A stretch of DNA of 64,000 bases, taken from NCBI GenBank assembly GCA_934364795.1, contig CAKRMK010000002.1, positions 1 to 64,000 of the forward strand. The letters run 5' to 3'. The notes under the pieces are model-generated. The model was not told the DNA's origin. It worked only from the letters and a program-made list of their open reading frames with translations, and made no database searches. This stretch comes from an uncultured Blautia sp. GTDB lineage: Bacteria > Bacillota > Clostridia > Lachnospirales > Lachnospiraceae. Every line of letters starts with the position of its first letter. Position 1 is the first letter of the stretch. Made by a program: the position numbers and the translations under genes. Shown here one piece after another: positions 1-64,000 of this stretch.

Positions 1-127
1 CGCCTTCTTCATTTGGATTGCCTTTTCCTCTAACTGCAATATAATTTGCCTTAGGTACATTTACAATCTCTGGTTTATTCTTAGGCATATAAAATTCTTT
101 AAATTCTTTCTTAAAATCAAAAGCCAT
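1..127 (-). CDS. GyrI-like small-molecule-binding domain protein, N-terminal part
   Basis: The first 42 codons of a minus-strand gene that runs off the left edge. It begins MAFDFKKEFKEFYMPKNKP and continues with IVNVPKANYIAVRGKGNPNE. This is the characteristic opening of stand-alone GyrI-like (AraC effector-binding/Cass2-like) proteins of Clostridia, which bind hydrophobic small molecules. The ATG at 125-127 follows a GGAGG with a 5-base gap, so the start is firm. The C-terminal part is outside the window. It was probably the direct downstream neighbour of rlmD before the island at 450-6019 arrived. Family call from remembered sequence pattern. Confidence 0.75.
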   Translation of the reverse strand, partial: MAFDFKKEFKEFYMPKNKPEIVNVPKANYIAVRGKGNPNEEG

Positions 128-431
128 AATAACCTCCAAAATTTCGACTTACCGAATTTCCCTTCACATCTATTCCACTGCCTACAAACACCCAAACTGG
201 TCGAGTTGCCGGATTGGTTGTCAACCCTTTCCGTTTTTCAAAAATCAGCCCAAAATGCCTGACATCTAATCCACTGTCTCAAATCGCGACATCTAATCCG
301 AGGTTACAACCTGACACAGATTTCGCGGTAGATATGTTTCCATATAAAACAACCGAGCTTTTTCAGAAGTCTGGCTTCAGATCCAAACCTTCGAAAAAGC
401 CCGGAAATACGCCGCTTTCTGGCACTTAATT
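128..431. other. Non-coding stretch with short repeats and a hairpin
   Basis: No credible gene lies between the GyrI-like start and the rlmD remnant. Three imperfect copies of a short motif are visible: ACATCTATTCCACTG (166-180), ACATCTAATCCACTG (262-276) and ACATCTAATCC (289-299). A hairpin pairs GCTTTTTC-GAAG (357-369) with CTTC-GAAAAAGC (389-400), with one bulged A and a loop of about 19 bases. It has no U-tract, so I do not call it a terminator. A TTGACA-like sequence near 217-222 (minus strand) has no good -10 partner. Confidence 0.5.
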
Positions 432-467
432 TTATTTCCTTGACATCAATACTACCGTCTCCACATG
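432..467 (-). pseudogene. rlmD: Displaced native 3' end of rlmD (attachment-site scar)
   Basis: On the minus strand 467 to 432 reads HVETVVLMSRK-stop, which is the usual C-terminal end of RlmD/RumA proteins. The resident rlmD instead reads HVETVVLLSHKK at the same point and continues for about 100 more residues. The sequence upstream of the HVETVV codons here does not match rlmD. This is therefore only the last 11 codons of the gene, left behind when an element integrated at those codons. It marks the distal end of the island. Confidence 0.8.
450..467 (+). repeat. Left copy of 18-bp att-like direct repeat
   Basis: TACTACCGTCTCCACATG, identical to 6002-6019. It encodes HVETVV of RlmD on the minus strand. 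Identity stops at both ends (next bases differ), as expected for the crossover core of a site-specific recombinase. Confidence 0.85.
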
Positions 468-569
468 AGTACCAAATTAAAACATATCCCCACAAAATCA
501 CGGGACTACGGAAATATTTTTACAGTACTACTACCGTTCGTATAACTCTTTTCCCACAAATATTGCCTG

Positions 570-2153
570 TTACAGTAATCTCCTTTCTATCAATTTTCTC
601 CGCATTTCATCTAGTTTTAAAATTTGTTTATGTCCCCATTCCTTTTCTATTGTTTTTAAATTAACAAACGCAATAATTTTATCAATATTTTCGTTTTCCT
701 TAAACATTTCTGATAATTGCTTAATATCATCTTTATTAATTTTTCGATAAGGAATAGCCAGACTTTTAAATTCACTTGGTGTTAATTCCGAAACGCCTCC
801 AGCATAATATCGCCCATAAAATTCGCATTGAGTTAATGTCAACGAATTGTAAAAGCAAAATGCCATACTCTCTTTATCGTATTCAGAATCCAATCTCATA
901 TTATAAGCAATATCTGTTGTATAAAGATCTGTTTCATTTACACATATTCTTGGCATTTTATCATACCTTTTAAAGAAAAAAAGATCCCCATTTCGTACAA
1001 TTGGCACTCCATACCATGGCTTTCTGTTTCTGCATTTATATCTGTCTTTCAATTTTACTTCCGCCGCATTTTGTTTTTCCCCAATACTTGTCAAATATTC
1101 CCTCAAAGACTTCGAAAATAATTTCTCATCAACATGTGATAAATTCAACAAATAAATTCTATCTCCTCTTTCTCCGATTTTTTCAACCACATCTTGAGTT
1201 AATATGAACTGACCGTTTAACATATTACTTTTAGCAATTGTCGGCAAAATAAACTCTTGGCACTCTAATTGTTCTACCTGTTCTTTTGTTAAAATAAACT
1301 CATTATTTGCTCCCGTTACAATTCCAGGCGAGGCTTCACACACTTCGGAAACTTTCTTGTAGTTTGAGTCAATCTTATTCAATAAATCAATCTCTTCATC
1401 TGATAGAATAGCATTCGTCCATTTTTTTAATGGTTTATTTCTTTGAATTTTAGAACAATAATATGGCGAATCTGAATCCAGTTCAGCATAAATTTTAAAA
1501 TTTATATATGGTTGATTCTTAAATTCATTTGTCAAATAAACCAAGCAAGATTCTTGTTCTATTTCTGGAAACATCCTTTCTTTAAAAGACAAAATATGTA
1601 TTGTATCAAAATGTTCTTCCAAAAATAATCTAATTTTTTCTGCATATTGAACCTGCAGAAACTCCATCGGGAGTACAAAAAAAATAGTTCCCTCTCTTTC
1701 CAAACAGGATACTGCTGCCAGTACAAAAGCAACCCACATATTCTGCATTAGAGAATTAGGTAATTGAAATTTTTCGCAAATTTCTTTTGCTTTTTCTTTT
1801 GAATTGTCCTCAATATTCTTAATATTAATATATGGTGGGTTTCCAATAATCAACTGATACTTTACACTTGTCTTCTCTGCAAAATCCAGAAAATCGCTTG
1901 CAATTATCTCTACCTTTTCTAAATAACCTCTATTTTTTAACTGTTCTACCTTTTCTTCGATTAATTCTACGGCGACTATTTTTTCAATACATTTTTCCTT
2001 TTCAAAGGCATCTACAAATCTCCCATCCCCCACTGATGGCTCTAACATTTTTCCGTATATTTTATGCTCTCTTGCCAAATATTCTTTCATGAATTGAATC
2101 GTACTATATGGCGTATAGTAAGAGCCAGATAATTTGTCCTCTATCTTTTTCAT
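570..2153 (-). CDS. Eco57I/TaqI-type N6-adenine DNA methyltransferase
   Basis: A 527-residue class I methylase predicted to transfer a methyl group from SAM to adenine N6 in DNA. Seen: YYTP (12-15), SAM-binding motif I EPSVGDGRF (38-46), and catalytic motif IV NPPY (105-108). These are followed by a long C-terminal half that probably contains the target-recognition domain. The order X-I-IV is that of gamma-type (M.TaqI, Eco57I) enzymes. No PD-(D/E)XK nuclease motif was noticed, so cutting would fall to the HNH neighbour. Its ATG shares one base with the TAA of the HNH gene (TAATG), which indicates translational coupling. It is last in the operon. It may protect self DNA or mark the targets of the system; the recognition sequence cannot be read from the protein. 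Confidence 0.85.
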   Translation of the reverse strand: MKKIEDKLSGSYYTPYSTIQFMKEYLAREHKIYGKMLEPSVGDGRFVDAFEKEKCIEKIVAVELIEEKVEQLKNRGYLEKVEIIASDFLDFAEKTSVKYQLIIGNPPYINIKNIEDNSKEKAKEICEKFQLPNSLMQNMWVAFVLAAVSCLEREGTIFFVLPMEFLQVQYAEKIRLFLEEHFDTIHILSFKERMFPEIEQESCLVYLTNEFKNQPYINFKIYAELDSDSPYYCSKIQRNKPLKKWTNAILSDEEIDLLNKIDSNYKKVSEVCEASPGIVTGANNEFILTKEQVEQLECQEFILPTIAKSNMLNGQFILTQDVVEKIGERGDRIYLLNLSHVDEKLFSKSLREYLTSIGEKQNAAEVKLKDRYKCRNRKPWYGVPIVRNGDLFFFKRYDKMPRICVNETDLYTTDIAYNMRLDSEYDKESMAFCFYNSLTLTQCEFYGRYYAGGVSELTPSEFKSLAIPYRKINKDDIKQLSEMFKENENIDKIIAFVNLKTIEKEWGHKQILKLDEMRRKLIERRLL

Positions 2154-2815
2154 TATTGTATTCCGCCTGTCACTGTCATACGATTTCTTTTCTTTAATAA
2201 AATGCTGAGGCTTTCACCTAATTTGCGTTTACGATTCTCATCCTTTTCGGCTTGATACTTGCCCTCAATCTGTAATCCCAAATAATCTATACGTCTTGTC
2301 TCATACCCTAAGTGAAGGGCATCATAAAATTGTTGTACAAATTCGTCATCCTGATATGTATCGCAAATCTGAATGTAATAATCTTCATCTCTCTTAAAAA
2401 CAGTTGTTATATTCCCATTATCTACATTAAGTAAATTATCATATGGTGGCTTAATTGTAATTCCACGTTTCCCACGATTGCATGATATACAAGCCCATGC
2501 CAAATTAATCATTCTACCCGCTTCTGCCCTCCCCGCCGTTGTATCTGGAAAAGAAGCCTCATTTAAAAAATGATCAACTTCAAAGGACTCAACAGGTAGA
2601 AGCCCCCACATGGCACCGCAATATGCACACTTATCATTATAAATTTTCGCAAACTTTTTATGATACACACTATCCCGATCATTCACCTTATTATATACTA
2701 TCTTTGTTCGTGGAAACGCTGATTTTATTTCTTTTTCCAAGGCATTTTTTTGTTCCTCAACCTTATCCAATACAGGACAATATATTGTATTTCTATAATC
2801 ATTATCTCTTGTCAT
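2153..2815 (-). CDS. HNH endonuclease of the island operon
   Basis: A 220-residue protein with a clear HNH/treble-clef nuclease core. Seen: zinc pair CAYC (63-66), the EVDHF segment with metal-binding D81 and H82, the mid-motif Asn (N104 in MINLAWACISCNRGKRG), and the second zinc pair C109/C112. It is related to the HNH proteins found in retron and Septu-type defence loci (family-level inference). There is an N-terminal 60-residue region and a charged C-terminal helical region of unknown role. A ribosome site AGGAG overlaps the end of the preceding gene 11 bases upstream. It is the likely DNA-cutting effector of the operon. Confidence 0.85.
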   Translation of the reverse strand: MTRDNDYRNTIYCPVLDKVEEQKNALEKEIKSAFPRTKIVYNKVNDRDSVYHKKFAKIYNDKCAYCGAMWGLLPVESFEVDHFLNEASFPDTTAGRAEAGRMINLAWACISCNRGKRGITIKPPYDNLLNVDNGNITTVFKRDEDYYIQICDTYQDDEFVQQFYDALHLGYETRRIDYLGLQIEGKYQAEKDENRKRKLGESLSILLKKRNRMTVTGGIQ

Positions 2816-2826
2816 ATCACTTACTC

Positions 2827-3420
2827 CTATTCCATACTCTGGAAAGCGGTAATTAATTTGTCAATATCCTCTTTAGATAAATCCTCATAATCATTTAACC
2901 CATTTAAAGAATCCACTGTCTTTTCAACCAAAAACTTTTCAATTCCTTTATTACTCTCTAATTTTTTTGAAATATTTCGAAATGTGATTACTCTTTTTAT
3001 ACTCTCATCTATTTTGCTTTTCAACACTCGTTCATAATATTCTTTTGATGTCTCCGAACTTCCGCTTCTATACTTTGGGATAATTTCAAAATCTCTATTT
3101 TCACCATTCTGTGAAATTACCAAAACCTCAATAAAAGGAAATACTTTTCTCAATATCATTCTAAATTCTTCTCCCGAAAACTTTCCTTTACATTTTACAC
3201 TATCATTTTCAAACAACCTAGAATCAATTATTATAACATTTGCAGAAGCTACTTCTGGAGAATCCAATAACCCCTCATAACCTTTATTAACTTCAAATTC
3301 AATTTCCTGATATCTCACCTCATACTTATCATTCTGATAATAATCCTCTAAATAAGAAGATATTGCTTCATCTCGGTCATCGTCAATATAAACAAGGTTT
3401 ATTATTTCTTTTATTTTCAT
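2827..3420 (-). CDS. Response-regulator-like receiver protein without output domain
   Basis: A 197-residue protein whose first 120 residues fit a CheY-like receiver. Seen: the acidic pocket YIDDD (11-15), the phospho-acceptor position D66 in IIIDSRLF, the switch Ser S103 in VISQNG, and the conserved Lys K116 in IPKYR. A long insertion separates strands 1 and 3. The remainder is helical with no recognisable DNA-binding domain. Its ATG overlaps the TGA of the upstream GHKL gene (ATGA), so the kinase-like protein and this receiver are translated as a pair. Probable role: relay between the GHKL protein and the HNH/methylase pair, by phosphorylation or by protein contact. Divergent; receiver call is from motif reading. 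Confidence 0.65.
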   Translation of the reverse strand: MKIKEIINLVYIDDDRDEAISSYLEDYYQNDKYEVRYQEIEFEVNKGYEGLLDSPEVASANVIIIDSRLFENDSVKCKGKFSGEEFRMILRKVFPFIEVLVISQNGENRDFEIIPKYRSGSSETSKEYYERVLKSKIDESIKRVITFRNISKKLESNKGIEKFLVEKTVDSLNGLNDYEDLSKEDIDKLITAFQSME

Positions 3421-5570
3421 ATTTTATCTCCTATCATAAATTCAATTTTAAATCCTTCTAACCCTTCAATTTTAAGTATCTTTCCTCCTGTATTAACAAT
3501 CGTATTATTCACAATCCACATCCCTATTCCATGACCTTTTTTTCTTGATGTTTCATGCACCTCCAAAATACGCATGGGATCAAACTTATATTTTTCCGAA
3601 AGTCCCTTACCCTTATCCTTATATACCATATTAATATATCTTCCTTTTTTTTCTACATATATGTGAATTTCCAGTATGTTTTCAGCATCATTTTGTTGTA
3701 TACTATTTAATATCAAATTTTCAAATATTACTCTAAAAATATCTTTAGCACTTCTATATTCCAATCCCTCTTCTATATGCAATTGAATATGAATCCACGA
3801 ATAATCCTTTTCCCAAACAGATTTTATATTTTTAAAAAGTTCATATAAATTAATATTCTCTGGAACAAACTGCTCTTTTTCAGATTCTGACAGCATCACA
3901 TCCATAAAAGTAATAATTTTTCTATTAACTCTTCGATTTTTTTCTAAAAGTGCTGGAACATCTCTATGCATATATTTCGTATTTTCAGGATCATTTACAG
4001 CATCCCAAAGCTCATATCTTTTTAACGCTCTAATAATGTAATCGACATTTTCGTCAATACTATTCCTGTCATTATACATTTCATGTGCAATAGAAGTCGC
4101 TTTTAATCCAGAGGTGGCGAGCATATTTAGCAGACGAATATCATATTTATACCTTCTTTCTGTTTCATTCATCTGATTTTTACTTGCTCTATTTTCTTTT
4201 CTCATCTGTTCCAATTCATCAAGAAACAATTTCTTTTCTTCAAATGACAGTTCTGTCAATTTTTCTGGATTTTTCATTACACTGTCAATAACTTTAGGCT
4301 TGCTTTCTTCCTTTGTCTCATTATACTTATTTGCAATACAGCGAACTATACTTTGTCGATACCTTTCAAAAGAATTTATTCCTGCAATAATAATTGCAAT
4401 AAATACTTTATAAATATCATTTTCTACCAGACCTTGTCTATTCATTAAATCAGATAACCCATTATTTTCCTTTTTATCAATAATAACTTTACCCGACATT
4501 TGATTTTCTCGGACACGCCATGATCCTGTAGGATGACTGGCTGCTGCTGGAGATTTTCTAGACCTTTTACCAAATCCAAGCCAGTCTTTCTTACCTTCGT
4601 AAGAGGAAATGCTAAATGCATTTCTGTACAAAACAACACCTGCTTCATACCGATCATCCAACATTCTATGCTTATAAAAATACTTTTCCGCATCAAACGT
4701 AGAAGGATTTTTTAACGAAAAATACAATTCAGCTGAAAAATCCCCCACATTTTCCAATACCTCTTTCCATTCTTCAAGAGTTTCTTCTTCAGATAAATCA
4801 TTTTTCATATCATCCAGTTCGTCCAAGATATTTAGTTCTATTTTCTGTTTTTTTATATCAACGTCTGGACATAACTCTTTTACATTTTCTTTAAATTCGT
4901 CTGATTCTATATCACATACTAACTTTTGAAATTTTGCAAAATACTGTAATCTTATTACACTGACACAGTTAACTCCTAGCTGTATTTTTCCAAAATACCG
5001 AGTTACAGCTTTTCTATCTTCTTTATACTCTACTTGTATCCTCATTTTATCATCATTATAAGTTCTAGACAAAAATTCACGCAAATTACGCACTCGCGAT
5101 TCTGTCCAATTGTCCCGAAGATACTCGATAACTATTTTTGTACCTCTTTCTTTTATCTCCTGATAAATTTCCAAAGTGTTTGTATTCCAGTCTGTCTTCC
5201 ACAAAACTGCTTCTTGTTGTTCCATTTTTGTATAAACACTGGCTTTTGCCCCCAAACGAGCTATTGCAAATCTGCCAACTCCTTTAGAACCTGCCAACAC
5301 TCTCGCAGTCTCTCCCTCACCTATAATATATTTCTTATCGCTTATACCAACATGCATCCATGCCTCAAGTATTTTTTGACGATTCATACCAATTCCATTA
5401 TCTTCAATTATAATCTGAGTTTTAGAAATAATAATAACAACATCCAGTGACTGGGCATCATATGCATTTTTTACTAGCTCTAATATTGCGGATTCTTCAT
5501 TTGTAAAATTCTGTACTCCCAGCACTTCTGCAATTGTACTATCTTCAATAATATATTTTAATTTTTCCAT
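3417..5570 (-). CDS. Dual GHKL ATPase: Hsp90/MORC-like module fused to a histidine-kinase-like module
   Basis: 717 residues from the ATG at 5570, which has GGGAGG 7 bases upstream; an in-frame TTG 15 bases further up overlaps that site and is rejected. The N-terminal GHKL domain shows ELVKNAYDA, EDNGIGM and GSKGVGRFA within about residues 30-105. A MutL/Hsp90-like transducer region follows (LYRNAF, then DWLGFGKRSR). A coiled segment leads to an H-box-like SIAHEM (His about residue 496). A second GHKL domain then shows N-box ENLILNS (about 617-623), G1 DKGKG and G2 HGIGMWI (about 679-685). GHKL ATPases of MutL/MORC type are known partners in restriction-modification operons. Here the protein heads an operon with a receiver, an HNH nuclease and a methylase, so it is the likely sensor or clamp of a defence system. 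Whether it autophosphorylates cannot be told from sequence. Confidence 0.8.
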   Translation of the reverse strand: MEKLKYIIEDSTIAEVLGVQNFTNEESAILELVKNAYDAQSLDVVIIISKTQIIIEDNGIGMNRQKILEAWMHVGISDKKYIIGEGETARVLAGSKGVGRFAIARLGAKASVYTKMEQQEAVLWKTDWNTNTLEIYQEIKERGTKIVIEYLRDNWTESRVRNLREFLSRTYNDDKMRIQVEYKEDRKAVTRYFGKIQLGVNCVSVIRLQYFAKFQKLVCDIESDEFKENVKELCPDVDIKKQKIELNILDELDDMKNDLSEEETLEEWKEVLENVGDFSAELYFSLKNPSTFDAEKYFYKHRMLDDRYEAGVVLYRNAFSISSYEGKKDWLGFGKRSRKSPAAASHPTGSWRVRENQMSGKVIIDKKENNGLSDLMNRQGLVENDIYKVFIAIIIAGINSFERYRQSIVRCIANKYNETKEESKPKVIDSVMKNPEKLTELSFEEKKLFLDELEQMRKENRASKNQMNETERRYKYDIRLLNMLATSGLKATSIAHEMYNDRNSIDENVDYIIRALKRYELWDAVNDPENTKYMHRDVPALLEKNRRVNRKIITFMDVMLSESEKEQFVPENINLYELFKNIKSVWEKDYSWIHIQLHIEEGLEYRSAKDIFRVIFENLILNSIQQNDAENILEIHIYVEKKGRYINMVYKDKGKGLSEKYKFDPMRILEVHETSRKKGHGIGMWIVNNTIVNTGGKILKIEGLEGFKIEFMIGDKI

Positions 5571-5609
5571 GAATTGCCCTCCCAATCAGCATTCACCTCT
5601 TATATTACA

Positions 5610-5638
5610 ATTATACCCTCTGCCTGAAATTGATACAA
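5610..5638 (-). promoter_or_regulatory. Promoter of the island operon
   Basis: Minus strand: -35 TTGTAT (5633-5638), 17-bp spacer, perfect -10 TATAAT (5610-5615). Transcription would start near 5603, about 33 bases before the ATG at 5570. It lies just downstream of the rlmD stop, so the operon has its own vegetative-type promoter. Confidence 0.75.
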
Positions 5639-5668
5639 TCCCTTATACATCTCTCAAAATAAATATAT

Positions 5669-6001
5669 TTAGGCTTCTCCAAAATACCTTAACGCATCCT
5701 TTATCGCTTCCACTTTCTCTGCCGTCGGATGTTTCCTCGGCTGTTTCAATTCTTCTACCGCATTAGGAGCATCATACATTGGCAAGCCTAAATCTCTCTT
5801 TACCTCTGCGATATATGCGGTATGTACTTTGAAGCCGTATTTAGCTTCTATGTACTCCTTTATCATTTTGTAGGTCACTCGTTCTTTGGGCTTATAGCTT
5901 TCGGCTCTTTTAGCGATATTATCAAGCGGAACTTTTCCCTCACCCTCACCAAACTCAACTTTTACGTTGATATGTCCGTCTGGCTTTTTGTGGGAAAGCA
6001 G
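5669..6001 (-). other. Foreign C-terminal tail domain fused to RlmD
   Basis: About 110 codons starting right after the 18-bp repeat, replacing the native LMSRK end. The middle (TYKMIKEYIEAKYGFKV, then AYIAEVKRDLGL) has the helix spacing of a small DNA-binding or adaptor domain. Similar tails follow RlmD in other clostridial genomes as far as I recall, which I interpret as a passenger that restores the target gene. Function unknown. Confidence 0.6.
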
Positions 6002-7348
6002 TACTACCGTCTCCACATGCACTGTCTCACAAAACTGATCCACACTACAACTTCTCTTCACTTCATACCCTGCCTCCAAAAAAGCAGGCAGATCCCTGGC
6101 CAGGCTGGTAGGCTTACAGGAAATATAAACAATATTTTCCACACCATATGCAAGAATCTTCGGCAGAGCCTTCGGATGGATTCCATCTCTTGGCGGATCC
6201 AGAATGATCATATCCGGCTTTTCTGTAAGATCATCCAGAACCTTCAGCACATCCCCGGCGATAAAACGGCAGTTTGTCAGCCCGTTAAGTCCTGCATTTA
6301 TTCTGGCGGCTTCCACCGCTTCTTCTACGATTTCCACCCCAATTACCTCTTTTGCCACAGAAGCCAGAAGCTGTGCGATGGTACCGGTTCCACTGTAAAG
6401 GTCAAATACCTCTTTATCCCTGGTATCGCCAATATACTCCCTTACAACGGAATACAGTACCTCTGCTGCCAGAGAATTAGGCTGGAAAAAGGAAAAGGTG
6501 CTGATCTTAAACCGAAGCCCAAGCAGTGTCTCATAAAAATAATCCTGTCCATAAAGAATCCTTGTCTCATCACTTTGAACCACATCGGACAAAGAATCAT
6601 TGATAATATGCATAATACCCACGATTTTTCCCGCCAGAGGAAGTGCAAGAAGCCTGGACACAAGAGGAGCATAATCATATTCAGACTGACTTGTGGTAAT
6701 CACATGAACCAGAATTTCCCCAGAAGTCACCCCACGGCGAAGAAGCAGATGGCGCAGATATCCTGTATGCTGCATTTTTTTATAATGTACAGCCCCAAGC
6801 TCTGTAAAAAATTCCAGTACACAGGAAAGAATAGAAGTCAGATCCGGATGCACCAGTTTACAGTCTGACGCAGTCAGTACATCGTAGGTGCTGCCCTTTT
6901 TATGGAGTCCTAAAGAAAGGGGACCGTCCTTAAACTCGTCGCCAAAAGAAAATTCCATTTTGTTACGGTATTCAAATTCAATAGGACTTCCATGAATACC
7001 TTCCCAATGAAGATCCACATCCTCACCTACTGCACTCTGAAGAAGGCTTTTTACCTGGTTTTCTTTCATTTTAAGCTGTTCTTCATAGGACATGGTCTGA
7101 TACATACAGCCTCCACAGGCAGGAAAAATACTGCATACAGGCTCTCTTACTTCCAATGGAGATTTCTCAAGAACCTCCAGAAGCCTTCCTTCAGCTCTTC
7201 CTGAACGCTTTTTATTAATCATGAAACGTACCCTTTGTCCCGGGATACCATTCTTCACAATTACCTTTTCCCCATCTATATTTACATATCCTTTATTGGG
7301 AAAATCCACTTTCTCTATAATTCCCTCATAAATTTCGCCTTTTTTCAT
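5669..7348 (-). CDS. rlmD: 23S rRNA (uracil-5-)-methyltransferase RlmD with element-derived tail
   Basis: 559 residues; methylates a 23S rRNA uracil using SAM. An N-terminal TRAM domain (about 1-60) is followed by the iron-sulfur cysteines of CSIFPACGGC. Then come the methylase core with DLYSGTGT, LDPPRDG and the catalytic Cys in YISCKPTSL, and HVETVV near residue 444. Ordinary RlmD proteins end about six residues later. Residues 450-559 here are an extension (KPKERVTYKMIKEYIEAKYG and on to the end) that looks like a small helical, possibly helix-turn-helix, domain supplied by the integrated island. ATG preceded by GGAGG. The catalytic part is intact, so activity is expected. Confidence 0.93.
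   Translation of the reverse strand: MKKGEIYEGIIEKVDFPNKGYVNIDGEKVIVKNGIPGQRVRFMINKKRSGRAEGRLLEVLEKSPLEVREPVCSIFPACGGCMYQTMSYEEQLKMKENQVKSLLQSAVGEDVDLHWEGIHGSPIEFEYRNKMEFSFGDEFKDGPLSLGLHKKGSTYDVLTASDCKLVHPDLTSILSCVLEFFTELGAVHYKKMQHTGYLRHLLLRRGVTSGEILVHVITTSQSEYDYAPLVSRLLALPLAGKIVGIMHIINDSLSDVVQSDETRILYGQDYFYETLLGLRFKISTFSFFQPNSLAAEVLYSVVREYIGDTRDKEVFDLYSGTGTIAQLLASVAKEVIGVEIVEEAVEAARINAGLNGLTNCRFIAGDVLKVLDDLTEKPDMIILDPPRDGIHPKALPKILAYGVENIVYISCKPTSLARDLPAFLEAGYEVKRSCSVDQFCETVHVETVVLLSHKKPDGHINVKVEFGEGEGKVPLDNIAKRAESYKPKERVTYKMIKEYIEAKYGFKVHTAYIAEVKRDLGLPMYDAPNAVEELKQPRKHPTAEKVEAIKDALRYFGEA
6002..6019 (+). repeat. Right copy of 18-bp att-like direct repeat
   Basis: TACTACCGTCTCCACATG inside rlmD, identical to 450-467. 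It codes for residues 444-449 (HVETVV). Confidence 0.85.
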
Positions 7349-7373
7349 AATTCCTCCAAAAATTCCTGTTTTA

Positions 7374-7424
7374 TAAAAAAATAAGGTATACGGGAGAGCA
7401 TAAATGCCATATGCCCGTATACCT
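7374..7424 (-). terminator. Intrinsic terminator between the 76-residue membrane protein gene and rlmD
   Basis: AAGGTATACGGG (7383-7394) pairs perfectly with CCCGTATACCTT (7413-7424). On the minus strand the stem is followed by a U-rich run (7374-7382). It ends the upstream small gene and may reduce read-through into rlmD, which starts 26 bases later. Confidence 0.8.
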
Positions 7425-7463
7425 TCTTACTAAACAATCTCAATTAAATGAAATAACCTACAA

Positions 7464-7694
7464 TTATTTCTCTTCATCCTCAAAGTAATCATCATACTCA
7501 TCATCGAAATCTTCTTCAAAATCTTCCAGATAATCTGGTGCGAAGAAACGATATACAGCAAATGCAATTCCTGCAACAGCCGCTACAGCACCAACGATAG
7601 CCAGTACCCAGAGGACTGTATTCTTCTGCTTGTCTTCTTCTTTTTTCTTAAGTAATGATAATAATTCCTCGAGCTTATCCATTTTAATGTTCAT
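7464..7694 (-). CDS. Small single-pass membrane protein with acidic tail
   Basis: 76 residues. The N-terminal 26 residues are charged and helical (KLEELLSLLKKKEEDK). One membrane helix follows (about 29-50, VLWVLAIVGAVAAVAGIAFAVY), then an extremely acidic C-terminus rich in Asp/Glu/Tyr. No cysteines. Monocistronic, with its own terminator. I recognise it only as a conserved-looking clostridial protein of unknown function. Positive-inside reasoning is ambiguous because the tail is acidic. Confidence 0.7.
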   Translation of the reverse strand: MNIKMDKLEELLSLLKKKEEDKQKNTVLWVLAIVGAVAAVAGIAFAVYRFFAPDYLEDFEEDFDDEYDDYFEDEEK

Positions 7695-7834
7695 ATAATA
7701 CCATCCTCTCTTTCATACAGCTTGCACACGCATTGCGCTCTGCTTTTCAGATTTAATTATTATACCACTTTTATAATAATTTTACCATAGAGAATAACTT
7801 TATTTTTTATTATTTTCCAAAGCTCACATGTCCT

Positions 7835-10066
7835 TTAAATCTTTTTCAGCTTTGCAAAACTTGCGAACATTTTCTTGACTCCTACCTTGTCAAATTCCAC
7901 CGTAACTTCATAATCTCTGCCGCCTTCTACGATTTCCTTGACAATTCCCACGCCAAATTTAATATGACGCACAGTGTCACCCACTTCATAGTCCAGAGAA
8001 CCGGCTTTTGTTACCTTGAATTCTCTTGGCTTATAATTTCTTCCCTGAAGAATTTCTTTCATTTTGGAATATTTGGCGGGAGTTGGAATCAGATCCTCTG
8101 CTTTTGGCTTTTTCTCCTGAATGGTATGTCCAAGATCCACCAGTTCCCTTGGGATTTCCCTTACAAATCTGGAAACCCGGTTATACTGTGTCTCACCTCG
8201 GATCATTCTCTGCTGGGCGCAGGTCAGGGTCAGATCCTTCATAGCACGGGTAATTCCCACATAGCAAAGCCTGCGTTCTTCTTCTAGCTCGCTGTCATCG
8301 CCGTAGCTGATAGTCATATGACTTGGAAAAATACCATCTTCCATTCCAACCATGAAAACCTTTGGAAATTCCAGACCTTTGGCACTATGTAAGGTCATAA
8401 GCAATACATAATCCTGATCCGGATCTACTGTATCAATATCTGCCACCAACGCTACTTCCTCCAGAAATCCGGAAAGTGTTGCCGGAACATTCTGTTCTTC
8501 CATTGCCTCCTGATAAGCTACTGTCTTGGAAATCAGCTCATCAATATTCTCAATCCTGGCTCTGGATTCCTCTGTATCCTCCGCCTCAAGCTCTGCCACA
8601 TAACCGGTTCCGTCAATGACCTCCTGCAGCAGCTCTTCTACAGAAAGTACATCTGCCTTGCTTTTCAGACTCTGGATAAATGTCACAAAACCATCAATCT
8701 TTGAAACACTTCTTCCAATGGATGGCACCTCTTCTGCAACCCGAAGAGCCTCATACAGACTGATTCCCATATTATCTGCATAATCCTGCACTCTCCCCAT
8801 GGTAGTCGCACCAATTCCACGCTTTGGCACATTAATAATTCTCTGTACTGCCAGGTCATCTCTGGCATTGTCAATGGTTTTCAGATAACACAAAAGATCT
8901 TTGATTTCTTTTCGTGCATAGAAATTTACACCGCCAACCAGCTTATACGGAATGTTTGCAGAAATAAATTTTTCCTCAAAAATTCGTGACTGGGCATTGG
9001 TACGGTAAAGAATGGCACAGTCACGGTAGCTTCCAAGGCCATCTCTTTTTAATTTTCCAATTTCACCGGCAACATATTCTGCCTCTTCGTACCCATTAAA
9101 AAACTGGCGAAAATGCACCTTGCTGCCCTCTTCATTCTCGGTCCACAAGGTTTTTGCTTTACGCTCTTTATTATTGGCAATCACCTGGTTGGCTGCATTT
9201 AAAATATTCTTGGTGGAACGGTAATTCTGCTCCAGACGGATCACCTTTGCATCTGGAAAAACACGCTCAAATCCAAGAATGTTTCCAATATTTGCCCCGC
9301 GGAATTTATAAATAGACTGGTCATCATCACCTACTACACACAAATTCTCATATTTCTGCGCCAGAAGGCTGATAAATTTAAACTGCGCTGTATTGGTATC
9401 CTGGTACTCATCCACCATAATATACTTAAAACGCTCCTGGTAGTATTCCAGCACAGCCCCGCAGTTCTGAAACAGCTCCACAGTTTTCACAATCAGATCA
9501 TCAAAATCCAGTGCATTATTTTTGCGGAGTGCTGCCTGGTATTCCCGGTAAACAGCAGCTACTTTCTTCATATTATAATCACCGGCAGCTTTCATCTCCA
9601 TATCATCAGGAGTCATCAGCTCATCCTTTGCATGGGAAATTTGTGCAAGCAAAGATCTCTCTTTGTAAACCTTTGTATCTATATTCAGTTTCCTGCATAC
9701 ATCCTTCATCACGGATTTCTGGTCATCTGTATCGTAAATGGTAAAATTCGTATCATATCCCAGATTATCAATATGTCTTCTCAAAATCCGCACACAGGCA
9801 GAATGAAAGGTGGAAACCCAGATGCTTTCAGAACCAAAGCCAACCAGCTTATCCACACGCTCTCTCATTTCCTGGGCAGCTTTGTTGGTAAAAGTAATTG
9901 CCAGGATATTCCAGGGATTTACCCCCATTTCTTCCATAAGATACGCAATTCTGTGCGTCAGTACTCTCGTCTTACCAGAACCGGCTCCAGCCAGTATGAG
10001 AAGAGGTCCCTCCGTCTGCGCTACAGCCTCCCTCTGGGGAGGATTTAATGTATCATATATGCTCAT
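7835..10066 (-). CDS. pcrA: ATP-dependent DNA helicase PcrA/UvrD
   Basis: 743 residues, the usual length for PcrA, a 3'-to-5' superfamily 1A helicase for repair and clearing of replication blocks. Seen: Walker A AGAGSGKT near the N-terminus, DEYQDTN, GDDDQSIYKFRGA, QNYRS, the LHSAKGLEF motif, and YVGITRA. The last 50 residues (DTVRHIKFGVGIV and on) form the Tudor-like domain that in PcrA contacts RNA polymerase. GGAGA precedes the ATG. Single gene, divergent from the DUF1836 gene. Confidence 0.96.
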   Translation of the reverse strand: MSIYDTLNPPQREAVAQTEGPLLILAGAGSGKTRVLTHRIAYLMEEMGVNPWNILAITFTNKAAQEMRERVDKLVGFGSESIWVSTFHSACVRILRRHIDNLGYDTNFTIYDTDDQKSVMKDVCRKLNIDTKVYKERSLLAQISHAKDELMTPDDMEMKAAGDYNMKKVAAVYREYQAALRKNNALDFDDLIVKTVELFQNCGAVLEYYQERFKYIMVDEYQDTNTAQFKFISLLAQKYENLCVVGDDDQSIYKFRGANIGNILGFERVFPDAKVIRLEQNYRSTKNILNAANQVIANNKERKAKTLWTENEEGSKVHFRQFFNGYEEAEYVAGEIGKLKRDGLGSYRDCAILYRTNAQSRIFEEKFISANIPYKLVGGVNFYARKEIKDLLCYLKTIDNARDDLAVQRIINVPKRGIGATTMGRVQDYADNMGISLYEALRVAEEVPSIGRSVSKIDGFVTFIQSLKSKADVLSVEELLQEVIDGTGYVAELEAEDTEESRARIENIDELISKTVAYQEAMEEQNVPATLSGFLEEVALVADIDTVDPDQDYVLLMTLHSAKGLEFPKVFMVGMEDGIFPSHMTISYGDDSELEEERRLCYVGITRAMKDLTLTCAQQRMIRGETQYNRVSRFVREIPRELVDLGHTIQEKKPKAEDLIPTPAKYSKMKEILQGRNYKPREFKVTKAGSLDYEVGDTVRHIKFGVGIVKEIVEGGRDYEVTVEFDKVGVKKMFASFAKLKKI

Positions 10067-10201
10067 GTATCTTCTCCTTTTTCTTCAAAACCCTCTTTAT
10101 AAAAATCATAAATAATTTTTCCAATATACTTCAGGCATTAGATTTTTATTATACACGAAAAACATATGTCCCACAACCCCTGTACAGACCGTAAAAAGCC
10201 T

Positions 10202-10275
10202 AGAGCGTGCCCCCAAAGGCTTTCTGCACAATCTAAATGCCCCACCTTGCAGAAAGCCTTTTTAGGGCACGCTCT
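10202..10275. repeat. Palindromic interspersed repeat, copy A (74 bp)
   Basis: Near-perfect inverted repeat: AGAGCGTGCC plus AGGCTTTCTGCA at the left, with their complements at the right (10248-10275), separated by a small internal bulge and a loop of about 19 bases. It sits between the divergent starts of pcrA and the DUF1836 gene, so it is not a terminator. The ends match copies at 20598, 31781, 57664 and 60395. Confidence 0.8.
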
Positions 10276-10305
10276 GGTAAATATCAGATTTTCCTAAAAA
10301 AACAG

Positions 10306-10334
10306 TTTACAAGTAGTTTTAAAAACTATATAAT
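10306..10334 (+). promoter_or_regulatory. Promoter with internal palindrome for the DUF1836 gene
   Basis: -35 TTTACA (10306-10311), 17-bp spacer, -10 TATAAT (10329-10334). The spacer contains a perfect 15-bp palindrome TAGTTTT-A-AAAACTA (10314-10328), a placement typical of a repressor operator. The start codon is at 10356 after a GAGGTG site. Confidence 0.75.
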
Positions 10335-10355
10335 AGGGAGCAGAGGTGATAAAAA

Positions 10356-10982
10356 ATGACTGAAGATGATAAATCCGTATTAAAAAGCATTCTGGATCAT
10401 ATTTCCGGAATGGATTATATAAAACCAGAAGATCTTCCCAATATCGACCTGTACATGGACCAGGTCACTACTTTTATGGAGGATCAGCTTGCTTCCACCA
10501 AGCGTCATGATGATGATAAGATCCTTACCAAGACCATGATTAACAACTACGCCAAGAATAATCTGCTCCCTTCTCCTGAGAAGAAGCGCTATTCCAAAGA
10601 TCACCTTCTTATGCTGATCTTTATTTACTACTTCAAGAATATTCTGTCCATCACAGATATCCAGAAGCTTCTTGGTCCCATCACAGAGAAATACTTTAAG
10701 GGCGATCCTGGCAAGGATATGACCTATGTATATAATGAAGTTTTTGGCATGGAGAACCGCAAGATTGACCAGCTGATCAAGAACCTCCTGAAGGACTACC
10801 GTTTCTCCAGCGCCACTTTCCAGGACGCGGATGAAGAAGATCAGGAATTTCTCAAGCGCTTCAGCTTTATCTGTCTGATGAGCTTTGATGTCTACATTAA
10901 GAAAATGATCATTGAGCGGATGATCGATGATATTACTCCATCCGAGGGAAAAAATGCCCATGGGAAAAATAAAGAAAAATAA
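10356..10982 (+). CDS. DUF1836 family protein
   Basis: 208 residues. Pattern of the DUF1836 family of clostridia: an N-terminal PEDLPNIDLYMDQVTTFM-type segment, TMINNYAKNNLLP, and a KKRYSKDHLLMLIFIYYFK helix pair. The family has a MerR-like helix-turn-helix appearance (YSKDHLLML), and members are sometimes listed as putative regulators; its function is not established. The palindrome inside its own promoter would suit autoregulation. Monocistronic, closed by the hairpin at 11002-11040. Confidence 0.85.
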   Translation: MTEDDKSVLKSILDHISGMDYIKPEDLPNIDLYMDQVTTFMEDQLASTKRHDDDKILTKTMINNYAKNNLLPSPEKKRYSKDHLLMLIFIYYFKNILSITDIQKLLGPITEKYFKGDPGKDMTYVYNEVFGMENRKIDQLIKNLLKDYRFSSATFQDADEEDQEFLKRFSFICLMSFDVYIKKMIIERMIDDITPSEGKNAHGKNKEK

Positions 10983-11001
10983 TGTTTTTATAAAGCAATT
11001 C

Positions 11002-11040
11002 AAAAGCCTCCGCAGTTTTCCTTATCTGCGGAGGCTTTTA
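11002..11040. terminator. Bidirectional terminator between DUF1836 and yerC genes
   Basis: AAAAGCCTCCGCAG pairs with CTGCGGAGGCTTTT, with A and T runs on either side, between convergent genes. Almost the same hairpin recurs at 24321-24353. Confidence 0.9.
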
Positions 11041-11076
11041 TATACTTTTTATGTTATAATACCATTTTGCAGGGGC

Positions 11077-11403
11077 TTATTCATCCTTCTGATCCAGAGA
11101 ACGGTTCTGCTCCTTTTTTTCTTCCATTCTCTTAAATACCATATCATATCCGTCATTTCCATAATTCAGGGAACGGTTTACACGGCTGATTGTAGCGGTG
11201 GAAGCGCCTGTTTTTTCTGAAATGTCAAGATAAGTTCTCTTATCCATCAGCATCTTGGCTACCTCAAATCGCTGTGACAAGGAAAGAAGCTCATTGATAG
11301 TACACACATCTTCAAAGAAAGTGTAACATTCTTCCTTATCCTTCAGACAAAGTATGGCCTCAAAAAGGTGGTCAACTGCCTCAGTTCTGATATTTTTACT
11401 CAT
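11077..11403 (-). CDS. YerC/YecD-type TrpR-related regulator
   Basis: 108 residues. Opening SKNIRTEAVDHLFEAILCLK and the helix-turn-helix ISEKTGASTATISRVNRSL match the YerC/YecD family of TrpR-superfamily proteins, small DNA-binding regulators in Bacillota (a B. subtilis relative is linked to histidine/purine genes, from general knowledge). The C-terminus is charged and probably disordered. It stands alone, so its target cannot be told from context. Confidence 0.85.
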   Translation of the reverse strand: MSKNIRTEAVDHLFEAILCLKDKEECYTFFEDVCTINELLSLSQRFEVAKMLMDKRTYLDISEKTGASTATISRVNRSLNYGNDGYDMVFKRMEEKKEQNRSLDQKDE

Positions 11404-11764
11404 TTCACTGCTCCTTCTTCTATATTTAGGTTACTGTCCAGCGCATTCACGAAGTATTCTATAAAGCCTTGCTTTGAACAGTATCATATTTAGTTTTCAT
11501 TTTTTGTCTGTTGATAAAGAAATTATTTTCTTTATCCTCCAGCAGGTAGTTCTTATTTTAACACGCTAACGTGTGATAAGCAAGGGCTTTCTGGAATATT
11601 TTTTTGTGAAGATTTTATACTTTTCCATTTTCAAATTGCTTTTTTTCAACAGATTCGTTATACTATTTGGTAAGCTGATTAACAGACCTTAAAAAGGTCA
11701 CCAGAGCATACCTGCCTGGAGTTACTTTTGCTGTACACTAAACAGAAAAGAGGAGTTATATTTA
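11404..11764. other. Intergenic region between yerC and DUF624 genes
   Basis: No gene seen in 361 bases. It holds the candidate promoter at 11636-11664 (plus strand) and, in the following leader, a short palindrome GACCTTAAAAAGGTC (11685-11699) that could be an operator or small hairpin. Rest A/T-rich. Confidence 0.5.
11636..11664 (+). promoter_or_regulatory. Candidate promoter of the DUF624-YhcC-DUF4364 operon
   Basis: -35 TTGCTT (11636-11641), 17-bp spacer, -10 TATACT (11659-11664), about 100 bases ahead of the ATG at 11765. Confidence 0.55.
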
Positions 11765-12463
11765 ATGGATCGTTTATTCAACATGGATAACAAATTTTTC
11801 ACTTTTATGAGCAGAGTCGCAGATCTTATTATTTTGAATATTCTGTGCGTAATCTGCTGCATTCCCATTGTGACCATCGGTCCTTCCATTTGCGCCATGT
11901 TCTATGTCACGCTGAAAATGGTCCGGAATGAAGAATCCTACATTGTCCGCGGATTTTTTAAATCTTTCAGGCAGAACCTGAAGCAGGGAATCATCATTAA
12001 CCTGATCATGCTGGCTGCCGGCATTTTACTGGCATTTGACATTAACATCTGCCGTGGCTCAGAAGGTACTCTTGGCAAGGCACTTATCGTAGTCTTTATG
12101 ATGATCCTGGTAATTTATGTCATGATTTTCATTTATATTTATCCGGTACTTGCCAAATTTTATAACACCATTAAGAATACCTTTACCAATGCGTTCCTGA
12201 TGTCCATAAGACATCTTCCATACACAGTACTTATGATCCTGATAACAGCTGCACCAGCCCTGGTATTTTTCATTCCAAGCGCCCAGGTACAGTCCACTGT
12301 GATCCTGCTTCTGGTACTGATTGGCTTTTCCGGAATTGCATATATCAATTCTTACTTTTTTGCAAAAATCTTTGATAAATATATTCCGGCGGAAGAGCCT
12401 GATGAACCAAATCCAGACAGCATTGTAGATCACACAGAAGATTCTGGTAATTCCTCATTATGA
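11765..12463 (+). CDS. DUF624 (YesL-like) membrane protein
   Basis: 232 residues with about five membrane helices and the family opening DRLFNMDNKFFTFMSRVADL. DUF624/YesL proteins often neighbour carbohydrate transporters in Bacillota, but their function is not known. Here it starts an operon whose next gene begins within its stop codon (ATGA). The C-terminal 25 residues are acidic and polar. GAGGAG ribosome site. Confidence 0.85.
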   Translation: MDRLFNMDNKFFTFMSRVADLIILNILCVICCIPIVTIGPSICAMFYVTLKMVRNEESYIVRGFFKSFRQNLKQGIIINLIMLAAGILLAFDINICRGSEGTLGKALIVVFMMILVIYVMIFIYIYPVLAKFYNTIKNTFTNAFLMSIRHLPYTVLMILITAAPALVFFIPSAQVQSTVILLLVLIGFSGIAYINSYFFAKIFDKYIPAEEPDEPNPDSIVDHTEDSGNSSL

Positions 12464-13428
12464 TCACCAGCTGGAATGGAAAGCCTTACCATTCTCTGGA
12501 CTATATGCTAAGGGAGCGTTTCAGAGAAAAGGTTTACAAGGTTACATTAAATGGAGGAATGAGCTGCCCCAACCGTGATGGAACCATCGGACACGGAGGC
12601 TGTATTTTCTGCAGTGCCGGAGGAAGCGGTGACTTCGCAGCAAGCGCATCCCTTTCCATTACAGAGCAGATTGACAGCCAGATTGCACTTTTATCTGCCA
12701 AGCGGCCCATTCACAAATATATTGCATATTTTCAGGCGTATACCAATACCTATGCACCACTGGAGCATCTGGAGAAAATTTTTACAGAAGCAATCTCTCA
12801 TCCCGGGATTGTGGCTCTTTCCATCGGCACCAGGCCTGACTGTCTGGGAGAGGATGTTATCCGGCTTCTTGAACGTCTGAATAAAGAAAAACCGGTATGG
12901 ATCGAACTTGGTTTACAGACTATACACGCATCTACAGCAGCTTACATCCGCCGGGGCTATCCCCTCTCCTGTTTTCAGGATGCACTCCAAAGGCTTCGGG
13001 CTGCCGGAATTGACGTAATTGTGCATACAATTCTCGGACTTCCGGGAGAAACAAAAGAGGATATGCTGGAAACAATGGATTATCTGAATCATCAGGACAT
13101 TCAGGGAATTAAGCTGCAGCTCCTTCATGTTCTTCGGGGCACGGATCTTGCAGCAGATTACCAGAAAGGACTATTTCAGGTTCTTGAACGGGATGAATAC
13201 CTGGATCTTGTAGCTGACTGCCTGGAACATCTGGATCCCTCCATTGTTATACACCGTGTCACAGGAGATGGTCCAAAAGACCTTTTGATCGCCCCTTTAT
13301 GGGCAAGCAGAAAAAGAGAAGTACTCAACCTCCTTCATCATCGTCTGAAGGAGCGTCAGAGTTTTCAGGGCAAGGCAATAAGAAGGGAGGAAGTAAAATG
13401 GCAACACCATTTACCGTTTACAAACTGA
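12460..13428 (+). CDS. Radical SAM protein, YhcC family (TIGR01212)
   Basis: 322 residues. The iron-sulfur motif is the long-spaced form of this family, CPNRDGTIGHGGCIFC, with the core AYFQAYTNTYAPL, SIGTRPDC, ELGLQTIH and LGLPGE segments. YhcC-family enzymes carry a radical-SAM 4Fe-4S cluster; the substrate is not established (a tRNA modification role has been proposed for relatives). The ATG overlaps the DUF624 stop by 4 bases. The 3' end overlaps the next gene by 31 bases. Confidence 0.9.
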   Translation: MITSWNGKPYHSLDYMLRERFREKVYKVTLNGGMSCPNRDGTIGHGGCIFCSAGGSGDFAASASLSITEQIDSQIALLSAKRPIHKYIAYFQAYTNTYAPLEHLEKIFTEAISHPGIVALSIGTRPDCLGEDVIRLLERLNKEKPVWIELGLQTIHASTAAYIRRGYPLSCFQDALQRLRAAGIDVIVHTILGLPGETKEDMLETMDYLNHQDIQGIKLQLLHVLRGTDLAADYQKGLFQVLERDEYLDLVADCLEHLDPSIVIHRVTGDGPKDLLIAPLWASRKREVLNLLHHRLKERQSFQGKAIRREEVKWQHHLPFTN

Positions 13429-13910
13429 TCATCTTATATATGCTTCGGAATTCATCATCACCTATTACCAATTCAGAAATTTCCGAGTTCATACTTGACC
13501 GTGAATATACGAATTATTTTCATCTCCAGCAGGCACTTTCCGAGCTGGAGGAAACAGAACTTATTGAAAAAAGAACCGTTTCCAACACCTCCTATTATTA
13601 CCTTACGGATGATGGAAAAAATACACTGACTTACTTTGAAAAAGATATTTCCCAGGATATCCGCACGGAAGTCCTTCAGTATCTTGCAGCCAGAGGTGCT
13701 TCTGCCCGGTCAGAGATCAAGGCACCTGCTGATTATTATATTGATAACCAGGGAGACTATGTGGTACACCTTCAGCTCCTTCAAAAGGGCTCATCCGTTA
13801 TTGATCTTTCACTGGCAGCTCCATCTCTTGCTGCAGCCAAAGCAATGTGTAAGCAGTGGCCAAATAAATACGAAGAAATTTATGCAAAAATAATGGAGGG
13901 ACTTTTATAA
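13398..13910 (+). CDS. DUF4364 winged-helix protein
   Basis: 170 residues from the ATG at 13398, chosen for its GGGAGG site and because an upstream in-frame start only adds low-complexity sequence inside the previous gene. It opens ATPFTVYKLIILYMLRN and contains SEISEFILDREYTNYFHLQQ, then TSYYYLTDDGKNTL, a winged-helix arrangement typical of DUF4364. Probably a regulator; target unknown. Overlaps the YhcC gene, so co-translated. Confidence 0.88.
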   Translation: MATPFTVYKLIILYMLRNSSSPITNSEISEFILDREYTNYFHLQQALSELEETELIEKRTVSNTSYYYLTDDGKNTLTYFEKDISQDIRTEVLQYLAARGASARSEIKAPADYYIDNQGDYVVHLQLLQKGSSVIDLSLAAPSLAAAKAMCKQWPNKYEEIYAKIMEGLL

Positions 13911-13928
13911 GTCTCTCCGTTATTTTTT
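13896..13928 (+). terminator. Intrinsic terminator of the DUF4364 operon
   Basis: GGAGGGAC (13896-13903) pairs with GTCTCTCC (13911-13918) around TTTTATAA, followed by a U-run. The hairpin overlaps the DUF4364 stop codon; rarA converges from the other side. Confidence 0.8.
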
Positions 13929-15242
13929 TCCGCCTTTTATAAACGCCATATGTTCCTTCAACTTTTTCTCATACCCCATATCCGACAGCTCATAAAACTT
14001 CTCATCCTTTATCTCGTCTGGAAGATACTGCTGGTCTACATAATGATTAGGATAATTGTGGGCATACTTATAACCGATGCCATGTCCAAGCTTCTCATGA
14101 CCGCCGTAGTGTGCGTCCTGAAGATGTACCGGAACAGTTGTCTTTGTTCGTTTCACACTGTCCATTGCAGCAAATATGGCATTTACAGCGGCATTGCTTT
14201 TTGGTGCACAGGCCATATAAGCTGCTGCCTGGGAAAGAATAATCTGGGATTCCGGCATTCCTACACGTTCCACAGCCTGTGCTGCTGCTACAGCTACCTG
14301 AAGTGCCTGTGGATCTGCATTGCCAATATCTTCAGAAGCAAGAATCATGATCCTTCTGGCAATAAATTTCACATCTTCTCCTGCATATAACATTTTTGCC
14401 AGATAATAAACAGCAGCATCCGGATCTGACCCGCGCATGCTTTTAATAAAAGCAGAGATAATATCATAGTGATTATCTCCATTTTTGTCATATCGTACCA
14501 CCCGTTTTTGGATGCATTCAGAAGCTACATCCAGGGTAATATGAATCTTTCCATCCTCTGCCCGCGGCGTGGTAAGGATTCCAAGCTCAATGGCATTTAA
14601 AGCGCTTCTGGCGTCTCCTCCGGCCATATCAGCCAGGAAATCCAGTGCATCCTCGTCCAGCACTGCATCATAGCTTCCCATGCCCTTTTCTCTGTCATTG
14701 ACCGCTCTTTTTAGCAGCTCTTTGATTTCCGGAATCTCCAGAGCCTTCAGCTCAAATACAATAGATCTGGAAAGGAGTGCCCCGTTTACCTCGAAATAAG
14801 GATTCTCTGTAGTTGCACCAATCAGAATGATGGTTCCATCCTCAACAAAGGGAAGAAGGTAATCCTGCTGTCCTTTATTAAATCTGTGGATCTCATCTAT
14901 AAACAAAATTGTTTTTCTTCCATACATGCCCAGAGTATCCTGCGCCTGCTTCACTACCTCTTCCATATCCTTTTTGCCTGCAACAGTGGCATTGATCTGA
15001 GTAAAATCTGCGCTGGTAGTATTGGCAATCACCTTGGCAAGTGTGGTTTTTCCTGTACCAGGAGGTCCATAAAAGATAACAGAGGTCAGCTTATCTGCCT
15101 TGATTGCTCTGTACAGTAATTTATCCTTTCCTACAATATGCTGCTGTCCCACCACCTCTTCCAGCCTGGTTGGGCGCAGACGGGATGCCAGGGGAGATTC
15201 ATTCTCCATAGTTTTTGATTTTGCATATTCAAATAAATCCAT
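13920..15242 (-). CDS. rarA: Replication-associated recombination protein A (RarA/MgsA AAA+ ATPase)
   Basis: 440 residues. Clamp-loader-like AAA+ ATPase acting at stalled forks. Seen: PLASRLRPTRLEEVVGQQHI, Walker A GPPGTGKTT, Walker B LFIDEIHRFN, sensor 1 GATTENP, and the C-terminal MgsA oligomerisation region (MRGSDPDAAVYYLAKML). GGAGA precedes the ATG. Single gene. Confidence 0.95.
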   Translation of the reverse strand: MDLFEYAKSKTMENESPLASRLRPTRLEEVVGQQHIVGKDKLLYRAIKADKLTSVIFYGPPGTGKTTLAKVIANTTSADFTQINATVAGKKDMEEVVKQAQDTLGMYGRKTILFIDEIHRFNKGQQDYLLPFVEDGTIILIGATTENPYFEVNGALLSRSIVFELKALEIPEIKELLKRAVNDREKGMGSYDAVLDEDALDFLADMAGGDARSALNAIELGILTTPRAEDGKIHITLDVASECIQKRVVRYDKNGDNHYDIISAFIKSMRGSDPDAAVYYLAKMLYAGEDVKFIARRIMILASEDIGNADPQALQVAVAAAQAVERVGMPESQIILSQAAAYMACAPKSNAAVNAIFAAMDSVKRTKTTVPVHLQDAHYGGHEKLGHGIGYKYAHNYPNHYVDQQYLPDEIKDEKFYELSDMGYEKKLKEHMAFIKGGKK

Positions 15243-15353
15243 GTATATTCTCCATTTTATTCTTCTTTACATACTGTTTTCCGTACATTTGTTCTTAGTA
15301 TAATCCATCTGTCTCATTAACGCAATTCTTTTTTAAACCTTTACAAGATTCTA

Positions 15354-16289
15354 TCACAGCAAAATAAGCTCATCCACTGTCACAAATTCATACCCTTCTT
15401 CCTGAAGAATATCCACAATCTGAAGAGCTGCCTCCACAGAGCTTTGGTATGCATCGTGCATAAGGATGATAGATCCGTCCTCCACCTGACTTTTCACAAT
15501 CTGCAAAACAGATTCCACATTTTTACTCTTCCAGTCCAGAGTATCAATGTCCCACAAAACAGGAAACATTGTCACATAAAAATCAAGATTTTTTCGCCAT
15601 GCACCATATGGCGGCCTGATCCACTCCGGATATATTCCTGTAATTTCATATATTTCCTGATTTGTCGCAATAATTTCTTCTTTTGCTGCTTCTTCTGATA
15701 TCTTATCCAGCTCCACATGATCGTAGGTATGATTTCCGATCAGATGCCCATCTGCCTGAATCTGTCTTACCAGTTCTTCTTTTCCCTCAATATTTTTTCC
15801 CATGAGAAAAAAAGTCGCATGAACGCCCCGCTCTTTCAAGCCCTCCAATAGTGCAGGTGTGTATTTGCCGTTTGGTCCGTCATCAAAAGTAAGTGCCACT
15901 CTTGGCCTGGTATCCTGATTCGTGACAGCTTTATCTGTCTGCGTATTACCATATACTTTTCCCGATTCGTCAGACTGTGTAGTCTTCTGTATAGTCTTTC
16001 CAATCTGCTCAACTCCTGTCTGTACTTCTCCCACACACTCCAGTTTTCCATCGGTCTGTGTCTGTTTTCCGGTCCATACCTGCTCTTCACCTTGCAACTG
16101 CTTCTCGCTCTGCATCTGCTTCTCGCTCTGCATCTGCTCTTTTGTCTGCACCTGCTCTTCACTCTGATTCCTTTCTACAATCATTCTACTCTGGCACTGT
16201 CCTGCATATTTCACCCCCACCCTGACGCATAAAATAATCAAAATTAAAACCTCTGCCCGCACTGCCAGATGTCCCATTTTTTCTTTCAT
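15354..16289 (-). CDS. Membrane-anchored polysaccharide deacetylase (NodB family)
   Basis: 311 residues. An N-terminal hydrophobic helix (about 9-27) acts as signal anchor. A Gln/Glu-rich linker (about 38-95) is built on short near-identical units such as QMQSEK. The NodB domain (about 129-300) carries TFDDGP, the metal-binding HTYDH, RPPYG, WDIDTLDW and ILMHD; all catalytic motifs are intact. Likely removes acetyl groups from peptidoglycan or another cell-surface glycan outside the membrane. The repeat linker probably spans the wall. No strong ribosome site at the start. Monocistronic. Confidence 0.9.
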   Translation of the reverse strand: MKEKMGHLAVRAEVLILIILCVRVGVKYAGQCQSRMIVERNQSEEQVQTKEQMQSEKQMQSEKQLQGEEQVWTGKQTQTDGKLECVGEVQTGVEQIGKTIQKTTQSDESGKVYGNTQTDKAVTNQDTRPRVALTFDDGPNGKYTPALLEGLKERGVHATFFLMGKNIEGKEELVRQIQADGHLIGNHTYDHVELDKISEEAAKEEIIATNQEIYEITGIYPEWIRPPYGAWRKNLDFYVTMFPVLWDIDTLDWKSKNVESVLQIVKSQVEDGSIILMHDAYQSSVEAALQIVDILQEEGYEFVTVDELILL

Positions 16290-16344
16290 AGATCAGCCGC
16301 CCGACACCTGTCTTTCCTGATAATATATGAAAATTACAAAACAA

Positions 16345-16394
16345 AAATACCCCATAAACAATTCGATTTTTCACGTTTTGTTTATGAGGTATTT
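16345..16394. terminator. Hairpin terminator between the cytidylate-kinase-like and deacetylase genes
   Basis: AAATACCCCATAAACA (16345-16360) pairs with TGTTTATGAGGTATTT (16379-16394) with one wobble. It lies just after the kinase-like gene on the minus strand and is flanked by A/T runs. Confidence 0.7.
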
Positions 16395-16409
16395 CTATAA
16401 CTTCATTCT

Positions 16410-17033
16410 TTATTTCTGTTTCATCATTTCAAGCTGATACTCAATTTCTTCAATACATTTCTCATATCCAAGCTTGCTGCTGTCCAGGCACAGGTCATAC
16501 TGTGTTGCATCTTTCCACTCCTGGCCTGTAAATCTGCGATAGTATTCATCCTTACGCTTATCATCCTTTAAAAGGAACTTTTCAATTTCCTTTGTGCTCA
16601 TGCTAAGCTTCTCCGCTGCTTTTTCCATACGGAAATCCCAGTTTGCATGGATAAATACACGAAGTACATTTGGATAATCCTTCAGGATAAAATTGGAACA
16701 TCTTCCAATGATCACACAGGACTCCTTCTCTGCCAGCTCACGGATGATTTTCGCCTGATAATTAAACAGGTTCTCATCCGATGTAAAATCCTTGCTCTGG
16801 GGTGGAATCAGCTCACCGCTGTAAATTCCTTTTTTTCCGAAAAGAGGCGGTTTCGCACTGGAATATTCATCTACTCTTCCAAAAAGAGTTTCATGAATTC
16901 CACTGTCCTCTGATGCCATACGGATGATATCCTTGTCGTAATAGCCAATCCCTAATTTTTTCGAAAGTATTTCTCCCACGGTACGTCCGCCGCTTCCGTA
17001 CTGTCTCGCAATTGTAATTACGAAATTGTCCAT
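16410..17033 (-). CDS. Cytidylate kinase-like family protein
   Basis: 207 residues. P-loop opening VITIARQYGSGGRTVGEIL followed by GIGYYDKDII, characteristic of the cytidylate-kinase-like family that is common in Lachnospiraceae and distinct from true Cmk. Arg-rich lid region RKDEYYRRFTGQEW. Probably a nucleotide or small-molecule kinase; substrate unknown. GGAGG 7 bases before the ATG. Confidence 0.88.
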   Translation of the reverse strand: MDNFVITIARQYGSGGRTVGEILSKKLGIGYYDKDIIRMASEDSGIHETLFGRVDEYSSAKPPLFGKKGIYSGELIPPQSKDFTSDENLFNYQAKIIRELAEKESCVIIGRCSNFILKDYPNVLRVFIHANWDFRMEKAAEKLSMSTKEIEKFLLKDDKRKDEYYRRFTGQEWKDATQYDLCLDSSKLGYEKCIEEIEYQLEMMKQK

Positions 17034-17096
17034 ATCTCTCCTCCTGTTTCAATCCTTCTTATAGTCTGCCACAAAAAGCCTTTTACTGCAATCTTT

Positions 17097-17807
17097 TTAT
17101 TCACCAAGATAAGCTTTCTGTACGGCCTCATCATTCAGAAGATCGCTTGCCTTTCCGCTCATGGTGATCTTTCCGGTTTCAAGAACATATGCCCTGTCAG
17201 CAATAGAAAGTGCTTTTTTTGCATTCTGCTCTACCAGAAGAACGGTAGTACCGCCCTCACTTACCACACGGATAATATCAAAAATCTCATTTACGAAAAT
17301 CGGAGAAAGTCCCATAGAAGGCTCATCCATTACAATCAGTCTTGGTTTGCTCATAAGGGCGCGTCCCATGGCAAGCATCTGCTGCTCACCACCTGATAAA
17401 GTACCTGCCCGCTGTCCCTTACGTTCTTCCAGTCTTGGGAATCTTTTGTAAACTCCAGCAAGGCTTTCCTGGATCTCTGCCTTATCTTTTCTTGTATAAG
17501 CTCCCATGATCAGGTTTTCGTATACACTTAAATCGGCAAATACACGGCGTCCCTCCGGAACATGTGCAATTCCCATCTCAACAATTTTATGTGCCGGAAC
17601 CTTTGTAATATCTTTTCCCTCAAAAACCACAGAACCTTCCTTTGCAGAAAGAAGTCCTGTAAGAGTCTGCAGTGTAGTAGTTTTTCCGGCACCATTGGCA
17701 CCGATCAGGGCGATAACCTCACCCTGGTTTACCTCAAAGGAAATTCCCTTTAAGGCCTGGATTACACCGTAATATACGTGTAAATCTTTTACTTCCAACA
17801 TTGCCAT
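17097..17807 (-). CDS. livF: Branched-chain amino acid ABC transporter ATPase LivF
   Basis: 236 residues, cytoplasmic ATPase of the Leu/Ile/Val importer. Walker A GANGAGKTT, signature LSGGEQQM, Walker B LIVMDEPSMGLSP, and the LivF-specific HVPEGRRVF. GGAGG site. Last gene of livHMGF. Confidence 0.95.
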   Translation of the reverse strand: MAMLEVKDLHVYYGVIQALKGISFEVNQGEVIALIGANGAGKTTTLQTLTGLLSAKEGSVVFEGKDITKVPAHKIVEMGIAHVPEGRRVFADLSVYENLIMGAYTRKDKAEIQESLAGVYKRFPRLEERKGQRAGTLSGGEQQMLAMGRALMSKPRLIVMDEPSMGLSPIFVNEIFDIIRVVSEGGTTVLLVEQNAKKALSIADRAYVLETGKITMSGKASDLLNDEAVQKAYLGE

Positions 17808-17833
17808 TTTTCATTTCCTCCTTACACCAAAAA

Positions 17834-18592
17834 TCATTCTCCCAGATATGCAGTAACAACGGTGGGATCCTTCAGAACTTTAGATGTCTCACCCTGACAG
17901 AGAACCTGTCCGAAGTTCAGTACAGTCAGTTCCTCACAGATACCGCCAACCAGCTTCATATCATGCTCGATGAGAAGGATGGTCATGTTAAAATGGTCTC
18001 TTACAAAACGGATCGTGTCCATCAGCTCCTGTGTCTCATTTGGATTCATACCAGCTGCAGGCTCGTCCAGAAGGAGAAGCTTTGGATCTGTTGCAAGTGC
18101 TCTGGCAATCTCCAGCTTACGCTGTTTACCATAGGGAAGATTTCCTGCAAGAAGATTAGCCTCTTCATCCAGGTTAAACACTTTCAAAATCTCCATAGCA
18201 CGCTCATTCATTTCTTTTTCCACTTTAAAGTATTTGGGAAGTCTTAAAATTCCGGTAAAAGTGGAATATTTATAATGGTTGTGCAGGCCTGCCTTAACAT
18301 TATCCATAACTGTCATATCTTTAAAAAGACGAATATTCTGGAATGTTCGTGCAATTCCTGCTTTATTGATATCGATAATGCTTTTTCCTGTGATATCCTG
18401 TCCGTCCAGCTTGATAATTCCCTCTGTAGGCTTATAAACACCTGTAAGAAGGTTAAAAACTGTAGTTTTTCCGGCACCATTTGGACCGATCAGTCCATAC
18501 AGCTCACCTTTTTCAATTTTCAGGTGAAAATTATCGACTGCATGAAGGCCGCCAAACTGAATTGACAGATTATTTACCTCTAACATTGCCAT
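17834..18592 (-). CDS. livG: Branched-chain amino acid ABC transporter ATPase LivG
   Basis: 252 residues. Walker A GPNGAGKTT, LivG-typical ARTFQNIRLF, LLLDEPAAGMNP and HDMKLVGGICEEL. The signature region is the NLPYGKQRKLEIARAL variant normal for LivG. Its ribosome site lies in the end of livM, 2 bases between frames. Confidence 0.95.
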   Translation of the reverse strand: MAMLEVNNLSIQFGGLHAVDNFHLKIEKGELYGLIGPNGAGKTTVFNLLTGVYKPTEGIIKLDGQDITGKSIIDINKAGIARTFQNIRLFKDMTVMDNVKAGLHNHYKYSTFTGILRLPKYFKVEKEMNERAMEILKVFNLDEEANLLAGNLPYGKQRKLEIARALATDPKLLLLDEPAAGMNPNETQELMDTIRFVRDHFNMTILLIEHDMKLVGGICEELTVLNFGQVLCQGETSKVLKDPTVVTAYLGE

Positions 18593-18594
18593 GA

Positions 18595-19668
18595 TTAAGC
18601 CGCCTCCTTTTCTTTGCCGTGACCTTTGATTTTTTCAACAAGACGGCTTCTGAAATCTCTTGCTGCAGGAGCCCAGTTGAAAAGCATCATTGCGATCATT
18701 ACAATTGCATAGATCAGCATACGGTATGTAGAGAAGCCACGAAGCAGCTCCGGAAGTGCATAAAGCACGATAGTTGCAAGAATACTTCCCCGAAGATTTC
18801 CCATACCACCAAGGATTACATATACCAGAATGGTGATGGACATATTGTAATCGAAAATGGAAACTTTCAGCATGGAAAGGTTATGTGCATAAAGCACGCC
18901 TGCCACACCTGCAATGGCAGCGGAAACAGTAAATGCCAGCAGTTTGTTTTTTGTTACATTAATACCGATAGACTCTGCTGCAATACGGTTGTCACGGGTA
19001 GATGTAATAGCACGGCCGCTTCTGGAATTTACCAGGTTCTGAATGATAAAAAGAACAATCAGAATCAGGATCACGCCGATCAGAAAGAAATAATCTTTAA
19101 TATCTTTATATAAAGTAGAAGTTCCGGCAACACCAAGTGCTCCTTTGATGATCTGTTTTCCTCCGGCTTCCAGATGAAGGTTGGCTGCATTTGTTGCCAC
19201 ATGAATTCCTTTATCATCCACACCAACATACAAAATGTTGATCAGGTTTTTAATAATTTCTCCAAAAGCCAGGGTTACAATTGCCAGATAGTCACCGCGA
19301 AGTCTTAAAACCGGAATACCGATCAGTACACCAAAAACTGCTGCAACAACTGCACCAACCAAAAGTGCAAGGATCAGCCTTGGCACAGATGGAATCATAT
19401 CACTGGTAACATGGGAAAACAGAGCACTGGAATAAGCTCCCACACACATAAAACCAGCATGTCCAAGACTTAGCTCTCCTGAATAACCAACAACAAGGTT
19501 CAGGGAAAGAGAAGCAATGGTGTATACACAGATCGGTACCAGAAGGCCAGTAAGCAGTCTTGACAGGTTTCCGGTAGAGGAAAGTGCCTGTACCACTACA
19601 AAAATGGCGATCACCATACCATATGTAATAAAATTGTTTTTTGTTGTTTTGTTCATATTTTTCTTCAT
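18595..19668 (-). CDS. livM: Branched-chain amino acid ABC permease LivM
   Basis: About 357 residues from the ATG at 19668, which has GAGGTG six bases upstream; a GTG nine bases earlier overlaps that site. Nine to ten membrane helices, with the family segments SLNLVVGYSGELSLGHAGF and LLAFTVSAAIAGVAG. Forms the channel with LivH. Confidence 0.93.
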   Translation of the reverse strand: MKKNMNKTTKNNFITYGMVIAIFVVVQALSSTGNLSRLLTGLLVPICVYTIASLSLNLVVGYSGELSLGHAGFMCVGAYSSALFSHVTSDMIPSVPRLILALLVGAVVAAVFGVLIGIPVLRLRGDYLAIVTLAFGEIIKNLINILYVGVDDKGIHVATNAANLHLEAGGKQIIKGALGVAGTSTLYKDIKDYFFLIGVILILIVLFIIQNLVNSRSGRAITSTRDNRIAAESIGINVTKNKLLAFTVSAAIAGVAGVLYAHNLSMLKVSIFDYNMSITILVYVILGGMGNLRGSILATIVLYALPELLRGFSTYRMLIYAIVMIAMMLFNWAPAARDFRSRLVEKIKGHGKEKEAA

Positions 19669-19678
19669 ATCTGCCACC

Positions 19679-20563
19679 TCATACTTTCTCCTGAATGTTC
19701 TTTCCGAACAGTCCAGATGGTTTTACCAGCAGCACAACGATCAGAACTGCAAACACGATAGCATCTGCAACCTGTGAAGAAATATATGCTTTACTGAAGA
19801 TCTCAATAATACCAAGAAGGATTCCTCCAACCATTGCTCCGGGAATGGATCCGATACCGCCAAATACCGCAGCTACGAAAGCCTTGATACCAGGCATTGC
19901 TCCTGTATAAGGAGTCAGTGTGGGATATGCGGAGCAAAGAAGAAGTCCTGCGATTGCTGCAAGTCCGGAACCAATAGCAAAGGTAAGGGAAATTGTAGCA
20001 TTTACATTAACACCCATAAGCTGTGCAGCGTCACGGTCTTCGGAAACAGCCTGCATAGCACGGCCTGGTTTTGTTTTCTTAACAAAAAGCTGAAGTCCCA
20101 CCATAATGATAATACAGGCAAGAATTGTAACAATTGTAACACCTTTAATCGTAAGCTGGCCGTCAAAAAGAACCAGAGACGGAACATTGATTACCGGCAC
20201 AAAACTCTTTGCATCTGCTCCGAAGATCAGAAGAGCCAGGTTCTGTAACAAATAACTGACGCCGATTGCAGTGATCAGAACTGCCAGGTTTGAGGAAGCT
20301 TTACGAAGAGGTCTGTAAGCAACCGCCTCGATCACAACACCTGCCACTGTACAGATCACAACAGAAAGTATGATTGCCAGGATTGGCGACATATTTGCTT
20401 TTGTAACTGCGGTAAGGATTACAAATGCTCCAACCATGATAACATCACCATGTGCAAAGTTCAGCATTTTTGCAATACCATATACCATTGTATAGCCAAG
20501 GGCAATAATCGCGTAGATACTTCCCAAGCTGATACCGTCTTTTAAATAGGATATAAAACTCAT
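19679..20563 (-). CDS. livH: Branched-chain amino acid ABC permease LivH
   Basis: 294 residues from the ATG at 20563 (GAGGTG upstream; protein starts MSFISYLKDGISLGSIYAI). A longer open frame exists upstream to 20617 but reads into palindromic repeat copy B and is not used. Contains GYTMVYGIAKMLNFAHGD, the family signature. The stop overlaps the livM ribosome site. Confidence 0.93.
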   Translation of the reverse strand: MSFISYLKDGISLGSIYAIIALGYTMVYGIAKMLNFAHGDVIMVGAFVILTAVTKANMSPILAIILSVVICTVAGVVIEAVAYRPLRKASSNLAVLITAIGVSYLLQNLALLIFGADAKSFVPVINVPSLVLFDGQLTIKGVTIVTILACIIIMVGLQLFVKKTKPGRAMQAVSEDRDAAQLMGVNVNATISLTFAIGSGLAAIAGLLLCSAYPTLTPYTGAMPGIKAFVAAVFGGIGSIPGAMVGGILLGIIEIFSKAYISSQVADAIVFAVLIVVLLVKPSGLFGKNIQEKV

Positions 20564-20597
20564 AATGCACCTCTTAACTGGATTTCTCTTTTTCCAT

Positions 20598-20656
20598 GAG
20601 CGTGTTTGAAAATTCATTCCCGCTGTTTTTCCGGAAGTAAATTTTCAGACACGCTC
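20598..20656. repeat. Palindromic interspersed repeat, copy B
   Basis: GAGCGTGTTTGAAAATT (20598-20614) and AATTTTCAGACACGCTC (20640-20656) form an inverted repeat with one mismatch. It lies between the livK hairpin and livH, immediately upstream of the livH ribosome site. Confidence 0.75.
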
Positions 20657-20710
20657 CAATTACATGTAAGCAGACAGAACACCCTTTCATTTCTGCCCCG
20701 TCAGCAAAGA

Positions 20711-20740
20711 GGGAGACGGACCCACAGGTAACCGTCTCCC
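20711..20740 (-). terminator. Intercistronic hairpin between livK and livHMGF
   Basis: GGGAGACGG (20711-20719) pairs with CCGTCTCCC (20732-20740). The U-tract on the minus strand is weak (TCTTT), so it is more likely a partial terminator or mRNA stabiliser that gives more binding protein than transporter. This arrangement is common in ABC importers. Confidence 0.65.
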
Positions 20741-20842
20741 TTTTGTGTAACGGCCATCCCCTGCGAAATCAGGGAAATGGTTAAGACATTGCTGATATGA
20801 AAATGTCCTATCTTTTTATTATTCTTGCAGATCAGATATAGA

Positions 20843-22003
20843 TTACTCCATGGAAGCGTAAACGCCATCCTTAATTACATAAGCCTTAGGAGCTTTATCA
20901 CATTCGCCCTCTTCTGTCCATTTAGCCTCTCCGGTAAGACCATCAAGAGTGATGTTCAGCATGGATGCGGAAAGAGCTGCGCTGATGTCCTCGTTAGACA
21001 TATCTGGTGTGATTCCTGCATCTTCTGCTGCTGCCTGCATAGCATAAAGTACGTCATAAGCATCTGCTGCAAACTGGTTTGGTGTCTCGCCATTGTAAGC
21101 CTCTTCATAAGCAGTTACAAAGTTTACAGTCTTCTCATCTTCACCAGTTGCAGAGAATGGTGTAAGAAGCATAACGCCTTCTGCCAGAGATGTATCGAAG
21201 TTCTCAACATTTAAGATACCGTCCATACCGTCAACACCGAAGATCTTCATATCAAGACCAAGGTCATGAGCCTGCTGAAGGATCAGAGCATTATCTGAAT
21301 AGTAGTTCGGAAGGAACAGAAGCTCTGCGCCGCTGTCTTTAATCTTACCAAGCTGTACGGAGAAGTCTGTATTGTTATCTGTGGTGTAAGCTTCATCAGC
21401 TACAACCTCAAGGCCATACTCATCGCATGCTGCAACGAATGCATCATGTACACCAGAGTTGTAGTCAGCCATGGAATCATACAGAGTAGCTACTTTTGTA
21501 GCAAGTCCGTTCTCTGAAATGTACTCTGCAGATTTGGTTCCCTGCATTGGGTCTGTGAAGCACATACGGAATTCATTATCACCAGCTGTGATGCTGTCTA
21601 CTGCTGTAGCAGATGGAGTGAAAAGGAAAGTGCTCTCTGCTGCCTCTGCACCAACTGCGATACAAGCACCGGAAGTAACAGTACCACAAAGCATCTGCAT
21701 ACCTTTGTCAAGAAGGTCATTGTATGCATTTACTGCTTTCTCCGGATCTCCCTGGTCATCACCGGCGTCAAGAATCTCTACCTGATATCCGTTAAATCCG
21801 CCGTTAGCGTTGATCTCATCAGCTGCGATCTTAGCTGCATTGTATACACCAGTACCATACTGTGCATAATCACCTGTCATAGGTCCGATGACACCAATCT
21901 TGAAGGTTTCCTCGCTTTCTGCAAATACAGATACAGGTGCTACTGTTGTTACTGCCATTGCTGCGGCTGCAGTAATGCTGAGTACTTTTTTCAGATTTCT
22001 CAT
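20843..22003 (-). CDS. livK: Branched-chain amino acid ABC substrate-binding protein
   Basis: 386 residues. Signal peptide of about 28 residues ending VSVFA, then the type 1 periplasmic-binding fold opening FKIGVIGPMTGDYAQYGTG, and further segments GVDGMDGIL and FAADAYDVLYAM. Binds Leu/Ile/Val or related ligands outside the membrane and delivers them to LivHM. There is no lipobox cysteine, which is unusual for a Gram-positive binding protein. Strong GGAGG site and an upstream promoter at 22182-22210. Confidence 0.93.
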   Translation of the reverse strand: MRNLKKVLSITAAAAMAVTTVAPVSVFAESEETFKIGVIGPMTGDYAQYGTGVYNAAKIAADEINANGGFNGYQVEILDAGDDQGDPEKAVNAYNDLLDKGMQMLCGTVTSGACIAVGAEAAESTFLFTPSATAVDSITAGDNEFRMCFTDPMQGTKSAEYISENGLATKVATLYDSMADYNSGVHDAFVAACDEYGLEVVADEAYTTDNNTDFSVQLGKIKDSGAELLFLPNYYSDNALILQQAHDLGLDMKIFGVDGMDGILNVENFDTSLAEGVMLLTPFSATGEDEKTVNFVTAYEEAYNGETPNQFAADAYDVLYAMQAAAEDAGITPDMSNEDISAALSASMLNITLDGLTGEAKWTEEGECDKAPKAYVIKDGVYASME

Positions 22004-22175
22004 AATAAATCTCCTCCTTAATTTATGTAAGAGCTTCTGTCATCTCGCCTTCCAGACATCCACATAACCAATAATGTCTTGCTGATGCATTGGCCCGTCT
22101 GGATAATAGAAAAGCCCACTGGTGGTTCTCCAGCCGGCTTTGGCTTCCATAACTTCTTCTCTTTACTACTTTAAT
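22004..22175 (-). promoter_or_regulatory. Structured leader of livK
   Basis: About 170 bases between the livK promoter and ATG. Seen on the minus strand: CCAGAC pairs with GTCTGG about 40 bases later, enclosing a CCAAT/ATTGG pair, and there is an upstream small hairpin CTGG-AGAACCA-CCAG. No U-tract terminator and no T-box consensus. The same interval also carries a 36-codon frame (22040-22150). Class not recognised. Confidence 0.4.
22040..22150 (-). CDS. Possible 36-residue leader peptide upstream of livK
   Basis: ATG at 22148-22150 about 25 bases after the predicted transcription start; weak ribosome site (AGAAGAAG). The peptide starts MEAKAGWRTTSG and ends GYVDVWKAR-stop 36 bases before livK. 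It has five Leu/Ile/Val residues, not clustered, so a classical attenuator is doubtful. It overlaps the structured leader, so coding or RNA function are alternatives. Confidence 0.35.
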   Translation of the reverse strand: MEAKAGWRTTSGLFYYPDGPMHQQDIIGYVDVWKAR

Positions 22176-22181
22176 GTAATG

Positions 22182-22210
22182 ATTATAGCATTATGTATTT
22201 TTGAATGCAA
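22182..22210 (-). promoter_or_regulatory. livK promoter
   Basis: -35 TTGCAT (22205-22210), 17-bp spacer, perfect -10 TATAAT (22182-22187) on the minus strand. Confidence 0.75.
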
Positions 22211-22266
22211 GAGAAAATTTTATAGATTTTTTAGAATTAGGAAGAAAAAAAACGTCATAATGTCAC

Positions 22267-22294
22267 AAAAAAAGGAGATGGTTTCCCATCTCCC
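22267..22294 (-). terminator. Terminator of the infC-rpmI-rplT operon
   Basis: Minus-strand stem GGAGATGG/CCATCTCC (22274-22293) with a GAAA loop, followed by seven U. Lies about 25 bases after rplT. Confidence 0.92.
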
Positions 22295-22317
22295 ATTTCT
22301 TATCTTCTTAAATTTAA

Positions 22318-22674
22318 TTAAGCGATTGCTTTCTTAGCGATCTCAGCAAGTGCTGCAAATCCCTGTGCATCGTTTACAGCCATCTCTGCAAGCATTTTTC
22401 TGTTGATGTCGATGTTTGCAACTTTAAGGCCGTGCATCATTTTGCTGTAGGATAATCCGTTCATTCTTGCAGCAGCGTTGATACGTGCGATCCAGAGCTG
22501 TCTGAACTGACGTTTCTTCTGCTTTCTTCCAGCGTAGGAGCTGGTAAGTGCACGCATAACAGACTGTTTTGCTACTCTATACTGTTTGGAACGAGCTCCT
22601 CTGTAGCCCTTTGCCAGTTTTAATACACGATTATGTTTCTTCTTTGCGTTTAATCCGCCTTTAATTCTTGCCAT
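22318..22674 (-). CDS. rplT: 50S ribosomal protein L20
   Basis: 118 residues, normal length. Opening [22 protein letters not shown] and [20 protein letters not shown] are diagnostic. Binds 23S rRNA early in 50S assembly, and in Bacillota also represses its own operon through the leader. GGAGG site. Confidence 0.98.
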
Positions 22675-22714
22675 TTCTTATTTTCCTCCTGTTCGTCTTC
22701 TTCTATGCTATATC

Positions 22715-22912
22715 TTATAAATACGGTAATGCTTTCTTCATGCTCTTAACATTAGTAGAATCAACAACAGTAGCTTTTCTAAGATTTCTCTTTCTCTTCT
22801 GAGATTTCTTTGTTAAGATATGGCTCTTGTAAGCTTTATTTCTTACTAATTTTCCTGTTCCTGTTTTTTTGAAGCGCTTTGCTGCTGCTCTACAAGTTTT
22901 AATTTTTGGCAT
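22715..22912 (-). CDS. rpmI: 50S ribosomal protein L35
   Basis: 65 residues, opening [20 protein letters not shown], strongly basic. Second gene of infC-rpmI-rplT. GGAGG site. Confidence 0.98.
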
Positions 22913-23001
22913 TGTAATTTCCTCCTTAATATCGTATCTATTTAATGTCCCTCATCCAGCCTGGCCGAACCCTTCCGGTCTCTCCAAATGAATGCAACAT
23001 C

Positions 23002-23508
23002 CTAGTGTTTCTGTGCTAAAAACATTGTCATGCTTCTGCCTTCTACCTTAGCTGCCTTCTCAACTACGGCAACGTCCTTCAGCATCTCGGCAAAATCATC
23101 CAGAACATGCTTGCTGCTTGACATGTGTGCCATCTCTCTTCCGCGGAAACGAAGAGTAACCTTAACTCTGTCGCCCTTGGTAAGGAATTTGCGCGCTGCC
23201 CCAGCCTTTGTGTTCAGGTCATTGGTATCAATATTTGGTGAAAGACGCACTTCTTTGACATCGATGGTCTTCTGCTTCTTCTTGGCTTCTTTTTCTTTTC
23301 TGGCAAGTTCGTAGCGGTATTTACCATAATCAATAATCTTACATACCGGTGGCTTTGCCTGTGGGGCAATCTTTACTAAATCAAGCTCTGCCTCCTGAGC
23401 CTTGGCCATTGCTTCTCTTGCGGACATAATTCCAAGCTGTTCTCCGTCCGGACCAATTAAGCGTACCTCTTTGTCTCTGATTTGTTCGTTGATCATTAAA
23501 CTGCTAAT
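23002..23508 (-). CDS. infC: Translation initiation factor IF-3 with AUU start
   Basis: 168 residues when started at the ATT at 23506-23508. The only good ribosome site, GGAGG (23518-23522), is 9 bases from this ATT and 21 from the first ATG (23496), so AUU is the likely start. AUU initiation is the classical self-regulating feature of infC. The protein has INEQIRDKEVRLIG, an N-domain, a basic linker and the C-domain VKVTLRFRGREM. First gene of the operon, behind an attenuator leader. Confidence 0.93.
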   Translation of the reverse strand: MSSLMINEQIRDKEVRLIGPDGEQLGIMSAREAMAKAQEAELDLVKIAPQAKPPVCKIIDYGKYRYELARKEKEAKKKQKTIDVKEVRLSPNIDTNDLNTKAGAARKFLTKGDRVKVTLRFRGREMAHMSSSKHVLDDFAEMLKDVAVVEKAAKVEGRSMTMFLAQKH

Positions 23509-23522
23509 TGTCGTGCACCTCC

Positions 23523-23770
23523 ATACCTGATAGATGATCTGTTCTGATCCAGTTTCTAAGTCTGGACTCTCATTCCCCTTCGCAGGAAATTCCTGCCTTC
23601 ATACGTAACCTTCCTTCTCTTATGTCACCATATAAAAAAAGTGCGGACAGAATCCACACTTCTCCTATTACACCCGCGAACTAAGTCACGCGCTGCTGTG
23701 CAATATGAACCCGAGCCGCATCTGTGTGCGCTGAGGTGAGAGTGAACTCTGCTTTCTTTTCATCACGTAC
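23523..23770 (-). promoter_or_regulatory. infC operon leader with transcription attenuator (L20-leader type)
   Basis: About 250 bases of leader RNA between the promoter and infC. It contains a terminator hairpin AAGTGTGGA/TCCGCACTT (23639-23661) followed by a seven-U tract (23634-23640). Upstream G/C-rich segments (about 23680-23750) can form alternative pairing. Bacillota infC-rpmI-rplT operons are known to be controlled by L20 binding such a leader; this assignment follows position and architecture, not covariance. Confidence 0.75.
23633..23661 (-). terminator. Attenuator terminator in the infC leader
   Basis: Nine-base stem with loop TTCTG and seven U, about 130 bases upstream of the infC start. 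Confidence 0.85.
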
Positions 23771-23776
23771 TGTTGA

Positions 23777-23805
23777 ATGATATCATGTCTCCTAAAGAAA
23801 GTCAA
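23777..23805 (-). promoter_or_regulatory. infC operon promoter
   Basis: -35 TTGACT (23800-23805), 17-bp spacer, -10 TATCAT (23777-23782) on the minus strand. Confidence 0.7.
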
Positions 23806-23962
23806 TAGTTTTTTATAAAAAATATTTTTTACTAATTTTTGTAAATATTAGTTTTTCTATTAATTTTCCAGGCATAAATTTTTGCGTATATTTCTCATAA
23901 AAACAGGAAAACCTAAAACTGTTTCATAACACAAAAAGTCATCAGATCAGGAGGAAAAACTC

Positions 23963-24283
23963 ATGACAATTTTAAAATGTTCTGCAACAACCTGTGCTTA
24001 CAACGAAAACCATCTTTGCTCCCGGGGCGAGATCGACGTAATGGGCGAAAGTGCCAGAAATGCGGATGAAACCTCATGTGGAAGCTTCCGTGAAAGATCC
24101 GGCAGTGCCATGAACAGCGGCAAAAATGGCTGCGGATGCGAAACCATCCAGATTGACTGCAAAGCCCACAACTGTACCTACAACGAAAACTGTAAATGTA
24201 CTGCAGCCTCTATTGATGTTGCCGGCAATGGTGCCAAAGCATGTTCCGAAACAAAATGTGATACTTTCCAGTGTCAGTGTTAG
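23963..24283 (+). CDS. DUF1540 protein, two Cys-rich repeats
   Basis: 106 residues made of two DUF1540 units. Each has the pattern Cys-x-x-x-x-Cys-x-Tyr-Asn, a further Cys, then I-D-V-x-G and a final Thr-x-Cys-x-x-F (units about 4-42 and 64-103). A Gly/Ser linker joins them. Probably metal-binding; the family is common in clostridia and has no assigned function. GGAGG site; single gene with its own terminator. Confidence 0.9.
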   Translation: MTILKCSATTCAYNENHLCSRGEIDVMGESARNADETSCGSFRERSGSAMNSGKNGCGCETIQIDCKAHNCTYNENCKCTAASIDVAGNGAKACSETKCDTFQCQC

Positions 24284-24320
24284 AGCTATCTAAATTGTTC
24301 ACACAATTAAATTTTTTCAA

Positions 24321-24353
24321 AAAAGCCTCCGCACTACAATGCGGAGGCTTTTA
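24321..24353. terminator. Bidirectional terminator between the DUF1540 gene and ftsZ
   Basis: AAAAGCCTCCGCA pairs with TGCGGAGGCTTTT between convergent genes; nearly the same stem as 11002-11040. Confidence 0.9.
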
Positions 24354-24378
24354 TTTACAGCAAATTATTTCGTATTAA

Positions 24379-25545
24379 TTATCTGTTTCTTAAGAAATCC
24401 GGAATCTGGATGTCCTTCTTCTGAACAGTGCTGGATGGTGTCTTAGCTGTGAATGGTGTTGCATTCATAGTCGGCATGCTGAAGCTTGGCATGTTCAGGT
24501 TCATACCGCCAGCTGTAGTAGTTGTGGAAGCTGGTCTTTTATTTGCAAATACAGAATTGCTTGCCTTGTTTCCAAATGGATTAGAAGCCTGTGCATTATC
24601 TGTAAGACCTGTAGCAATAACAGTGATTCTTGCATAATCAGCAACGGAATCATCATACATAGCACCAAAGATAATGTTGGCATCTTCTCCTGTAAGCTCC
24701 TGTACGTAGCTTGCAGCATCATTTGCATCCATAAGGGAAATATCACCGGAAATATTGATGATAACATGTGTAGCACCCTTGATGGTAGTCTCAAGAAGCG
24801 GAGAGGATACAGCCTGCTGAACTGCCTCCATAGCCTTGTCATCACCTCTTGCCTCACCGATACCGATATGAGCGATTCCCTTATCAGTCATAACAGTCTG
24901 TACATCAGCGAAGTCAAGGTTAATCAGTGCCGGCAGATTGATCAGGTCTGTAATACCCTGAACTGCCTGCTGAAGAACTTCGTCTGCTTTTCTGAGAGCT
25001 TCCGGCATAGTAGTACGACGGTCAACGATCTCAAGAAGCTTGTCATTTGGAATTACGATCAGAGTGTCAACTGCTTTCTTCAGGTTCTCAATACCTGCAA
25101 GAGCATTGTTCATACGTGTCTTAGCCTCAAAACGGAAAGGCTTGGTAACTACGCCAACAGTAAGGATTCCCATTTCCTTTGCTGCTGCTGCGATAACAGG
25201 TGCTGCACCTGTACCGGTTCCGCCGCCCATACCACAGGTAACGAATACCATATCAGCACCTTCAATAATCTGCTTAACTTCTTCAATACTTTCTTCTGCG
25301 GCCTTCTGTCCAACCTCTGGCTGAGCTCCTGCACCAAGACCTTTGGTAATCTTCTCACCAATCTGAAGTACAGTTGGAGCTTTGCACAGAGTCAGAGCCT
25401 GCTTATCTGTATTAACTCCTACAAACTCTACTCCGCCGATGGCCTCTTCCACCATTCTGTTAACCGCGTTGTTTCCGGCTCCACCTACTCCGATTACAAT
25501 AATCTTTGCAGATGATTCTGCCTCGTTTGACATTATCTCTAACAA
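24379..25545 (-). CDS. ftsZ: Cell division protein FtsZ
   Basis: 388 residues. Tubulin-like GTPase that forms the division ring. Seen: [13 protein letters not shown], tubulin signature [10 protein letters not shown], synergy-loop region, a variable Thr/Ser/Pro linker and the C-terminal peptide [11 protein letters not shown] that binds FtsA/SepF-type anchors. The start is read as TTG at 25545 because GGAGG lies 7 bases upstream; the first ATG (25533) is 19 bases away. Last gene of the dcw cluster, with a candidate promoter of its own. Confidence 0.97.
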
Positions 25546-25690
25546 TGTACTTCCTCCTTTATTTCTACCTGATTTCTATATTAAGTCAATCGGATATTCA
25601 TATTCCGCTTCTCTGTCTGCCTGTATGAAATGACTGTAACAGAGTCATTTACTGTATGCAGCGGATATATACCAAGTTGCATATAGATAT

Positions 25691-25719
25691 ATCATATATT
25701 TTTTTCTCAAATTAATCAA
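25691..25719 (-). promoter_or_regulatory. Candidate promoter for ftsZ
   Basis: -35 TTGATT (25714-25719), 17-bp spacer, -10 TATGAT (25691-25696), inside the 233-base gap between ftsQ and ftsZ. Would give ftsZ expression independent of the dcw operon. Confidence 0.55.
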
Positions 25720-25778
25720 CTACTAATTTTGTTTTTTTAGACTTTTTTTCAGCTTTTCCCTGGAAAATCCCCCAAAAG

Positions 25779-26837
25779 CTACTCATAATCTCCTTCTTCA
25801 TCCCATTCTTCACTTCCATCATCACTGGATTCATTGGGATTTGGTCCTACATAATTTCCATCTTTATCAAGCTGTCCATATCCGGTATAGCCTCCATCTT
25901 CCATATAACCACCAAGCCAGCTGCCGTTGGCTGCAATGCTCTCCTGGGTTGGCTTAGGACCTGTGTAGTTTCCATTCTCGTCGTATTCACCCTCGCCGGT
26001 ATAATCCCCCTCCTGGTCATAGCCGCCATGCCAGTTTGCAAGAGCGTTCTCATAGGCACTTGAAACATCAATGGAAATCATGGTTCCATCTTCCTGTGCT
26101 TCCCTTTCAAAGGTAATCAGCTTGGACGAATCTGTTACATTTTCCAGATGGAGAATTCCCTTTTCACCGGAAAGCTTGGGCAGAATTGCTATTACCCTTG
26201 TCATTTTATCCTCCAGATATTCATCCTTTCCCAGCATAACGGTAATATCCCCATATAACAGAGTAATCTGATAACTGCTGTCAAACTGGATATGATCTGG
26301 AATCGTCTGATTTTTCTGAAAAATCGTGGATAATGCAACAGCTGTGGTAAGTACTGTACTTCCCTTAATAGGAAGCTTCTCCCCAAGTATTACATGTCCA
26401 ACCTGAATCCCATCAAAAAATGGCACACTCTCATCCCTTGTATGGGAACCCTCCACAAAAATTCCATTTCTGTCAAAATACACATAATTGTCAAGATATG
26501 GAATACATCCTACAATCTTCTTTTCACTCACACTGATACAGATGGTGCTCCTGTCAATCCTGGTAATATTAAATCCGTTTATAAACGGAACATCTTCCAC
26601 ATCAATCTTGGAATGAAGAAGCACTGCCAGAACTGAATTATCTGTAAAAATCCCCTGAAGCGCCATCTGTTTTACTTCCTCGTCTGAATACCGGGTAGTT
26701 CCCATTACTTCCACTTTGGTTACGTGAAAATAGGAAAAGAAAAAGACAACGCCCGCCAGAAGAATTGCACAAAAAATTCCAATTGATTTTTTTCTGCGTT
26801 TTTTATCCAATAAACTGTCCTCACTGGTTGATTTCAT
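25779..26837 (-). CDS. ftsQ: Cell division protein FtsQ/DivIB with repeat tail
   Basis: 352 residues. A short basic cytoplasmic part is followed by one membrane helix (about 19-36), the POTRA domain (VTKVEVMGTTRYSDEEVKQM) and a beta domain to about 262. The extra tail (268-352) has two copies of an acidic Gly/Tyr-rich 30-residue unit (271-300 and 309-338). Both units share the pattern GGY, then YTG, then D-x-x-G-N-Y-x-G-P. Family members often end in disordered tails, but the internal repeat is unusual. Scaffold of the division complex outside the membrane. Confidence 0.88.
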   Translation of the reverse strand: MKSTSEDSLLDKKRRKKSIGIFCAILLAGVVFFFSYFHVTKVEVMGTTRYSDEEVKQMALQGIFTDNSVLAVLLHSKIDVEDVPFINGFNITRIDRSTICISVSEKKIVGCIPYLDNYVYFDRNGIFVEGSHTRDESVPFFDGIQVGHVILGEKLPIKGSTVLTTAVALSTIFQKNQTIPDHIQFDSSYQITLLYGDITVMLGKDEYLEDKMTRVIAILPKLSGEKGILHLENVTDSSKLITFEREAQEDGTMISIDVSSAYENALANWHGGYDQEGDYTGEGEYDENGNYTGPKPTQESIAANGSWLGGYMEDGGYTGYGQLDKDGNYVGPNPNESSDDGSEEWDEEGDYE

Positions 26838-26844
26838 AATCCTG

Positions 26845-28104
26845 TTATTCCTGTATCCTTTTTACTGATGCCCCCAGATCGTTAAGATCCTGACAAATAT
26901 GCTCATATCCCCTTTTCACATAGGAATATCCATTCATAACAGTGGTTCCCTTTGCTGCCAGCCCTGCAAGTATAAGAGCTGCACCGCCACGAAGCTCCTG
27001 CGCCGCAACCTGGCACCCCTGTAATTCATATCCGCCTGAAATCTCCGCCTTTTGGTCCCGGATCCTGATATCTGCTCCCATACGATTCAGCTCCCCGGCC
27101 ACTTTATAGCGTTCCTCAAAAATATGCTCCACAATGGAGCTTTTGCCCTGCACCGTGGCAAGCACTGCCATAAGCTGTGACTGAAGATCTGTGGGAAAGC
27201 CTGGATATACGTTGGTTTCAACCACTTTCACAGGCTTTTTGACACCTTTTCCGTTGACTAATAGTTTACCACTGTTGCCTTTATATTGTCCACCCATTTT
27301 CCTATATACTTCCAGAAAGGTTTCCAGCTCTCTTTTGGGAGGATTTAAAACAGTGATCTCGCTGCGTGTTATAGCCGCCGCACAAATATATGTTCCAGCC
27401 ACAATCCGATCCGGAGGAACAAAAAAGCAGCCTGCTCCCAGGCTTTTCACCCCATCAATGACAATTTTCGAAGTTCCCTCCCCCTGTATCTTAGCACCCA
27501 TTGAACAAAGATATTTGCAAAGCCAGCCGATTTCCGGCTCACAGGCACAGTTTTCCAGAATTGTTTTTCCTTTTGCCAGAACCGCCCCAAGAATTCCCTG
27601 CTCTGTAGCGCCCACACTTCTTTTTGGGAAGCATACTGTAGTACCCTTTAGTTCCCTGCAGCTGGCAAAAATCCCATCTTCTCTTTCCTTTACTGTTCCT
27701 CCAAGGCACCGCAGTACCAGAAGGTGAAGATCCACAGGTCTTTTTCCGATCACACAGCCACCTGGATAACCTACACTTCCTTTTTTATTTCTTGCCAGCA
27801 CAGCTCCCAACAAAATTACAGAAGAGCGCATTTTCCCCGTGTACTCCCGGGGAATTTCATATCCATCAGCCCTTGTACAATCCATATACAGATCATGCCC
27901 CTGCCACCAGGTCACTGCCCCCAGATTTTGCATAATCTCCTCCATGCAAAATACATCCGCTATTTTTGGACAGCCTTTTAGCACACTGGTTCCCTTATAC
28001 AAAAGAGAGGCAGCCATCATAGGCAATGCCGCATTTTTTGATCCCTGTATTCTCACGCTTCCTTTCAGCCGCCGTCCCCCTTCAATACAAATCCGGTCAT
28101 CCAA
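26845..28104 (-). CDS. murA: UDP-N-acetylglucosamine 1-carboxyvinyltransferase MurA
   Basis: About 419 residues. First committed peptidoglycan step: transfers enolpyruvate from PEP to UDP-GlcNAc. Seen: GSKNAALP with catalytic Lys, the loop GGCVIGKRP with the PEP-attacking Cys (the fosfomycin target; Cys not Asp), and the conserved NVYPGFPTDLQSQ. Start read as TTG at 28104, 8 bases after AGGAG; an in-frame GTG at 28113 overlaps that site. Sits where murB or murG occur in other dcw clusters. Confidence 0.93.
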   Translation of the reverse strand: MDDRICIEGGRRLKGSVRIQGSKNAALPMMAASLLYKGTSVLKGCPKIADVFCMEEIMQNLGAVTWWQGHDLYMDCTRADGYEIPREYTGKMRSSVILLGAVLARNKKGSVGYPGGCVIGKRPVDLHLLVLRCLGGTVKEREDGIFASCRELKGTTVCFPKRSVGATEQGILGAVLAKGKTILENCACEPEIGWLCKYLCSMGAKIQGEGTSKIVIDGVKSLGAGCFFVPPDRIVAGTYICAAAITRSEITVLNPPKRELETFLEVYRKMGGQYKGNSGKLLVNGKGVKKPVKVVETNVYPGFPTDLQSQLMAVLATVQGKSSIVEHIFEERYKVAGELNRMGADIRIRDQKAEISGGYELQGCQVAAQELRGGAALILAGLAAKGTTVMNGYSYVKRGYEHICQDLNDLGASVKRIQE

Positions 28105-28164
28105 GCTATTCACTCCTAAAGGGCATCTTACCTTTTATTGTATGCGAATTTCTCCCTGTTGTGA

Positions 28165-29265
28165 TTAAATTTTCTCATTCTTCCCTTTGCCTGACACATT
28201 TAATGCCAGCCCCATTTCCCCCAGAAGAAACACCACGGAAGTTCCTCCGTAGCTGATAAAAGGAAGGGTAATTCCTGTATTTGGAATCGTGTTTGTAACC
28301 ACCGCGATGTTCAGAATCACCTGAATAGCCATATGACTCATAATCCCACAGCATATCAAGGTTCCTTCCATATTTTTGCAATTTAAGGCAATCACCATCA
28401 GTCTCCACAAAAGCAATGCAAAAACCGTCATCAGTAAAATAGCACCTGTCATTCCCAGTTCTTCACAGATAATGGAAAAAATCATATCATTCTGGGCCTC
28501 CGGTACAAATCCTAACTTTTGTAAGCTGCTCCCAAGTCCTCTGCCAAAAAGTCCGCCGCTTCCAATTGCATACAATCCCTGGATTGTCTGAAATCCTTTT
28601 TCATATTTCTCCGGATTTCGCCAGATTGCCAGCCTCTCCAGCCGGTAACTTTCTGCTGCCAGAAAAATGCCGATCACAGCTACCCCGGCTGCACCCATTC
28701 CAATGAATCTTGCATATCCGGGATCTGAAACAAAAATTACCACAACACCAATTCCAAGTATGATAATGGCAGTACTTAGATTATTGGAACCTACCAGTCC
28801 CACAATTGGAAGCAGAGTCAGCATTGTCCTGCACATAAACCAGAATCCGGCTGTACTTTTTTTGCTCCTGCCGATCTGCCAGGTAAGGAACAAAATCACC
28901 GCTACTTTTGCAAATTCCGAGGGCTGAAAAGACAGAGGACCAAAATTCAGCCATCTTTTTGAGCCATTGATCTCCTGCCCCACAAGCAGTACTGCTGTGG
29001 AAAGTCCCATCGACAGAAGATACGCTGCCGGTGCCAGCCGCACAAAAAAATGATAATCTGTTTCTGCCACTATATACATGGCCAAAAGCCCCAGAGCAGT
29101 GGCAAAAAGCTGCTTTTTAAAATAATAGGCAAAGTCGCCAAAACGTACTCTGCCATTATATTCGCTGATAGAAAACAACATGACCAGTCCAAACACTGCC
29201 AGAAGCAGTACCAGTACAAGAAGGACCGTATCTGTTTTTGTTTCCTTTATTTTTCCACGGCTCAT
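28165..29265 (-). CDS. ftsW: Peptidoglycan polymerase FtsW (SEDS family)
   Basis: 366 residues from the ATG at 29265 (AGGAG 7 bases upstream, itself inside a hairpin). Ten membrane helices with SEDS motifs GSKRWLNFGPLSFQPSEF and PNTGITLPFISYGGTS. Septal glycosyltransferase that pairs with a class B PBP. In spore formers the same slot is held by SpoVE/FtsW. Confidence 0.94.
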   Translation of the reverse strand: MSRGKIKETKTDTVLLVLVLLLAVFGLVMLFSISEYNGRVRFGDFAYYFKKQLFATALGLLAMYIVAETDYHFFVRLAPAAYLLSMGLSTAVLLVGQEINGSKRWLNFGPLSFQPSEFAKVAVILFLTWQIGRSKKSTAGFWFMCRTMLTLLPIVGLVGSNNLSTAIIILGIGVVVIFVSDPGYARFIGMGAAGVAVIGIFLAAESYRLERLAIWRNPEKYEKGFQTIQGLYAIGSGGLFGRGLGSSLQKLGFVPEAQNDMIFSIICEELGMTGAILLMTVFALLLWRLMVIALNCKNMEGTLICCGIMSHMAIQVILNIAVVTNTIPNTGITLPFISYGGTSVVFLLGEMGLALNVSGKGKNEKI

Positions 29266-29315
29266 AAAAAAACTCCTGACAGTCACCTTATTAAAAAGTA
29301 TGACTATCAGGAGTT
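29266..29315 (-). promoter_or_regulatory. RBS-sequestering hairpin plus U-tract before ftsW
   Basis: On the minus-strand RNA, 29315-29301 pairs with 29285-29271 over 15 positions, with a single U-G wobble and a 15-base loop. The 3' arm holds the AGGAG of ftsW and is followed by seven U that touch the AUG. It can act as an intrinsic terminator or hide the ribosome site, so ftsW output could be set here. Confidence 0.7.
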
Positions 29316-29344
29316 TATTATTCAGAAAAAATTTTTTTAAGAAT

Positions 29345-30700
29345 TCACAGCGCTCTTACATATTCTTTGAACATCTCTCCACGCTGTTCATAATTATCAA
29401 ACTGTCCCCAGCTTGCACAGGCAGGTGACAGAAGAACTGCATCTCCCGGATTTGCTTTCTTGGCACATACTGCAACTGCTTCTTTTAAATCTTCGCAGAG
29501 GATAATATCATGGAAACCATTTTTTTCTGCTGCAGCTTTGATCTTTTCTTTCGTCTGACCGATCAGCACCAGATATCTTACCTTGCCGTCAAAAGCCTGA
29601 ATCCATTCGTCATAGCTGGATTCTTTATCATAGCCGCCGCCTATGAGAAGGGTTGGGCGGTTCATAGCCTGGATTCCCTTGATCGCAGCATCCGGATTGG
29701 TTCCCTTGGAATCGTTGTAGTAGGCAACCCCATTTTTCTCTGTTACATACTCAATTCTGTGCTCAACTGCTGTGAATTCACAGATACTTCTGCGGATGCT
29801 TTCCATATCAACACCTGCATAGTAAGCCATAGCAACAGCTGCCATTACATTCTCGAAATTATGAAGTCCCAGAAGCTTCAGTTCCCCTGTCTTTACTACA
29901 GGAATCTCTTCCTTCTCTGTACAAAGAATGATCTGGTCACCTTCCAGGAAAATACCCTGCTGCAGTCTTCTTGCACTGGAAAAATATACAGTCTTTGGAA
30001 CAATATTCTTTCCAAACTCTCTAAGAACCGGATCCTCATAATTCAGCACACATACATCCTCTGGTCCCTGATTGCTTGTGATCAGCTCTTTCACACGGAT
30101 ATATTCTTCCATTGTATGATGGCGGTTTAAGTGATCCTCTGTAATATTCAAAATTGCACTTACCTTAGGTGCAAATTTGTCAATGGTTTCAAGCTGAAAA
30201 CTGCTGATTTCTGCAACTGTAATGGTATTTTCCTGCATTTCCAGTGCTTTAGATGTATAAGGTGTTCCAATATTTCCAACAACAAATACAGAAGGTCTTG
30301 CATCCTTCATTATTTTACCCAAAAGAGCAGTTGTCGTTGTTTTTCCGTTTGTTCCGGTAATTGCAAGAACTTCTCCCTTACCAGTTTCATAGGCAAGCTC
30401 AACTTCTCCCCATACAGGAAGTCCCTGGTCATAAAAGCTCTTTACAATGGGAAGATCTGTAGGAACCCCAGGGCTTAATACTACAAGATCAAGGCTGTCC
30501 TGAACCTCCTTTGGAAGCTCTCCTGCATAAATGGGAAGCTCATAATTTCCACTTGTTTTATGTAAGATACTCTCTTTATCCAGATCTGCTTTTCCATCAT
30601 AGAGTATGGGGCATGCGCCAACAGCACCAAGAAGATCTGCCGCACCAATCCCGCTTTTTCCTGCTCCGAAAACCAGAACTTTCTTTTCTTTTAATTCCAT
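29345..30700 (-). CDS. murD: UDP-N-acetylmuramoylalanine-D-glutamate ligase MurD
   Basis: 451 residues. Adds D-Glu to UDP-MurNAc-L-Ala using ATP. Seen: N-terminal Rossmann-type VFGAGKSGIGAADL, P-loop ITGTNGKTTTT, NITEDHLNRH, and the C-terminal YNDSKGTNPDA and LLSPACASWGQFDNYEQRG. GGAGG site. Confidence 0.97.
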   Translation of the reverse strand: MELKEKKVLVFGAGKSGIGAADLLGAVGACPILYDGKADLDKESILHKTSGNYELPIYAGELPKEVQDSLDLVVLSPGVPTDLPIVKSFYDQGLPVWGEVELAYETGKGEVLAITGTNGKTTTTALLGKIMKDARPSVFVVGNIGTPYTSKALEMQENTITVAEISSFQLETIDKFAPKVSAILNITEDHLNRHHTMEEYIRVKELITSNQGPEDVCVLNYEDPVLREFGKNIVPKTVYFSSARRLQQGIFLEGDQIILCTEKEEIPVVKTGELKLLGLHNFENVMAAVAMAYYAGVDMESIRRSICEFTAVEHRIEYVTEKNGVAYYNDSKGTNPDAAIKGIQAMNRPTLLIGGGYDKESSYDEWIQAFDGKVRYLVLIGQTKEKIKAAAEKNGFHDIILCEDLKEAVAVCAKKANPGDAVLLSPACASWGQFDNYEQRGEMFKEYVRAL

Positions 30701-30723
30701 AATAAAATTTCCTCCTTAATGCC

Positions 30724-31680
30724 TTACAGGGCTAAAAGACCAATCAGGCACATAATTGCGGTAACAATGGTGAACACTGCAACCACACGGGCTTCCGACC
30801 ATCCGCAAAGCTCGAAATGATGATGGATCGGTGCCATTTTAAAAATTCTCTTACCGTGGGTAGCCTTGAAATAGGTTACCTGGATGATAACGGAAAGCAC
30901 CTCAACCAGATAAATCAGTCCCACAATCAGAATAAATAACGGCATCTGCAGCATATATGCCACACCAGCCACAAATCCACCAAGTGCAAGAGATCCTGTG
31001 TCTCCCATAAATACGCTTGCCGGATATACATTATAAAGTAAAAATCCCATAAGACCGCCGATAACAGCGCAGGTAACAGGCTCAATACCAGACTGGGTTC
31101 CAATGGATACTACTGTAAAAAATACTGCTACCATCAAAGTAACACTTGTGGCAAGGCCATCTACGCCATCTGTGAAATTCACACCATTCACAGTTCCGAT
31201 CACGGCAAAAAACAGTACCGGCACAGCCAGCCAGCCAAGATTCAGATAATGTCCGCTCCAGAAAGGAATACGCATGGTCAGTGACACATCTGTGTATTTC
31301 ATCAGATAGAAAGTAAAGACACCTGTTACAACTACCTGAAGCAGAAATTTCTGCCATGCAAGAAGTCCGTCTGATCTTCTGAGAACAACCTTCAGGTAAT
31401 CATCCAGAAAACCAATCAGGCCAAAGCCCAGTGTCAGAAACAGCACCGGAATGATCTTGGGATAATCTTTTACATAAAATAACGAAGTAATAATCGTGGA
31501 GATCAAAAAGATCACGCCGCCCATAGTAGGGGTTCCGGCTTTCTTCAGATGAGACTGCACTCCTTCTGTACGCTCTGTCTGTCCCATTTTCAGCTTACGC
31601 AGAAACGGAATGATAACAGGTCCTAATACAGCACTGATTGCAAAAGAAATCAGCACCGGGATCACAATATGAAATTCCAT
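30724..31680 (-). CDS. mraY: Phospho-N-acetylmuramoyl-pentapeptide transferase MraY
   Basis: 318 residues from the ATG at 31680 (AGAGG site; an upstream in-frame GTG is less likely). Multi-pass membrane enzyme that makes lipid I. Seen: KAGTPTMGGVIF, GFLDDYLK, NFTDGVDGLA with catalytic Asp residues, and the MAPIHHHFELCG histidine cluster. Confidence 0.96.
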   Translation of the reverse strand: MEFHIVIPVLISFAISAVLGPVIIPFLRKLKMGQTERTEGVQSHLKKAGTPTMGGVIFLISTIITSLFYVKDYPKIIPVLFLTLGFGLIGFLDDYLKVVLRRSDGLLAWQKFLLQVVVTGVFTFYLMKYTDVSLTMRIPFWSGHYLNLGWLAVPVLFFAVIGTVNGVNFTDGVDGLATSVTLMVAVFFTVVSIGTQSGIEPVTCAVIGGLMGFLLYNVYPASVFMGDTGSLALGGFVAGVAYMLQMPLFILIVGLIYLVEVLSVIIQVTYFKATHGKRIFKMAPIHHHFELCGWSEARVVAVFTIVTAIMCLIGLLAL

Positions 31681-31780
31681 CCTCACACCTCTTTAACTCT
31701 TTCGTTTTTTTGTTTTATAGTATAATGCTTTTCCACTTATTTATCAACCCATGGCACCTTATTTCATATTTTTCTGCTGT

Positions 31781-31853
31781 AGAGCGTGCCCCCAAAAGGC
31801 TTTCTGCAAGATGTGCGTCACAATTTGTGGGAATGCTTTTTCAAACACGCTCT
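31781..31853. repeat. Palindromic interspersed repeat, copy C, inside the dcw operon
   Basis: Left end AGAGCGTGCC (31781-31790), with the adjoining AAGGCTTTCTGCA as in copy A. The right end read on the minus strand is AGAGCGTGTTTGAAAAAGC (31853-31835). It lies between the SpoVD-like gene and mraY. The right end supplies the last codons (E-R-V) and the TGA stop of the SpoVD-like gene. Confidence 0.75.
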
Positions 31854-33553
31854 AAAATAGCTTCAAAAATACTTCTGATCACAGGGGCTGCAATGGTTCC
31901 TCCATAATATACTCCCTGTGGGTCGTGAATAATGCAAAGCCCCAGAACCTGTGGATTTTCAGCTGGCATAAAACCAAGAAAAGAAGAAATATACCGGTTT
32001 GCGCTCCTTGGCAAAGTCTGTGAAGTGGCGGTCTTTCCCCCTACTGTGTATCCTTCAATCTGTGCATTTCTTCCAGAGCCTTCGGATACTACCTTTTCCA
32101 GGATTCCTCTTACTGTCTCTGAGGTTTTTTCCGAAACAATTCCCTCTTCCACCGGATATTCCAGTTTCCTGCCGCTGGTTCCATCAGCACTTAAAACTGA
32201 AACTCCAAAATGAGGGGTAATTCTCCTGCCGCCGTTTATCAGAGAACTGACCGTGGTAGCCAGCTGGATGGGTGTAATCTGAAAGGACTGTCCAAAAGCC
32301 ACTGTTGCCAGTTCTACATTTCCCATATTTTCCATTTTATGCATAATCGTACCAGCCTCACCAGGAAGGTCTACACCTGTTTTTTTTAACAATCCAAACT
32401 GCTGAAAATAATGATAATAGTTCTCCACACCAAGACGGAGCCCCACTTCAATAAACACCGGATTGCAGGAATTTTGTGCCCCTTCCACAAAGTTCTGTGA
32501 GCCATGTCCAGTACGTCTTGCACAGTGGATCCGCCTGTCATCCACCACCTTATACCCGGGACAGTAGAATCTGTCATTTACAGATACCACTCCGGCTTCA
32601 AGTCCGGCTGACATGGTAATAATCTTAAAGGTTGAACCTGGCTCATAGGTATCATTCAGACAGGGATTTCTCCACATCTGATTCAGAAGATCCTGTCTTT
32701 CCTTATCACTTATTCCCTCTTCTACAGCAGTGTTTAAGGTAAAAGGATCATTCAGGTCAAACTCAGGCACATTTACGCATACATAAATTTCTCCGTTTTG
32801 AGGATTCATAAGCAAAATCGAAACCCGCTTTGCCTGCTTTTCTTCCATAACCTTTAAAGCTGCCTGCTGGGCATATTGCTGTAAATCTATATCCAGGCTA
32901 AGCTTCAGATTTTCCCCTGGAACAGGAGCTTTTTTGCTCTCGCCAAGCTGGTCGATTTCAACGCCTCTTGCATCTGTTGTGGTAAGGATTTTTCCGGCTT
33001 CTCCTTTTAAGATTTCTTCATATTTTACTTCCAGTCCGATAATTCCCTGATTGTCCCCTCCTGTAAAGCCAAGCACTTTGGATGCCAGGGAGCCATAAGG
33101 ATAATATCGTTTATAATCCTCATCCACCTTCACTCCCGCAAGTCCGCAGTTTCTTATATCGTCTCCCACTGATTTTTCCACATTTGTTTTAATTCTTTCA
33201 ATTGAAGATACTTTTTCGACTCTTTTTCGCACAGCAGAAGGTTCCATATCCAGCTTTTTTGACAAAATCCGGATTACTTCTTCTGGTTCCCTGATCTGGC
33301 TGTGGATAACGGAAATGGTGCACACTGTTTTATTGTCTGCAAGAACGCGTCCTTTTGCATCCAGTATCAGTCCTCTGGCTGCTTTAATATCCCGTTCCCG
33401 TTCGTGAAGCTCCTGGGCTTTCTGATAATAATAGTCGGACCGAAATCCCATCAGGTACACCAGTCTTCCTGCCAGTCCCAAAAGCAATATTGTACAGCTT
33501 ACAAACACCAGCCATATTTTTTTCCTGTGAAAAGTCAGTGTTTTTTTCAGCAT
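31841..33553 (-). CDS. Class B penicillin-binding protein, SpoVD-like
   Basis: About 570 residues from the ATG at 33553, preferred over an in-frame TTG at 33637 that lies within the preceding gene. N-terminal membrane helix (KKIWLVFVSCTILLLGLAG), PBP dimerisation domain, then the transpeptidase with SxxK (STFK), SxN (SCN) and KTA in GGKTATSQ where KTG is usual. No PASTA domain seen. Second class B PBP in the cluster, matching the pbpB-spoVD pair of Bacillota; it probably works with a SEDS partner in division or sporulation cortex synthesis. The stop is provided by repeat copy C. Confidence 0.88.
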   Translation of the reverse strand: MLKKTLTFHRKKIWLVFVSCTILLLGLAGRLVYLMGFRSDYYYQKAQELHERERDIKAARGLILDAKGRVLADNKTVCTISVIHSQIREPEEVIRILSKKLDMEPSAVRKRVEKVSSIERIKTNVEKSVGDDIRNCGLAGVKVDEDYKRYYPYGSLASKVLGFTGGDNQGIIGLEVKYEEILKGEAGKILTTTDARGVEIDQLGESKKAPVPGENLKLSLDIDLQQYAQQAALKVMEEKQAKRVSILLMNPQNGEIYVCVNVPEFDLNDPFTLNTAVEEGISDKERQDLLNQMWRNPCLNDTYEPGSTFKIITMSAGLEAGVVSVNDRFYCPGYKVVDDRRIHCARRTGHGSQNFVEGAQNSCNPVFIEVGLRLGVENYYHYFQQFGLLKKTGVDLPGEAGTIMHKMENMGNVELATVAFGQSFQITPIQLATTVSSLINGGRRITPHFGVSVLSADGTSGRKLEYPVEEGIVSEKTSETVRGILEKVVSEGSGRNAQIEGYTVGGKTATSQTLPRSANRYISSFLGFMPAENPQVLGLCIIHDPQGVYYGGTIAAPVIRSIFEAILERV

Positions 33554-33609
33554 AAAAAATCCCCCCGCAGAAGATGTCATACTAAATATATGACATTTCT
33601 CTGGGAGGG
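33554..33609 (-). promoter_or_regulatory. Hairpin plus U-tract before the SpoVD-like gene
   Basis: Minus strand: CCCTCC and ATGTCATA (33609-33589 arm) pair with TATGACAT and the G-run (33581-33561), with an imperfect middle. A U-rich run reaches the AUG. The G-run is also the only ribosome-site candidate. Same layout as before ftsW. Confidence 0.6.
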
Positions 33610-33629
33610 TATGTGTTATCAGATTGGTT

Positions 33630-35876
33630 TTAATCAAGTCCTGCTTCTTCGTTGGTCAGGCCTTCGCTTTCCATATCATTGTCTTCTATAGGATCTGTGT
33701 TATCCTCAGGTGGTCCAGGAACACTTGTATCGGAAATTGCTTCCGGAAGAGTGCTTCCGGATGAACCTCCGAAATTACCGCTGGTTCCCTCAAGATTGGT
33801 GGATTTGATATATTCTCCGTTTTCATCCACCTGATAGCTTCCGTCACTGTTAAGAAGATATCCATTTTCATCAATACGGTTTCCATCCCAGTCAATGAGA
33901 TTTCCGCTGCCATCTACCAGATTTCCGTTTTCGTCAATCTGGCTGTCCGTTACGCTGTTTACGTGTCCGTCAAAGTTCTCCCACAGTTCTGTCTCCGGAA
34001 TGGTTCCGTCTGTAGATTCATCCGGCTGAATATTCATATACGGAAGAAGTTCGGAAAGAATAGCCTGTGCCACGTACTGAGGATAGATACTGCTGGCCTG
34101 GTCCTCAACATTTGGCTCGTCAATTACCACATAAATCAGCACCTGTGGATCGTCAACCGGAGCAAAACCAATAAAAGAAACTACGTATTTTCCATTTCCT
34201 CTTGGGAATTTCTCTGCGGTTCCGGTTTTACCACCGGAGCTGTATCCCTGCACCTTGGAGGTCATACTGGTACCCTGCTGTACACTGGCCTGCATATAGC
34301 TTCTGATGTCAGCAGAGATACTTGATGAAATGGTCTGTTTCTGTAAAATCGGATTGATTGTTTTTACGGTAGCACCGCTGGCATCTTTGATCTTGGTAAC
34401 AAGATGAGGCTGATAATAATAGCCTCCATTTATGACAGAGCACATTGCATTGATTTCCTGAATCATGGTACAGCTGAATCCCTGTCCGAAAGCAGAACAT
34501 GCAAGCTCTGTTTCCTTCATCGTCTCAATGGTATGCATAATACCATAGCCTTCATTTGGGAGGTCGATTCCGGTTCTGCTGCCAAAATTAAATGTACTCT
34601 GGGCTTTCAGGAAATTCTCCGCACCCATGGCTGCACCAATCTGCATCATGGCATCGTTACAGGAATTGGCAATTACTTCGGCAAGAGTTTCCATTCCGTG
34701 TCCATAAATATTAGCACATTTAATAGTAGTTATATTTCCCGGCACACCAAAATTTTGATAACCATCGCAGTAGAATGTATCTGTTGTGGAAATTTTCCCC
34801 TGCTCCAGTGCTGCAGCCATAACAATAGGTTTTACAACAGAACCTGGCTCATAAATGTCTGTAACACAGAAATTATTCCACATGGCGCTTAGGGAATCCA
34901 TGGTTTCCTCGTCATTCATGGCCTTGATCTCGTCCTGGGAGTACAAAGAACTAAGGTCGCGGGGATTGTTAAGGTCATAACGATCCCCTCCGTCCATGGC
35001 CAGTATCTCTCCATTAGAAGGATTTTCCACAATCACGCCAATATTCTTGGAACCTGTGGACTCTTTAAATGCTGTAACCCATTTTTCCACAATCTGCTGT
35101 ATTCCAAGATCAAGACTGGTTTCCAGACTGTTTCCGTCTGTTGCCTCAATAATGGTCTGCTCCACATTGGAATCAGAGCTGAAATATCCGTACTGCCTTC
35201 CGTCAATTCCCGTAAGGCTGCTGTTATAATAGCCTTCCAGTCCATAATCAGCAGTATCTCTGGAAAAAGTAAACCCCAGGGTATCACACGCCAATTCATT
35301 ATAAGGATATACTCTTAAATAATCTTCCTCGAACCATACACCCTGTATGTTATTTTTCTCCTGGATTTCCTCTTTGGTCATATCTGTATCTTCTGGAATA
35401 CTGCAGTATTCTTCGAAAGCTTTCTTGTCATCCATGGAAATCTGTTTTTTCAGGATCTGATACTGACTTTCTTTTGTTTCCTCTGCTGTAAGCCTTGTAC
35501 GGATATCGCCCTCATCAAGTCCCAGAACTGTAACAAGAGCATTTATAGTAGGTTCCATATAATCAGAGTTTGTGTTAACTGCTTTACAGTCCAGAATCAC
35601 ATTGTACACTTTATTGCTGGTTACCAGCACATTTCCGTTTCTGTCGTAAATGCTTCCACGCTTTGCCGGCATGGTGCGGTTTTCATATTTTTGCTGTGCC
35701 TGGCTTAACACCTGTTTTTTATATTTTTCACCACTGTGAAAATTAATAAAACTGATTCTTCCCAATAAAACGACTAAAGCTCCCAATACGCAAAAAAACA
35801 GTATTGACAGCTTGTCTTTCATAGTGTGATTTATTTTCTTTATAGGTTTTTTATTTCTTTTTACTGAAGTACTCAA
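33630..35876 (-). CDS. pbpB: Class B penicillin-binding protein 2 (division transpeptidase)
   Basis: 748 residues. Membrane helix about 26-46, dimerisation domain with AKRGSIYDRNG, and a transpeptidase domain with intact SVVK, SCN and KTGT. After the catalytic domain (about 625) comes a 120-residue acidic tail. Residues about 646-692 are six units of 7-8 residues with the pattern D-x-x-G-N-x-(I/L). Start read as TTG at 35876 with AGGTG upstream; the next ATG lacks a ribosome site. Septal peptidoglycan crosslinking, beta-lactam target. Confidence 0.93.
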   Translation of the reverse strand: MSTSVKRNKKPIKKINHTMKDKLSILFFCVLGALVVLLGRISFINFHSGEKYKKQVLSQAQQKYENRTMPAKRGSIYDRNGNVLVTSNKVYNVILDCKAVNTNSDYMEPTINALVTVLGLDEGDIRTRLTAEETKESQYQILKKQISMDDKKAFEEYCSIPEDTDMTKEEIQEKNNIQGVWFEEDYLRVYPYNELACDTLGFTFSRDTADYGLEGYYNSSLTGIDGRQYGYFSSDSNVEQTIIEATDGNSLETSLDLGIQQIVEKWVTAFKESTGSKNIGVIVENPSNGEILAMDGGDRYDLNNPRDLSSLYSQDEIKAMNDEETMDSLSAMWNNFCVTDIYEPGSVVKPIVMAAALEQGKISTTDTFYCDGYQNFGVPGNITTIKCANIYGHGMETLAEVIANSCNDAMMQIGAAMGAENFLKAQSTFNFGSRTGIDLPNEGYGIMHTIETMKETELACSAFGQGFSCTMIQEINAMCSVINGGYYYQPHLVTKIKDASGATVKTINPILQKQTISSSISADIRSYMQASVQQGTSMTSKVQGYSSGGKTGTAEKFPRGNGKYVVSFIGFAPVDDPQVLIYVVIDEPNVEDQASSIYPQYVAQAILSELLPYMNIQPDESTDGTIPETELWENFDGHVNSVTDSQIDENGNLVDGSGNLIDWDGNRIDENGYLLNSDGSYQVDENGEYIKSTNLEGTSGNFGGSSGSTLPEAISDTSVPGPPEDNTDPIEDNDMESEGLTNEEAGLD

Positions 35877-35906
35877 TCAAACACCTGCCTTGGATTGCCA
35901 AAATGA

Positions 35907-36461
35907 TCAGTGTGCAGTTACATCCTGATATTGCCTTACATAACTGCCGCCTTCTGTGGTATAAGTTTCAGTCTGCTGGTTGCTTGGATATTTCATACCC
36001 AGACGTCCGATGGCGATTTTCCTTATTCGTTCAAGGTCAACGCTTGAAGTAACCTGGCTTTCATAAGCGTCGTTGTCTTCCCGAAGCTCTGCCAGCTCCG
36101 TTTCAAGAGAAGCCAGCTGACTTCTTTTGCTGGTACATTCTGTCTTTAATTTCAGATAATTAATACTGGTAAAGACTACCACAACGCCAAGAACGGCCAG
36201 AAAAATAGCAAAGTTCCGGTTCATGCTGTTGGCTTTTGCACGATTCCTTTGTACTTCTTTGCTAAGAGTTCTGCCCTGTCCTGTAACTTCCCTGGCAGTC
36301 TTGTTGTCAGGTCTGTTCTGTTTTTTTCTTACGGAACGCTGCGGCTGACGGTATTCCCTTTTTGGTGGGACTTCCTGAATCTTCCTTACAGTATTACCGT
36401 CAACATACATTTTCTCCGAAGGTCTTTTTCTGGTCGTGGAATATCTGCCTGTCTCCGCCAT
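35907..36461 (-). CDS. ftsL: Cell division protein FtsL
   Basis: 184 residues. A long basic cytoplasmic region (1-85) precedes one membrane helix (about 89-106, FAIFLAVLGVVVVFTS), a coiled coil (KLKTECTSKRSQLASLETEL) and a short extracellular end. Position between rsmH and pbpB fits FtsL, which with FtsQ activates FtsW/PBP2. AGAAGGG site. FtsL and DivIC are hard to separate by sequence; position decides. Confidence 0.85.
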   Translation of the reverse strand: MAETGRYSTTRKRPSEKMYVDGNTVRKIQEVPPKREYRQPQRSVRKKQNRPDNKTAREVTGQGRTLSKEVQRNRAKANSMNRNFAIFLAVLGVVVVFTSINYLKLKTECTSKRSQLASLETELAELREDNDAYESQVTSSVDLERIRKIAIGRLGMKYPSNQQTETYTTEGGSYVRQYQDVTAH

Positions 36462-36464
36462 TTT

Positions 36465-37409
36465 TTACCCTTCTTTATATACTCTCTCAAAAATTCTAAG
36501 CTTTGCACTTTTTGAACGTGGGTTTTCTTCCATTTCCTCATCACTTGGAAGAATTGGCTTCCTTGTGATGACTCTCCCCTTGGATTTCTTCCCGCAAACA
36601 CATACTGGAAAATCAGGTGGACAGGTACACGGGTTTTCATTCTTGCGGAAAATCGTCTTAACAATACGGTCTTCCAGGGAATGAAAGGTGATAATACAAA
36701 GTCTTCCACCGTCATCCAGAAGATCAATCATTCCGTCAAGGGAATCCCGAAGCACATCCAGCTCTTTATTCAGCTCAATGCGGATTGCCTGGAATGTACG
36801 CTTGGCAGGATGACCTCCTGTTGCCTGTATCTTCATGGGAATTGCTTCCCTTATAATCTGTGTAAGCTGCCCTGTGGTAGTGATGGGCGCCTGTTTTCTT
36901 GCTGCAACTATATGTTTCGCAATATTTTTAGCAAATTTATCTTCACCGTAATCGCGGATAATGCGATACAGTTCTTTTTCTTCGTAACCGTTAATAATGT
37001 CGCTGGCAGTCTGTGTCTGTCGCTGATCCATACGCATGTCAAGAGGTGCATCTACCCGGTAGGTAAATCCACGTTCTTCATTGTCCAGCTGATATGAGGA
37101 TACTCCAAGATCCAGGACAATACCGTCAACTTTGTGAATGCCTCTTGCGGCCAGCTCCTGTACCATGTAACAATAATTGCTGCGAATGATTGTCACCTGA
37201 TCAAAGGCGGCAAGTCGTTCACTCGCAGCAATTATCGCATCCTGGTCTTGATCTATACCAATAAATCTCCCCTTGGCAGAAAGTTTCCTGCATACCTCTA
37301 TGGCATGTCCCGCGCCGCCCAAAGTGCCATCCACATAGATTCCGTCTGGTTTCACCATAAGTCCGCCGACAGTTTCGTCCAGTAATACAGATTTGTGTTT
37401 AAATTCCAT
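36465..37409 (-). CDS. rsmH: 16S rRNA (cytosine-N4)-methyltransferase RsmH (MraW)
   Basis: 314 residues. Methylates N4 of a 16S rRNA decoding-site cytosine. Seen: [48 protein letters not shown] and [16 protein letters not shown] site; 3 bases from ftsL. Confidence 0.97.
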
Positions 37410-37444
37410 TTCCGTCTCCTGTTGGATTTTTGCTTGTTTTATGC

Positions 37445-37876
37445 TCAGATGATGATACCCATCTGCTCCATATCTGCAGCAATACTGTCCATATCATCAT
37501 AATTGCAATTCTCGCTCCATTTCTCCTTGCTCCAGACTTCAATCCTGTTCAGATTACCTGTCAGGACTACGTCCTTCTCCAGACCAGCGAACTCACGTAA
37601 CGTCTGTGGCACGAGAATTCTCCCCTGCTTGTCCAGTTCACACATAGTAGCTCCGGCTACAAAGAATCGCGAAAAGGCTCTTGCGTTTTTATTTGTAAGT
37701 GGTAATGCTCGAAGCTTTTCTTCAAAGTTCTCCCATTCATCCATGGGATATATGGAAAGACAACCATCTAAGCCCTTGGTCAGGACGAATTCCTCACCTA
37801 GCGGCTCCCTGAATTTAACAGGGATGATCAGACGCCCCTTCGCGTCGATCGTATGATTGTACTCACCCATGAACAT
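37445..37876 (-). CDS. mraZ: Transcriptional regulator MraZ
   Basis: 143 residues from the ATG at 37876 (AGGTGAG upstream; a GTG three codons earlier overlaps it). Two MraZ/AbrB-like units, with [17 protein letters not shown] and [18 protein letters not shown]. Ring-forming DNA-binding protein that represses the dcw operon in studied bacteria. Matching direct repeats lie upstream. Confidence 0.96.
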
Positions 37877-37898
37877 AGAACTCACCTACTCTCGTGAA

Positions 37899-37919
37899 AT
37901 ACGAGTCTCCCCCTCGTAT
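37899..37919 (-). promoter_or_regulatory. Small hairpin in the mraZ leader
   Basis: ATACGAG (37899-37905) pairs perfectly with CTCGTAT (37913-37919), just upstream of the mraZ ribosome site. Possible mRNA 5' stabiliser. Confidence 0.45.
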
Positions 37920-37948
37920 CTCATGACAGAAAACAAATGGAAGTTCTG

Positions 37949-37994
37949 CCACTTCGTACCCATTTGCCTCCACTTTTCTCCACTTTCTACCACT
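37949..37994 (-). promoter_or_regulatory. Array of five MraZ-box-like repeats
   Basis: On the minus strand AGTGG occurs at 37994-37990, 37984-37980 and 37974-37970, AATGG at 37964-37960 and AGTGG at 37953-37949. Spacing is one helical turn (10, 10, 10, 11). GTGG-type direct repeats of this spacing are the known MraZ operator pattern in several bacteria. They lie just downstream of the -10 box, well placed to block transcription. Confidence 0.8.
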
Positions 37995-38003
37995 TATGCG
38001 TTT

Positions 38004-38032
38004 ATTCTAACCCATTTGCATAGAAATTACAA
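38004..38032 (-). promoter_or_regulatory. dcw operon promoter upstream of mraZ
   Basis: -35 TTGTAA (38027-38032), 17-bp spacer, -10 TAGAAT (38004-38009) on the minus strand; MraZ boxes begin 10 bases downstream. Confidence 0.7.
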
Positions 38033-38088
38033 GTGGGAAATTATGAATTATTTAACATAATTCTGTAACAAAAGCCTTACGGTCAATT

Positions 38089-38135
38089 AAAAAAGCGCCC
38101 TCTTTATGAGTTATTTTCTCATTAAGAAAGCGCTT
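38089..38135 (-). terminator. Terminator after lgt
   Basis: Minus strand: AAGCGC (38135-38130) with the following CTTTCTTAATGAG pairs with CTCATAAAGA and GCGCTT, followed by six U. It separates the ychF-lgt transcript from the dcw promoter. Confidence 0.8.
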
Positions 38136-38182
38136 CATACTACCTTGATAGCTCCATTTTATGGTAACCTTCAATCAGTTTA

Positions 38183-39553
38183 TCAATTTTTCTGCTCATC
38201 CACAGGCTTTTTTGCAAATCTTCTCGGCTTGCTATAGAGCCATTCATCTTCTTCTGAAACCGCCGAATCCGTAGCAGAATCAGTCGTTTTTTTATTCTTA
38301 GCATCTGTTTCTTCGCCATTTTGCAAAGACTCTGCATATGCTTCCTGGTCAGAAATTTCCCTGGCTTTGAAAGCTTCTTCATCTCCGAACTCTTCTTCCT
38401 TGTTAAAAGATTCTTTATCTGCAAAATCTTCTTCCTCGGTAAAAGATCCCCTGTCTGTGAAATCTTTTTCAGTAAAAACTCCTTTATCTCCGAACTCTTC
38501 TTCGGTAAAAGATCCCCTATCTGTGGAATCTTTTTCTCCAGTGAAATTCTTTTCTGCAAAGCTTTCAGAAGCATTTGTATTTTCTTTATTTCCGAAAGCC
38601 CTCTCCAGACGAAGCCTGTCCCTGTACTCCTCGGCTTCTGCCTCTCTTGCTGCACGTTCCTGCGCTTCATATTCCTGTTCTCTCCTACGCTTACGCAGTG
38701 CAGCCCTTTTCTTTGCCATAGAGGTTTCTACTGCAACGATCAAGGTCGCAATTACAAACAGAACCGCTGATATAAACTGGGAAATTCCAATTGGAGTACC
38801 CGGAATCATCAGTTTGTCTGTTCGAAGAAACTCAAACAGAAACCTTCCCAGCCCGTATCCGGCAAGATAACGCCAGAAAACTTCTCCATGAAAATATTTC
38901 TTTCGTTTCCATACCAGCATCAGCAAAAGCAATAACAGGCACCATGCGCTTTCATACAGAAATACAGGGTGTACCTGAATATAGGAAGTATCGCCAATTG
39001 TCTCGAGATTCTCTCTCATGGCTGTAGTCACCTGACCGGAACGGACAGCAGATAAAGGAAGCTGCATTGCAAATATATTATTTGTATACTCTCCGAAAGA
39101 TTCCCTGTTAAAGAAATCTCCCCACCTTCCTATTATCTGTCCAATTAGAAGTCCCATACTGGCAGTATCTGCCATCTGCATAAAAGACTTCTTTTTCACA
39201 GCACAGTAAAGCATTGCTCCCAGAATCCCGCCAAACAGACCACCATAAAAAGTAAGTCCACCGTTTCTTATATTAAAAATCTGAACAATATTACCTTTAT
39301 ATAGATTCCAGGAAAAACATACATATAATAATCTGGCACCGATCACTCCGGTAATCAGGGATATGATCATCATTTCCAGGTAACTGTCTCTGTCTTCCCC
39401 ACATCTTTTTGCTTCCAGAAGCACAAAGCCAAGCCCCAGAAGCATTCCAAGTGCGATCACAAGACCATAGAAAGTAATCTCAAAACCAAATATATTAATG
39501 GATTTCCCTACATATCCCAGATTTATTCCCAGATTTGGAAATTGAATCGACAT
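38183..39553 (-). CDS. lgt: Prolipoprotein diacylglyceryl transferase Lgt with long acidic repeat tail
   Basis: 456 residues; usual Lgt is about 270. The seven-helix core (1-278) carries the Lgt signature region GRWGDFFNRESFG (142-154), HPVFLYESAW and GRFLFEFLRTD. It attaches diacylglycerol to lipobox cysteines. The extra part has a basic/acidic coiled region (281-320), then about 65 residues of imperfect repeats built on F-(T/A)-(E/D)-x and D-(R/K)-(G/E)-(S/V)-F (330-395), then a polar end. The tail should be cytoplasmic. DNA of the tail is repetitive too. No frameshift seen; the extension is in frame. Confidence 0.93.
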   Translation of the reverse strand: MSIQFPNLGINLGYVGKSINIFGFEITFYGLVIALGMLLGLGFVLLEAKRCGEDRDSYLEMMIISLITGVIGARLLYVCFSWNLYKGNIVQIFNIRNGGLTFYGGLFGGILGAMLYCAVKKKSFMQMADTASMGLLIGQIIGRWGDFFNRESFGEYTNNIFAMQLPLSAVRSGQVTTAMRENLETIGDTSYIQVHPVFLYESAWCLLLLLLMLVWKRKKYFHGEVFWRYLAGYGLGRFLFEFLRTDKLMIPGTPIGISQFISAVLFVIATLIVAVETSMAKKRAALRKRRREQEYEAQERAAREAEAEEYRDRLRLERAFGNKENTNASESFAEKNFTGEKDSTDRGSFTEEEFGDKGVFTEKDFTDRGSFTEEEDFADKESFNKEEEFGDEEAFKAREISDQEAYAESLQNGEETDAKNKKTTDSATDSAVSEEDEWLYSKPRRFAKKPVDEQKN

Positions 39554-39598
39554 TTTATAATCCCTCTGCCTCTTTCGGGTAAATCATGTCCGGTAAAA

Positions 39599-40696
39599 TC
39601 AAACGTTAAATCTGAACAGGATCACATCTCCATCCTGTACTACATATTCCTTACCTTCCATCCTTACCAGACCTTTTTCACGTGCACCGGCATAAGAACC
39701 GCAGTCCAGAAGATCCTGATAATTTACAACCTCTGCCTTAATAAATCCACGTTCAAAATCTGAATGAATCTTACCTGCTGCCTGTGGTGCTTTGGTACCA
39801 ATCTTAATTGTCCAGGCTCTTGTTTCATCCTCACCGGAGGTAAGGAAGCTCATAAGACCAAGAAGGTGATAGCTTGCTTTTACCAGTTTCTCAAGTCCTG
39901 ACTCTTTTAGTCCAAGATCTTCCAGGAACATTTTGCGCTCATCCTCATCCAGTTCTGAAATCTCTTCTTCAATCTGTGCACAGATTACAAAGATCTCACT
40001 GTTCTGCTCTGCTGCATATTTTCTTACAGCCTGTACATGCTGGTTCTCTGCTCCGTCATTTGCAAGATCATCTTCTGCAACATTTGCTGCATAGATCACC
40101 GGTTTCTGGGTCAGCAGGTTGTAAGTACCCATCCAGGCTTCCTCATCCTCATTCTCCAGCTCCATGGTAATAGCCATCTTTCCATCTTCCAGCCATTTTT
40201 TAATTTTCTGAAGGAAGTCAAGTTCTTTGGCTGCTTCTTTATCCATACGGGCTGTTTTGGTCACTTTGGCAATTCTTCTCTCCAGGATTTCAAGATCAGA
40301 GAAAATAAGCTCCAGGTTAATGGTTTCAATATCACGAATGGGATCAATGCTTCCATCAACATGGATTACGTTGCTATCCTCAAAACAACGGACAACATGT
40401 ACAATTGCGTCTACTTCACGGATATTGGCAAGGAACTGGTTTCCAAGGCCCTCTCCTTTAGAAGCACCCTTCACAAGTCCGGCAATATCAACAAATTCGA
40501 TTACAGCAGGTGTAACCTTTTTAGAATGATAAAAATCTCCAAGTAATGCAAGTCTCTCATCCGGAACTGTAACAACACCCACGTTCGGGTCGATGGTACA
40601 GAATGGATAGTTCGCAGACTCTGCACCTGCTTTTGTCAAAGAGTTAAAAAGTGTACTTTTTCCTACGTTTGGTAAACCAACGATTCCTAATTTCAT
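39599..40696 (-). CDS. ychF: Ribosome-binding ATPase YchF/OLA1
   Basis: 365 residues from the ATG at 40696, matching the family start [15 protein letters not shown]; an ATG four codons earlier directly abuts the GGAG. G1 [26 protein letters not shown], the NVAEDD-type altered G4 and C-terminal TGS domain with [14 protein letters not shown]. Obg-family protein that prefers ATP, ribosome-linked. Confidence 0.97.
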
Positions 40697-40852
40697 TTGT
40701 TCCCACATCTCCTTATTTTCTAGGTGAAGCTGATTTTTATGTCATTTTTTGTTTATTTCTTATTTCTTAAGTTGTATATGAAAAAGCTTTCTGTAAACAG
40801 ACTCCACCCTATATTTCTAAATCATACCACACAGCATTTAAAAAGTAAATTC

Positions 40853-41530
40853 TTACTTCCTGTCCCTGGACATTATCATAAGAAGGCTTCCCTTCTCATA
40901 AGTTATCTGTGCAAAATCATCTTTTATCTCATTGCTTACAGTCAGCCCGCAATCAGCAATTGTAAGACAATACTTTTCCAGCGGATATTTAAAACCTGTT
41001 AACGTAAGTCCTTCTACTTTATCCCCTACAGGAAAAAAGGATACATATTTTCCAAATTGCCTGTCTTTTAAAAGCTGTGTCCCGCTTCTGACCAGACAGA
41101 TATAATTTTGTTCATCTGCCATTGCAATTTCGACATTTTTTAACCTTCCAAGAGTAAGAAGCCCCAGATTTCCCAGAAAATGATCCAGTCTGCCTCCTGT
41201 AGCACCAAGAATCAAAATGCTTTTGGCACCTTTTTTTATTGCAAGATTTACTGCGGACTGAGTGTCTGTATCATCTTTCTCTGGCTGAAGTTTGATGATT
41301 TCTGTTTCAGAAAGGCTTTCCAGATATTTTTTGCCATTTCCTGACACGCTGTCAAAATCACCATCCACAATATCCGGGACAAGCCCTGTTTCCTTAAAAA
41401 AATCAAGGCCCCTGTCTGCTGCCATCAAAATCAGCTTTTTCTCTTTTCTTTCTTTTTTTAACCTTTTAATAAAATCGAGGGCAAAATCTTTCTGGATCAT
41501 GCCCCCGCTTACAATTACTGTATCTGTCAT
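40853..41530 (-). CDS. thiN: Thiamine pyrophosphokinase
   Basis: About 225 residues from the ATG at 41530. Converts thiamine to thiamine diphosphate. Seen: LILMAADRGLDFF, DGDFDSVSG, PEKDDTDTQSAV, LGATGGRLDHFLGNL. It follows rpe by 8 bases, the usual rsgA-rpe-thiN order of Bacillota. Confidence 0.94.
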   Translation of the reverse strand: MTDTVIVSGGMIQKDFALDFIKRLKKERKEKKLILMAADRGLDFFKETGLVPDIVDGDFDSVSGNGKKYLESLSETEIIKLQPEKDDTDTQSAVNLAIKKGAKSILILGATGGRLDHFLGNLGLLTLGRLKNVEIAMADEQNYICLVRSGTQLLKDRQFGKYVSFFPVGDKVEGLTLTGFKYPLEKYCLTIADCGLTVSNEIKDDFAQITYEKGSLLMIMSRDRK

Positions 41531-41538
41531 ACTGTATC

Positions 41539-42210
41539 TCACTCGATCCGGTCCCCGATTTCCTCGATTTCTTTCTGAATATGACGGACATTGGCAGCAA
41601 TGTCACCGCCAAATACCCAGGAGCCTGCAACAAAAATATTTGCACCAGCTTTCATAACTGTTTCCAGGGTATCTTCATTAATTCCACCATCCACTTCAAT
41701 ATCCACATTCAGATTCTCTTTATCGATCAGTTCTCTTAGTTCCTGAATCTTTTCTGTACACTCGTCCATATATTTCTGTCCGCCAAAACCAGGCTGAACG
41801 GTCATCACCAAAACCATATCCACATCTTCAAGCATGTGGCTGATATCATTTACAGGCGTCGCCGGCTTAATAGAAACTCCCACCTTCACACCTGCATCCT
41901 TAATGCGTTCTATGGTTCTCTCCAGATCCTCACATGCCTCTGCATGTACAGTAATTGAATCTGCACCACAGTTTACAAAATCCTGAATGTATCTTTCCGG
42001 CTCTGTGACCATCAGATGAACATCAAAAAACATCTTGGATTCTTTACGGATAGACTTGATTACAGGCATTCCAAAAGAAATGCTTGGAACAAAGTCCCCA
42101 TCCATAACGTCAATATGAAGCCATTTGACTCCTTCATTTTCAAGAATTTTGATCTGTTCGCCCAGGCGGTTAAAATCCGCTGATAAAATGGAAGGGCATA
42201 GCTGATACAT
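41539..42210 (-). CDS. rpe: Ribulose-phosphate 3-epimerase
   Basis: 223 residues, TIM barrel of the pentose phosphate pathway. LCPSILSADFNRLGEQI, WLHIDVMDGDFVPSISFG, MTVQPGFGGQKYM, and DIEVDGGINEDT with catalytic Asp and His residues. GGAG site. Confidence 0.97.
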   Translation of the reverse strand: MYQLCPSILSADFNRLGEQIKILENEGVKWLHIDVMDGDFVPSISFGMPVIKSIRKESKMFFDVHLMVTEPERYIQDFVNCGADSITVHAEACEDLERTIERIKDAGVKVGVSIKPATPVNDISHMLEDVDMVLVMTVQPGFGGQKYMDECTEKIQELRELIDKENLNVDIEVDGGINEDTLETVMKAGANIFVAGSWVFGGDIAANVRHIQKEIEEIGDRIE

Positions 42211-42214
42211 AGTT

Positions 42215-43093
42215 CTAGTATCTCCTTTTCTCTTTTAATTCCTCATATAATGCCAGATAGTCTTCATAACGCAGCTCACTGATTTTCTTTTGAGCAAGCG
42301 CCTCTTTTACCCCACAGTCCGGTTCATGGATATGTCTGCAGCCCTGAAAACGGCACTGGGGTTCATATTTGATAAATTCCGGAAAATAATTCCGGAGCTC
42401 ATCTTCCTCCATATCTGTAAGATACAAAGAAGAAAATCCAGGAGTATCTACCAGGAAAGTATCCTTCTCCACAGGAATCACCTGTGAATGCCTGGTAGTA
42501 TGTTTTCCTCTTTTTAATTTCCGGCTGATCTCACCGGTCTCCATCTGTATCTCACCTTGCATACAGTTGGTAATAGAAGATTTTCCCACTCCGGAGGGGC
42601 CTGCAACTACCGTTGTTTTCCCACGGAGAATATTGCGTATCTCTTCTATTCCATCACCGTCCAATGTACTGGAAAGGATCACTTTATATCCACATCCGGT
42701 ATAAGTTTCATATAACCGTTCCAGCTCTTCTTTTTCTCCCAGATCTTTCTTGTTAAAACAGATAACAGCAGGAATTCCCTGCTGCTCCATCATGATCAGA
42801 AATCTGTCCAGGAGAAGAAAATTAGGCTTTGGATTTTCCATTGCAAAAATCACAAATGCCTGATCTACATTTGCCACTGCCGGACGTATAAGAGAGTTCC
42901 GACGAGGAAGAACGGCAGTTACACTGCCTTCTTTCTCCTGCTCGTCCAGAACTGTAATCTCTACATTGTCCCCTACCAGAGGCTTAAAATTATCTTTTCT
43001 GAAAATTCCCTTGGCTTTACATTCATAGGTATTGCTGTCTTCTGCAAAAATGTAATAAAAACCTGCAATTCCTTTAATTATTTTTCCCTGCAT
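42215..43093 (-). CDS. rsgA: Ribosome small subunit GTPase RsgA
   Basis: 292 residues, circularly permuted GTPase that matures the 30S subunit. N-terminal OB fold, G4 NKKDL before G1 GPSGVGKSS, then the DTPGFS G3 element and a C-terminal zinc region with C-x-x-x-x-C and HIHEPDC. Starts 3 bases after prkC. Confidence 0.96.
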   Translation of the reverse strand: MQGKIIKGIAGFYYIFAEDSNTYECKAKGIFRKDNFKPLVGDNVEITVLDEQEKEGSVTAVLPRRNSLIRPAVANVDQAFVIFAMENPKPNFLLLDRFLIMMEQQGIPAVICFNKKDLGEKEELERLYETYTGCGYKVILSSTLDGDGIEEIRNILRGKTTVVAGPSGVGKSSITNCMQGEIQMETGEISRKLKRGKHTTRHSQVIPVEKDTFLVDTPGFSSLYLTDMEEDELRNYFPEFIKYEPQCRFQGCRHIHEPDCGVKEALAQKKISELRYEDYLALYEELKEKRRY

Positions 43094-43096
43094 GAA

Positions 43097-45328
43097 TTAC
43101 TCTGCCTTTTCAAAGGTAAGCGGATAATGTCCAAGTTCCTGATAACTTCCATCTGACTGCTGCTCAGACAGATATAAAGTTCCCTCTGCAACCCCTGGAG
43201 CACCTGTAATATCAAGCTGATATGGGAAAGTAAGCTGCTCTCCATCTACAATTGAAGTTGCAGTAGGATTTCCGTTTACTTCCTGTACCAGTTCCAGTCT
43301 TACAAGACCTCCATTATATCCGGTAGGTGTATTCAGCTTCTGAGTACATTTCCAGATCTCACCATTTGCAGCTGCAGTCGCAGTATCAGAGGATGTATCG
43401 GAGGAGGATGTATCAGCAGAGGATTCCTGTGTGCCAGTACTTACCGTAATTGTAATAGTATCCACATCCGGATTTCCATAAGTAGGATCATCGTCTGTAT
43501 AACCAACAGGATCCTGGGAAATAACAATACCAGCTGCAACATCTGTGCTTGCCTGTTCTTCCACATTAATGTTCAGGAATTTGCCAAGCTTGGCAATAGC
43601 CTCATTTTTCTCCAGTCCGGTTACATCTGGAATCTGAACACTGTCTCCATAGTTAATTCCACGACTGATGGTAAGTGTAACAGTATCACCGGATTTTACT
43701 GTGCTTCCGGCAACTGGCTCTGTATCAAGTACACAGCCGATATCTACCATTGAAGACTGATCCTCATCCGGATAAATCTTTGAAATCTGTACATTAACGC
43801 CCTGGCTTTCCAGCGCTTCCTGTGCTGCAGCACCATTTTGGCCAAACAGATCCGGAACTGTGATTTCTTCTGAACCTTTGCTTATATAATAATTGATTGT
43901 TGAATTTTTGGCAATCTTGGTTCCCTTGACAGGATCCTGAGAAGAAATTTTACCTTTTTCCTGTGTAGAAGCTTCTTCTCCATTGTAATACAGACCGATA
44001 TTGTAAGAAGCACACAGCTCCTTTGCTTCTGCTTCTGTCTTTCCAACAAGATCTGGTGTCTCTACCATTTCATCATCAGAAGAGCTTTGGGCTGGCTGCT
44101 GTACCTGACTGTCGTTCTTAGTACCTGCGTCTTCTTTATCACTGATCAGTCCGGCTGCCTTTCCAATTGCCAGAATTGCAACAATAAGGACTGCTGCACC
44201 AATGATAAGTGCAATAATACTTCCTGCAACACTGACGCCTCTTTTTTGTTTCTTCAGGCGTCTTTCTCTGTCCTCACGTTCTTTCTCACGCTCTTTTTCT
44301 TTACCACGCCGTGAACGGTCAGGCTCTTTATCTTCATCGTCATCATCCAAATCGTCATAATCCGTCTCATTCAGCTCTTTTTCCAGAGCTTCAATATCCG
44401 GTTTGACAGTCTGCTTTGGTGTGTGCTTAATTTCTCCAAGCTCTTCATCTGAAATCACAACGGTCTTCGCATCTGTATCTACAGAATTAAGCTTTACAAA
44501 ATCTCCCTGAGGATCAATAAGAGAATGCTTCAGATCCGCTATCACATCCTCCATTTTGTTATATCTGCGATCCACACTCTTCTGCGTACATTTCATAATG
44601 ATCTGTTCCAGACTGTATGGAAGATCCGGTGTGTAAACACTGGGCGGAACCATTTCCTCCTGCAGATGCTTGATAGCAATGGCAACTGTGGTATCTCCGT
44701 CAAAAGGAACTCTTCCTGTTACCATCTCATACAGGGTAATACCAAGAGAGTAAATATCGCTCTTCTCATCACTGTATCCCCCTCGTACCTGCTCCGGAGA
44801 ACTGTAGTGTACAGATCCCATCACATTGGAACTGATTGTATTTGAGGAAGCAGCTCTGGCAATACCAAAATCTGTGACCTTAACCTTACCATCTGTAGAA
44901 ATAATGATATTCTGCGGTTTCACATCACGGTGAACAATGCCGTGACTGTGTGCAGCTTCCAGTCCCATGGATACCTGAATGGCTATACTGGTAGCTTCTT
45001 TTACGGTAAGCTTGCCTTTTTTGGAAATATATTCCTTCAGAGTGATTCCCTCGATGAGTTCCATCACAATATAATAAACGCCCTCATCGTCCCCTACATC
45101 AAATACATTTACAATATTTGGATGTGTAAGACCAGCTGCTGCCTGGGCTTCACTTCTGAATTTCTTTACAAAAGTTGCATCTTCTCTGAATTCAGGCTTA
45201 AGAACCTTGACTGCCACAAAACGATTCAGTTTATGGTCCATTGCCTTATATACGTCCGCCATTCCGCCGGTACCGATTTTACTAACAATTTCATAGCGTT
45301 CTGCTATAATCATACCTGTCTTTAACAT
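43097..45328 (-). CDS. prkC: PASTA-domain Ser/Thr protein kinase PrkC/PknB
   Basis: 743 residues. Cytoplasmic kinase domain (about 10-270) with GTGGMADVYKA, catalytic HRDVKPQNI, DFG and the activation loop. A charged juxtamembrane region leads to one membrane helix (about 372-394). Three PASTA repeats (from about 420) sense muropeptides or lipid II outside. A Ser/Thr linker and a terminal beta-rich domain of about 90 residues close the protein, as in PknB of other cocci. Partner phosphatase gene overlaps by 7 bases. Confidence 0.96.
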   Translation of the reverse strand: MLKTGMIIAERYEIVSKIGTGGMADVYKAMDHKLNRFVAVKVLKPEFREDATFVKKFRSEAQAAAGLTHPNIVNVFDVGDDEGVYYIVMELIEGITLKEYISKKGKLTVKEATSIAIQVSMGLEAAHSHGIVHRDVKPQNIIISTDGKVKVTDFGIARAASSNTISSNVMGSVHYSSPEQVRGGYSDEKSDIYSLGITLYEMVTGRVPFDGDTTVAIAIKHLQEEMVPPSVYTPDLPYSLEQIIMKCTQKSVDRRYNKMEDVIADLKHSLIDPQGDFVKLNSVDTDAKTVVISDEELGEIKHTPKQTVKPDIEALEKELNETDYDDLDDDDEDKEPDRSRRGKEKEREKEREDRERRLKKQKRGVSVAGSIIALIIGAAVLIVAILAIGKAAGLISDKEDAGTKNDSQVQQPAQSSSDDEMVETPDLVGKTEAEAKELCASYNIGLYYNGEEASTQEKGKISSQDPVKGTKIAKNSTINYYISKGSEEITVPDLFGQNGAAAQEALESQGVNVQISKIYPDEDQSSMVDIGCVLDTEPVAGSTVKSGDTVTLTISRGINYGDSVQIPDVTGLEKNEAIAKLGKFLNINVEEQASTDVAAGIVISQDPVGYTDDDPTYGNPDVDTITITVSTGTQESSADTSSSDTSSDTATAAANGEIWKCTQKLNTPTGYNGGLVRLELVQEVNGNPTATSIVDGEQLTFPYQLDITGAPGVAEGTLYLSEQQSDGSYQELGHYPLTFEKAE

Positions 45329-46068
45329 GTTTCCACCTCATTCGTGAATGGTTCTATCAATATGATTGCAATGTTATCCTTGCCGCCGTTATTGTTGGCT
45401 TCCTGCACCAAGGTATCACCCTTCCAGGTAATATCTTCATCAGAATTCAATATGATCTCTTCCATTTTTTTATCTTCTACCATGTTGCTCAAACCATCTG
45501 AACACATCAGAATCGTGCTTCCAGGTTCCAGCCGCATGTCAAAGAAATCCACATCTACTGTTTTCTCTGCACCCAGCGCTCTGGTGATGATGTTCTTATC
45601 CGGATGATTTCTGGCTTCCTCTGCAGTGAGTTCGCCCATCCGCACCATCTCCTGTACCAGGGAATGATCTCTGGTAACCTGTCTAAGCTGTTTGTCCACA
45701 ACATACAGCCTGCTGTCTCCCACATTGGCAACATACGCATACTGTCCCACAATAGTCGCCACAACCATTGTGGTTCCCATTCCGCGAAGTTTCTCATCCT
45801 TCTGTGCCTGCTCTATAATTTCTGTGTTCGCAGTCTCAATGGCATGACGGATTACCTTTACAGGATTATAATCCGTATCCTCCCTGATTTCATCTACTAA
45901 TATACCAACAGCATGAGAGGATGCGTAATCACCTGCATTATGCCCTCCCATTCCATCAGCTACAGCAAAAAGATTGGGGAGATTTCCAACCGGGTCCTGG
46001 GAAGCGAACACATAATCCTGGTTCATCTTCCGCTTCATTCCTATATTCGTAGCTGAATATACCCTCAT
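45322..46068 (-). CDS. stp: PP2C-type Ser/Thr protein phosphatase Stp/PrpC
   Basis: 248 residues. Metal-binding motifs TNIGMKRKMNQDY, VADGMGGHNAGDYAS, VGDSRLY and LMCSDGLSNM. Removes phosphates placed by PrkC. Overlaps prkC, so the pair is co-translated. Confidence 0.96.
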   Translation of the reverse strand: MRVYSATNIGMKRKMNQDYVFASQDPVGNLPNLFAVADGMGGHNAGDYASSHAVGILVDEIREDTDYNPVKVIRHAIETANTEIIEQAQKDEKLRGMGTTMVVATIVGQYAYVANVGDSRLYVVDKQLRQVTRDHSLVQEMVRMGELTAEEARNHPDKNIITRALGAEKTVDVDFFDMRLEPGSTILMCSDGLSNMVEDKKMEEIILNSDEDITWKGDTLVQEANNNGGKDNIAIILIEPFTNEVETC

Positions 46069-46095
46069 GTCACTTCTCGCTTTCTGTCTTTTATG

Positions 46096-47136
46096 TTACT
46101 GCTGATCGTAACTTTTTTCCATATAGCTCTTACGTAATTGTCCACAGGCACCGTCTATATCGCTGCCCATTTCCCTTCTAATAGTAACATTAATTCCATA
46201 TTTTTCAAGTTTTATTTTGAAATTCTCCACTGCCTGATGGGTGGAACGCCTGTAGGAACGCTCCTTTATAGGGTTTACCGGAATCAGGTTTACGTGACAG
46301 TTAATGTCATGGATCCGTCCACTAAGCTCCCTTGCGTCTTCCTCGCTGTCATTTACCCCTGCCACAAGACTGTACTCAAACGTAATTCTTCTGCCTGTTT
46401 CCTTAAAATAAGCCCGGCAGGCATCCAGAACTTCGTCCATGCTGTATTTCTGTGCAATCGGCATCAGTTCCCGTCTTTTTTCATCATTTGGCGCATGCAA
46501 AGACAAGGCCAGTGTTATCTGAAGCTTTTCTTTTGCAAGTTCATATATTTTTGGAACAATTCCGCAAGTAGATACAGTTATGTTTCTCTGACTGATATTC
46601 AGCCCTCCTTCCTCTGAAAGCAAATGAATAAACCTGACAATATTGTCATAATTATCCATAGGCTCTCCGGTTCCCATTACAACCACATTGGAAACACGTT
46701 CTCCTGTAATACTCTGGATACGATAAATCTGATCCAGCATTTCAGAAGGAAGAAGGTTTCTTGTCCAGCCGCCAATGGTTGAAGCACAGAAACGACACCC
46801 CATCTTGCAGCCTACCTGTGAAGAAATACATACAGAGTTCCCATGTTTATAACGCATAAGAACGCTCTCAATCACATTTCCATCAGCCAGACGAAACAGA
46901 TACTTTCTGGTTCCGTCAATGGCAGAAATCTGCTCATCTACCATTTCAAGAGATGTAACCGGATAATCTTTTAACTTTTCTTTTAATTTACCTGGAATAT
47001 TTCCCATCTCATCATAGGAAGTTACCAGATGCTCATGAAGCCAGCTGTAAATCTGCTTTGCACGGAAAGGCTTCTCACCAAGCTCTGCCATCAGACTTTT
47101 CAGCTCTTCTATATTCATCGACTTAATGTCTGTCAT
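46096..47136 (-). CDS. rlmN: Dual-specificity 23S rRNA/tRNA adenine-C2 methyltransferase RlmN
   Basis: 346 residues, radical SAM enzyme. The cluster motif CKMGCRFCAST, GTGEPMDNYDN, and the late catalytic Cys in GSDIDGACGQL are present. Methylates C2 of an adenine in 23S rRNA and tRNA. Confidence 0.97.
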   Translation of the reverse strand: MTDIKSMNIEELKSLMAELGEKPFRAKQIYSWLHEHLVTSYDEMGNIPGKLKEKLKDYPVTSLEMVDEQISAIDGTRKYLFRLADGNVIESVLMRYKHGNSVCISSQVGCKMGCRFCASTIGGWTRNLLPSEMLDQIYRIQSITGERVSNVVVMGTGEPMDNYDNIVRFIHLLSEEGGLNISQRNITVSTCGIVPKIYELAKEKLQITLALSLHAPNDEKRRELMPIAQKYSMDEVLDACRAYFKETGRRITFEYSLVAGVNDSEEDARELSGRIHDINCHVNLIPVNPIKERSYRRSTHQAVENFKIKLEKYGINVTIRREMGSDIDGACGQLRKSYMEKSYDQQ

Positions 47137-47147
47137 ATTCTTATTTC

Positions 47148-48497
47148 CTATTTTCTTCTGAATTTTGCAATAAAAAATCCATCTGTTTTATGTACACCTG
47201 GAAGGAGTTGTAAATAACCAAGTGCTGTTGACTCTGAATGTAACTCTTCTGGAAGATAAGGATCGAGGCTTTCCAGCTTAAATGGATAATTGTTCAGAAA
47301 CCACATCATGTTTTCCTCATTTTCTTCCTTCGCAATGGTGCAGGTACTGAAAATCAGTTCTCCTCTTGGTTTTACATAGTTGGCAGCCTTATCCAGGATC
47401 GTTCTCTGTAAGATCACAATTTCTTCCTGCTTCTGCGGAGTCACTCTGTATTTGATCTCCGGTTTCTTACCAATTACGCCATAACCGGAACAGGGAACAT
47501 CAGCTATGACCACATCTGCCATAAGCTCTGATTCCTGATCAAATATTGTGGCGTCCTGCACCTTAGCCTGAACATTGATGGAATTGGTTCTCTGGATGTT
47601 TTCCTCTATAAGATTCACCTTATACTGGCTTACATCTCTTGCATCCACAGTTCCATAGCCTTCCATTTTATCACCCATATGAAGACTTTTGCCGCCAGGT
47701 GCTGCACATACATCTATTACGTAATCCCCTTTTTTAGGAGCTGCTACCTCTGCCACCAGCATAGAGCTTACATCCTGAACTACGATCTGCCCCTTAATAA
47801 AGGCATCCAGCGCAAGAATGTGATTATACCCTGAAATTCCATAAGCATAAGGAAGATATGGTGCCGGATGTACTTCTACTCCCTGACTTTCCAGACTTTT
47901 TACAATTTCTTCTTTTGAATTCAGATATGTCCGGCAACGAATAGTAAGGGGATGCTCGGTCAGAAAATCTGCCAGGATCTTTTCGGTAGTTTCCTCTCCA
48001 TAAGCATCCAGCCATCTGGTTACCAGAGTTTCCGGCATGGAATATTTCACAGAAAGATATTTCAGAAGATCATCCTCTTTCTTCGGAAATTCCACCTGAT
48101 TCATTTCTCTTGCGATTGTACGCAGTACACCATTTACAAAAGGCTTTAAATTATAAAACCCTTTTCTTTGTGCCAGCTTCACAGCTTCATTGCACACTGC
48201 ACTGTCTGGTACACTGTCCATATATTTCAGCTGATATACTGCACTTCTTAGAATTTCCCGGATAGCGGGCTTCATTTTATCTACTGTTACTTTGGAAAAT
48301 GAATTAATAATATAATCAATCTGAATCCGATATTCCAGTGTTCCTTCACAGACTCTGGTAATAAACGCTCTGTCTTGTTTGGGTAAAAACTGATATTTGG
48401 ACAGTGCATTTCTTATTGCCACATGACTGTGTTCCCCATCTTCAATTTCAAGCAAAATTTCCAGGATCATTTCCCTGGAATTGATTCCGTTAGTCAT
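47148..48497 (-). CDS. rsmB: 16S rRNA (cytosine-5)-methyltransferase RsmB
   Basis: 449 residues. NusB-like N-terminal domain (1-135), then the methylase with VDVCAAPGGKSLHMG, DVPCSGYGVIGKKPEIKYR (PCxGxG motif) and YSTCT-like FSTCTI carrying the second Cys. Overlaps the upstream peptidase gene by 8 bases. Confidence 0.96.
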   Translation of the reverse strand: MTNGINSREMILEILLEIEDGEHSHVAIRNALSKYQFLPKQDRAFITRVCEGTLEYRIQIDYIINSFSKVTVDKMKPAIREILRSAVYQLKYMDSVPDSAVCNEAVKLAQRKGFYNLKPFVNGVLRTIAREMNQVEFPKKEDDLLKYLSVKYSMPETLVTRWLDAYGEETTEKILADFLTEHPLTIRCRTYLNSKEEIVKSLESQGVEVHPAPYLPYAYGISGYNHILALDAFIKGQIVVQDVSSMLVAEVAAPKKGDYVIDVCAAPGGKSLHMGDKMEGYGTVDARDVSQYKVNLIEENIQRTNSINVQAKVQDATIFDQESELMADVVIADVPCSGYGVIGKKPEIKYRVTPQKQEEIVILQRTILDKAANYVKPRGELIFSTCTIAKEENEENMMWFLNNYPFKLESLDPYLPEELHSESTALGYLQLLPGVHKTDGFFIAKFRRK

Positions 48498-49209
48498 CCC
48501 GTCTTCTACCTCCGGAAAGAATGATCAGTCTTAACAACTGTAAAATAGAAGATGCAAGTGCTGCCACATAGGTCAATGCTGCAGCAGTGAGCACTTTTCT
48601 CGCACCTTTATTTTCATCTGCATTTAAAATTCCTGTACTTTCCAGCATCTTTAATGCTCTGGATGAAGCATTAAATTCTACAGGAAGTGTTACCAGCTGA
48701 AACAGTACAGCAAGGGAAAATAATACGATTCCCGCTGTTGTAAGGGCTGGTATAGAAAGAATAAGTCCCAGAAGGAAAATAGGCCAGGAAAGCGAAGAGC
48801 CAATATTTGCAACTGGCACAATGGCTGAACGGATATTCAGCGGTGCATAGTTAATATTATGCTGAATGGCATGTCCGCACTCATGGGCTGCAACGCACAC
48901 AGCTGCCACAGAAGTTCTTCCGTATACATCCTGGGACAAGGCAAGTTTCTTTGTTCTTGGATCATAATGATCCGTCAGGCTTCCGGCAATAGGAACAATG
49001 GTAACATCATAAATTCCGGCTGCGTTTAAGATCCGCTGCGCCGTCTGTGCTCCTGTCAGCCCCGAATGGCTGCGTACCTGCTGATAACGTGCAAATGTAC
49101 TTTTCATTTTTGCAGACGCTGCCAATGCAAGCACCATTCCAATAATCAGCAATACATAAGTTGGATCAAAATAAAATCCATAAGGATAGCCATAACCATA
49201 TCCGTACAT
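48490..49209 (-). CDS. Neutral zinc metallopeptidase, YugP type
   Basis: 239 residues. Tyr/Gly-rich start, membrane helices at both ends, and the zinc site AAHECGHAIQH. This membrane peptidase family (YugP/DUF2268-like) is regularly found between fmt and rsmB in Bacillota. Its substrate is unknown. GGAG site. Confidence 0.9.
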   Translation of the reverse strand: MYGYGYGYPYGFYFDPTYVLLIIGMVLALAASAKMKSTFARYQQVRSHSGLTGAQTAQRILNAAGIYDVTIVPIAGSLTDHYDPRTKKLALSQDVYGRTSVAAVCVAAHECGHAIQHNINYAPLNIRSAIVPVANIGSSLSWPIFLLGLILSIPALTTAGIVLFSLAVLFQLVTLPVEFNASSRALKMLESTGILNADENKGARKVLTAAALTYVAALASSILQLLRLIILSGGRRRDD

Positions 49210-49213
49210 ACGA

Positions 49214-50176
49214 TCACTCCTTTTTATCTGTGAATCTGCTTCCTGCCTCTATATGACATCCTCTTAAAAAGGCATCTGCATCCATTCGTTTCTTTCCCTC
49301 CAGCTGTACCTGGGAAAGTACCAGAATGCCTTCTTTACAAACTACATAGATTCCCTTTTTGTCTGTTTTCAGAACAGTTCCAGGTTCCAGTCCGGCTTTG
49401 TCTTTCTGTAATTCTTCCTCATCTGCTACAAAACTTTCCCAGACCTTCAGAGTTTTTCCATTCCAGAAAGTAAACGCACTTGGCCATGGATTCAGTCCCC
49501 GGACCAGTCTTTCCAGTTCTTGTGCAGACTTTCCAAAATCCATTTTTCCCATCTGTTTGGTTATCATGCCTGCATAAGGTGTAGGACTCTCTTCGGGCTG
49601 TTTCTCATAAACTGCTGTTCCATCAAAAATATGAGGAAGTGTGTCGATCAGAAGCTTTGCGCCTGCATCTGCAAGCTTGTCAAAAAGACTTCCTCCTGTT
49701 TCATCTGCTGCAAGGGGAACTGTTATCTTTGAAATCATATCTCCTGTATCAAGGCCTGTTCCCATTTTCATAATGGTAACACCAGATTCTTTCTCTCCAT
49801 CAATAACTGCCTGCTGAATAGGTGCTGCACCGCGGTATTTCGGAAGCAGAGAGGCATGGATATTAATACAGCCAAATTTTGGAAGTTCCAGAATACTTTT
49901 GGGAATAATCTGGCCAAAGGCTGCCACAATGATAATATCCGGAGCTAATTCTTTCAGTGTTTCTACAAACTGGGGATCCCGCACTTTTTCCGGCTGGAAA
50001 ACAGGAAATCCATGCTTTAATGCTTCTTCTTTTACAGGTGTGGGAAGCATTGTCTTTCCTCTTCCCTTTGGCTTATCCGGCTGGGTTACAACTCCTGCAA
50101 CCTCATATCCGTTTTGGGCCAGAGCACGAAGAGGGTTCACCGCAAAATCCGGCGTTCCCATATAAACAATTTTCAT
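49214..50176 (-). CDS. fmt: Methionyl-tRNA formyltransferase
   Basis: 320 residues. KIVYMGTPDFAVNPL, the folate-binding HASLLPKYRGAAPIQ and DTGDMI motifs, with a C-terminal OB fold. Formylates initiator tRNA; paired with def. Ribosome site inside the end of def. Confidence 0.97.
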   Translation of the reverse strand: MKIVYMGTPDFAVNPLRALAQNGYEVAGVVTQPDKPKGRGKTMLPTPVKEEALKHGFPVFQPEKVRDPQFVETLKELAPDIIIVAAFGQIIPKSILELPKFGCINIHASLLPKYRGAAPIQQAVIDGEKESGVTIMKMGTGLDTGDMISKITVPLAADETGGSLFDKLADAGAKLLIDTLPHIFDGTAVYEKQPEESPTPYAGMITKQMGKMDFGKSAQELERLVRGLNPWPSAFTFWNGKTLKVWESFVADEEELQKDKAGLEPGTVLKTDKKGIYVVCKEGILVLSQVQLEGKKRMDADAFLRGCHIEAGSRFTDKKE

Positions 50177-50179
50177 CTG

Positions 50180-50659
50180 TTATTCTTCCTCCTCGTTGTC
50201 ATAACTTACATGATGTAATTCACCTTCAACCAGACGGGTGTACATCTTTCCATCCAGATGATCGATCTCATGACAAAAAGCCCTTGCAAGAAGGCCTTCT
50301 CCTTCATATTCCTGCTCATTCATATCCATATCCAGTGCTTTTACCTTTACATAATTCGGGCGTGTAACCTGTCCGGACATTCCAGGAACACTTAAACAGC
50401 CTTCCTCTCCTGTCTGCTCTCCTGATGTCATAAGGATTTCCGGATTGATCAGAATAATCGGACCATCTCCTACATCGATCACTACGATTCTTTTTAATAC
50501 ACCAACCTGAGGGGCAGCAAGACCTACGCCACATGCATCGTACATGGTTTCCAGCATATCTCCTACCAGATCCTTAATACGTCTGTCAATTTTCTCTACA
50601 GGTCTGCAGACCTTCTCCAATACCGGATCTCCCTCTGTTCTGATTGTTCTAAGTGCCAT
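50180..50659 (-). CDS. def: Peptide deformylase
   Basis: 159 residues. The three metal-site motifs GVGLAAPQVG, EEGCLSVPG and HEIDHLDG are intact. Removes the N-formyl group from nascent proteins. The C-terminus is Glu-rich and overlaps the fmt ribosome site. Confidence 0.97.
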   Translation of the reverse strand: MALRTIRTEGDPVLEKVCRPVEKIDRRIKDLVGDMLETMYDACGVGLAAPQVGVLKRIVVIDVGDGPIILINPEILMTSGEQTGEEGCLSVPGMSGQVTRPNYVKVKALDMDMNEQEYEGEGLLARAFCHEIDHLDGKMYTRLVEGELHHVSYDNEEEE

Positions 50660-50738
50660 TTTATAAAATCTCCTTTTCTCTTATCTCAATGAAAGACTCT
50701 TTTGCCTTCATAGTAATTGTCTGATATTTCACATATTA

Positions 50739-52979
50739 TCACGAAAAATCAAACTGTATATTTACTTTTCTGAAGCCTGAATTTATTTCAATATATTCTT
50801 CCAGCCTGTCCTTTATCCGGACAAGCAGGTTATAATTTTCATGCTTCAGATAAATTACTCTTCTGTATACGTCTTTAACTTTTCCCACAGAAGCCGGGGC
50901 AGGACCAATCACATGTAATGTTGTTTCCAGATTCATTCCCTGCTGCAGTTTTTCTATAAAAAGTCCCAGATAATGCATTGCAGTTTCCAGCAGCTTCTCA
51001 TCCTCTGCACTGCCCAGTACTGCCATCATATGAGCTGCCGGAGGATAGTCCATAAGCATCCGGTACCCCATCTCTTCCTGGTAAAATTCTTCATAGTCCT
51101 GTCTGGCTGCAGTTATTATGCTGTAATGATCCGGACTGTAAGTCTGGATAATGGCATGCCCCTCTTTTTTACCTCTTCCAGACCTTCCCACAGCCTGGGT
51201 CAGTAACTGGAAAGTACGTTCTCCGCTTCGATAATCATCTGCATTCAGTGACAGATCTGCAGCAATCACTCCAACCAGTGTAACATCTGGAAAATCGTGC
51301 CCTTTTACAATCATCTGCGTGCCAATCAGGATATCGGCCTCATGTTTTGAAAACGCATCCAGTATTTTTTCGTAACTGCCCTTATTCCTTGTGGTATCAT
51401 AATCCATTCTAAGGACTTTTGCTTCTGGAAATTCTTTTTCTGTTATTTTCTGGATCTGCTGTGTTCCAGCCTTAAAGCCACCAATATAAGGGGATGAGCA
51501 TACCGGGCATTTCTGCGGCTTTACTGTTTCATATCCGCAATAATGACAGATAAGCCTGCCGTTATTATGTTCGCTTAGTGAAACATCACAATGTGGACAT
51601 TTTATCACATGTCCGCAGGAACGGCAGGATACAAAACCAGCATAGCCACGCCGGTTTAAAAATAGCATGGCCTGATTGCCTTTTTCCAGGCATTGTTTCA
51701 GGTCTTCTTTTAGTTCCACACTAAAAGCTGAACGATTGCCTTTTTTTAATTGTTCCCGCATATCTATAATTGATACCTCTGGCAGTGGACGTTCTTCAAA
51801 TCTTGCATCCAGCTTTACCAGGGCATACTCACCCTTCCTGGCCCTGTAGTATGCCTCCATAGACGGAGTGGCAGAACCCAGAAGGACATTAGCTCCTTCC
51901 ATCTGTGCACGCCTGATAGCAGTTTCTCTTGCATGATACCTTGGGCTGTTTTCACTTTTATATGAGGCTTCATGCTCCTCATCTATAACAATCAGCCCCA
52001 GATTTCCAAAGGGGGTAAACAAAGCAGAACGGGGACCAACCATCACCTGGATTTCTCCCAGTTTTGCACGTTTGAACTGATCATAACGTTCTCCCTTGGA
52101 AAGCCTGGAATTTATAACAGAAACTTTTTCTCCGAACCGTCCATAAAACCGTTTCACCGTCTGATATGTCAGGGAGATTTCCGGAATCAGGACAATTGCC
52201 TGTTTACCTTCTTCAAGAACCTTCTCTATCAGTTCCATATAAACCTGTGTTTTTCCGCTTCCGGTAACTCCGTGAAGAAGAACCGGGCGGGGAGCAGGGC
52301 TTTTCCATTCCTCCAGGATCAGCTGCACAGCCCGCTGCTGGGATTGGTTCAAAACATGTGGTGCCATTTCCGGAATTTTCTCTTCGTCAGCTATGGCACT
52401 GCGGTATATCTGGTCGGAATCCGTTTTTACAATTCCCTTTTCCACAAAATATTTAAGGACCGAGGCGTTGGTTCCCAGCTCCCTGGCAGCCCAGATTCCA
52501 TCCAGACGCCCATCTTCAGCCTCCAGAAGTGTTTTTAAAAGACGGATACGTGCTTTAAAACGGGTATTCTCCAGTTCTTTTAGAAGGTTATCCCCCTCTT
52601 CTTTAGAAATTTGAAGAGTTATCCACCTTTTCTCCTGGGCTTTCACCTTTTTCTGAACAGGAAGAACTGTTTTTAGGGCCTGTATCATGGTAGAACCATA
52701 GAATTCCCGCATCCAGCCTGCCAAAGCAATCAGTCTGGATAACGTAGTTTCCTGATCATTTTCAATTCCTGCAATGGATTTCAGCTGCCAGGTATCTACC
52801 TTTGATTCGTGGGAAATTCCAACCACATATCCTTTTCTTACATGATTTCCCTTTCCAAAAGGAATGGAAACTACCATTCCCACCTGAATTTCTGGTTCCA
52901 GTTCTTCCGGTACCAGATACTGAAAACTTTTATCCAGTTTTTCATGAGAAATATCTATTATAATATCTGCATATGTCAT
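50739..52979 (-). CDS. priA: Primosomal replication restart helicase PriA
   Basis: 746 residues. N-terminal fork-binding domain, then superfamily 2 helicase motifs GVTGSGKT and DEEHE and a QxxGRxGR-type motif VI (QAVGRSGR). The zinc-binding array CRSCGHVIKCPHC, CHYC and CPVC sits between helicase lobes. Restarts stalled forks. Begins 2 bases after murE. Confidence 0.96.
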   Translation of the reverse strand: MTYADIIIDISHEKLDKSFQYLVPEELEPEIQVGMVVSIPFGKGNHVRKGYVVGISHESKVDTWQLKSIAGIENDQETTLSRLIALAGWMREFYGSTMIQALKTVLPVQKKVKAQEKRWITLQISKEEGDNLLKELENTRFKARIRLLKTLLEAEDGRLDGIWAARELGTNASVLKYFVEKGIVKTDSDQIYRSAIADEEKIPEMAPHVLNQSQQRAVQLILEEWKSPAPRPVLLHGVTGSGKTQVYMELIEKVLEEGKQAIVLIPEISLTYQTVKRFYGRFGEKVSVINSRLSKGERYDQFKRAKLGEIQVMVGPRSALFTPFGNLGLIVIDEEHEASYKSENSPRYHARETAIRRAQMEGANVLLGSATPSMEAYYRARKGEYALVKLDARFEERPLPEVSIIDMREQLKKGNRSAFSVELKEDLKQCLEKGNQAMLFLNRRGYAGFVSCRSCGHVIKCPHCDVSLSEHNNGRLICHYCGYETVKPQKCPVCSSPYIGGFKAGTQQIQKITEKEFPEAKVLRMDYDTTRNKGSYEKILDAFSKHEADILIGTQMIVKGHDFPDVTLVGVIAADLSLNADDYRSGERTFQLLTQAVGRSGRGKKEGHAIIQTYSPDHYSIITAARQDYEEFYQEEMGYRMLMDYPPAAHMMAVLGSAEDEKLLETAMHYLGLFIEKLQQGMNLETTLHVIGPAPASVGKVKDVYRRVIYLKHENYNLLVRIKDRLEEYIEINSGFRKVNIQFDFS

Positions 52980-52981
52980 GT

Positions 52982-54439
52982 TTACTTTCCGGCAAGAATA
53001 TCCGCGATCAGGACACGTTCATCCATAGGATATTTTTTGCCTTTGATTTCCTGGTAATCCTCATGGCCTTTTCCAGCCAGTACTACAATGTCTCCTGGTT
53101 CGCCATGGTGGATCGCATAGGCAATTGCTTCTTTACGATCCGGAATCTCCACGTATTTGCCTTCTGTCTTTGCCATGCCGACCTTGATATCATCAATAAT
53201 TGCCTGTGGTTCCTCATCTCTTGGATTATCAGAAGTAATAATGGTCAGATCAGCCAGGCGTCCGGATACCTCACCCATTTCGTAACGGCGAAGCTTGGAA
53301 CGATTGCCGCCACATCCAAACAGGCATACCAGTCTGTGGGGATGGTACTCTCTCAAAGTGGTCAGAAGGCTTTCAAGCGCCATTGCATTATGTGCATAAT
53401 CGATCATCAGAGTAAATTCATCAGATACCTTTACCATCTCAATACGGCCTTTTACTTTTGCCACCTTCAGAGCTTTCAGGATATTTTCCTGTGAAACTTT
53501 AAAATGACGGCAGATTGCAATTGCAGTAAGAGAATTGTAAATGCTGAATTTACCTGGAATGTCAATTTCTACAGGGAAATCCATAAGTCCTTTCAGATGG
53601 TAGGAAATACCAAGATATCCCTTACCTCCTACCAGCTTTGCATCTTCTGCACGAAGATCTGCTTCTGGAGAAAATCCATAAGTTTCCAGTGTACAGGTGT
53701 GACCCGCGATAATCCGGTCAAAATGCTCGTCATCACGATTCACAATTCCCACGCGACACTGTTTTAACAACATGGATTTGCAAGCCAGATAATGATCAAA
53801 ATCCTTGTGTTCATTTGGACCGATATGATCTGGTTCAATATTCGTGAAAATACCAAAATCAAACACAAATCCCTGAGTACGATGAAGCATAAGTCCCTGT
53901 GAAGAAACTTCCATAACTACACAATCACAGCCCGCTTCTACCATTTCGTGAAAATACTCCTGTACCACATAAGATTCCGGTGTGGTATTGGATGCAGGGA
54001 TTACTTTGTCTCCGATAATTGCCTCAATTGTGCCAATAAGTCCCACTTTATAGCCGGCATTTTCCAATATGGATTTCACCATATAAGTAGTGGTAGTCTT
54101 ACCCTTGGTTCCAGTAATACCAATGGTCTTAAGCCTGGAAGCCGGATGTTCGAACCATGCAGCTGAAATAAATGCCATAGCATATCTGGTATCAATAACC
54201 TTGATAATGGTAACATCAGCTGGGGCAGTTACCTCTTCTTCCACTACCAGAACCTTCGCACCTTTGGCAACCACATCCGGAATAAATTTATGTCCGTCTA
54301 CAACAGCTCCTCTGATGCAGATAAACAAAGAGCCCTCTGTAACCTTACGGGAATCATAAACAACGCCTGTTACTTCCTGCCCGGTATTTCCCTGTAAGCA
54401 GGTGTATTCTAATTTTTCTAATAAGGATGATAATTTCAT
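52982..54439 (-). CDS. murE: UDP-MurNAc-tripeptide synthetase MurE (meso-DAP type)
   Basis: 485 residues. P-loop ITGTKGKTTT, and the DNPR motif (SDNPRDEEP) that marks meso-diaminopimelate rather than lysine use. It therefore fits the presence of dapF in the window. Located outside the dcw cluster, next to priA. AGGAGG site. Confidence 0.95.
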   Translation of the reverse strand: MKLSSLLEKLEYTCLQGNTGQEVTGVVYDSRKVTEGSLFICIRGAVVDGHKFIPDVVAKGAKVLVVEEEVTAPADVTIIKVIDTRYAMAFISAAWFEHPASRLKTIGITGTKGKTTTTYMVKSILENAGYKVGLIGTIEAIIGDKVIPASNTTPESYVVQEYFHEMVEAGCDCVVMEVSSQGLMLHRTQGFVFDFGIFTNIEPDHIGPNEHKDFDHYLACKSMLLKQCRVGIVNRDDEHFDRIIAGHTCTLETYGFSPEADLRAEDAKLVGGKGYLGISYHLKGLMDFPVEIDIPGKFSIYNSLTAIAICRHFKVSQENILKALKVAKVKGRIEMVKVSDEFTLMIDYAHNAMALESLLTTLREYHPHRLVCLFGCGGNRSKLRRYEMGEVSGRLADLTIITSDNPRDEEPQAIIDDIKVGMAKTEGKYVEIPDRKEAIAYAIHHGEPGDIVVLAGKGHEDYQEIKGKKYPMDERVLIADILAGK

Positions 54440-54514
54440 TATACATACCTCCTAATTTTAGCGATACTCTTTTATAGAATAGCACACCCATTCTCCCATT
54501 TCAATCTTTCCTTT

Positions 54515-56089
54515 TTAATCTTTCCATCTGTCTTTCTTTCTGAAAAACATCTTCCAGGCAAGTACAGCACAAACAAGAAAAGAACAAACCGTAAGAAATT
54601 CAAACTCTTTTTTATACGCTCTGTCTTCTGTTTTGGGTGCAGCTTTTCTATTCCTGTCTTTATACATTTCGTTTCCAGATCTGCTTGTTTCCAGGGAGGT
54701 ATTATTTCCGGCAGGATAAAGGGTATTTTCCTCCTGACCATTATTTTGATTATTTTCTCCGATCTCTGGCTTATTAACAGGAATGGAAGGAGTGGACGCA
54801 GTATTCTTCTGCTCTACCCGGATCACAGACTCCTTTTTTACAGGCTCTTCTTCACCGGTCTCATCCGTTTCCACAATTACCTGATTGATAAGATCCTGAT
54901 TTTCCAGATTTTCTGGAAGGATAACTCTGGCTTTTAAGTTTACACAGCCTCCAGGAACAATCTGCGGTATTTTCGCCTGGGTTTTGGTTTCATTTAAAAC
55001 AATTCCTTCCTGTTCCACAAAAACAGCATCAACTCCAGCCATTCCAAATCGTTCTGTAGTAATAACAGAATGAAGCGTGACCTCCCCGGTGTTATGAATA
55101 CTGATCTGATATATCACCGTATCTCCGGGAAAAGCAGTTTTGCAATCTGCTGTTTTATTCACAGTAAAAGAAGCGTTCGCAGATTGAAGCTTTAAAGACA
55201 GATTTTCCTTTTTCTCCTGCAAAACCGTCTCTTTGTTTTTTACGGTTACAGCTACAATTATATCCTCATTTTGTTTTGAATCTGTGTCCACATAAAAACT
55301 TAATTTTTTTCTTTCTCCTTCCATAAGACCTGTCAGCACAGCCTTTGTATCCTGTATTTCCAGCTTAGGTTCTTTTTCCCATATGGCCTGCATCTTGTTG
55401 TTTACTTCTGTTTCCAGTGTAAGCTCATAAAGAGGGACCTGGCCTGTGTTACATAGCAAAAGCTCACAATGTACCCTTTCTCCTGGTTTTACATTTTCTT
55501 CACACTGTTTCAGCTCCATAGAAAATTTCACGTTTGCTGCCGGGATTTCCAGAACCGGATCTGTAGTATCCTGACAAACCGGAAAACTTTTTTCTTCCAG
55601 TGGAAAGCGATATTCCTCCCGCAGACGGATAGGAATATTCCATTCTTTCTCAACCTCTTCTGAATCAATTTTCCAGACAAAACGGGTAATTGTGGTTTCA
55701 CGCCCATCTTTTGTAACAACAGGAATTTCTTCAGACAGACCTTCATCCGGAGCTTTAAATTCTACCTCCGGCTGGAAATATTCTGATAATAGAAGCTCTA
55801 TTTTATGTGTATGTACATTTTGTTCTGTTTCTATATTTTCTTCCACATTATTCTCTGCTTCATTTTCATATGCCTGTTCCTTTATATTCACTTTTACACA
55901 TAAATTTCCCTTAAAATTTTCTTTGTCTGTCCACCTTGCAGACCTAAAAATCTCCACAGGCTCTTCTCTCTCATAAGAAGAGCTTTTTGCTGCAACAGGC
56001 TGCACCGTACATCCTGTTAAAATTACAACAGCCAAAAGAAACAGGTTTCCAACCAGCACAATTTTTCTCCACATTCTGTTTTCAGCCAT
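54515..56089 (-). CDS. DUF11-like lipoprotein with C-terminal membrane helix
   Basis: 524 residues. Signal with lipobox LTGC (Cys 27). The extracellular body contains at least two CARDB/DUF11-type Ig-like units, each opening G-(E/D)-x-V then (L/I)-x-x-x-NTG (about 205-235 and 315-345), a Pro/Asn/Gln-rich stretch near 440-470, and a C-terminal membrane helix (about 493-513) followed by basic residues. The protein would thus be tethered at both ends. No enzyme motif. Likely a cell-surface structural or binding protein; upstream of murE but with a gap of 75 bases. Confidence 0.8.
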   Translation of the reverse strand: MAENRMWRKIVLVGNLFLLAVVILTGCTVQPVAAKSSSYEREEPVEIFRSARWTDKENFKGNLCVKVNIKEQAYENEAENNVEENIETEQNVHTHKIELLLSEYFQPEVEFKAPDEGLSEEIPVVTKDGRETTITRFVWKIDSEEVEKEWNIPIRLREEYRFPLEEKSFPVCQDTTDPVLEIPAANVKFSMELKQCEENVKPGERVHCELLLCNTGQVPLYELTLETEVNNKMQAIWEKEPKLEIQDTKAVLTGLMEGERKKLSFYVDTDSKQNEDIIVAVTVKNKETVLQEKKENLSLKLQSANASFTVNKTADCKTAFPGDTVIYQISIHNTGEVTLHSVITTERFGMAGVDAVFVEQEGIVLNETKTQAKIPQIVPGGCVNLKARVILPENLENQDLINQVIVETDETGEEEPVKKESVIRVEQKNTASTPSIPVNKPEIGENNQNNGQEENTLYPAGNNTSLETSRSGNEMYKDRNRKAAPKTEDRAYKKEFEFLTVCSFLVCAVLAWKMFFRKKDRWKD

Positions 56090-56675
56090 AGCTTTCCCCT
56101 TTCCTGAACTTTCTTTTTAAACTTTCCTTTTTAAGCTTTTTTTAAAGCTTTTCTTTTAAAGCTTTCCTTTTTGAATTTTTTTCATCTTTCGACTATATCT
56201 CAAAAGCACATGGGAATCACACCTTTCCATTCACACAGACAAACACATTCTTGGGAACAAAAAAAGACTTTTACCTAAAACTGGATATTGTGCGCCGAAC
56301 CGGCACCTTGAAAATTTCTGCCAGAAGCAGAATTAATTAAGATAACTGTTACTTACGAATCGTAACGATGAAACAACTTTACCATAAACTGTTTTTTCTT
56401 ACAAGTACTGAAGCATTTTTTTATTTTCATTTCATATTTTTTCGATTTCTTTAAGATTTGAAACACACTTTCCTCACAAATTACAGATATAATAGGTTTC
56501 GGATAGATGAAAAACCACTCTCTATCTCCCCCCTCAAAAAATATAGGAACGAAGCCATCTGCCCTGTGCGGATGGCTTTTCCTGTATCAAAAATCTATTG
56601 CAATTCCCTCTCCAACCTTTTATAATGAAAGATATTATGCATCATATTATTCTTGACAGAAACGAGGTATCTCCT
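56090..56675. other. Intergenic region upstream of carbamate kinase
   Basis: 586 bases with no gene. 56105-56185 is a low-complexity run of repeated AAGCTTT/CTTTT units. The right half holds a -10 TATAAT (56488-56493, no clear -35) and the leader described at 56495-56580. Confidence 0.5.
56495..56580 (+). promoter_or_regulatory. Candidate structured leader/attenuator of arcC
   Basis: GGTTT (56495-56499) can pair with AAACC (56512-56516). GATAG inside that loop (56502-56506) can pair with CTATC (56522-56526), giving an H-type pseudoknot. An 11-bp hairpin (56552-56578) followed by UUUU resembles a terminator. The order pseudoknot-then-terminator resembles small riboswitches, but no known class is recognised. 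Confidence 0.4.
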
Positions 56676-57608
56676 ATGAGTGAAAAAATCGTAGTAGTTG
56701 CATTAGGTCACAAAGCACTTGGCACCACTCTTCCAGACCAGAAAATCGCAACTAAAGCAGCTGCAAAAGCCATTGCAGATCTTGTTGAAGATGGCGCTAA
56801 GGTAGTAATTTCCCACAGTAACGGACCACAGATTGGAATGATCCATACTGCAATGAACGAATTTGGAAAGGCACATCCTGATTATACCTTTGCCCCTATG
56901 TCTGTTTGCTCTGCAATGAGCCAGGGTTACATCGGATATGACCTTCAGAATGCCATCCGTACAGAATTTATTAATCGTGGCATTTACAAACCAGTTGCCA
57001 CTGTTCTGACTCAGACTGTTATTGATCCATACGATGATGCGTTTGCTGATCCGGAGAAGATCATTGGCCGAGTACTTACAGAAGAAGAGGCTGAGGCTGA
57101 AGAGGAGAAGGGAAACTTCGTCACCAGGCTTCCAGAAGGCGGTTATCGTCGTATTGTTGCAGCACCTAAGCCACAGAAGATCGTTGAGATTGAAACTGTA
57201 CGTGCACTTTTAAATGCAGACCAGGTAGTTATCGCAGCAGGCGGCGGCGGAATCCCAGTACTTGAGCAGGGAATTAACCTTCACGGAGCCAGTGCCATTA
57301 TTGAGAAAGATCTTGCAGCAGGACTTCTTGCGGAAGAGCTGAATGCAGACACACTTCTCATTCTCACCAGTGTAGAAAATGTAAGCCTGAACCTTGGCAA
57401 GGCTGATGAGCAGAAGCTTGGCGCCATCACCACCGCAGATGCGAAAAAATACATAGCTGAAGATCAGTTTGCTTCCGGTTCCATGCTTCCGAAGATCGAG
57501 GCAGGTATCTCTTTTGTTGAAAAAGGAGAAGGCCGTAATACCATTATCACAGATATGGCACATGCCAAAGATGGCTATGAAGGCAAGACCGGTACCATCA
57601 TCCGGTAA
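56676..57608 (+). CDS. arcC: Carbamate kinase
   Basis: 310 residues from the ATG at 56676; a longer frame starting at 56598 lacks family-like sequence. Amino-acid-kinase fold with VVVALGHKALG, VISHSNGPQIG, AAGGGGIPV, VENVSLN and the C-terminal GSMLPKIEAG. Makes ATP from carbamoyl phosphate (or the reverse). No arcA/arcB neighbours, so its pathway is not shown by context. Confidence 0.93.
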   Translation: MSEKIVVVALGHKALGTTLPDQKIATKAAAKAIADLVEDGAKVVISHSNGPQIGMIHTAMNEFGKAHPDYTFAPMSVCSAMSQGYIGYDLQNAIRTEFINRGIYKPVATVLTQTVIDPYDDAFADPEKIIGRVLTEEEAEAEEEKGNFVTRLPEGGYRRIVAAPKPQKIVEIETVRALLNADQVVIAAGGGGIPVLEQGINLHGASAIIEKDLAAGLLAEELNADTLLILTSVENVSLNLGKADEQKLGAITTADAKKYIAEDQFASGSMLPKIEAGISFVEKGEGRNTIITDMAHAKDGYEGKTGTIIR

Positions 57609-57663
57609 CCCATGATAATTATCAAAGGCAAAGTATCCAAAAACATTCATGCCTATATGATAA

Positions 57664-57684
57664 GCTTTTTCAAACCCGCTCTAA
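57664..57684. repeat. Palindromic repeat family, half copy D
   Basis: Minus strand reads TAGAGCGGGTTTGAAAAAGC, the half-site core with one change. Lies 55 bases after arcC. Confidence 0.6.
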
Positions 57685-57704
57685 AATCCATCAATATAAA
57701 AGTA

Positions 57705-57748
57705 AGAAAAAGCATGCAGATTACAAATGTTTTCTGCACGCTTTTTCT
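57705..57748. terminator. Bidirectional terminator between arcC and the zinc-ribbon gene
   Basis: AGAAAAAGC-A-TGCAGA (57705-57720) pairs with TCTGCA-C-GCTTTTTCT (57733-57748); A and T runs serve both convergent genes. Confidence 0.85.
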
Positions 57749-57780
57749 CTTATTTTCATTTATTTTTTCTATTTATTTTT

Positions 57781-58593
57781 TTATTCATAATGCTGTGTAA
57801 GTAAAAGGACCGTATCATCAGAAGATGCTGCTATAATGCCGATCCAGTCACCCTCATTTAAAGTGATCTTACGCTCCATTCCATCGGAAACGGCCATGCT
57901 TCCTGTCTGTCCGTCTGTTCCCTGAATCAGAAATGTTATGCTTCCATTATCGCAAGATGCCACGTAATATCCCGGTTCAATTTCCGAACCAACTTCCCAG
58001 ATATCACCTGATTTCATTTCATAAGCAACCGATGATGCCACATCAAAATCAGTTCCAAAACTGTTATTTACTTCCTCTATAATCGTGTTCAGCAGGGAAT
58101 CCCTGATTTGTGGCGCCCACGTACAAATAAGTATAATCAAAAGAATGATCCGGCCAATGTGACTTTTCTTTTTCGTTTTTTTCCCGGAACTGGCTGCAGT
58201 ATTTCTGCTTCTGGTTTTCACAGTACTTTTTCCACAGCCTGCCGCACCACTTCCCGTTTTTCCAGTGCCATTCCCGTTGCCTGCTGCACTGCTTCCGGTT
58301 TTCACTGTACCTCTCCCGTAACCAGCACCAGTGCTTCTGTTACCTGCTGTACTCTGCCCGTACTTTCCAGCTGTACTTCCGCTATTCACACGGTTCCCCG
58401 TCTTTTTATCCCCCAGAGGAATTTCCTCCTGCCGCATAATTGCCCTCGCTCTGCTGGTGGCATGACGATAATGGTCACTTCTGTTCTCATTCAGGTGATA
58501 CAAAGTCTCATCATTTCTATAGGGCATTCCGCACAGCTTACATCTGCCATTTACAATAGGTCCGTCACAGACCTGGCACCTTTTTTTCTCCAT
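57781..58593 (-). CDS. Zinc-ribbon membrane protein with Gly/Ser-rich linker
   Basis: 270 residues. An N-terminal zinc ribbon (Cys 7/10 and 18/21) is followed by a long low-complexity linker made of repeated T-G-S/A-A-G-x-G-x-G units (about 70-140). A basic stretch leads into one membrane helix (about 149-165). The extracellular C-terminal domain includes EVGSEIEPGYYVASC and LNEGDWIGI. Resembles other clostridial zinc-ribbon sensor-like proteins; function unknown. GGAGG site. Confidence 0.75.
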   Translation of the reverse strand: MEKKRCQVCDGPIVNGRCKLCGMPYRNDETLYHLNENRSDHYRHATSRARAIMRQEEIPLGDKKTGNRVNSGSTAGKYGQSTAGNRSTGAGYGRGTVKTGSSAAGNGNGTGKTGSGAAGCGKSTVKTRSRNTAASSGKKTKKKSHIGRIILLIILICTWAPQIRDSLLNTIIEEVNNSFGTDFDVASSVAYEMKSGDIWEVGSEIEPGYYVASCDNGSITFLIQGTDGQTGSMAVSDGMERKITLNEGDWIGIIAASSDDTVLLLTQHYE

Positions 58594-58715
58594 AAAACTC
58601 CTCCCATATATTCAAGATCCGTCTGCTTCCGCCAAAATTCTCCCGAACAGGCAAAAATCACGTTTTTATCTATCTTTTATTGTAACTTTTTTATATATTT
58701 CTTGCAAGGTGTAAA

Positions 58716-58744
58716 TTGCCAATTGGGAAAATACCTGCTATAAT
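58716..58744 (+). promoter_or_regulatory. asnA promoter
   Basis: -35 TTGCCA (58716-58721), 17-bp spacer, -10 TATAAT (58739-58744). The palindrome CCAATTGG overlaps the -35 and could be an operator. Confidence 0.75.
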
Positions 58745-58775
58745 AAACCGAGATTAATCAACAAGGAGGATCCCC

Positions 58776-59783
58776 ATGGAAAATTTAAAAATTCCTATGG
58801 GCTATCATGCAGACCTTAATCTTCATGATACTCAGGTAGCAATTAAAACAGTTAAAGACTTTTTCCAGCAGACACTGGCACAGAAACTGAATCTTCTGCG
58901 TGTCTCCGCACCTATATTTGTAGACCCAAGTTCCGGCCTCAATGATAACTTAAACGGCGTGGAGCGTCCGGTAAGCTTTGACATCAAAGGCATGGAAGGA
59001 AATGCCGAGATCGTTCATTCCCTTGCCAAATGGAAACGTTATGCACTAAAGAAATACGGCTTTGCAGAGGGCGAAGGTTTATACACAGATATGGTGGCTA
59101 TCCGCCGTGATGAAGATGTGGACAATATCCATTCTATCTATGTCGACCAGTGGGACTGGGAAAAAATCATTTCCAAAGAAGACAGAAACGTGGAAACTCT
59201 CATCAATACTGTACGCGCCATCTACAGTGTTCTCCGCAAGACAGAGAAATACATGGCAGTCCAGTACGACTACATAGAAGAAATCCTTCCAAGAGAGATT
59301 GCTTTTGTTTCCACAGAGGAACTTGTAGACATGTATCCTGACCTTACTCCCAAGGAAAGAGAATACAAGATCGTAAAAGAAAAAGGTGCCGTTTTCCTTA
59401 TGCAGGTAGGCAAGAAACTGACCAACGGAGAGCGTCACGACGGACGTGCCCCGGACTACGATGACTGGGAATTAAACGGTGATATCCTGGTATACTATCC
59501 GGTACTGGACATTGCCCTTGAGCTTTCCTCCATGGGTATCCGCGTAGATGAAACCGCACTTAACAAACAGCTTACAGAATCCGGCTGCGATGACAGAAGA
59601 GAACTTCCATTCCAGAAAGCCATCCTCAATGGGGAGCTTCCATACACCATCGGCGGTGGTATCGGACAGTCCCGAATCTGTATGTTCTTCTTACGCAAAG
59701 CTCACATTGGAGAAGTACATGTTTCCCTGTGGCCAAAGGAAATGCAGGAAGAAGCTGCTAAGGGCGGTATTCCGCTTCTGTAA
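58776..59783 (+). CDS. asnA: Aspartate-ammonia ligase AsnA
   Basis: 335 residues, class II synthetase-like fold. Makes asparagine from aspartate, ammonia and ATP. Seen: FVDPSSGLNDNLNGVERPVSF, HSLAKWKRYALKKYG, VDQWDWEKII, RAPDYDDWELNGDI, GGGIGQSRICMF. GGAGG site. Confidence 0.97.
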   Translation: MENLKIPMGYHADLNLHDTQVAIKTVKDFFQQTLAQKLNLLRVSAPIFVDPSSGLNDNLNGVERPVSFDIKGMEGNAEIVHSLAKWKRYALKKYGFAEGEGLYTDMVAIRRDEDVDNIHSIYVDQWDWEKIISKEDRNVETLINTVRAIYSVLRKTEKYMAVQYDYIEEILPREIAFVSTEELVDMYPDLTPKEREYKIVKEKGAVFLMQVGKKLTNGERHDGRAPDYDDWELNGDILVYYPVLDIALELSSMGIRVDETALNKQLTESGCDDRRELPFQKAILNGELPYTIGGGIGQSRICMFFLRKAHIGEVHVSLWPKEMQEEAAKGGIPLL

Positions 59784-59873
59784 ATCCAGTACACTGGAAA
59801 TAAAACCACCTGGAAATGGAATCATTTTGCCAGTTTAATATTCCGTGTACAAACACCGAAACGAGGGATTAAA

Positions 59874-60284
59874 TTGAATATACTATTTTTCCTAACACCG
59901 AAAAATGATGTTGCCTACATTTTTGAAACCGAAACTTTAAGACAGACTCTTGAAAAAATGGAACACCGGAAATTTTCCTGTATTCCCATCCTGAATCCGG
60001 ACGGCAAATATGTGGGAACCATTTCAGAAGGCGATCTTCTCTGGGGCATGAAAAATCTGAACATTACAGACCTGAAAAGTGCCGAAGAGATTCCGGTCAT
60101 GGCAATCCAGCGAAGAGCCACCTACAAACCGGTTCATGTTGACTGTGACATGGAAGACCTTCTGGACCGTGCCATCAACCAGAACTTTGTACCTGTAATT
60201 GATGACCAGGATCATTTTATCGGAATAGTAACAAGAAAAGAAATCATCAAATACTGCTATAAAGAAATGAAGAAAAACGCTTAG
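59874..60284 (+). CDS. CBS-domain pair protein
   Basis: 136 residues: two CBS motifs (about 18-60 and 80-130) forming one Bateman module, with GTISEGDLLWGM and GIVTRKEIIKYC endings. No attached catalytic domain. It may bind adenine nucleotides and regulate a partner. Start read as TTG at 59874, 6 bases after GAGGG; there is no suitable ATG. Follows asnA by 90 bases. Confidence 0.88.
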   Translation: MNILFFLTPKNDVAYIFETETLRQTLEKMEHRKFSCIPILNPDGKYVGTISEGDLLWGMKNLNITDLKSAEEIPVMAIQRRATYKPVHVDCDMEDLLDRAINQNFVPVIDDQDHFIGIVTRKEIIKYCYKEMKKNA

Positions 60285-60304
60285 CTTTTCGCTCATGACA
60301 GAAA

Positions 60305-60349
60305 AAGGGTGCCACAAAGCCATCGGACAGATGATCTTGTGACACCCTT
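60305..60349. terminator. Bidirectional terminator between CBS and ABC ATPase genes
   Basis: AAGGGTGCCACAAAG pairs with CTTGTGACACCCTT with one wobble and one bulge, between convergent genes. Confidence 0.8.
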
Positions 60350-60394
60350 AATTTTACAATAAATTCTGACAATTCCAATTTTTTACACGTTAAA

Positions 60395-60415
60395 GCATTT
60401 TTCAAACAGGCTCTA
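60395..60415. repeat. Palindromic repeat family, half copy E
   Basis: Minus strand TAGAGCCTGTTTGAAAAATGC, starting 3 bases after the stop of the ABC ATPase gene. One base differs from the core, plus one insertion. Confidence 0.6.
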
Positions 60416-60417
60416 AA

Positions 60418-61164
60418 TTACAGAACTTTAGATAAAAATTCCTTCAGACGTGGATTCTTCGGATTTTCAAAAAATTCCTTCGGAGCATTCTCCTCCTGGA
60501 TCTTGCCATCATCAATAAACAACACTCTGGTGGCAACCTCCCTTGCAAATCCCATCTCATGGGTAACTACAACCATAGTCATACCACTTTTTGCAAGCTC
60601 CTTCATCAGCTCCAGAACCTCTCCTACCATTTCCGGATCCAAAGCAGAAGTCGGCTCATCAAAAAGCATAACATCCGGATTCATAGCAAGGGATCTTGCA
60701 ATGGCAATACGCTGCTTCTGTCCACCAGAAAGCATATCCGGGTAAGAATTCGCCTTGTCAGGAAGTCCTACACGGGCAAGAAGCTCATCTGCACGCTTAG
60801 ATGCCTCTTCTTTTGTCATAAGCTTTAAGGCAACCGGTGCCATCATAATATTCTGCTTTACTGTTTTATGTGGGAACAGATTAAACTGCTGAAAAACCAT
60901 TCCGATTTTCTGGCGGTGACGGTTGATATCAACCTTAGGGTCTGTAATATCTGTACCCTCAAACAGAATCTTGCCCCCTGTAGGCTCTTCCAGCAGGTTC
61001 AGGGAACGAAGAAAGGTTGATTTACCGGAACCGGATGGTCCGATAATGGCAACTACTTCCCCCTGGCAGATATCTGTAGAAATTCCATCCAGTACCTGAT
61101 TTGCTCCAAATGCTTTTTTCAGATCCTGTACCTGGATCAAAACTTTGCTTTTATCAACGCTCAC
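60418..61164 (-). CDS. Polar amino acid ABC transporter ATPase
   Basis: 248 residues, GlnQ/ArtP type. Walker [10 protein letters not shown], signature [13 protein letters not shown], Walker [14 protein letters not shown], and the family-typical [13 protein letters not shown] start at 61164 with GGAG upstream. Overlaps the permease gene by 11 bases. Ligand not determinable. Confidence 0.95.
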
Positions 61165-61846
61165 TGGTTCTCAATCTCCTCTCCAGTTTATTCATAAAGA
61201 AGGTCAGTACCATGACCACAATCAGATAGATGGCTGCTGCTGCCAGAAGGGGCATAAACGCATTGTAGGTACGGCTCTGAATAAGCATAGCACCTTTTGT
61301 CAGATCCATCATTCCAATATAACCGATAATAGAAGTCTCCTTGATCAGCACAATAAACTCATTTACCAGAGCCGGAAGAACATTTTTAAATGCCTGTGGA
61401 ATAATGATCAGACGCATGGTCTGGGTAAAATTAAGTCCAAGACTTCTTCCTGCCTCTGTCTGTCCCTGGTCAATAGACATGATTCCGGAACGGACAATTT
61501 CTGCTACATAGGCTCCGGAGTTAATACCAAAAGCCAGGCTTCCTACCAGAATTTCATTTACGCTTACAGAACCAAAAACAACAAAGTTCATGATCAACAG
61601 CTGGATCACAGTTGGTGTTCCACGTATTACAGTCAGATAAACTTTACAGATGGCATTGGCAATTTTGAAATTTCCGGATTTGTCATGAGAGGAACGGATA
61701 ATCGCTACAAGAAATCCGATACAGATACCGATGAGCAATGCAAACACTGTAATGATCATGGTATTTTTCAATCCGTCCAAAAGCCATGTATATCTGTCAT
61801 CTTTTATAAAATTGATATAAAAATCGTGTCCAAATTTTTCAAACAT
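61154..61846 (-). CDS. Polar amino acid ABC transporter permease
   Basis: 230 residues, HisM/GlnP type, with about five helices and the EAA-loop region [27 protein letters not shown] site. Confidence 0.95.
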
Positions 61847-61903
61847 AATTCTTTCCTTTTATTTTCTAGTATCACATAATGAAAAGCTGTCAGAAAGCTC
61901 TCT

Positions 61904-61925
61904 GGCTGTTCTGTTAGAAACAGCC
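61904..61925 (-). promoter_or_regulatory. Intercistronic hairpin between binding protein and permease genes
   Basis: GGCTGTT (61904-61910) pairs with AACAGCC (61919-61925). No U-tract; probably limits 3' decay or read-through so that binding protein exceeds permease. Confidence 0.5.
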
Positions 61926-61964
61926 GGCAGAACCATTCTGGCAGCTTCCACTGTATTCTGATGA

Positions 61965-62744
61965 TTACTCAGCTTTTACAATAATAACCTGGCTTGCATT
62001 TGCGTATGTATCAGTGAAATCAACACTTTCCAGACGATCCTCTGTAACAGTCATTCCAGCTGCACCAAAATCAGCTTTTCCAGACTGTACAGCTGCAAGG
62101 ATGGCATCAAATTCCATGTCATCAATTTCCAGCTCATATCCAAGCTTATCGCAGATTGCCTGTGCAATGTCAGCATCGATACCTACGATCTCATCTCCTT
62201 CGCGGTACTCATATGGCTCGAACTCTGCGTTTGTAGCCATTACAAGAGTTCCATTGGAACGGTCAACATCTTCCGGTGATTCATAAGGTGTCTCACCAAT
62301 GTTGTCACCGATATAGTTATTCATGATATCGTCAACAGTTCCATCCTCTTTAAGCTCATCAAGTGCTCCGTTGATCTTGTCAAGAAGATCATCATTGCCT
62401 TTCTTCAGGCAGATTGCATATTCTTCCTCAACAAACGGCTCGTCAAGAATCTTCAGTCCTTCTGCATTCTCAACAAATTTCTGTGCTGGCTGGGAGTCAA
62501 TGATCACACAGTCGATCTGGCCTGCCATAAGTGCCTGGATTGCTTCGCTTCCTTTGCTGTAACGCTTAACAGTAGCGCCATCCTTCTCATATTCACTTGC
62601 TTCAATATCACCTGTTGTACCAAGCTGTACACCGATGGTAGCATTCTTCAGGTCATCTTTTGACTCTACAGTTGCTGCAGATACACCAGCTGTCATAGAA
62701 ACAGCCATTACAGTACCAAGCGCTAAAGCTACTAATTTTTTCAT
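61965..62744 (-). CDS. Circularly permuted amino acid ABC substrate-binding protein
   Basis: 259 residues. Type I signal peptide (cut near VSAA, residue 23-24), no lipobox Cys. Family 3 solute-binding proteins normally begin with lobe I (LVMATNAEFxPYEY) and continue into lobe II (DLKxxxIGVQLGTTGD). Here lobe II comes first (28-115), then the helix that is normally C-terminal (about 116-145), a linker with SPEDVDRSNG, and lobe I last (166-259). Ligand-contact residues Arg (MTVTEDR, 237) and Asp (VIID, 83) are kept. It should fold to the normal shape. First gene of the transporter operon. Confidence 0.9.
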   Translation of the reverse strand: MKKLVALALGTVMAVSMTAGVSAATVESKDDLKNATIGVQLGTTGDIEASEYEKDGATVKRYSKGSEAIQALMAGQIDCVIIDSQPAQKFVENAEGLKILDEPFVEEEYAICLKKGNDDLLDKINGALDELKEDGTVDDIMNNYIGDNIGETPYESPEDVDRSNGTLVMATNAEFEPYEYREGDEIVGIDADIAQAICDKLGYELEIDDMEFDAILAAVQSGKADFGAAGMTVTEDRLESVDFTDTYANASQVIIVKAE

Positions 62745-62803
62745 ATTCTTTTCCTCCTCATGTAATATACTGGAACCGGTTCAAAAAAGAAACCCGCTCA
62801 TTC

Positions 62804-62859
62804 AGACTTTTTATGTAACAGGGGATTCCAACAGAATTTCCCGTTACATGAAAAAGACT
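62804..62859. repeat. Long imperfect hairpin in the binding-protein leader
   Basis: AGACTTTTTATGTAAC...GGGATT (from 62804) pairs with AATTTCCCGTTACATGAAAAAGACT (to 62859), about 22 pairs with small bulges. No U-tract on the minus strand. Candidate leader structure or small inverted-repeat element. Confidence 0.5.
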
Positions 62860-62866
62860 CTGCCGG

Positions 62867-62900
62867 GGAATAATTATGCATATCTTACGCATATTCATTC
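62867..62900 (-). promoter_or_regulatory. Possible ARG-box-like operator pair
   Basis: Minus strand TGCATAATTATTCC (62880-62867) differs by two bases from the palindromic ARG-box pattern TGAATAATTATTCA. A second related half, TGAATATGCG (62898-62889), lies next to it. Position is just downstream of the promoter. Would suggest ArgR control; weak. Confidence 0.3.
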
Positions 62901-62915
62901 ACCTATCTTTTCCTC

Positions 62916-62943
62916 ATTTTATCAGCTTTTTTAAAAAATGCAA
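62916..62943 (-). promoter_or_regulatory. Promoter of the permuted binding protein operon
   Basis: -35 TTGCAT (62938-62943), 16-bp spacer, -10 TAAAAT (62916-62921) on the minus strand; leader of about 165 bases. Confidence 0.5.
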
Positions 62944-63125
62944 GGCTTTCCATAACATTCCTTTATTATTTTCTTTTCTTCTTTTATATAATCTGGTAAA
63001 ATTTTTCTAATATCTGGAAAATTCACTTTTTGATAACAAAGCTGTGATATGGTATTATTTACATGATTACACAAGATAACTGACATTTGATTGCAGCAAT
63101 TCTGCCGCATACAGGAGGTATTATT

Positions 63126-63980
63126 ATGAAATTTACAAAAATGCATGGTATTGGTAACGATTACGTATATGTAAACTGTTTTGAGGAAACTGTGAAAGAC
63201 CCGGCGGCAGTGGCCAAGTTTGTAAGTGACCGCCATTTCGGAATCGGTTCTGACGGTCTGATTCTCATTAAGCCCTCTGATATAGCAGACTGCGAGATGG
63301 ACATGTATAATCTGGATGGTTCCCAGGGAGCCATGTGCGGAAACGGTATCCGCTGCGTAGCCAAATATGCTTACGATTACGGTATTGTAAACAAAACCAG
63401 CATCAGCGTGGCAACCAAAAGCGGTGTCAAATATCTGGATCTTTCTATCCGTGATGGAAAAGTCAGCATGGTAAAAGTAAATATGGGCGCTCCTATTCTT
63501 CAGGCTCCCCTTATCCCGGTAGTTTCGGAATCCGAACAGGTGATAGACGCACCTATTGAAGTAGACGGCACTACTTATCATTTTACAGCAGTATCCATGG
63601 GAAATCCTCATGCAATCGTTTACATGGATGATGTAGATGGACTTGAAATCGAAAAGATCGGACCATCCTTTGAATCTCATGTAACCTTCCCTGACCGTGT
63701 AAATACAGAATTTGTGAAGGTAATCGACCGTCACACAGTTCAGATGAGAGTCTGGGAACGCGGCTCTGGAGAAACCCTTGCCTGCGGTACAGGTGCATGC
63801 GCCGTTGCTGTTGCTTCTATCCTGAACGGACTGGTTGACCGTGATGCTCCGGTGACAGTGAAGCTTCTTGGCGGTGATCTTAGCATTTTCTGGGATGAAA
63901 GCGACGATCAGGTTTATATGACCGGACCTGCAACAACTGTATTCGATGGAGAAATTGATCTGTCATTTCTTGGAGAATAA
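63126..63980 (+). CDS. dapF: Diaminopimelate epimerase
   Basis: 284 residues from the ATG at 63126 (AGGAGGT upstream; an earlier in-frame ATG at 63087 has none). Converts LL- to meso-diaminopimelate for lysine and the peptidoglycan crosslink. Opening MKFTKMHGIGNDYVY; first catalytic Cys in GAMCGNGIRC, second in LACGTGACA, both present. Complete inside the window. Confidence 0.97.
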   Translation: MKFTKMHGIGNDYVYVNCFEETVKDPAAVAKFVSDRHFGIGSDGLILIKPSDIADCEMDMYNLDGSQGAMCGNGIRCVAKYAYDYGIVNKTSISVATKSGVKYLDLSIRDGKVSMVKVNMGAPILQAPLIPVVSESEQVIDAPIEVDGTTYHFTAVSMGNPHAIVYMDDVDGLEIEKIGPSFESHVTFPDRVNTEFVKVIDRHTVQMRVWERGSGETLACGTGACAVAVASILNGLVDRDAPVTVKLLGGDLSIFWDESDDQVYMTGPATTVFDGEIDLSFLGE

Positions 63981-64000
63981 TCTTTATAAATTATGCAAAA

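What the first reader, a model, noticed from the sequence alone, without database searches (positions are those of the whole stretch)
450..6019. Compact GHKL kinase - receiver - HNH - methylase operon on a minimal island: candidate undescribed defence system
Four overlapping or touching genes join a dual-GHKL ATPase, a receiver-like protein, an HNH nuclease and an adenine methylase under one near-consensus promoter. MutL/MORC-type GHKL ATPases with restriction-modification genes are known, and two-component logic is known in the Detocs defence system. I do not know a named system with this exact set. The reading is a restriction system whose nuclease is gated by a two-component-like relay.
Basis: partly seen in the sequence, partly recalled or inferred. 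Interest (0 to 1): 0.87.

Follow-up and report, generated by a model that had tools for sequence, protein, structure and literature searches.

The report
Two-component-gated restriction operon, four genes
A small, probably mobile DNA island in a bacterium carries four genes that recur together in distantly related bacteria and look like a restriction system whose DNA-cutting enzyme is switched on by a bacterial two-component signalling relay.

Summary
Four touching genes (minus strand, 5570..570) encode a dual-GHKL histidine kinase, a receiver-like protein, an HNH nuclease and an Eco57I-type N6 DNA methylase, on a 5.57-kb, low-GC, integrase-less island in the 3' end of rlmD, bounded by direct repeats. 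Bacteroides, Salipiger, Ensifer and Deinococcus plasmids carry the set too. Kinase His496, receiver Asp66 and HNH His82 are present in 19 of 19 loci compared. Kinase, receiver and nuclease diverge in step; the methylase shows two cases of exchange. It is not wholly undescribed: kinases of this architecture with receivers beside restriction genes were reported in 2021 (HEF_HK/Response_reg_2), but our proteins match neither Pfam model. I read it as a methylase-protected restriction system gated by a His-Asp relay. Against: 4 of 19 kinases have a degenerate G1 box, and related kinases occur with other partners. Relay, signal and phage phenotype are untested. New variant of a described kind.

The parts
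3417..5570 (-). Dual-GHKL histidine kinase, 717 aa: N-terminal MORC/Hsp90-type GHKL ATPase (HATPase_c_3, about 26-134), long helical region, H-box with His496, C-terminal kinase ATPase (HATPase_c, about 612-699)
   Evidence: Pfam; residues; PDB profile hits to HtpG/Hsp90 and MORC3 (N-terminal) and ZraS, YycG, SrrB (C-terminal); model (mean pLDDT 61.8, pTM 0.33, poor overall)
2827..3420 (-). Stand-alone receiver-like protein, 197 aa: D13/D14, phospho-acceptor D66, S103, K116; helical tail modelled with low confidence; no DNA-binding domain recognised
2153..2815 (-). HNH nuclease, 220 aa: C63/C66/C109/C112, D81-H82, N104, N113, K116; related to PtuB / retron HNH proteins
   Evidence: PADLOC PtuB 1.3e-5; TIGR02646 E 0.0016, below cut-off; residues; homologues in Pfam HNH
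570..2153 (-). N6-adenine DNA methylase, 527 aa, Eco57I catalytic domain (NPPY at 105) plus M_Eco57I_C domain
   Evidence: Pfam; PADLOC MTase_II 1.5e-128; NPPY in 19 of 19 loci
442..467 (.). Island-end direct repeat (att-like), far end
   Evidence: exact 18-bp core at 450
5994..6019 (.). Island-end direct repeat (att-like) inside the rlmD codons for HVETVVLL
   Evidence: exact 18-bp core at 6002
5669..6001 (-). 3' end of rlmD that lies inside the island; encodes a C-terminal extension of about 110 aa that travels with such elements
   Evidence: RlmD identity window vs L001: first 445 aa 34%, remainder 92%; L010 58% vs 90%
5610..5638 (-). Possible promoter: perfect -10 TATAAT (5610-5615), weak -35 TTGTAT (5633-5638), 17-nt spacer
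   Evidence: read from sequence; not listed by the scan

Best explanation
It is a mobile restriction-modification-type defence operon with a two-component switch. The methylase marks host DNA (inferred from family). The kinase reads a signal of invasion, probably through its N-terminal MORC/MutL-like ATPase, autophosphorylates on His496 and passes the phosphate to Asp66 of the receiver. The receiver has no recognised DNA-binding output domain, so it most likely acts by protein contact and turns on, or releases, the HNH nuclease, which then cuts DNA that lacks the methylase's mark. Shown here: the gene set, its recurrence and order, conserved catalytic and phospho-acceptor residues, a receiver-like fold, co-divergence of kinase, receiver and nuclease, signs of methylase exchange, and the island-like location. 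Inferred: phosphotransfer, its polarity, the signal, the receiver-HNH contact, and that methylation protects from HNH.
For: Recurrence: 12 of 299 genomes of L001's family have a kinase match at E<=1e-20, counting the centre G001 itself (few candidates per genome were scored, so a lower bound). All four genes are contiguous in G001 and in 10 of the 11 others; receiver and HNH in 11 of 11. Same order on Salipiger, Bacteroides and Ensifer plasmids, other order in Deinococcus. Gaps -32 to +26 nt in the 19 complete loci measured, with starts as annotated or chosen by me. In those 19: kinase His496 19, next residue Glu/Asp 19; receiver D66 19, S/T103 19, K116 17 (Arg in 2); HNH C63, C66, H82, N104, C109, C112, N113, K116 19, D81 17 (Glu in 2); methylase NPPY 19. 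Identity-matrix correlations: kinase-receiver 0.977, kinase-HNH 0.932, receiver-HNH 0.920, each to methylase 0.70-0.72; 0 of 2000 permutations reached any. Methylase exchange: L037 has a window-type core (50/44/36%) but a methylase 19% identical to the window's and 40-46% to the four other type-B methylases tabulated; L039/L044 against L042/L043 share 61-77% in the methylase halves with 23-29% in the core. A methylase recruited anew is not a bystander. Receiver fold.
Confidence: 0.5

Rival explanations
1. Abortive or collateral effector system: the relay releases a Septu/retron-type HNH that kills or stalls the infected cell without regard to methylation; the methylase serves another purpose.
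For: HNH is closest to PtuB families in PADLOC (window 1.3e-5; homologues 8.7e-18, 8.1e-13, 1.2e-14). Cores pair with different methylases, easier if HNH does not read a fixed site. Related kinases sit with MBL hydrolases instead.
Against: A methylase is contiguous in 11 of 12 family-level loci. In the clearest swap (L037) HNH is more diverged (32-36%) than in L036 against the window (44%) at similar kinase identity (48-52%), as if it had changed with the methylase (one case). In the PDB profile search the best HNH hits were Cas9-type (0.0019) and retron Ec78 HNH only reached E 0.81.
Confidence: 0.2
2. Ordinary type II R-M pair (HNH plus methylase) whose kinase and receiver only set expression or timing.
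For: Two-component proteins usually regulate expression (general knowledge).
Against: The receiver has no recognised DNA-binding domain. Kinase, receiver and HNH co-diverge more closely than any does with the methylase.
Confidence: 0.12
3. Pseudo-two-component machine: kinase and receiver-like protein form a GHKL clamp with HNH, without phosphotransfer.
For: Dual GHKL, Hsp90/MORC-like N-terminus; degenerate G1 box in 4 of 19 kinases.
Against: His496, Asp66, the acidic pocket and S/T103 are conserved beyond what a scaffold should need.
Confidence: 0.1
4. DNA repair module (MutL-like ATPase with an HNH nicking enzyme) tied to a solitary methylase.
For: N-terminal MutL/MORC-type ATPase (MutL models below cut-off).
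Against: Patchy presence (12 of 299), island location, low GC and defence neighbours.
Confidence: 0.04

Closest known systems
HEF_HK / Response_reg_2 TCS-like pairs beside R-M systems (Bellieny-Rabelo 2021, PMC8011034)
   Same: HATPase_c_3 + H-box with His-acidic pair + HATPase_c, adjacent stand-alone receiver with conserved Asp, R-M neighbourhood including HNH; control of R-M speculated there
   Different: Our proteins match neither PF19191 nor PF19192; methylase is N6 Eco57I-type rather than mainly C5; HNH is a steady member of the operon
paraMORC R-M operons (Iyer 2008, PMC2292703, parts 1-2 of 4 read)
   Same: N-terminal GHKL ATPase with methylases and sometimes HNH
   Different: No second kinase domain or receiver in the parts read; no SFII helicase in this operon
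Detocs (defensive two-component system; passages in PMC11249213 and PMC10952713)
   Same: Two-component logic used for defence; described there as a family of 3-gene systems
   Different: The best-described effector (PNP) degrades ATP; here a separate HNH and a methylase
VcSduA, a GHKL-ATPase Shedu protein (PMC12137116, passages)
   Same: GHKL ATPase coupled to a nuclease in phage defence; its authors hypothesise that the ATPase controls the nuclease
   Different: One fused protein with a PD-(D/E)xK nuclease; no receiver or methylase in the passages seen
Septu PtuB and retron HNH effectors
   Same: HNH family
   Different: No PtuA ATPase or reverse transcriptase found in the operon; relay and methylase instead
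BbrUII/HgiDII restriction enzymes (NF050001)
   Same: N-terminal GHKL similarity, 3.3e-17
   Different: 62 bits against a cut-off of 550; only residues 20-177 align
HATPase + REC candidates in DefensePredictor (PMC13092281; figure legends and passages seen, figure not held)
   Same: Predicted systems that use these domain names (Fig. 6F legend), listed as not validated
   Different: Gene content could not be seen, so identity with this set is unknown
Serine-integrase elements in rumA/rlmD (PMC4701971, passages seen)
   Same: Integration swaps the 3' part of rumA and changes the protein's C-terminus
   Different: Those are streptococcal ICEs with an integrase; this 5.57-kb island has none

Membership tests
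HEF_HK / Response_reg_2 | Kinase matches Pfam PF19191 (HEF_HK) | tested here: not met
   No hit at E<=1 for the window kinase. In 4 genomes with the system: 0 over cut-off, listed weak matches lie elsewhere. Caution: 0 of 14 control genomes exceeded the cut-off, so there was no positive control
HEF_HK / Response_reg_2 | Receiver matches Pfam PF19192 (Response_reg_2) | tested here: not met
   No hit at E<=1; 0 of 4 genomes over cut-off, weak matches lie elsewhere; again 0 of 14 controls over cut-off
HEF_HK / Response_reg_2 | HATPase_c_3 + His-acidic H-box + HATPase_c, with adjacent stand-alone receiver | tested here: met
   His 19 of 19, Glu/Asp after it 19 of 19
HEF_HK / Response_reg_2 | R-M genes in the neighbourhood | tested here: met
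   Methylase contiguous in 11 of 12 family-level loci
Type II restriction-modification system | DNA methylase of a type II family | tested here: met
   PADLOC MTase_II 1.5e-128
Type II restriction-modification system | Cognate endonuclease that cuts the unmethylated site | not testable with these tools
   Needs biochemistry
Detocs | Three-gene set with an effector such as PNP | tested here: inconclusive
   No hit of that name in the PADLOC tables shown, but I did not establish that the 2023 library holds Detocs models; no PNP domain in the operon
Septu | PtuA ATPase partner of the HNH protein | tested here: not met
   The operon's ATPase is a GHKL kinase with no PtuA hit
paraMORC | N-terminal GHKL domain followed by an S5 domain | tested here: inconclusive
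   GHKL found; MORC3 hit E 7e-4; S5 region not shown, model poor
BbrUII/HgiDII | NF050001 score over the cut-off | tested here: not met
   62.3 against 550 bits

The most novel reading that the evidence does not exclude
Two-component restriction is a general class: a dual-GHKL kinase and a receiver form a portable switch that has been coupled, in separate lineages, to HNH plus N6 methylase, to MBL-fold hydrolase plus methylase, to C5 methylases, and to neighbourhoods with PAPS-reductase-family genes. In this branch the methylase is an exchangeable specificity part and restriction is off until a His-Asp phosphorelay fires.
Probability: 0.4. Interest if true: 0.85.

Novelty: new variant of a known kind. 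Interest (0 to 1): 0.65.

Why it matters
Classical restriction is usually thought of as always on, controlled by methylation and expression. A restriction nuclease switched after translation by a phosphorelay would be a different control logic and could explain how such systems enter new hosts without killing them. The conserved His496/Asp66 pair and the natural methylase swaps make the idea directly testable.

Tried and rejected
Rejected: chance adjacency (the set recurs with gaps of at most 26 nt in 19 loci). Rejected: HEF_HK/Response_reg_2 membership by sequence (at E<=1, at E<=0.01, at E<=0.1). A profile-profile comparison with true HEF_HK proteins was not possible, because none of the proteins scanned matched PF19191.

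Led nowhere: the viral-contig scan found no relative. The two phage-collection hits, found with the Bacteroides kinase, are short unverified scaffolds with kinase plus other partners. The phylum search with the wide alignment A5 matched 1 of 398, the centre genome itself; its first look scored at most 2 candidates per genome, so it says nothing about absence. Searches also scored only 2-3 candidates per genome, so their tallies are lower bounds. The kinase model is poor (pLDDT 61.8, pTM 0.33) and was not searched. Paper searches on this gene set (one search listed 20 of 24) showed no paper describing it in the listings and passages I looked at; subscription papers and bioRxiv are not held. 'Detocs' had zero occurrences in the 15 rows; one search gave 7 papers, 2 consulted by passage.

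Considered: that the methylase swap shows HNH reads no sequence. Not concluded: in the clearest swap HNH is also more diverged than expected.

Rows left out of counts: the 19-locus tables are the window plus 18 loci with all four genes, chosen from those fetched by then. Left out: L003, L009, L010 (contig end or broken genes), L008 (kinase interrupted), L004 and L046 (no cognate methylase), L005 (kinase in two frames, receiver and HNH in one ORF), L011 (deletion). L073 and L074 (four genes) and L058 and L082 (kinase in pieces) were fetched or annotated later. In L040 my start for the receiver was too late and cut off the acidic pocket; the same gene as row L024 has it. The 15 plasmid loci were picked by hand from the listed rows, not at random.

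I added the degenerate G1 boxes, the missing motif-I residues, the cREC hits, the lack of a positive control for PF19191/PF19192 and the lower-bound caution, corrected a core range to 23-29% and removed a claim about PADLOC systems.
Full report
OBSERVATION. The window's minus strand carries kinase 5570..3417, receiver 3420..2827, HNH 2815..2153 and methylase 2153..570, with gaps of -4, +11 and -1 nt. Pfam sees HATPase_c_3 and HATPase_c in the kinase and Eco57I plus M_Eco57I_C in the methylase, and nothing above cut-off in the other two. PADLOC sees a type II methylase (1.5e-128), weak PtuB-like HNH similarity (1.3e-5), nothing for the receiver, and one weak REase_II hit for the kinase's N-terminus (1.2e-8). 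NCBIfam's best kinase hit is BbrUII/HgiDII at 62 bits against a cut-off of 550.

ISLAND. Direct repeats at 442-467 and 5994-6019 bound the set; the second lies in rlmD at the codons for HVETVVLL. Island GC is 32.5%, the window from 7401 on 42.3%. I scanned the window (up to 3 mismatches) and 13 loci (up to 4 of 18) for the repeat core: hits in the window, L001, L008, L010 and L040, none in L002-L007, L009, L011 and L036, so rlmD is one site among others. Two cores bracket the four genes in the window (both exact) and in L001 (1 and 4 mismatches). L010 has cores at 4933 and 9514, that is, an upstream element and then this one. The 3' end of rlmD travels with the element: against L001 the first 445 residues of RlmD are 34% identical and the rest 92%; against L010 58% and 90%. 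In L040 the gene recognised by eye and by the core as rlmD is 464 aa, against 559 in the window. This is the known serine-integrase site rumA, where integration swaps the gene's 3' part in streptococcal ICEs (PMC4701971, passages). No integrase lies in the window's island. In L008 a large serine recombinase lies about 3 kb upstream of the rlmD fragment. Defence genes adjoin at two such sites: L001 has AbiH, an Mrr-type nuclease and an HNH protein beyond its right repeat; L010's first element has an N6 methylase with an HSDR_N_2 domain and a specificity subunit.

RECURRENCE. The search for related loci gave 11 loci: four genes in L001, L002, L005, L006 and L007 (in L005 with a frame break in the kinase and receiver plus HNH in one ORF); L004 kinase-receiver-HNH followed by a type I-like M and S pair (S by eye); L003, L009 and L010 cut by contig ends or broken; L008 interrupted; L011 a deletion remnant beside type I genes including HsdR. 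A search of 299 genomes of the family of G001 (the genome of L001, titled Lachnospiraceae) found 12 with a kinase match at E<=1e-20, G001 included. All four genes are contiguous in G001 and in 10 of the 11 others; L046 lacks the methylase; receiver and HNH are there in 11 of 11. Order is kinase-receiver-HNH-methylase or methylase-kinase-receiver-HNH. At class level 9 of 391 matched at E<=1e-15, G001 included: three have all four genes (G001, L073, L074); five have a C5-like methylase (by eye) with kinase and a receiver-like protein of 306-333 aa and no HNH next to it (L072, L075, L076, L078, L079); one is broken (L077). Both tallies are lower bounds. Of 15 plasmid loci picked by hand, five have the set: Salipiger L012, Bacteroides L013, Ensifer L014, Deinococcus L018, and Klebsiella L058 with the kinase in pieces and a methylase known only by its annotation. 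Two have methylase-kinase-receiver-like protein-MBL hydrolase (Hymenobacter L015, Burkholderia L061). Three have large partner proteins (L016, L017, L060), the last two beside PAPS-reductase-family genes. Two lie by C5 methylases (L062, L080), and three have other neighbours (L059, L081, L082).

CO-DIVERGENCE AND EXCHANGE. Pairwise-identity matrices correlate 0.977 (kinase-receiver), 0.932 (kinase-HNH) and 0.920 (receiver-HNH), but 0.70-0.72 with the methylase; 0 of 2000 permutations reached any of these. L037 has a window-type core (50/44/36%) with a methylase of the other family (19% to window; 40-46% to L038, L041, L042, L045), upstream instead of downstream. L039/L044 against L042/L043 share 61-77% in methylase halves and 23-29% in the core. 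So the methylase appears to be exchanged while kinase, receiver and nuclease stay together. Against a simple 'methylase sets all specificity' reading, HNH in L037 is more diverged (32-36%) than in L036 (44% to window) at similar kinase identity. In the pairs the C-terminal half of the methylase is not consistently less conserved than the catalytic half.

PLACE AMONG KNOWN THINGS. A kinase tree of 37 loci (FastTree, midpoint root) groups 21 kinases of HNH-type loci (support 0.99; 19 four-gene loci, L004 and L046); L018 and L073, also four-gene, fall outside it near the MBL forms (0.75). C5 forms fall in two other places and the large-partner forms in another. [quoted passage not shown] None of the proteins scanned here matches those models, and 0 of 4 genomes carrying the system exceed their cut-offs (no positive control among 14). 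DefensePredictor lists HATPase plus REC among unvalidated predictions (Fig. 6F legend); its content could not be seen. The listings and passages showed no paper on this exact set.

MECHANISM. See Best explanation. Established: parts, recurrence, residues, receiver-like fold, co-divergence, signs of exchange. Inferred: signal sensing by the N-terminal ATPase, His-to-Asp transfer, receiver-HNH contact, methylation as protection.

Noticed in passing
window 5669-6001: The 3' end of rlmD is carried by the island and gives RlmD a C-terminal extension of about 110 aa, 90-92% conserved between elements whose host RlmD parts are only 34-58% identical.
   Followed up: partly
window 488-505: Terminator-like hairpin on the minus strand just after the methylase and before the far repeat (8 such sites in 1-7500 against 3.1 in shuffles).
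   Followed up: no
L005 5214-6278: Receiver and HNH read as one 354-aa ORF; could be a natural fusion or a decay or assembly artefact, since the kinase there is in two frames.
   Followed up: no
L010 4933-9514: Two rlmD-site elements in tandem; the first carries an N6 methylase with an HSDR_N_2 domain and a specificity subunit.
   Followed up: partly
L001 9942-13832: Defence genes beyond the right repeat: AbiH, Mrr-type nuclease, HNH protein.
   Followed up: partly
L011 10001-17206: Kinase residues 1-288 followed by the HNH C-terminus, apparently by deletion, beside type I R-M genes including HsdR.
   Followed up: partly
L015 5752-9531, L061 4119-7909: The same kinase and receiver-like layout with an MBL-fold hydrolase in place of HNH and a methylase upstream.
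   Followed up: partly
L017 1-13788, L060 4590-9817: Related kinases beside PAPS-reductase-family genes (L017 also a cysteine desulfurase), suggestive of phosphorothioate-type modification.
   Followed up: no
L037 (G264:C118): Window-type kinase-receiver-HNH core with a methylase of the other family placed upstream: a natural methylase swap.
   Followed up: yes
L040, L042, L043, L045: Kinases with intact His and N box but a degenerate G1 box (NxGx[C/E/M]); the C-terminal ATPase may bind ATP differently there.
   Followed up: no
L040 3014-12704: The other subtype of the system sits directly downstream of an rlmD-like gene in another genome, with a UvrD/PcrA-like gene before it as in the window (by eye).
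   Followed up: partly
L083, L084: Two short unverified scaffolds filed as phage carry related kinases with large downstream proteins and upstream methylase-like genes (by eye).
   Followed up: no
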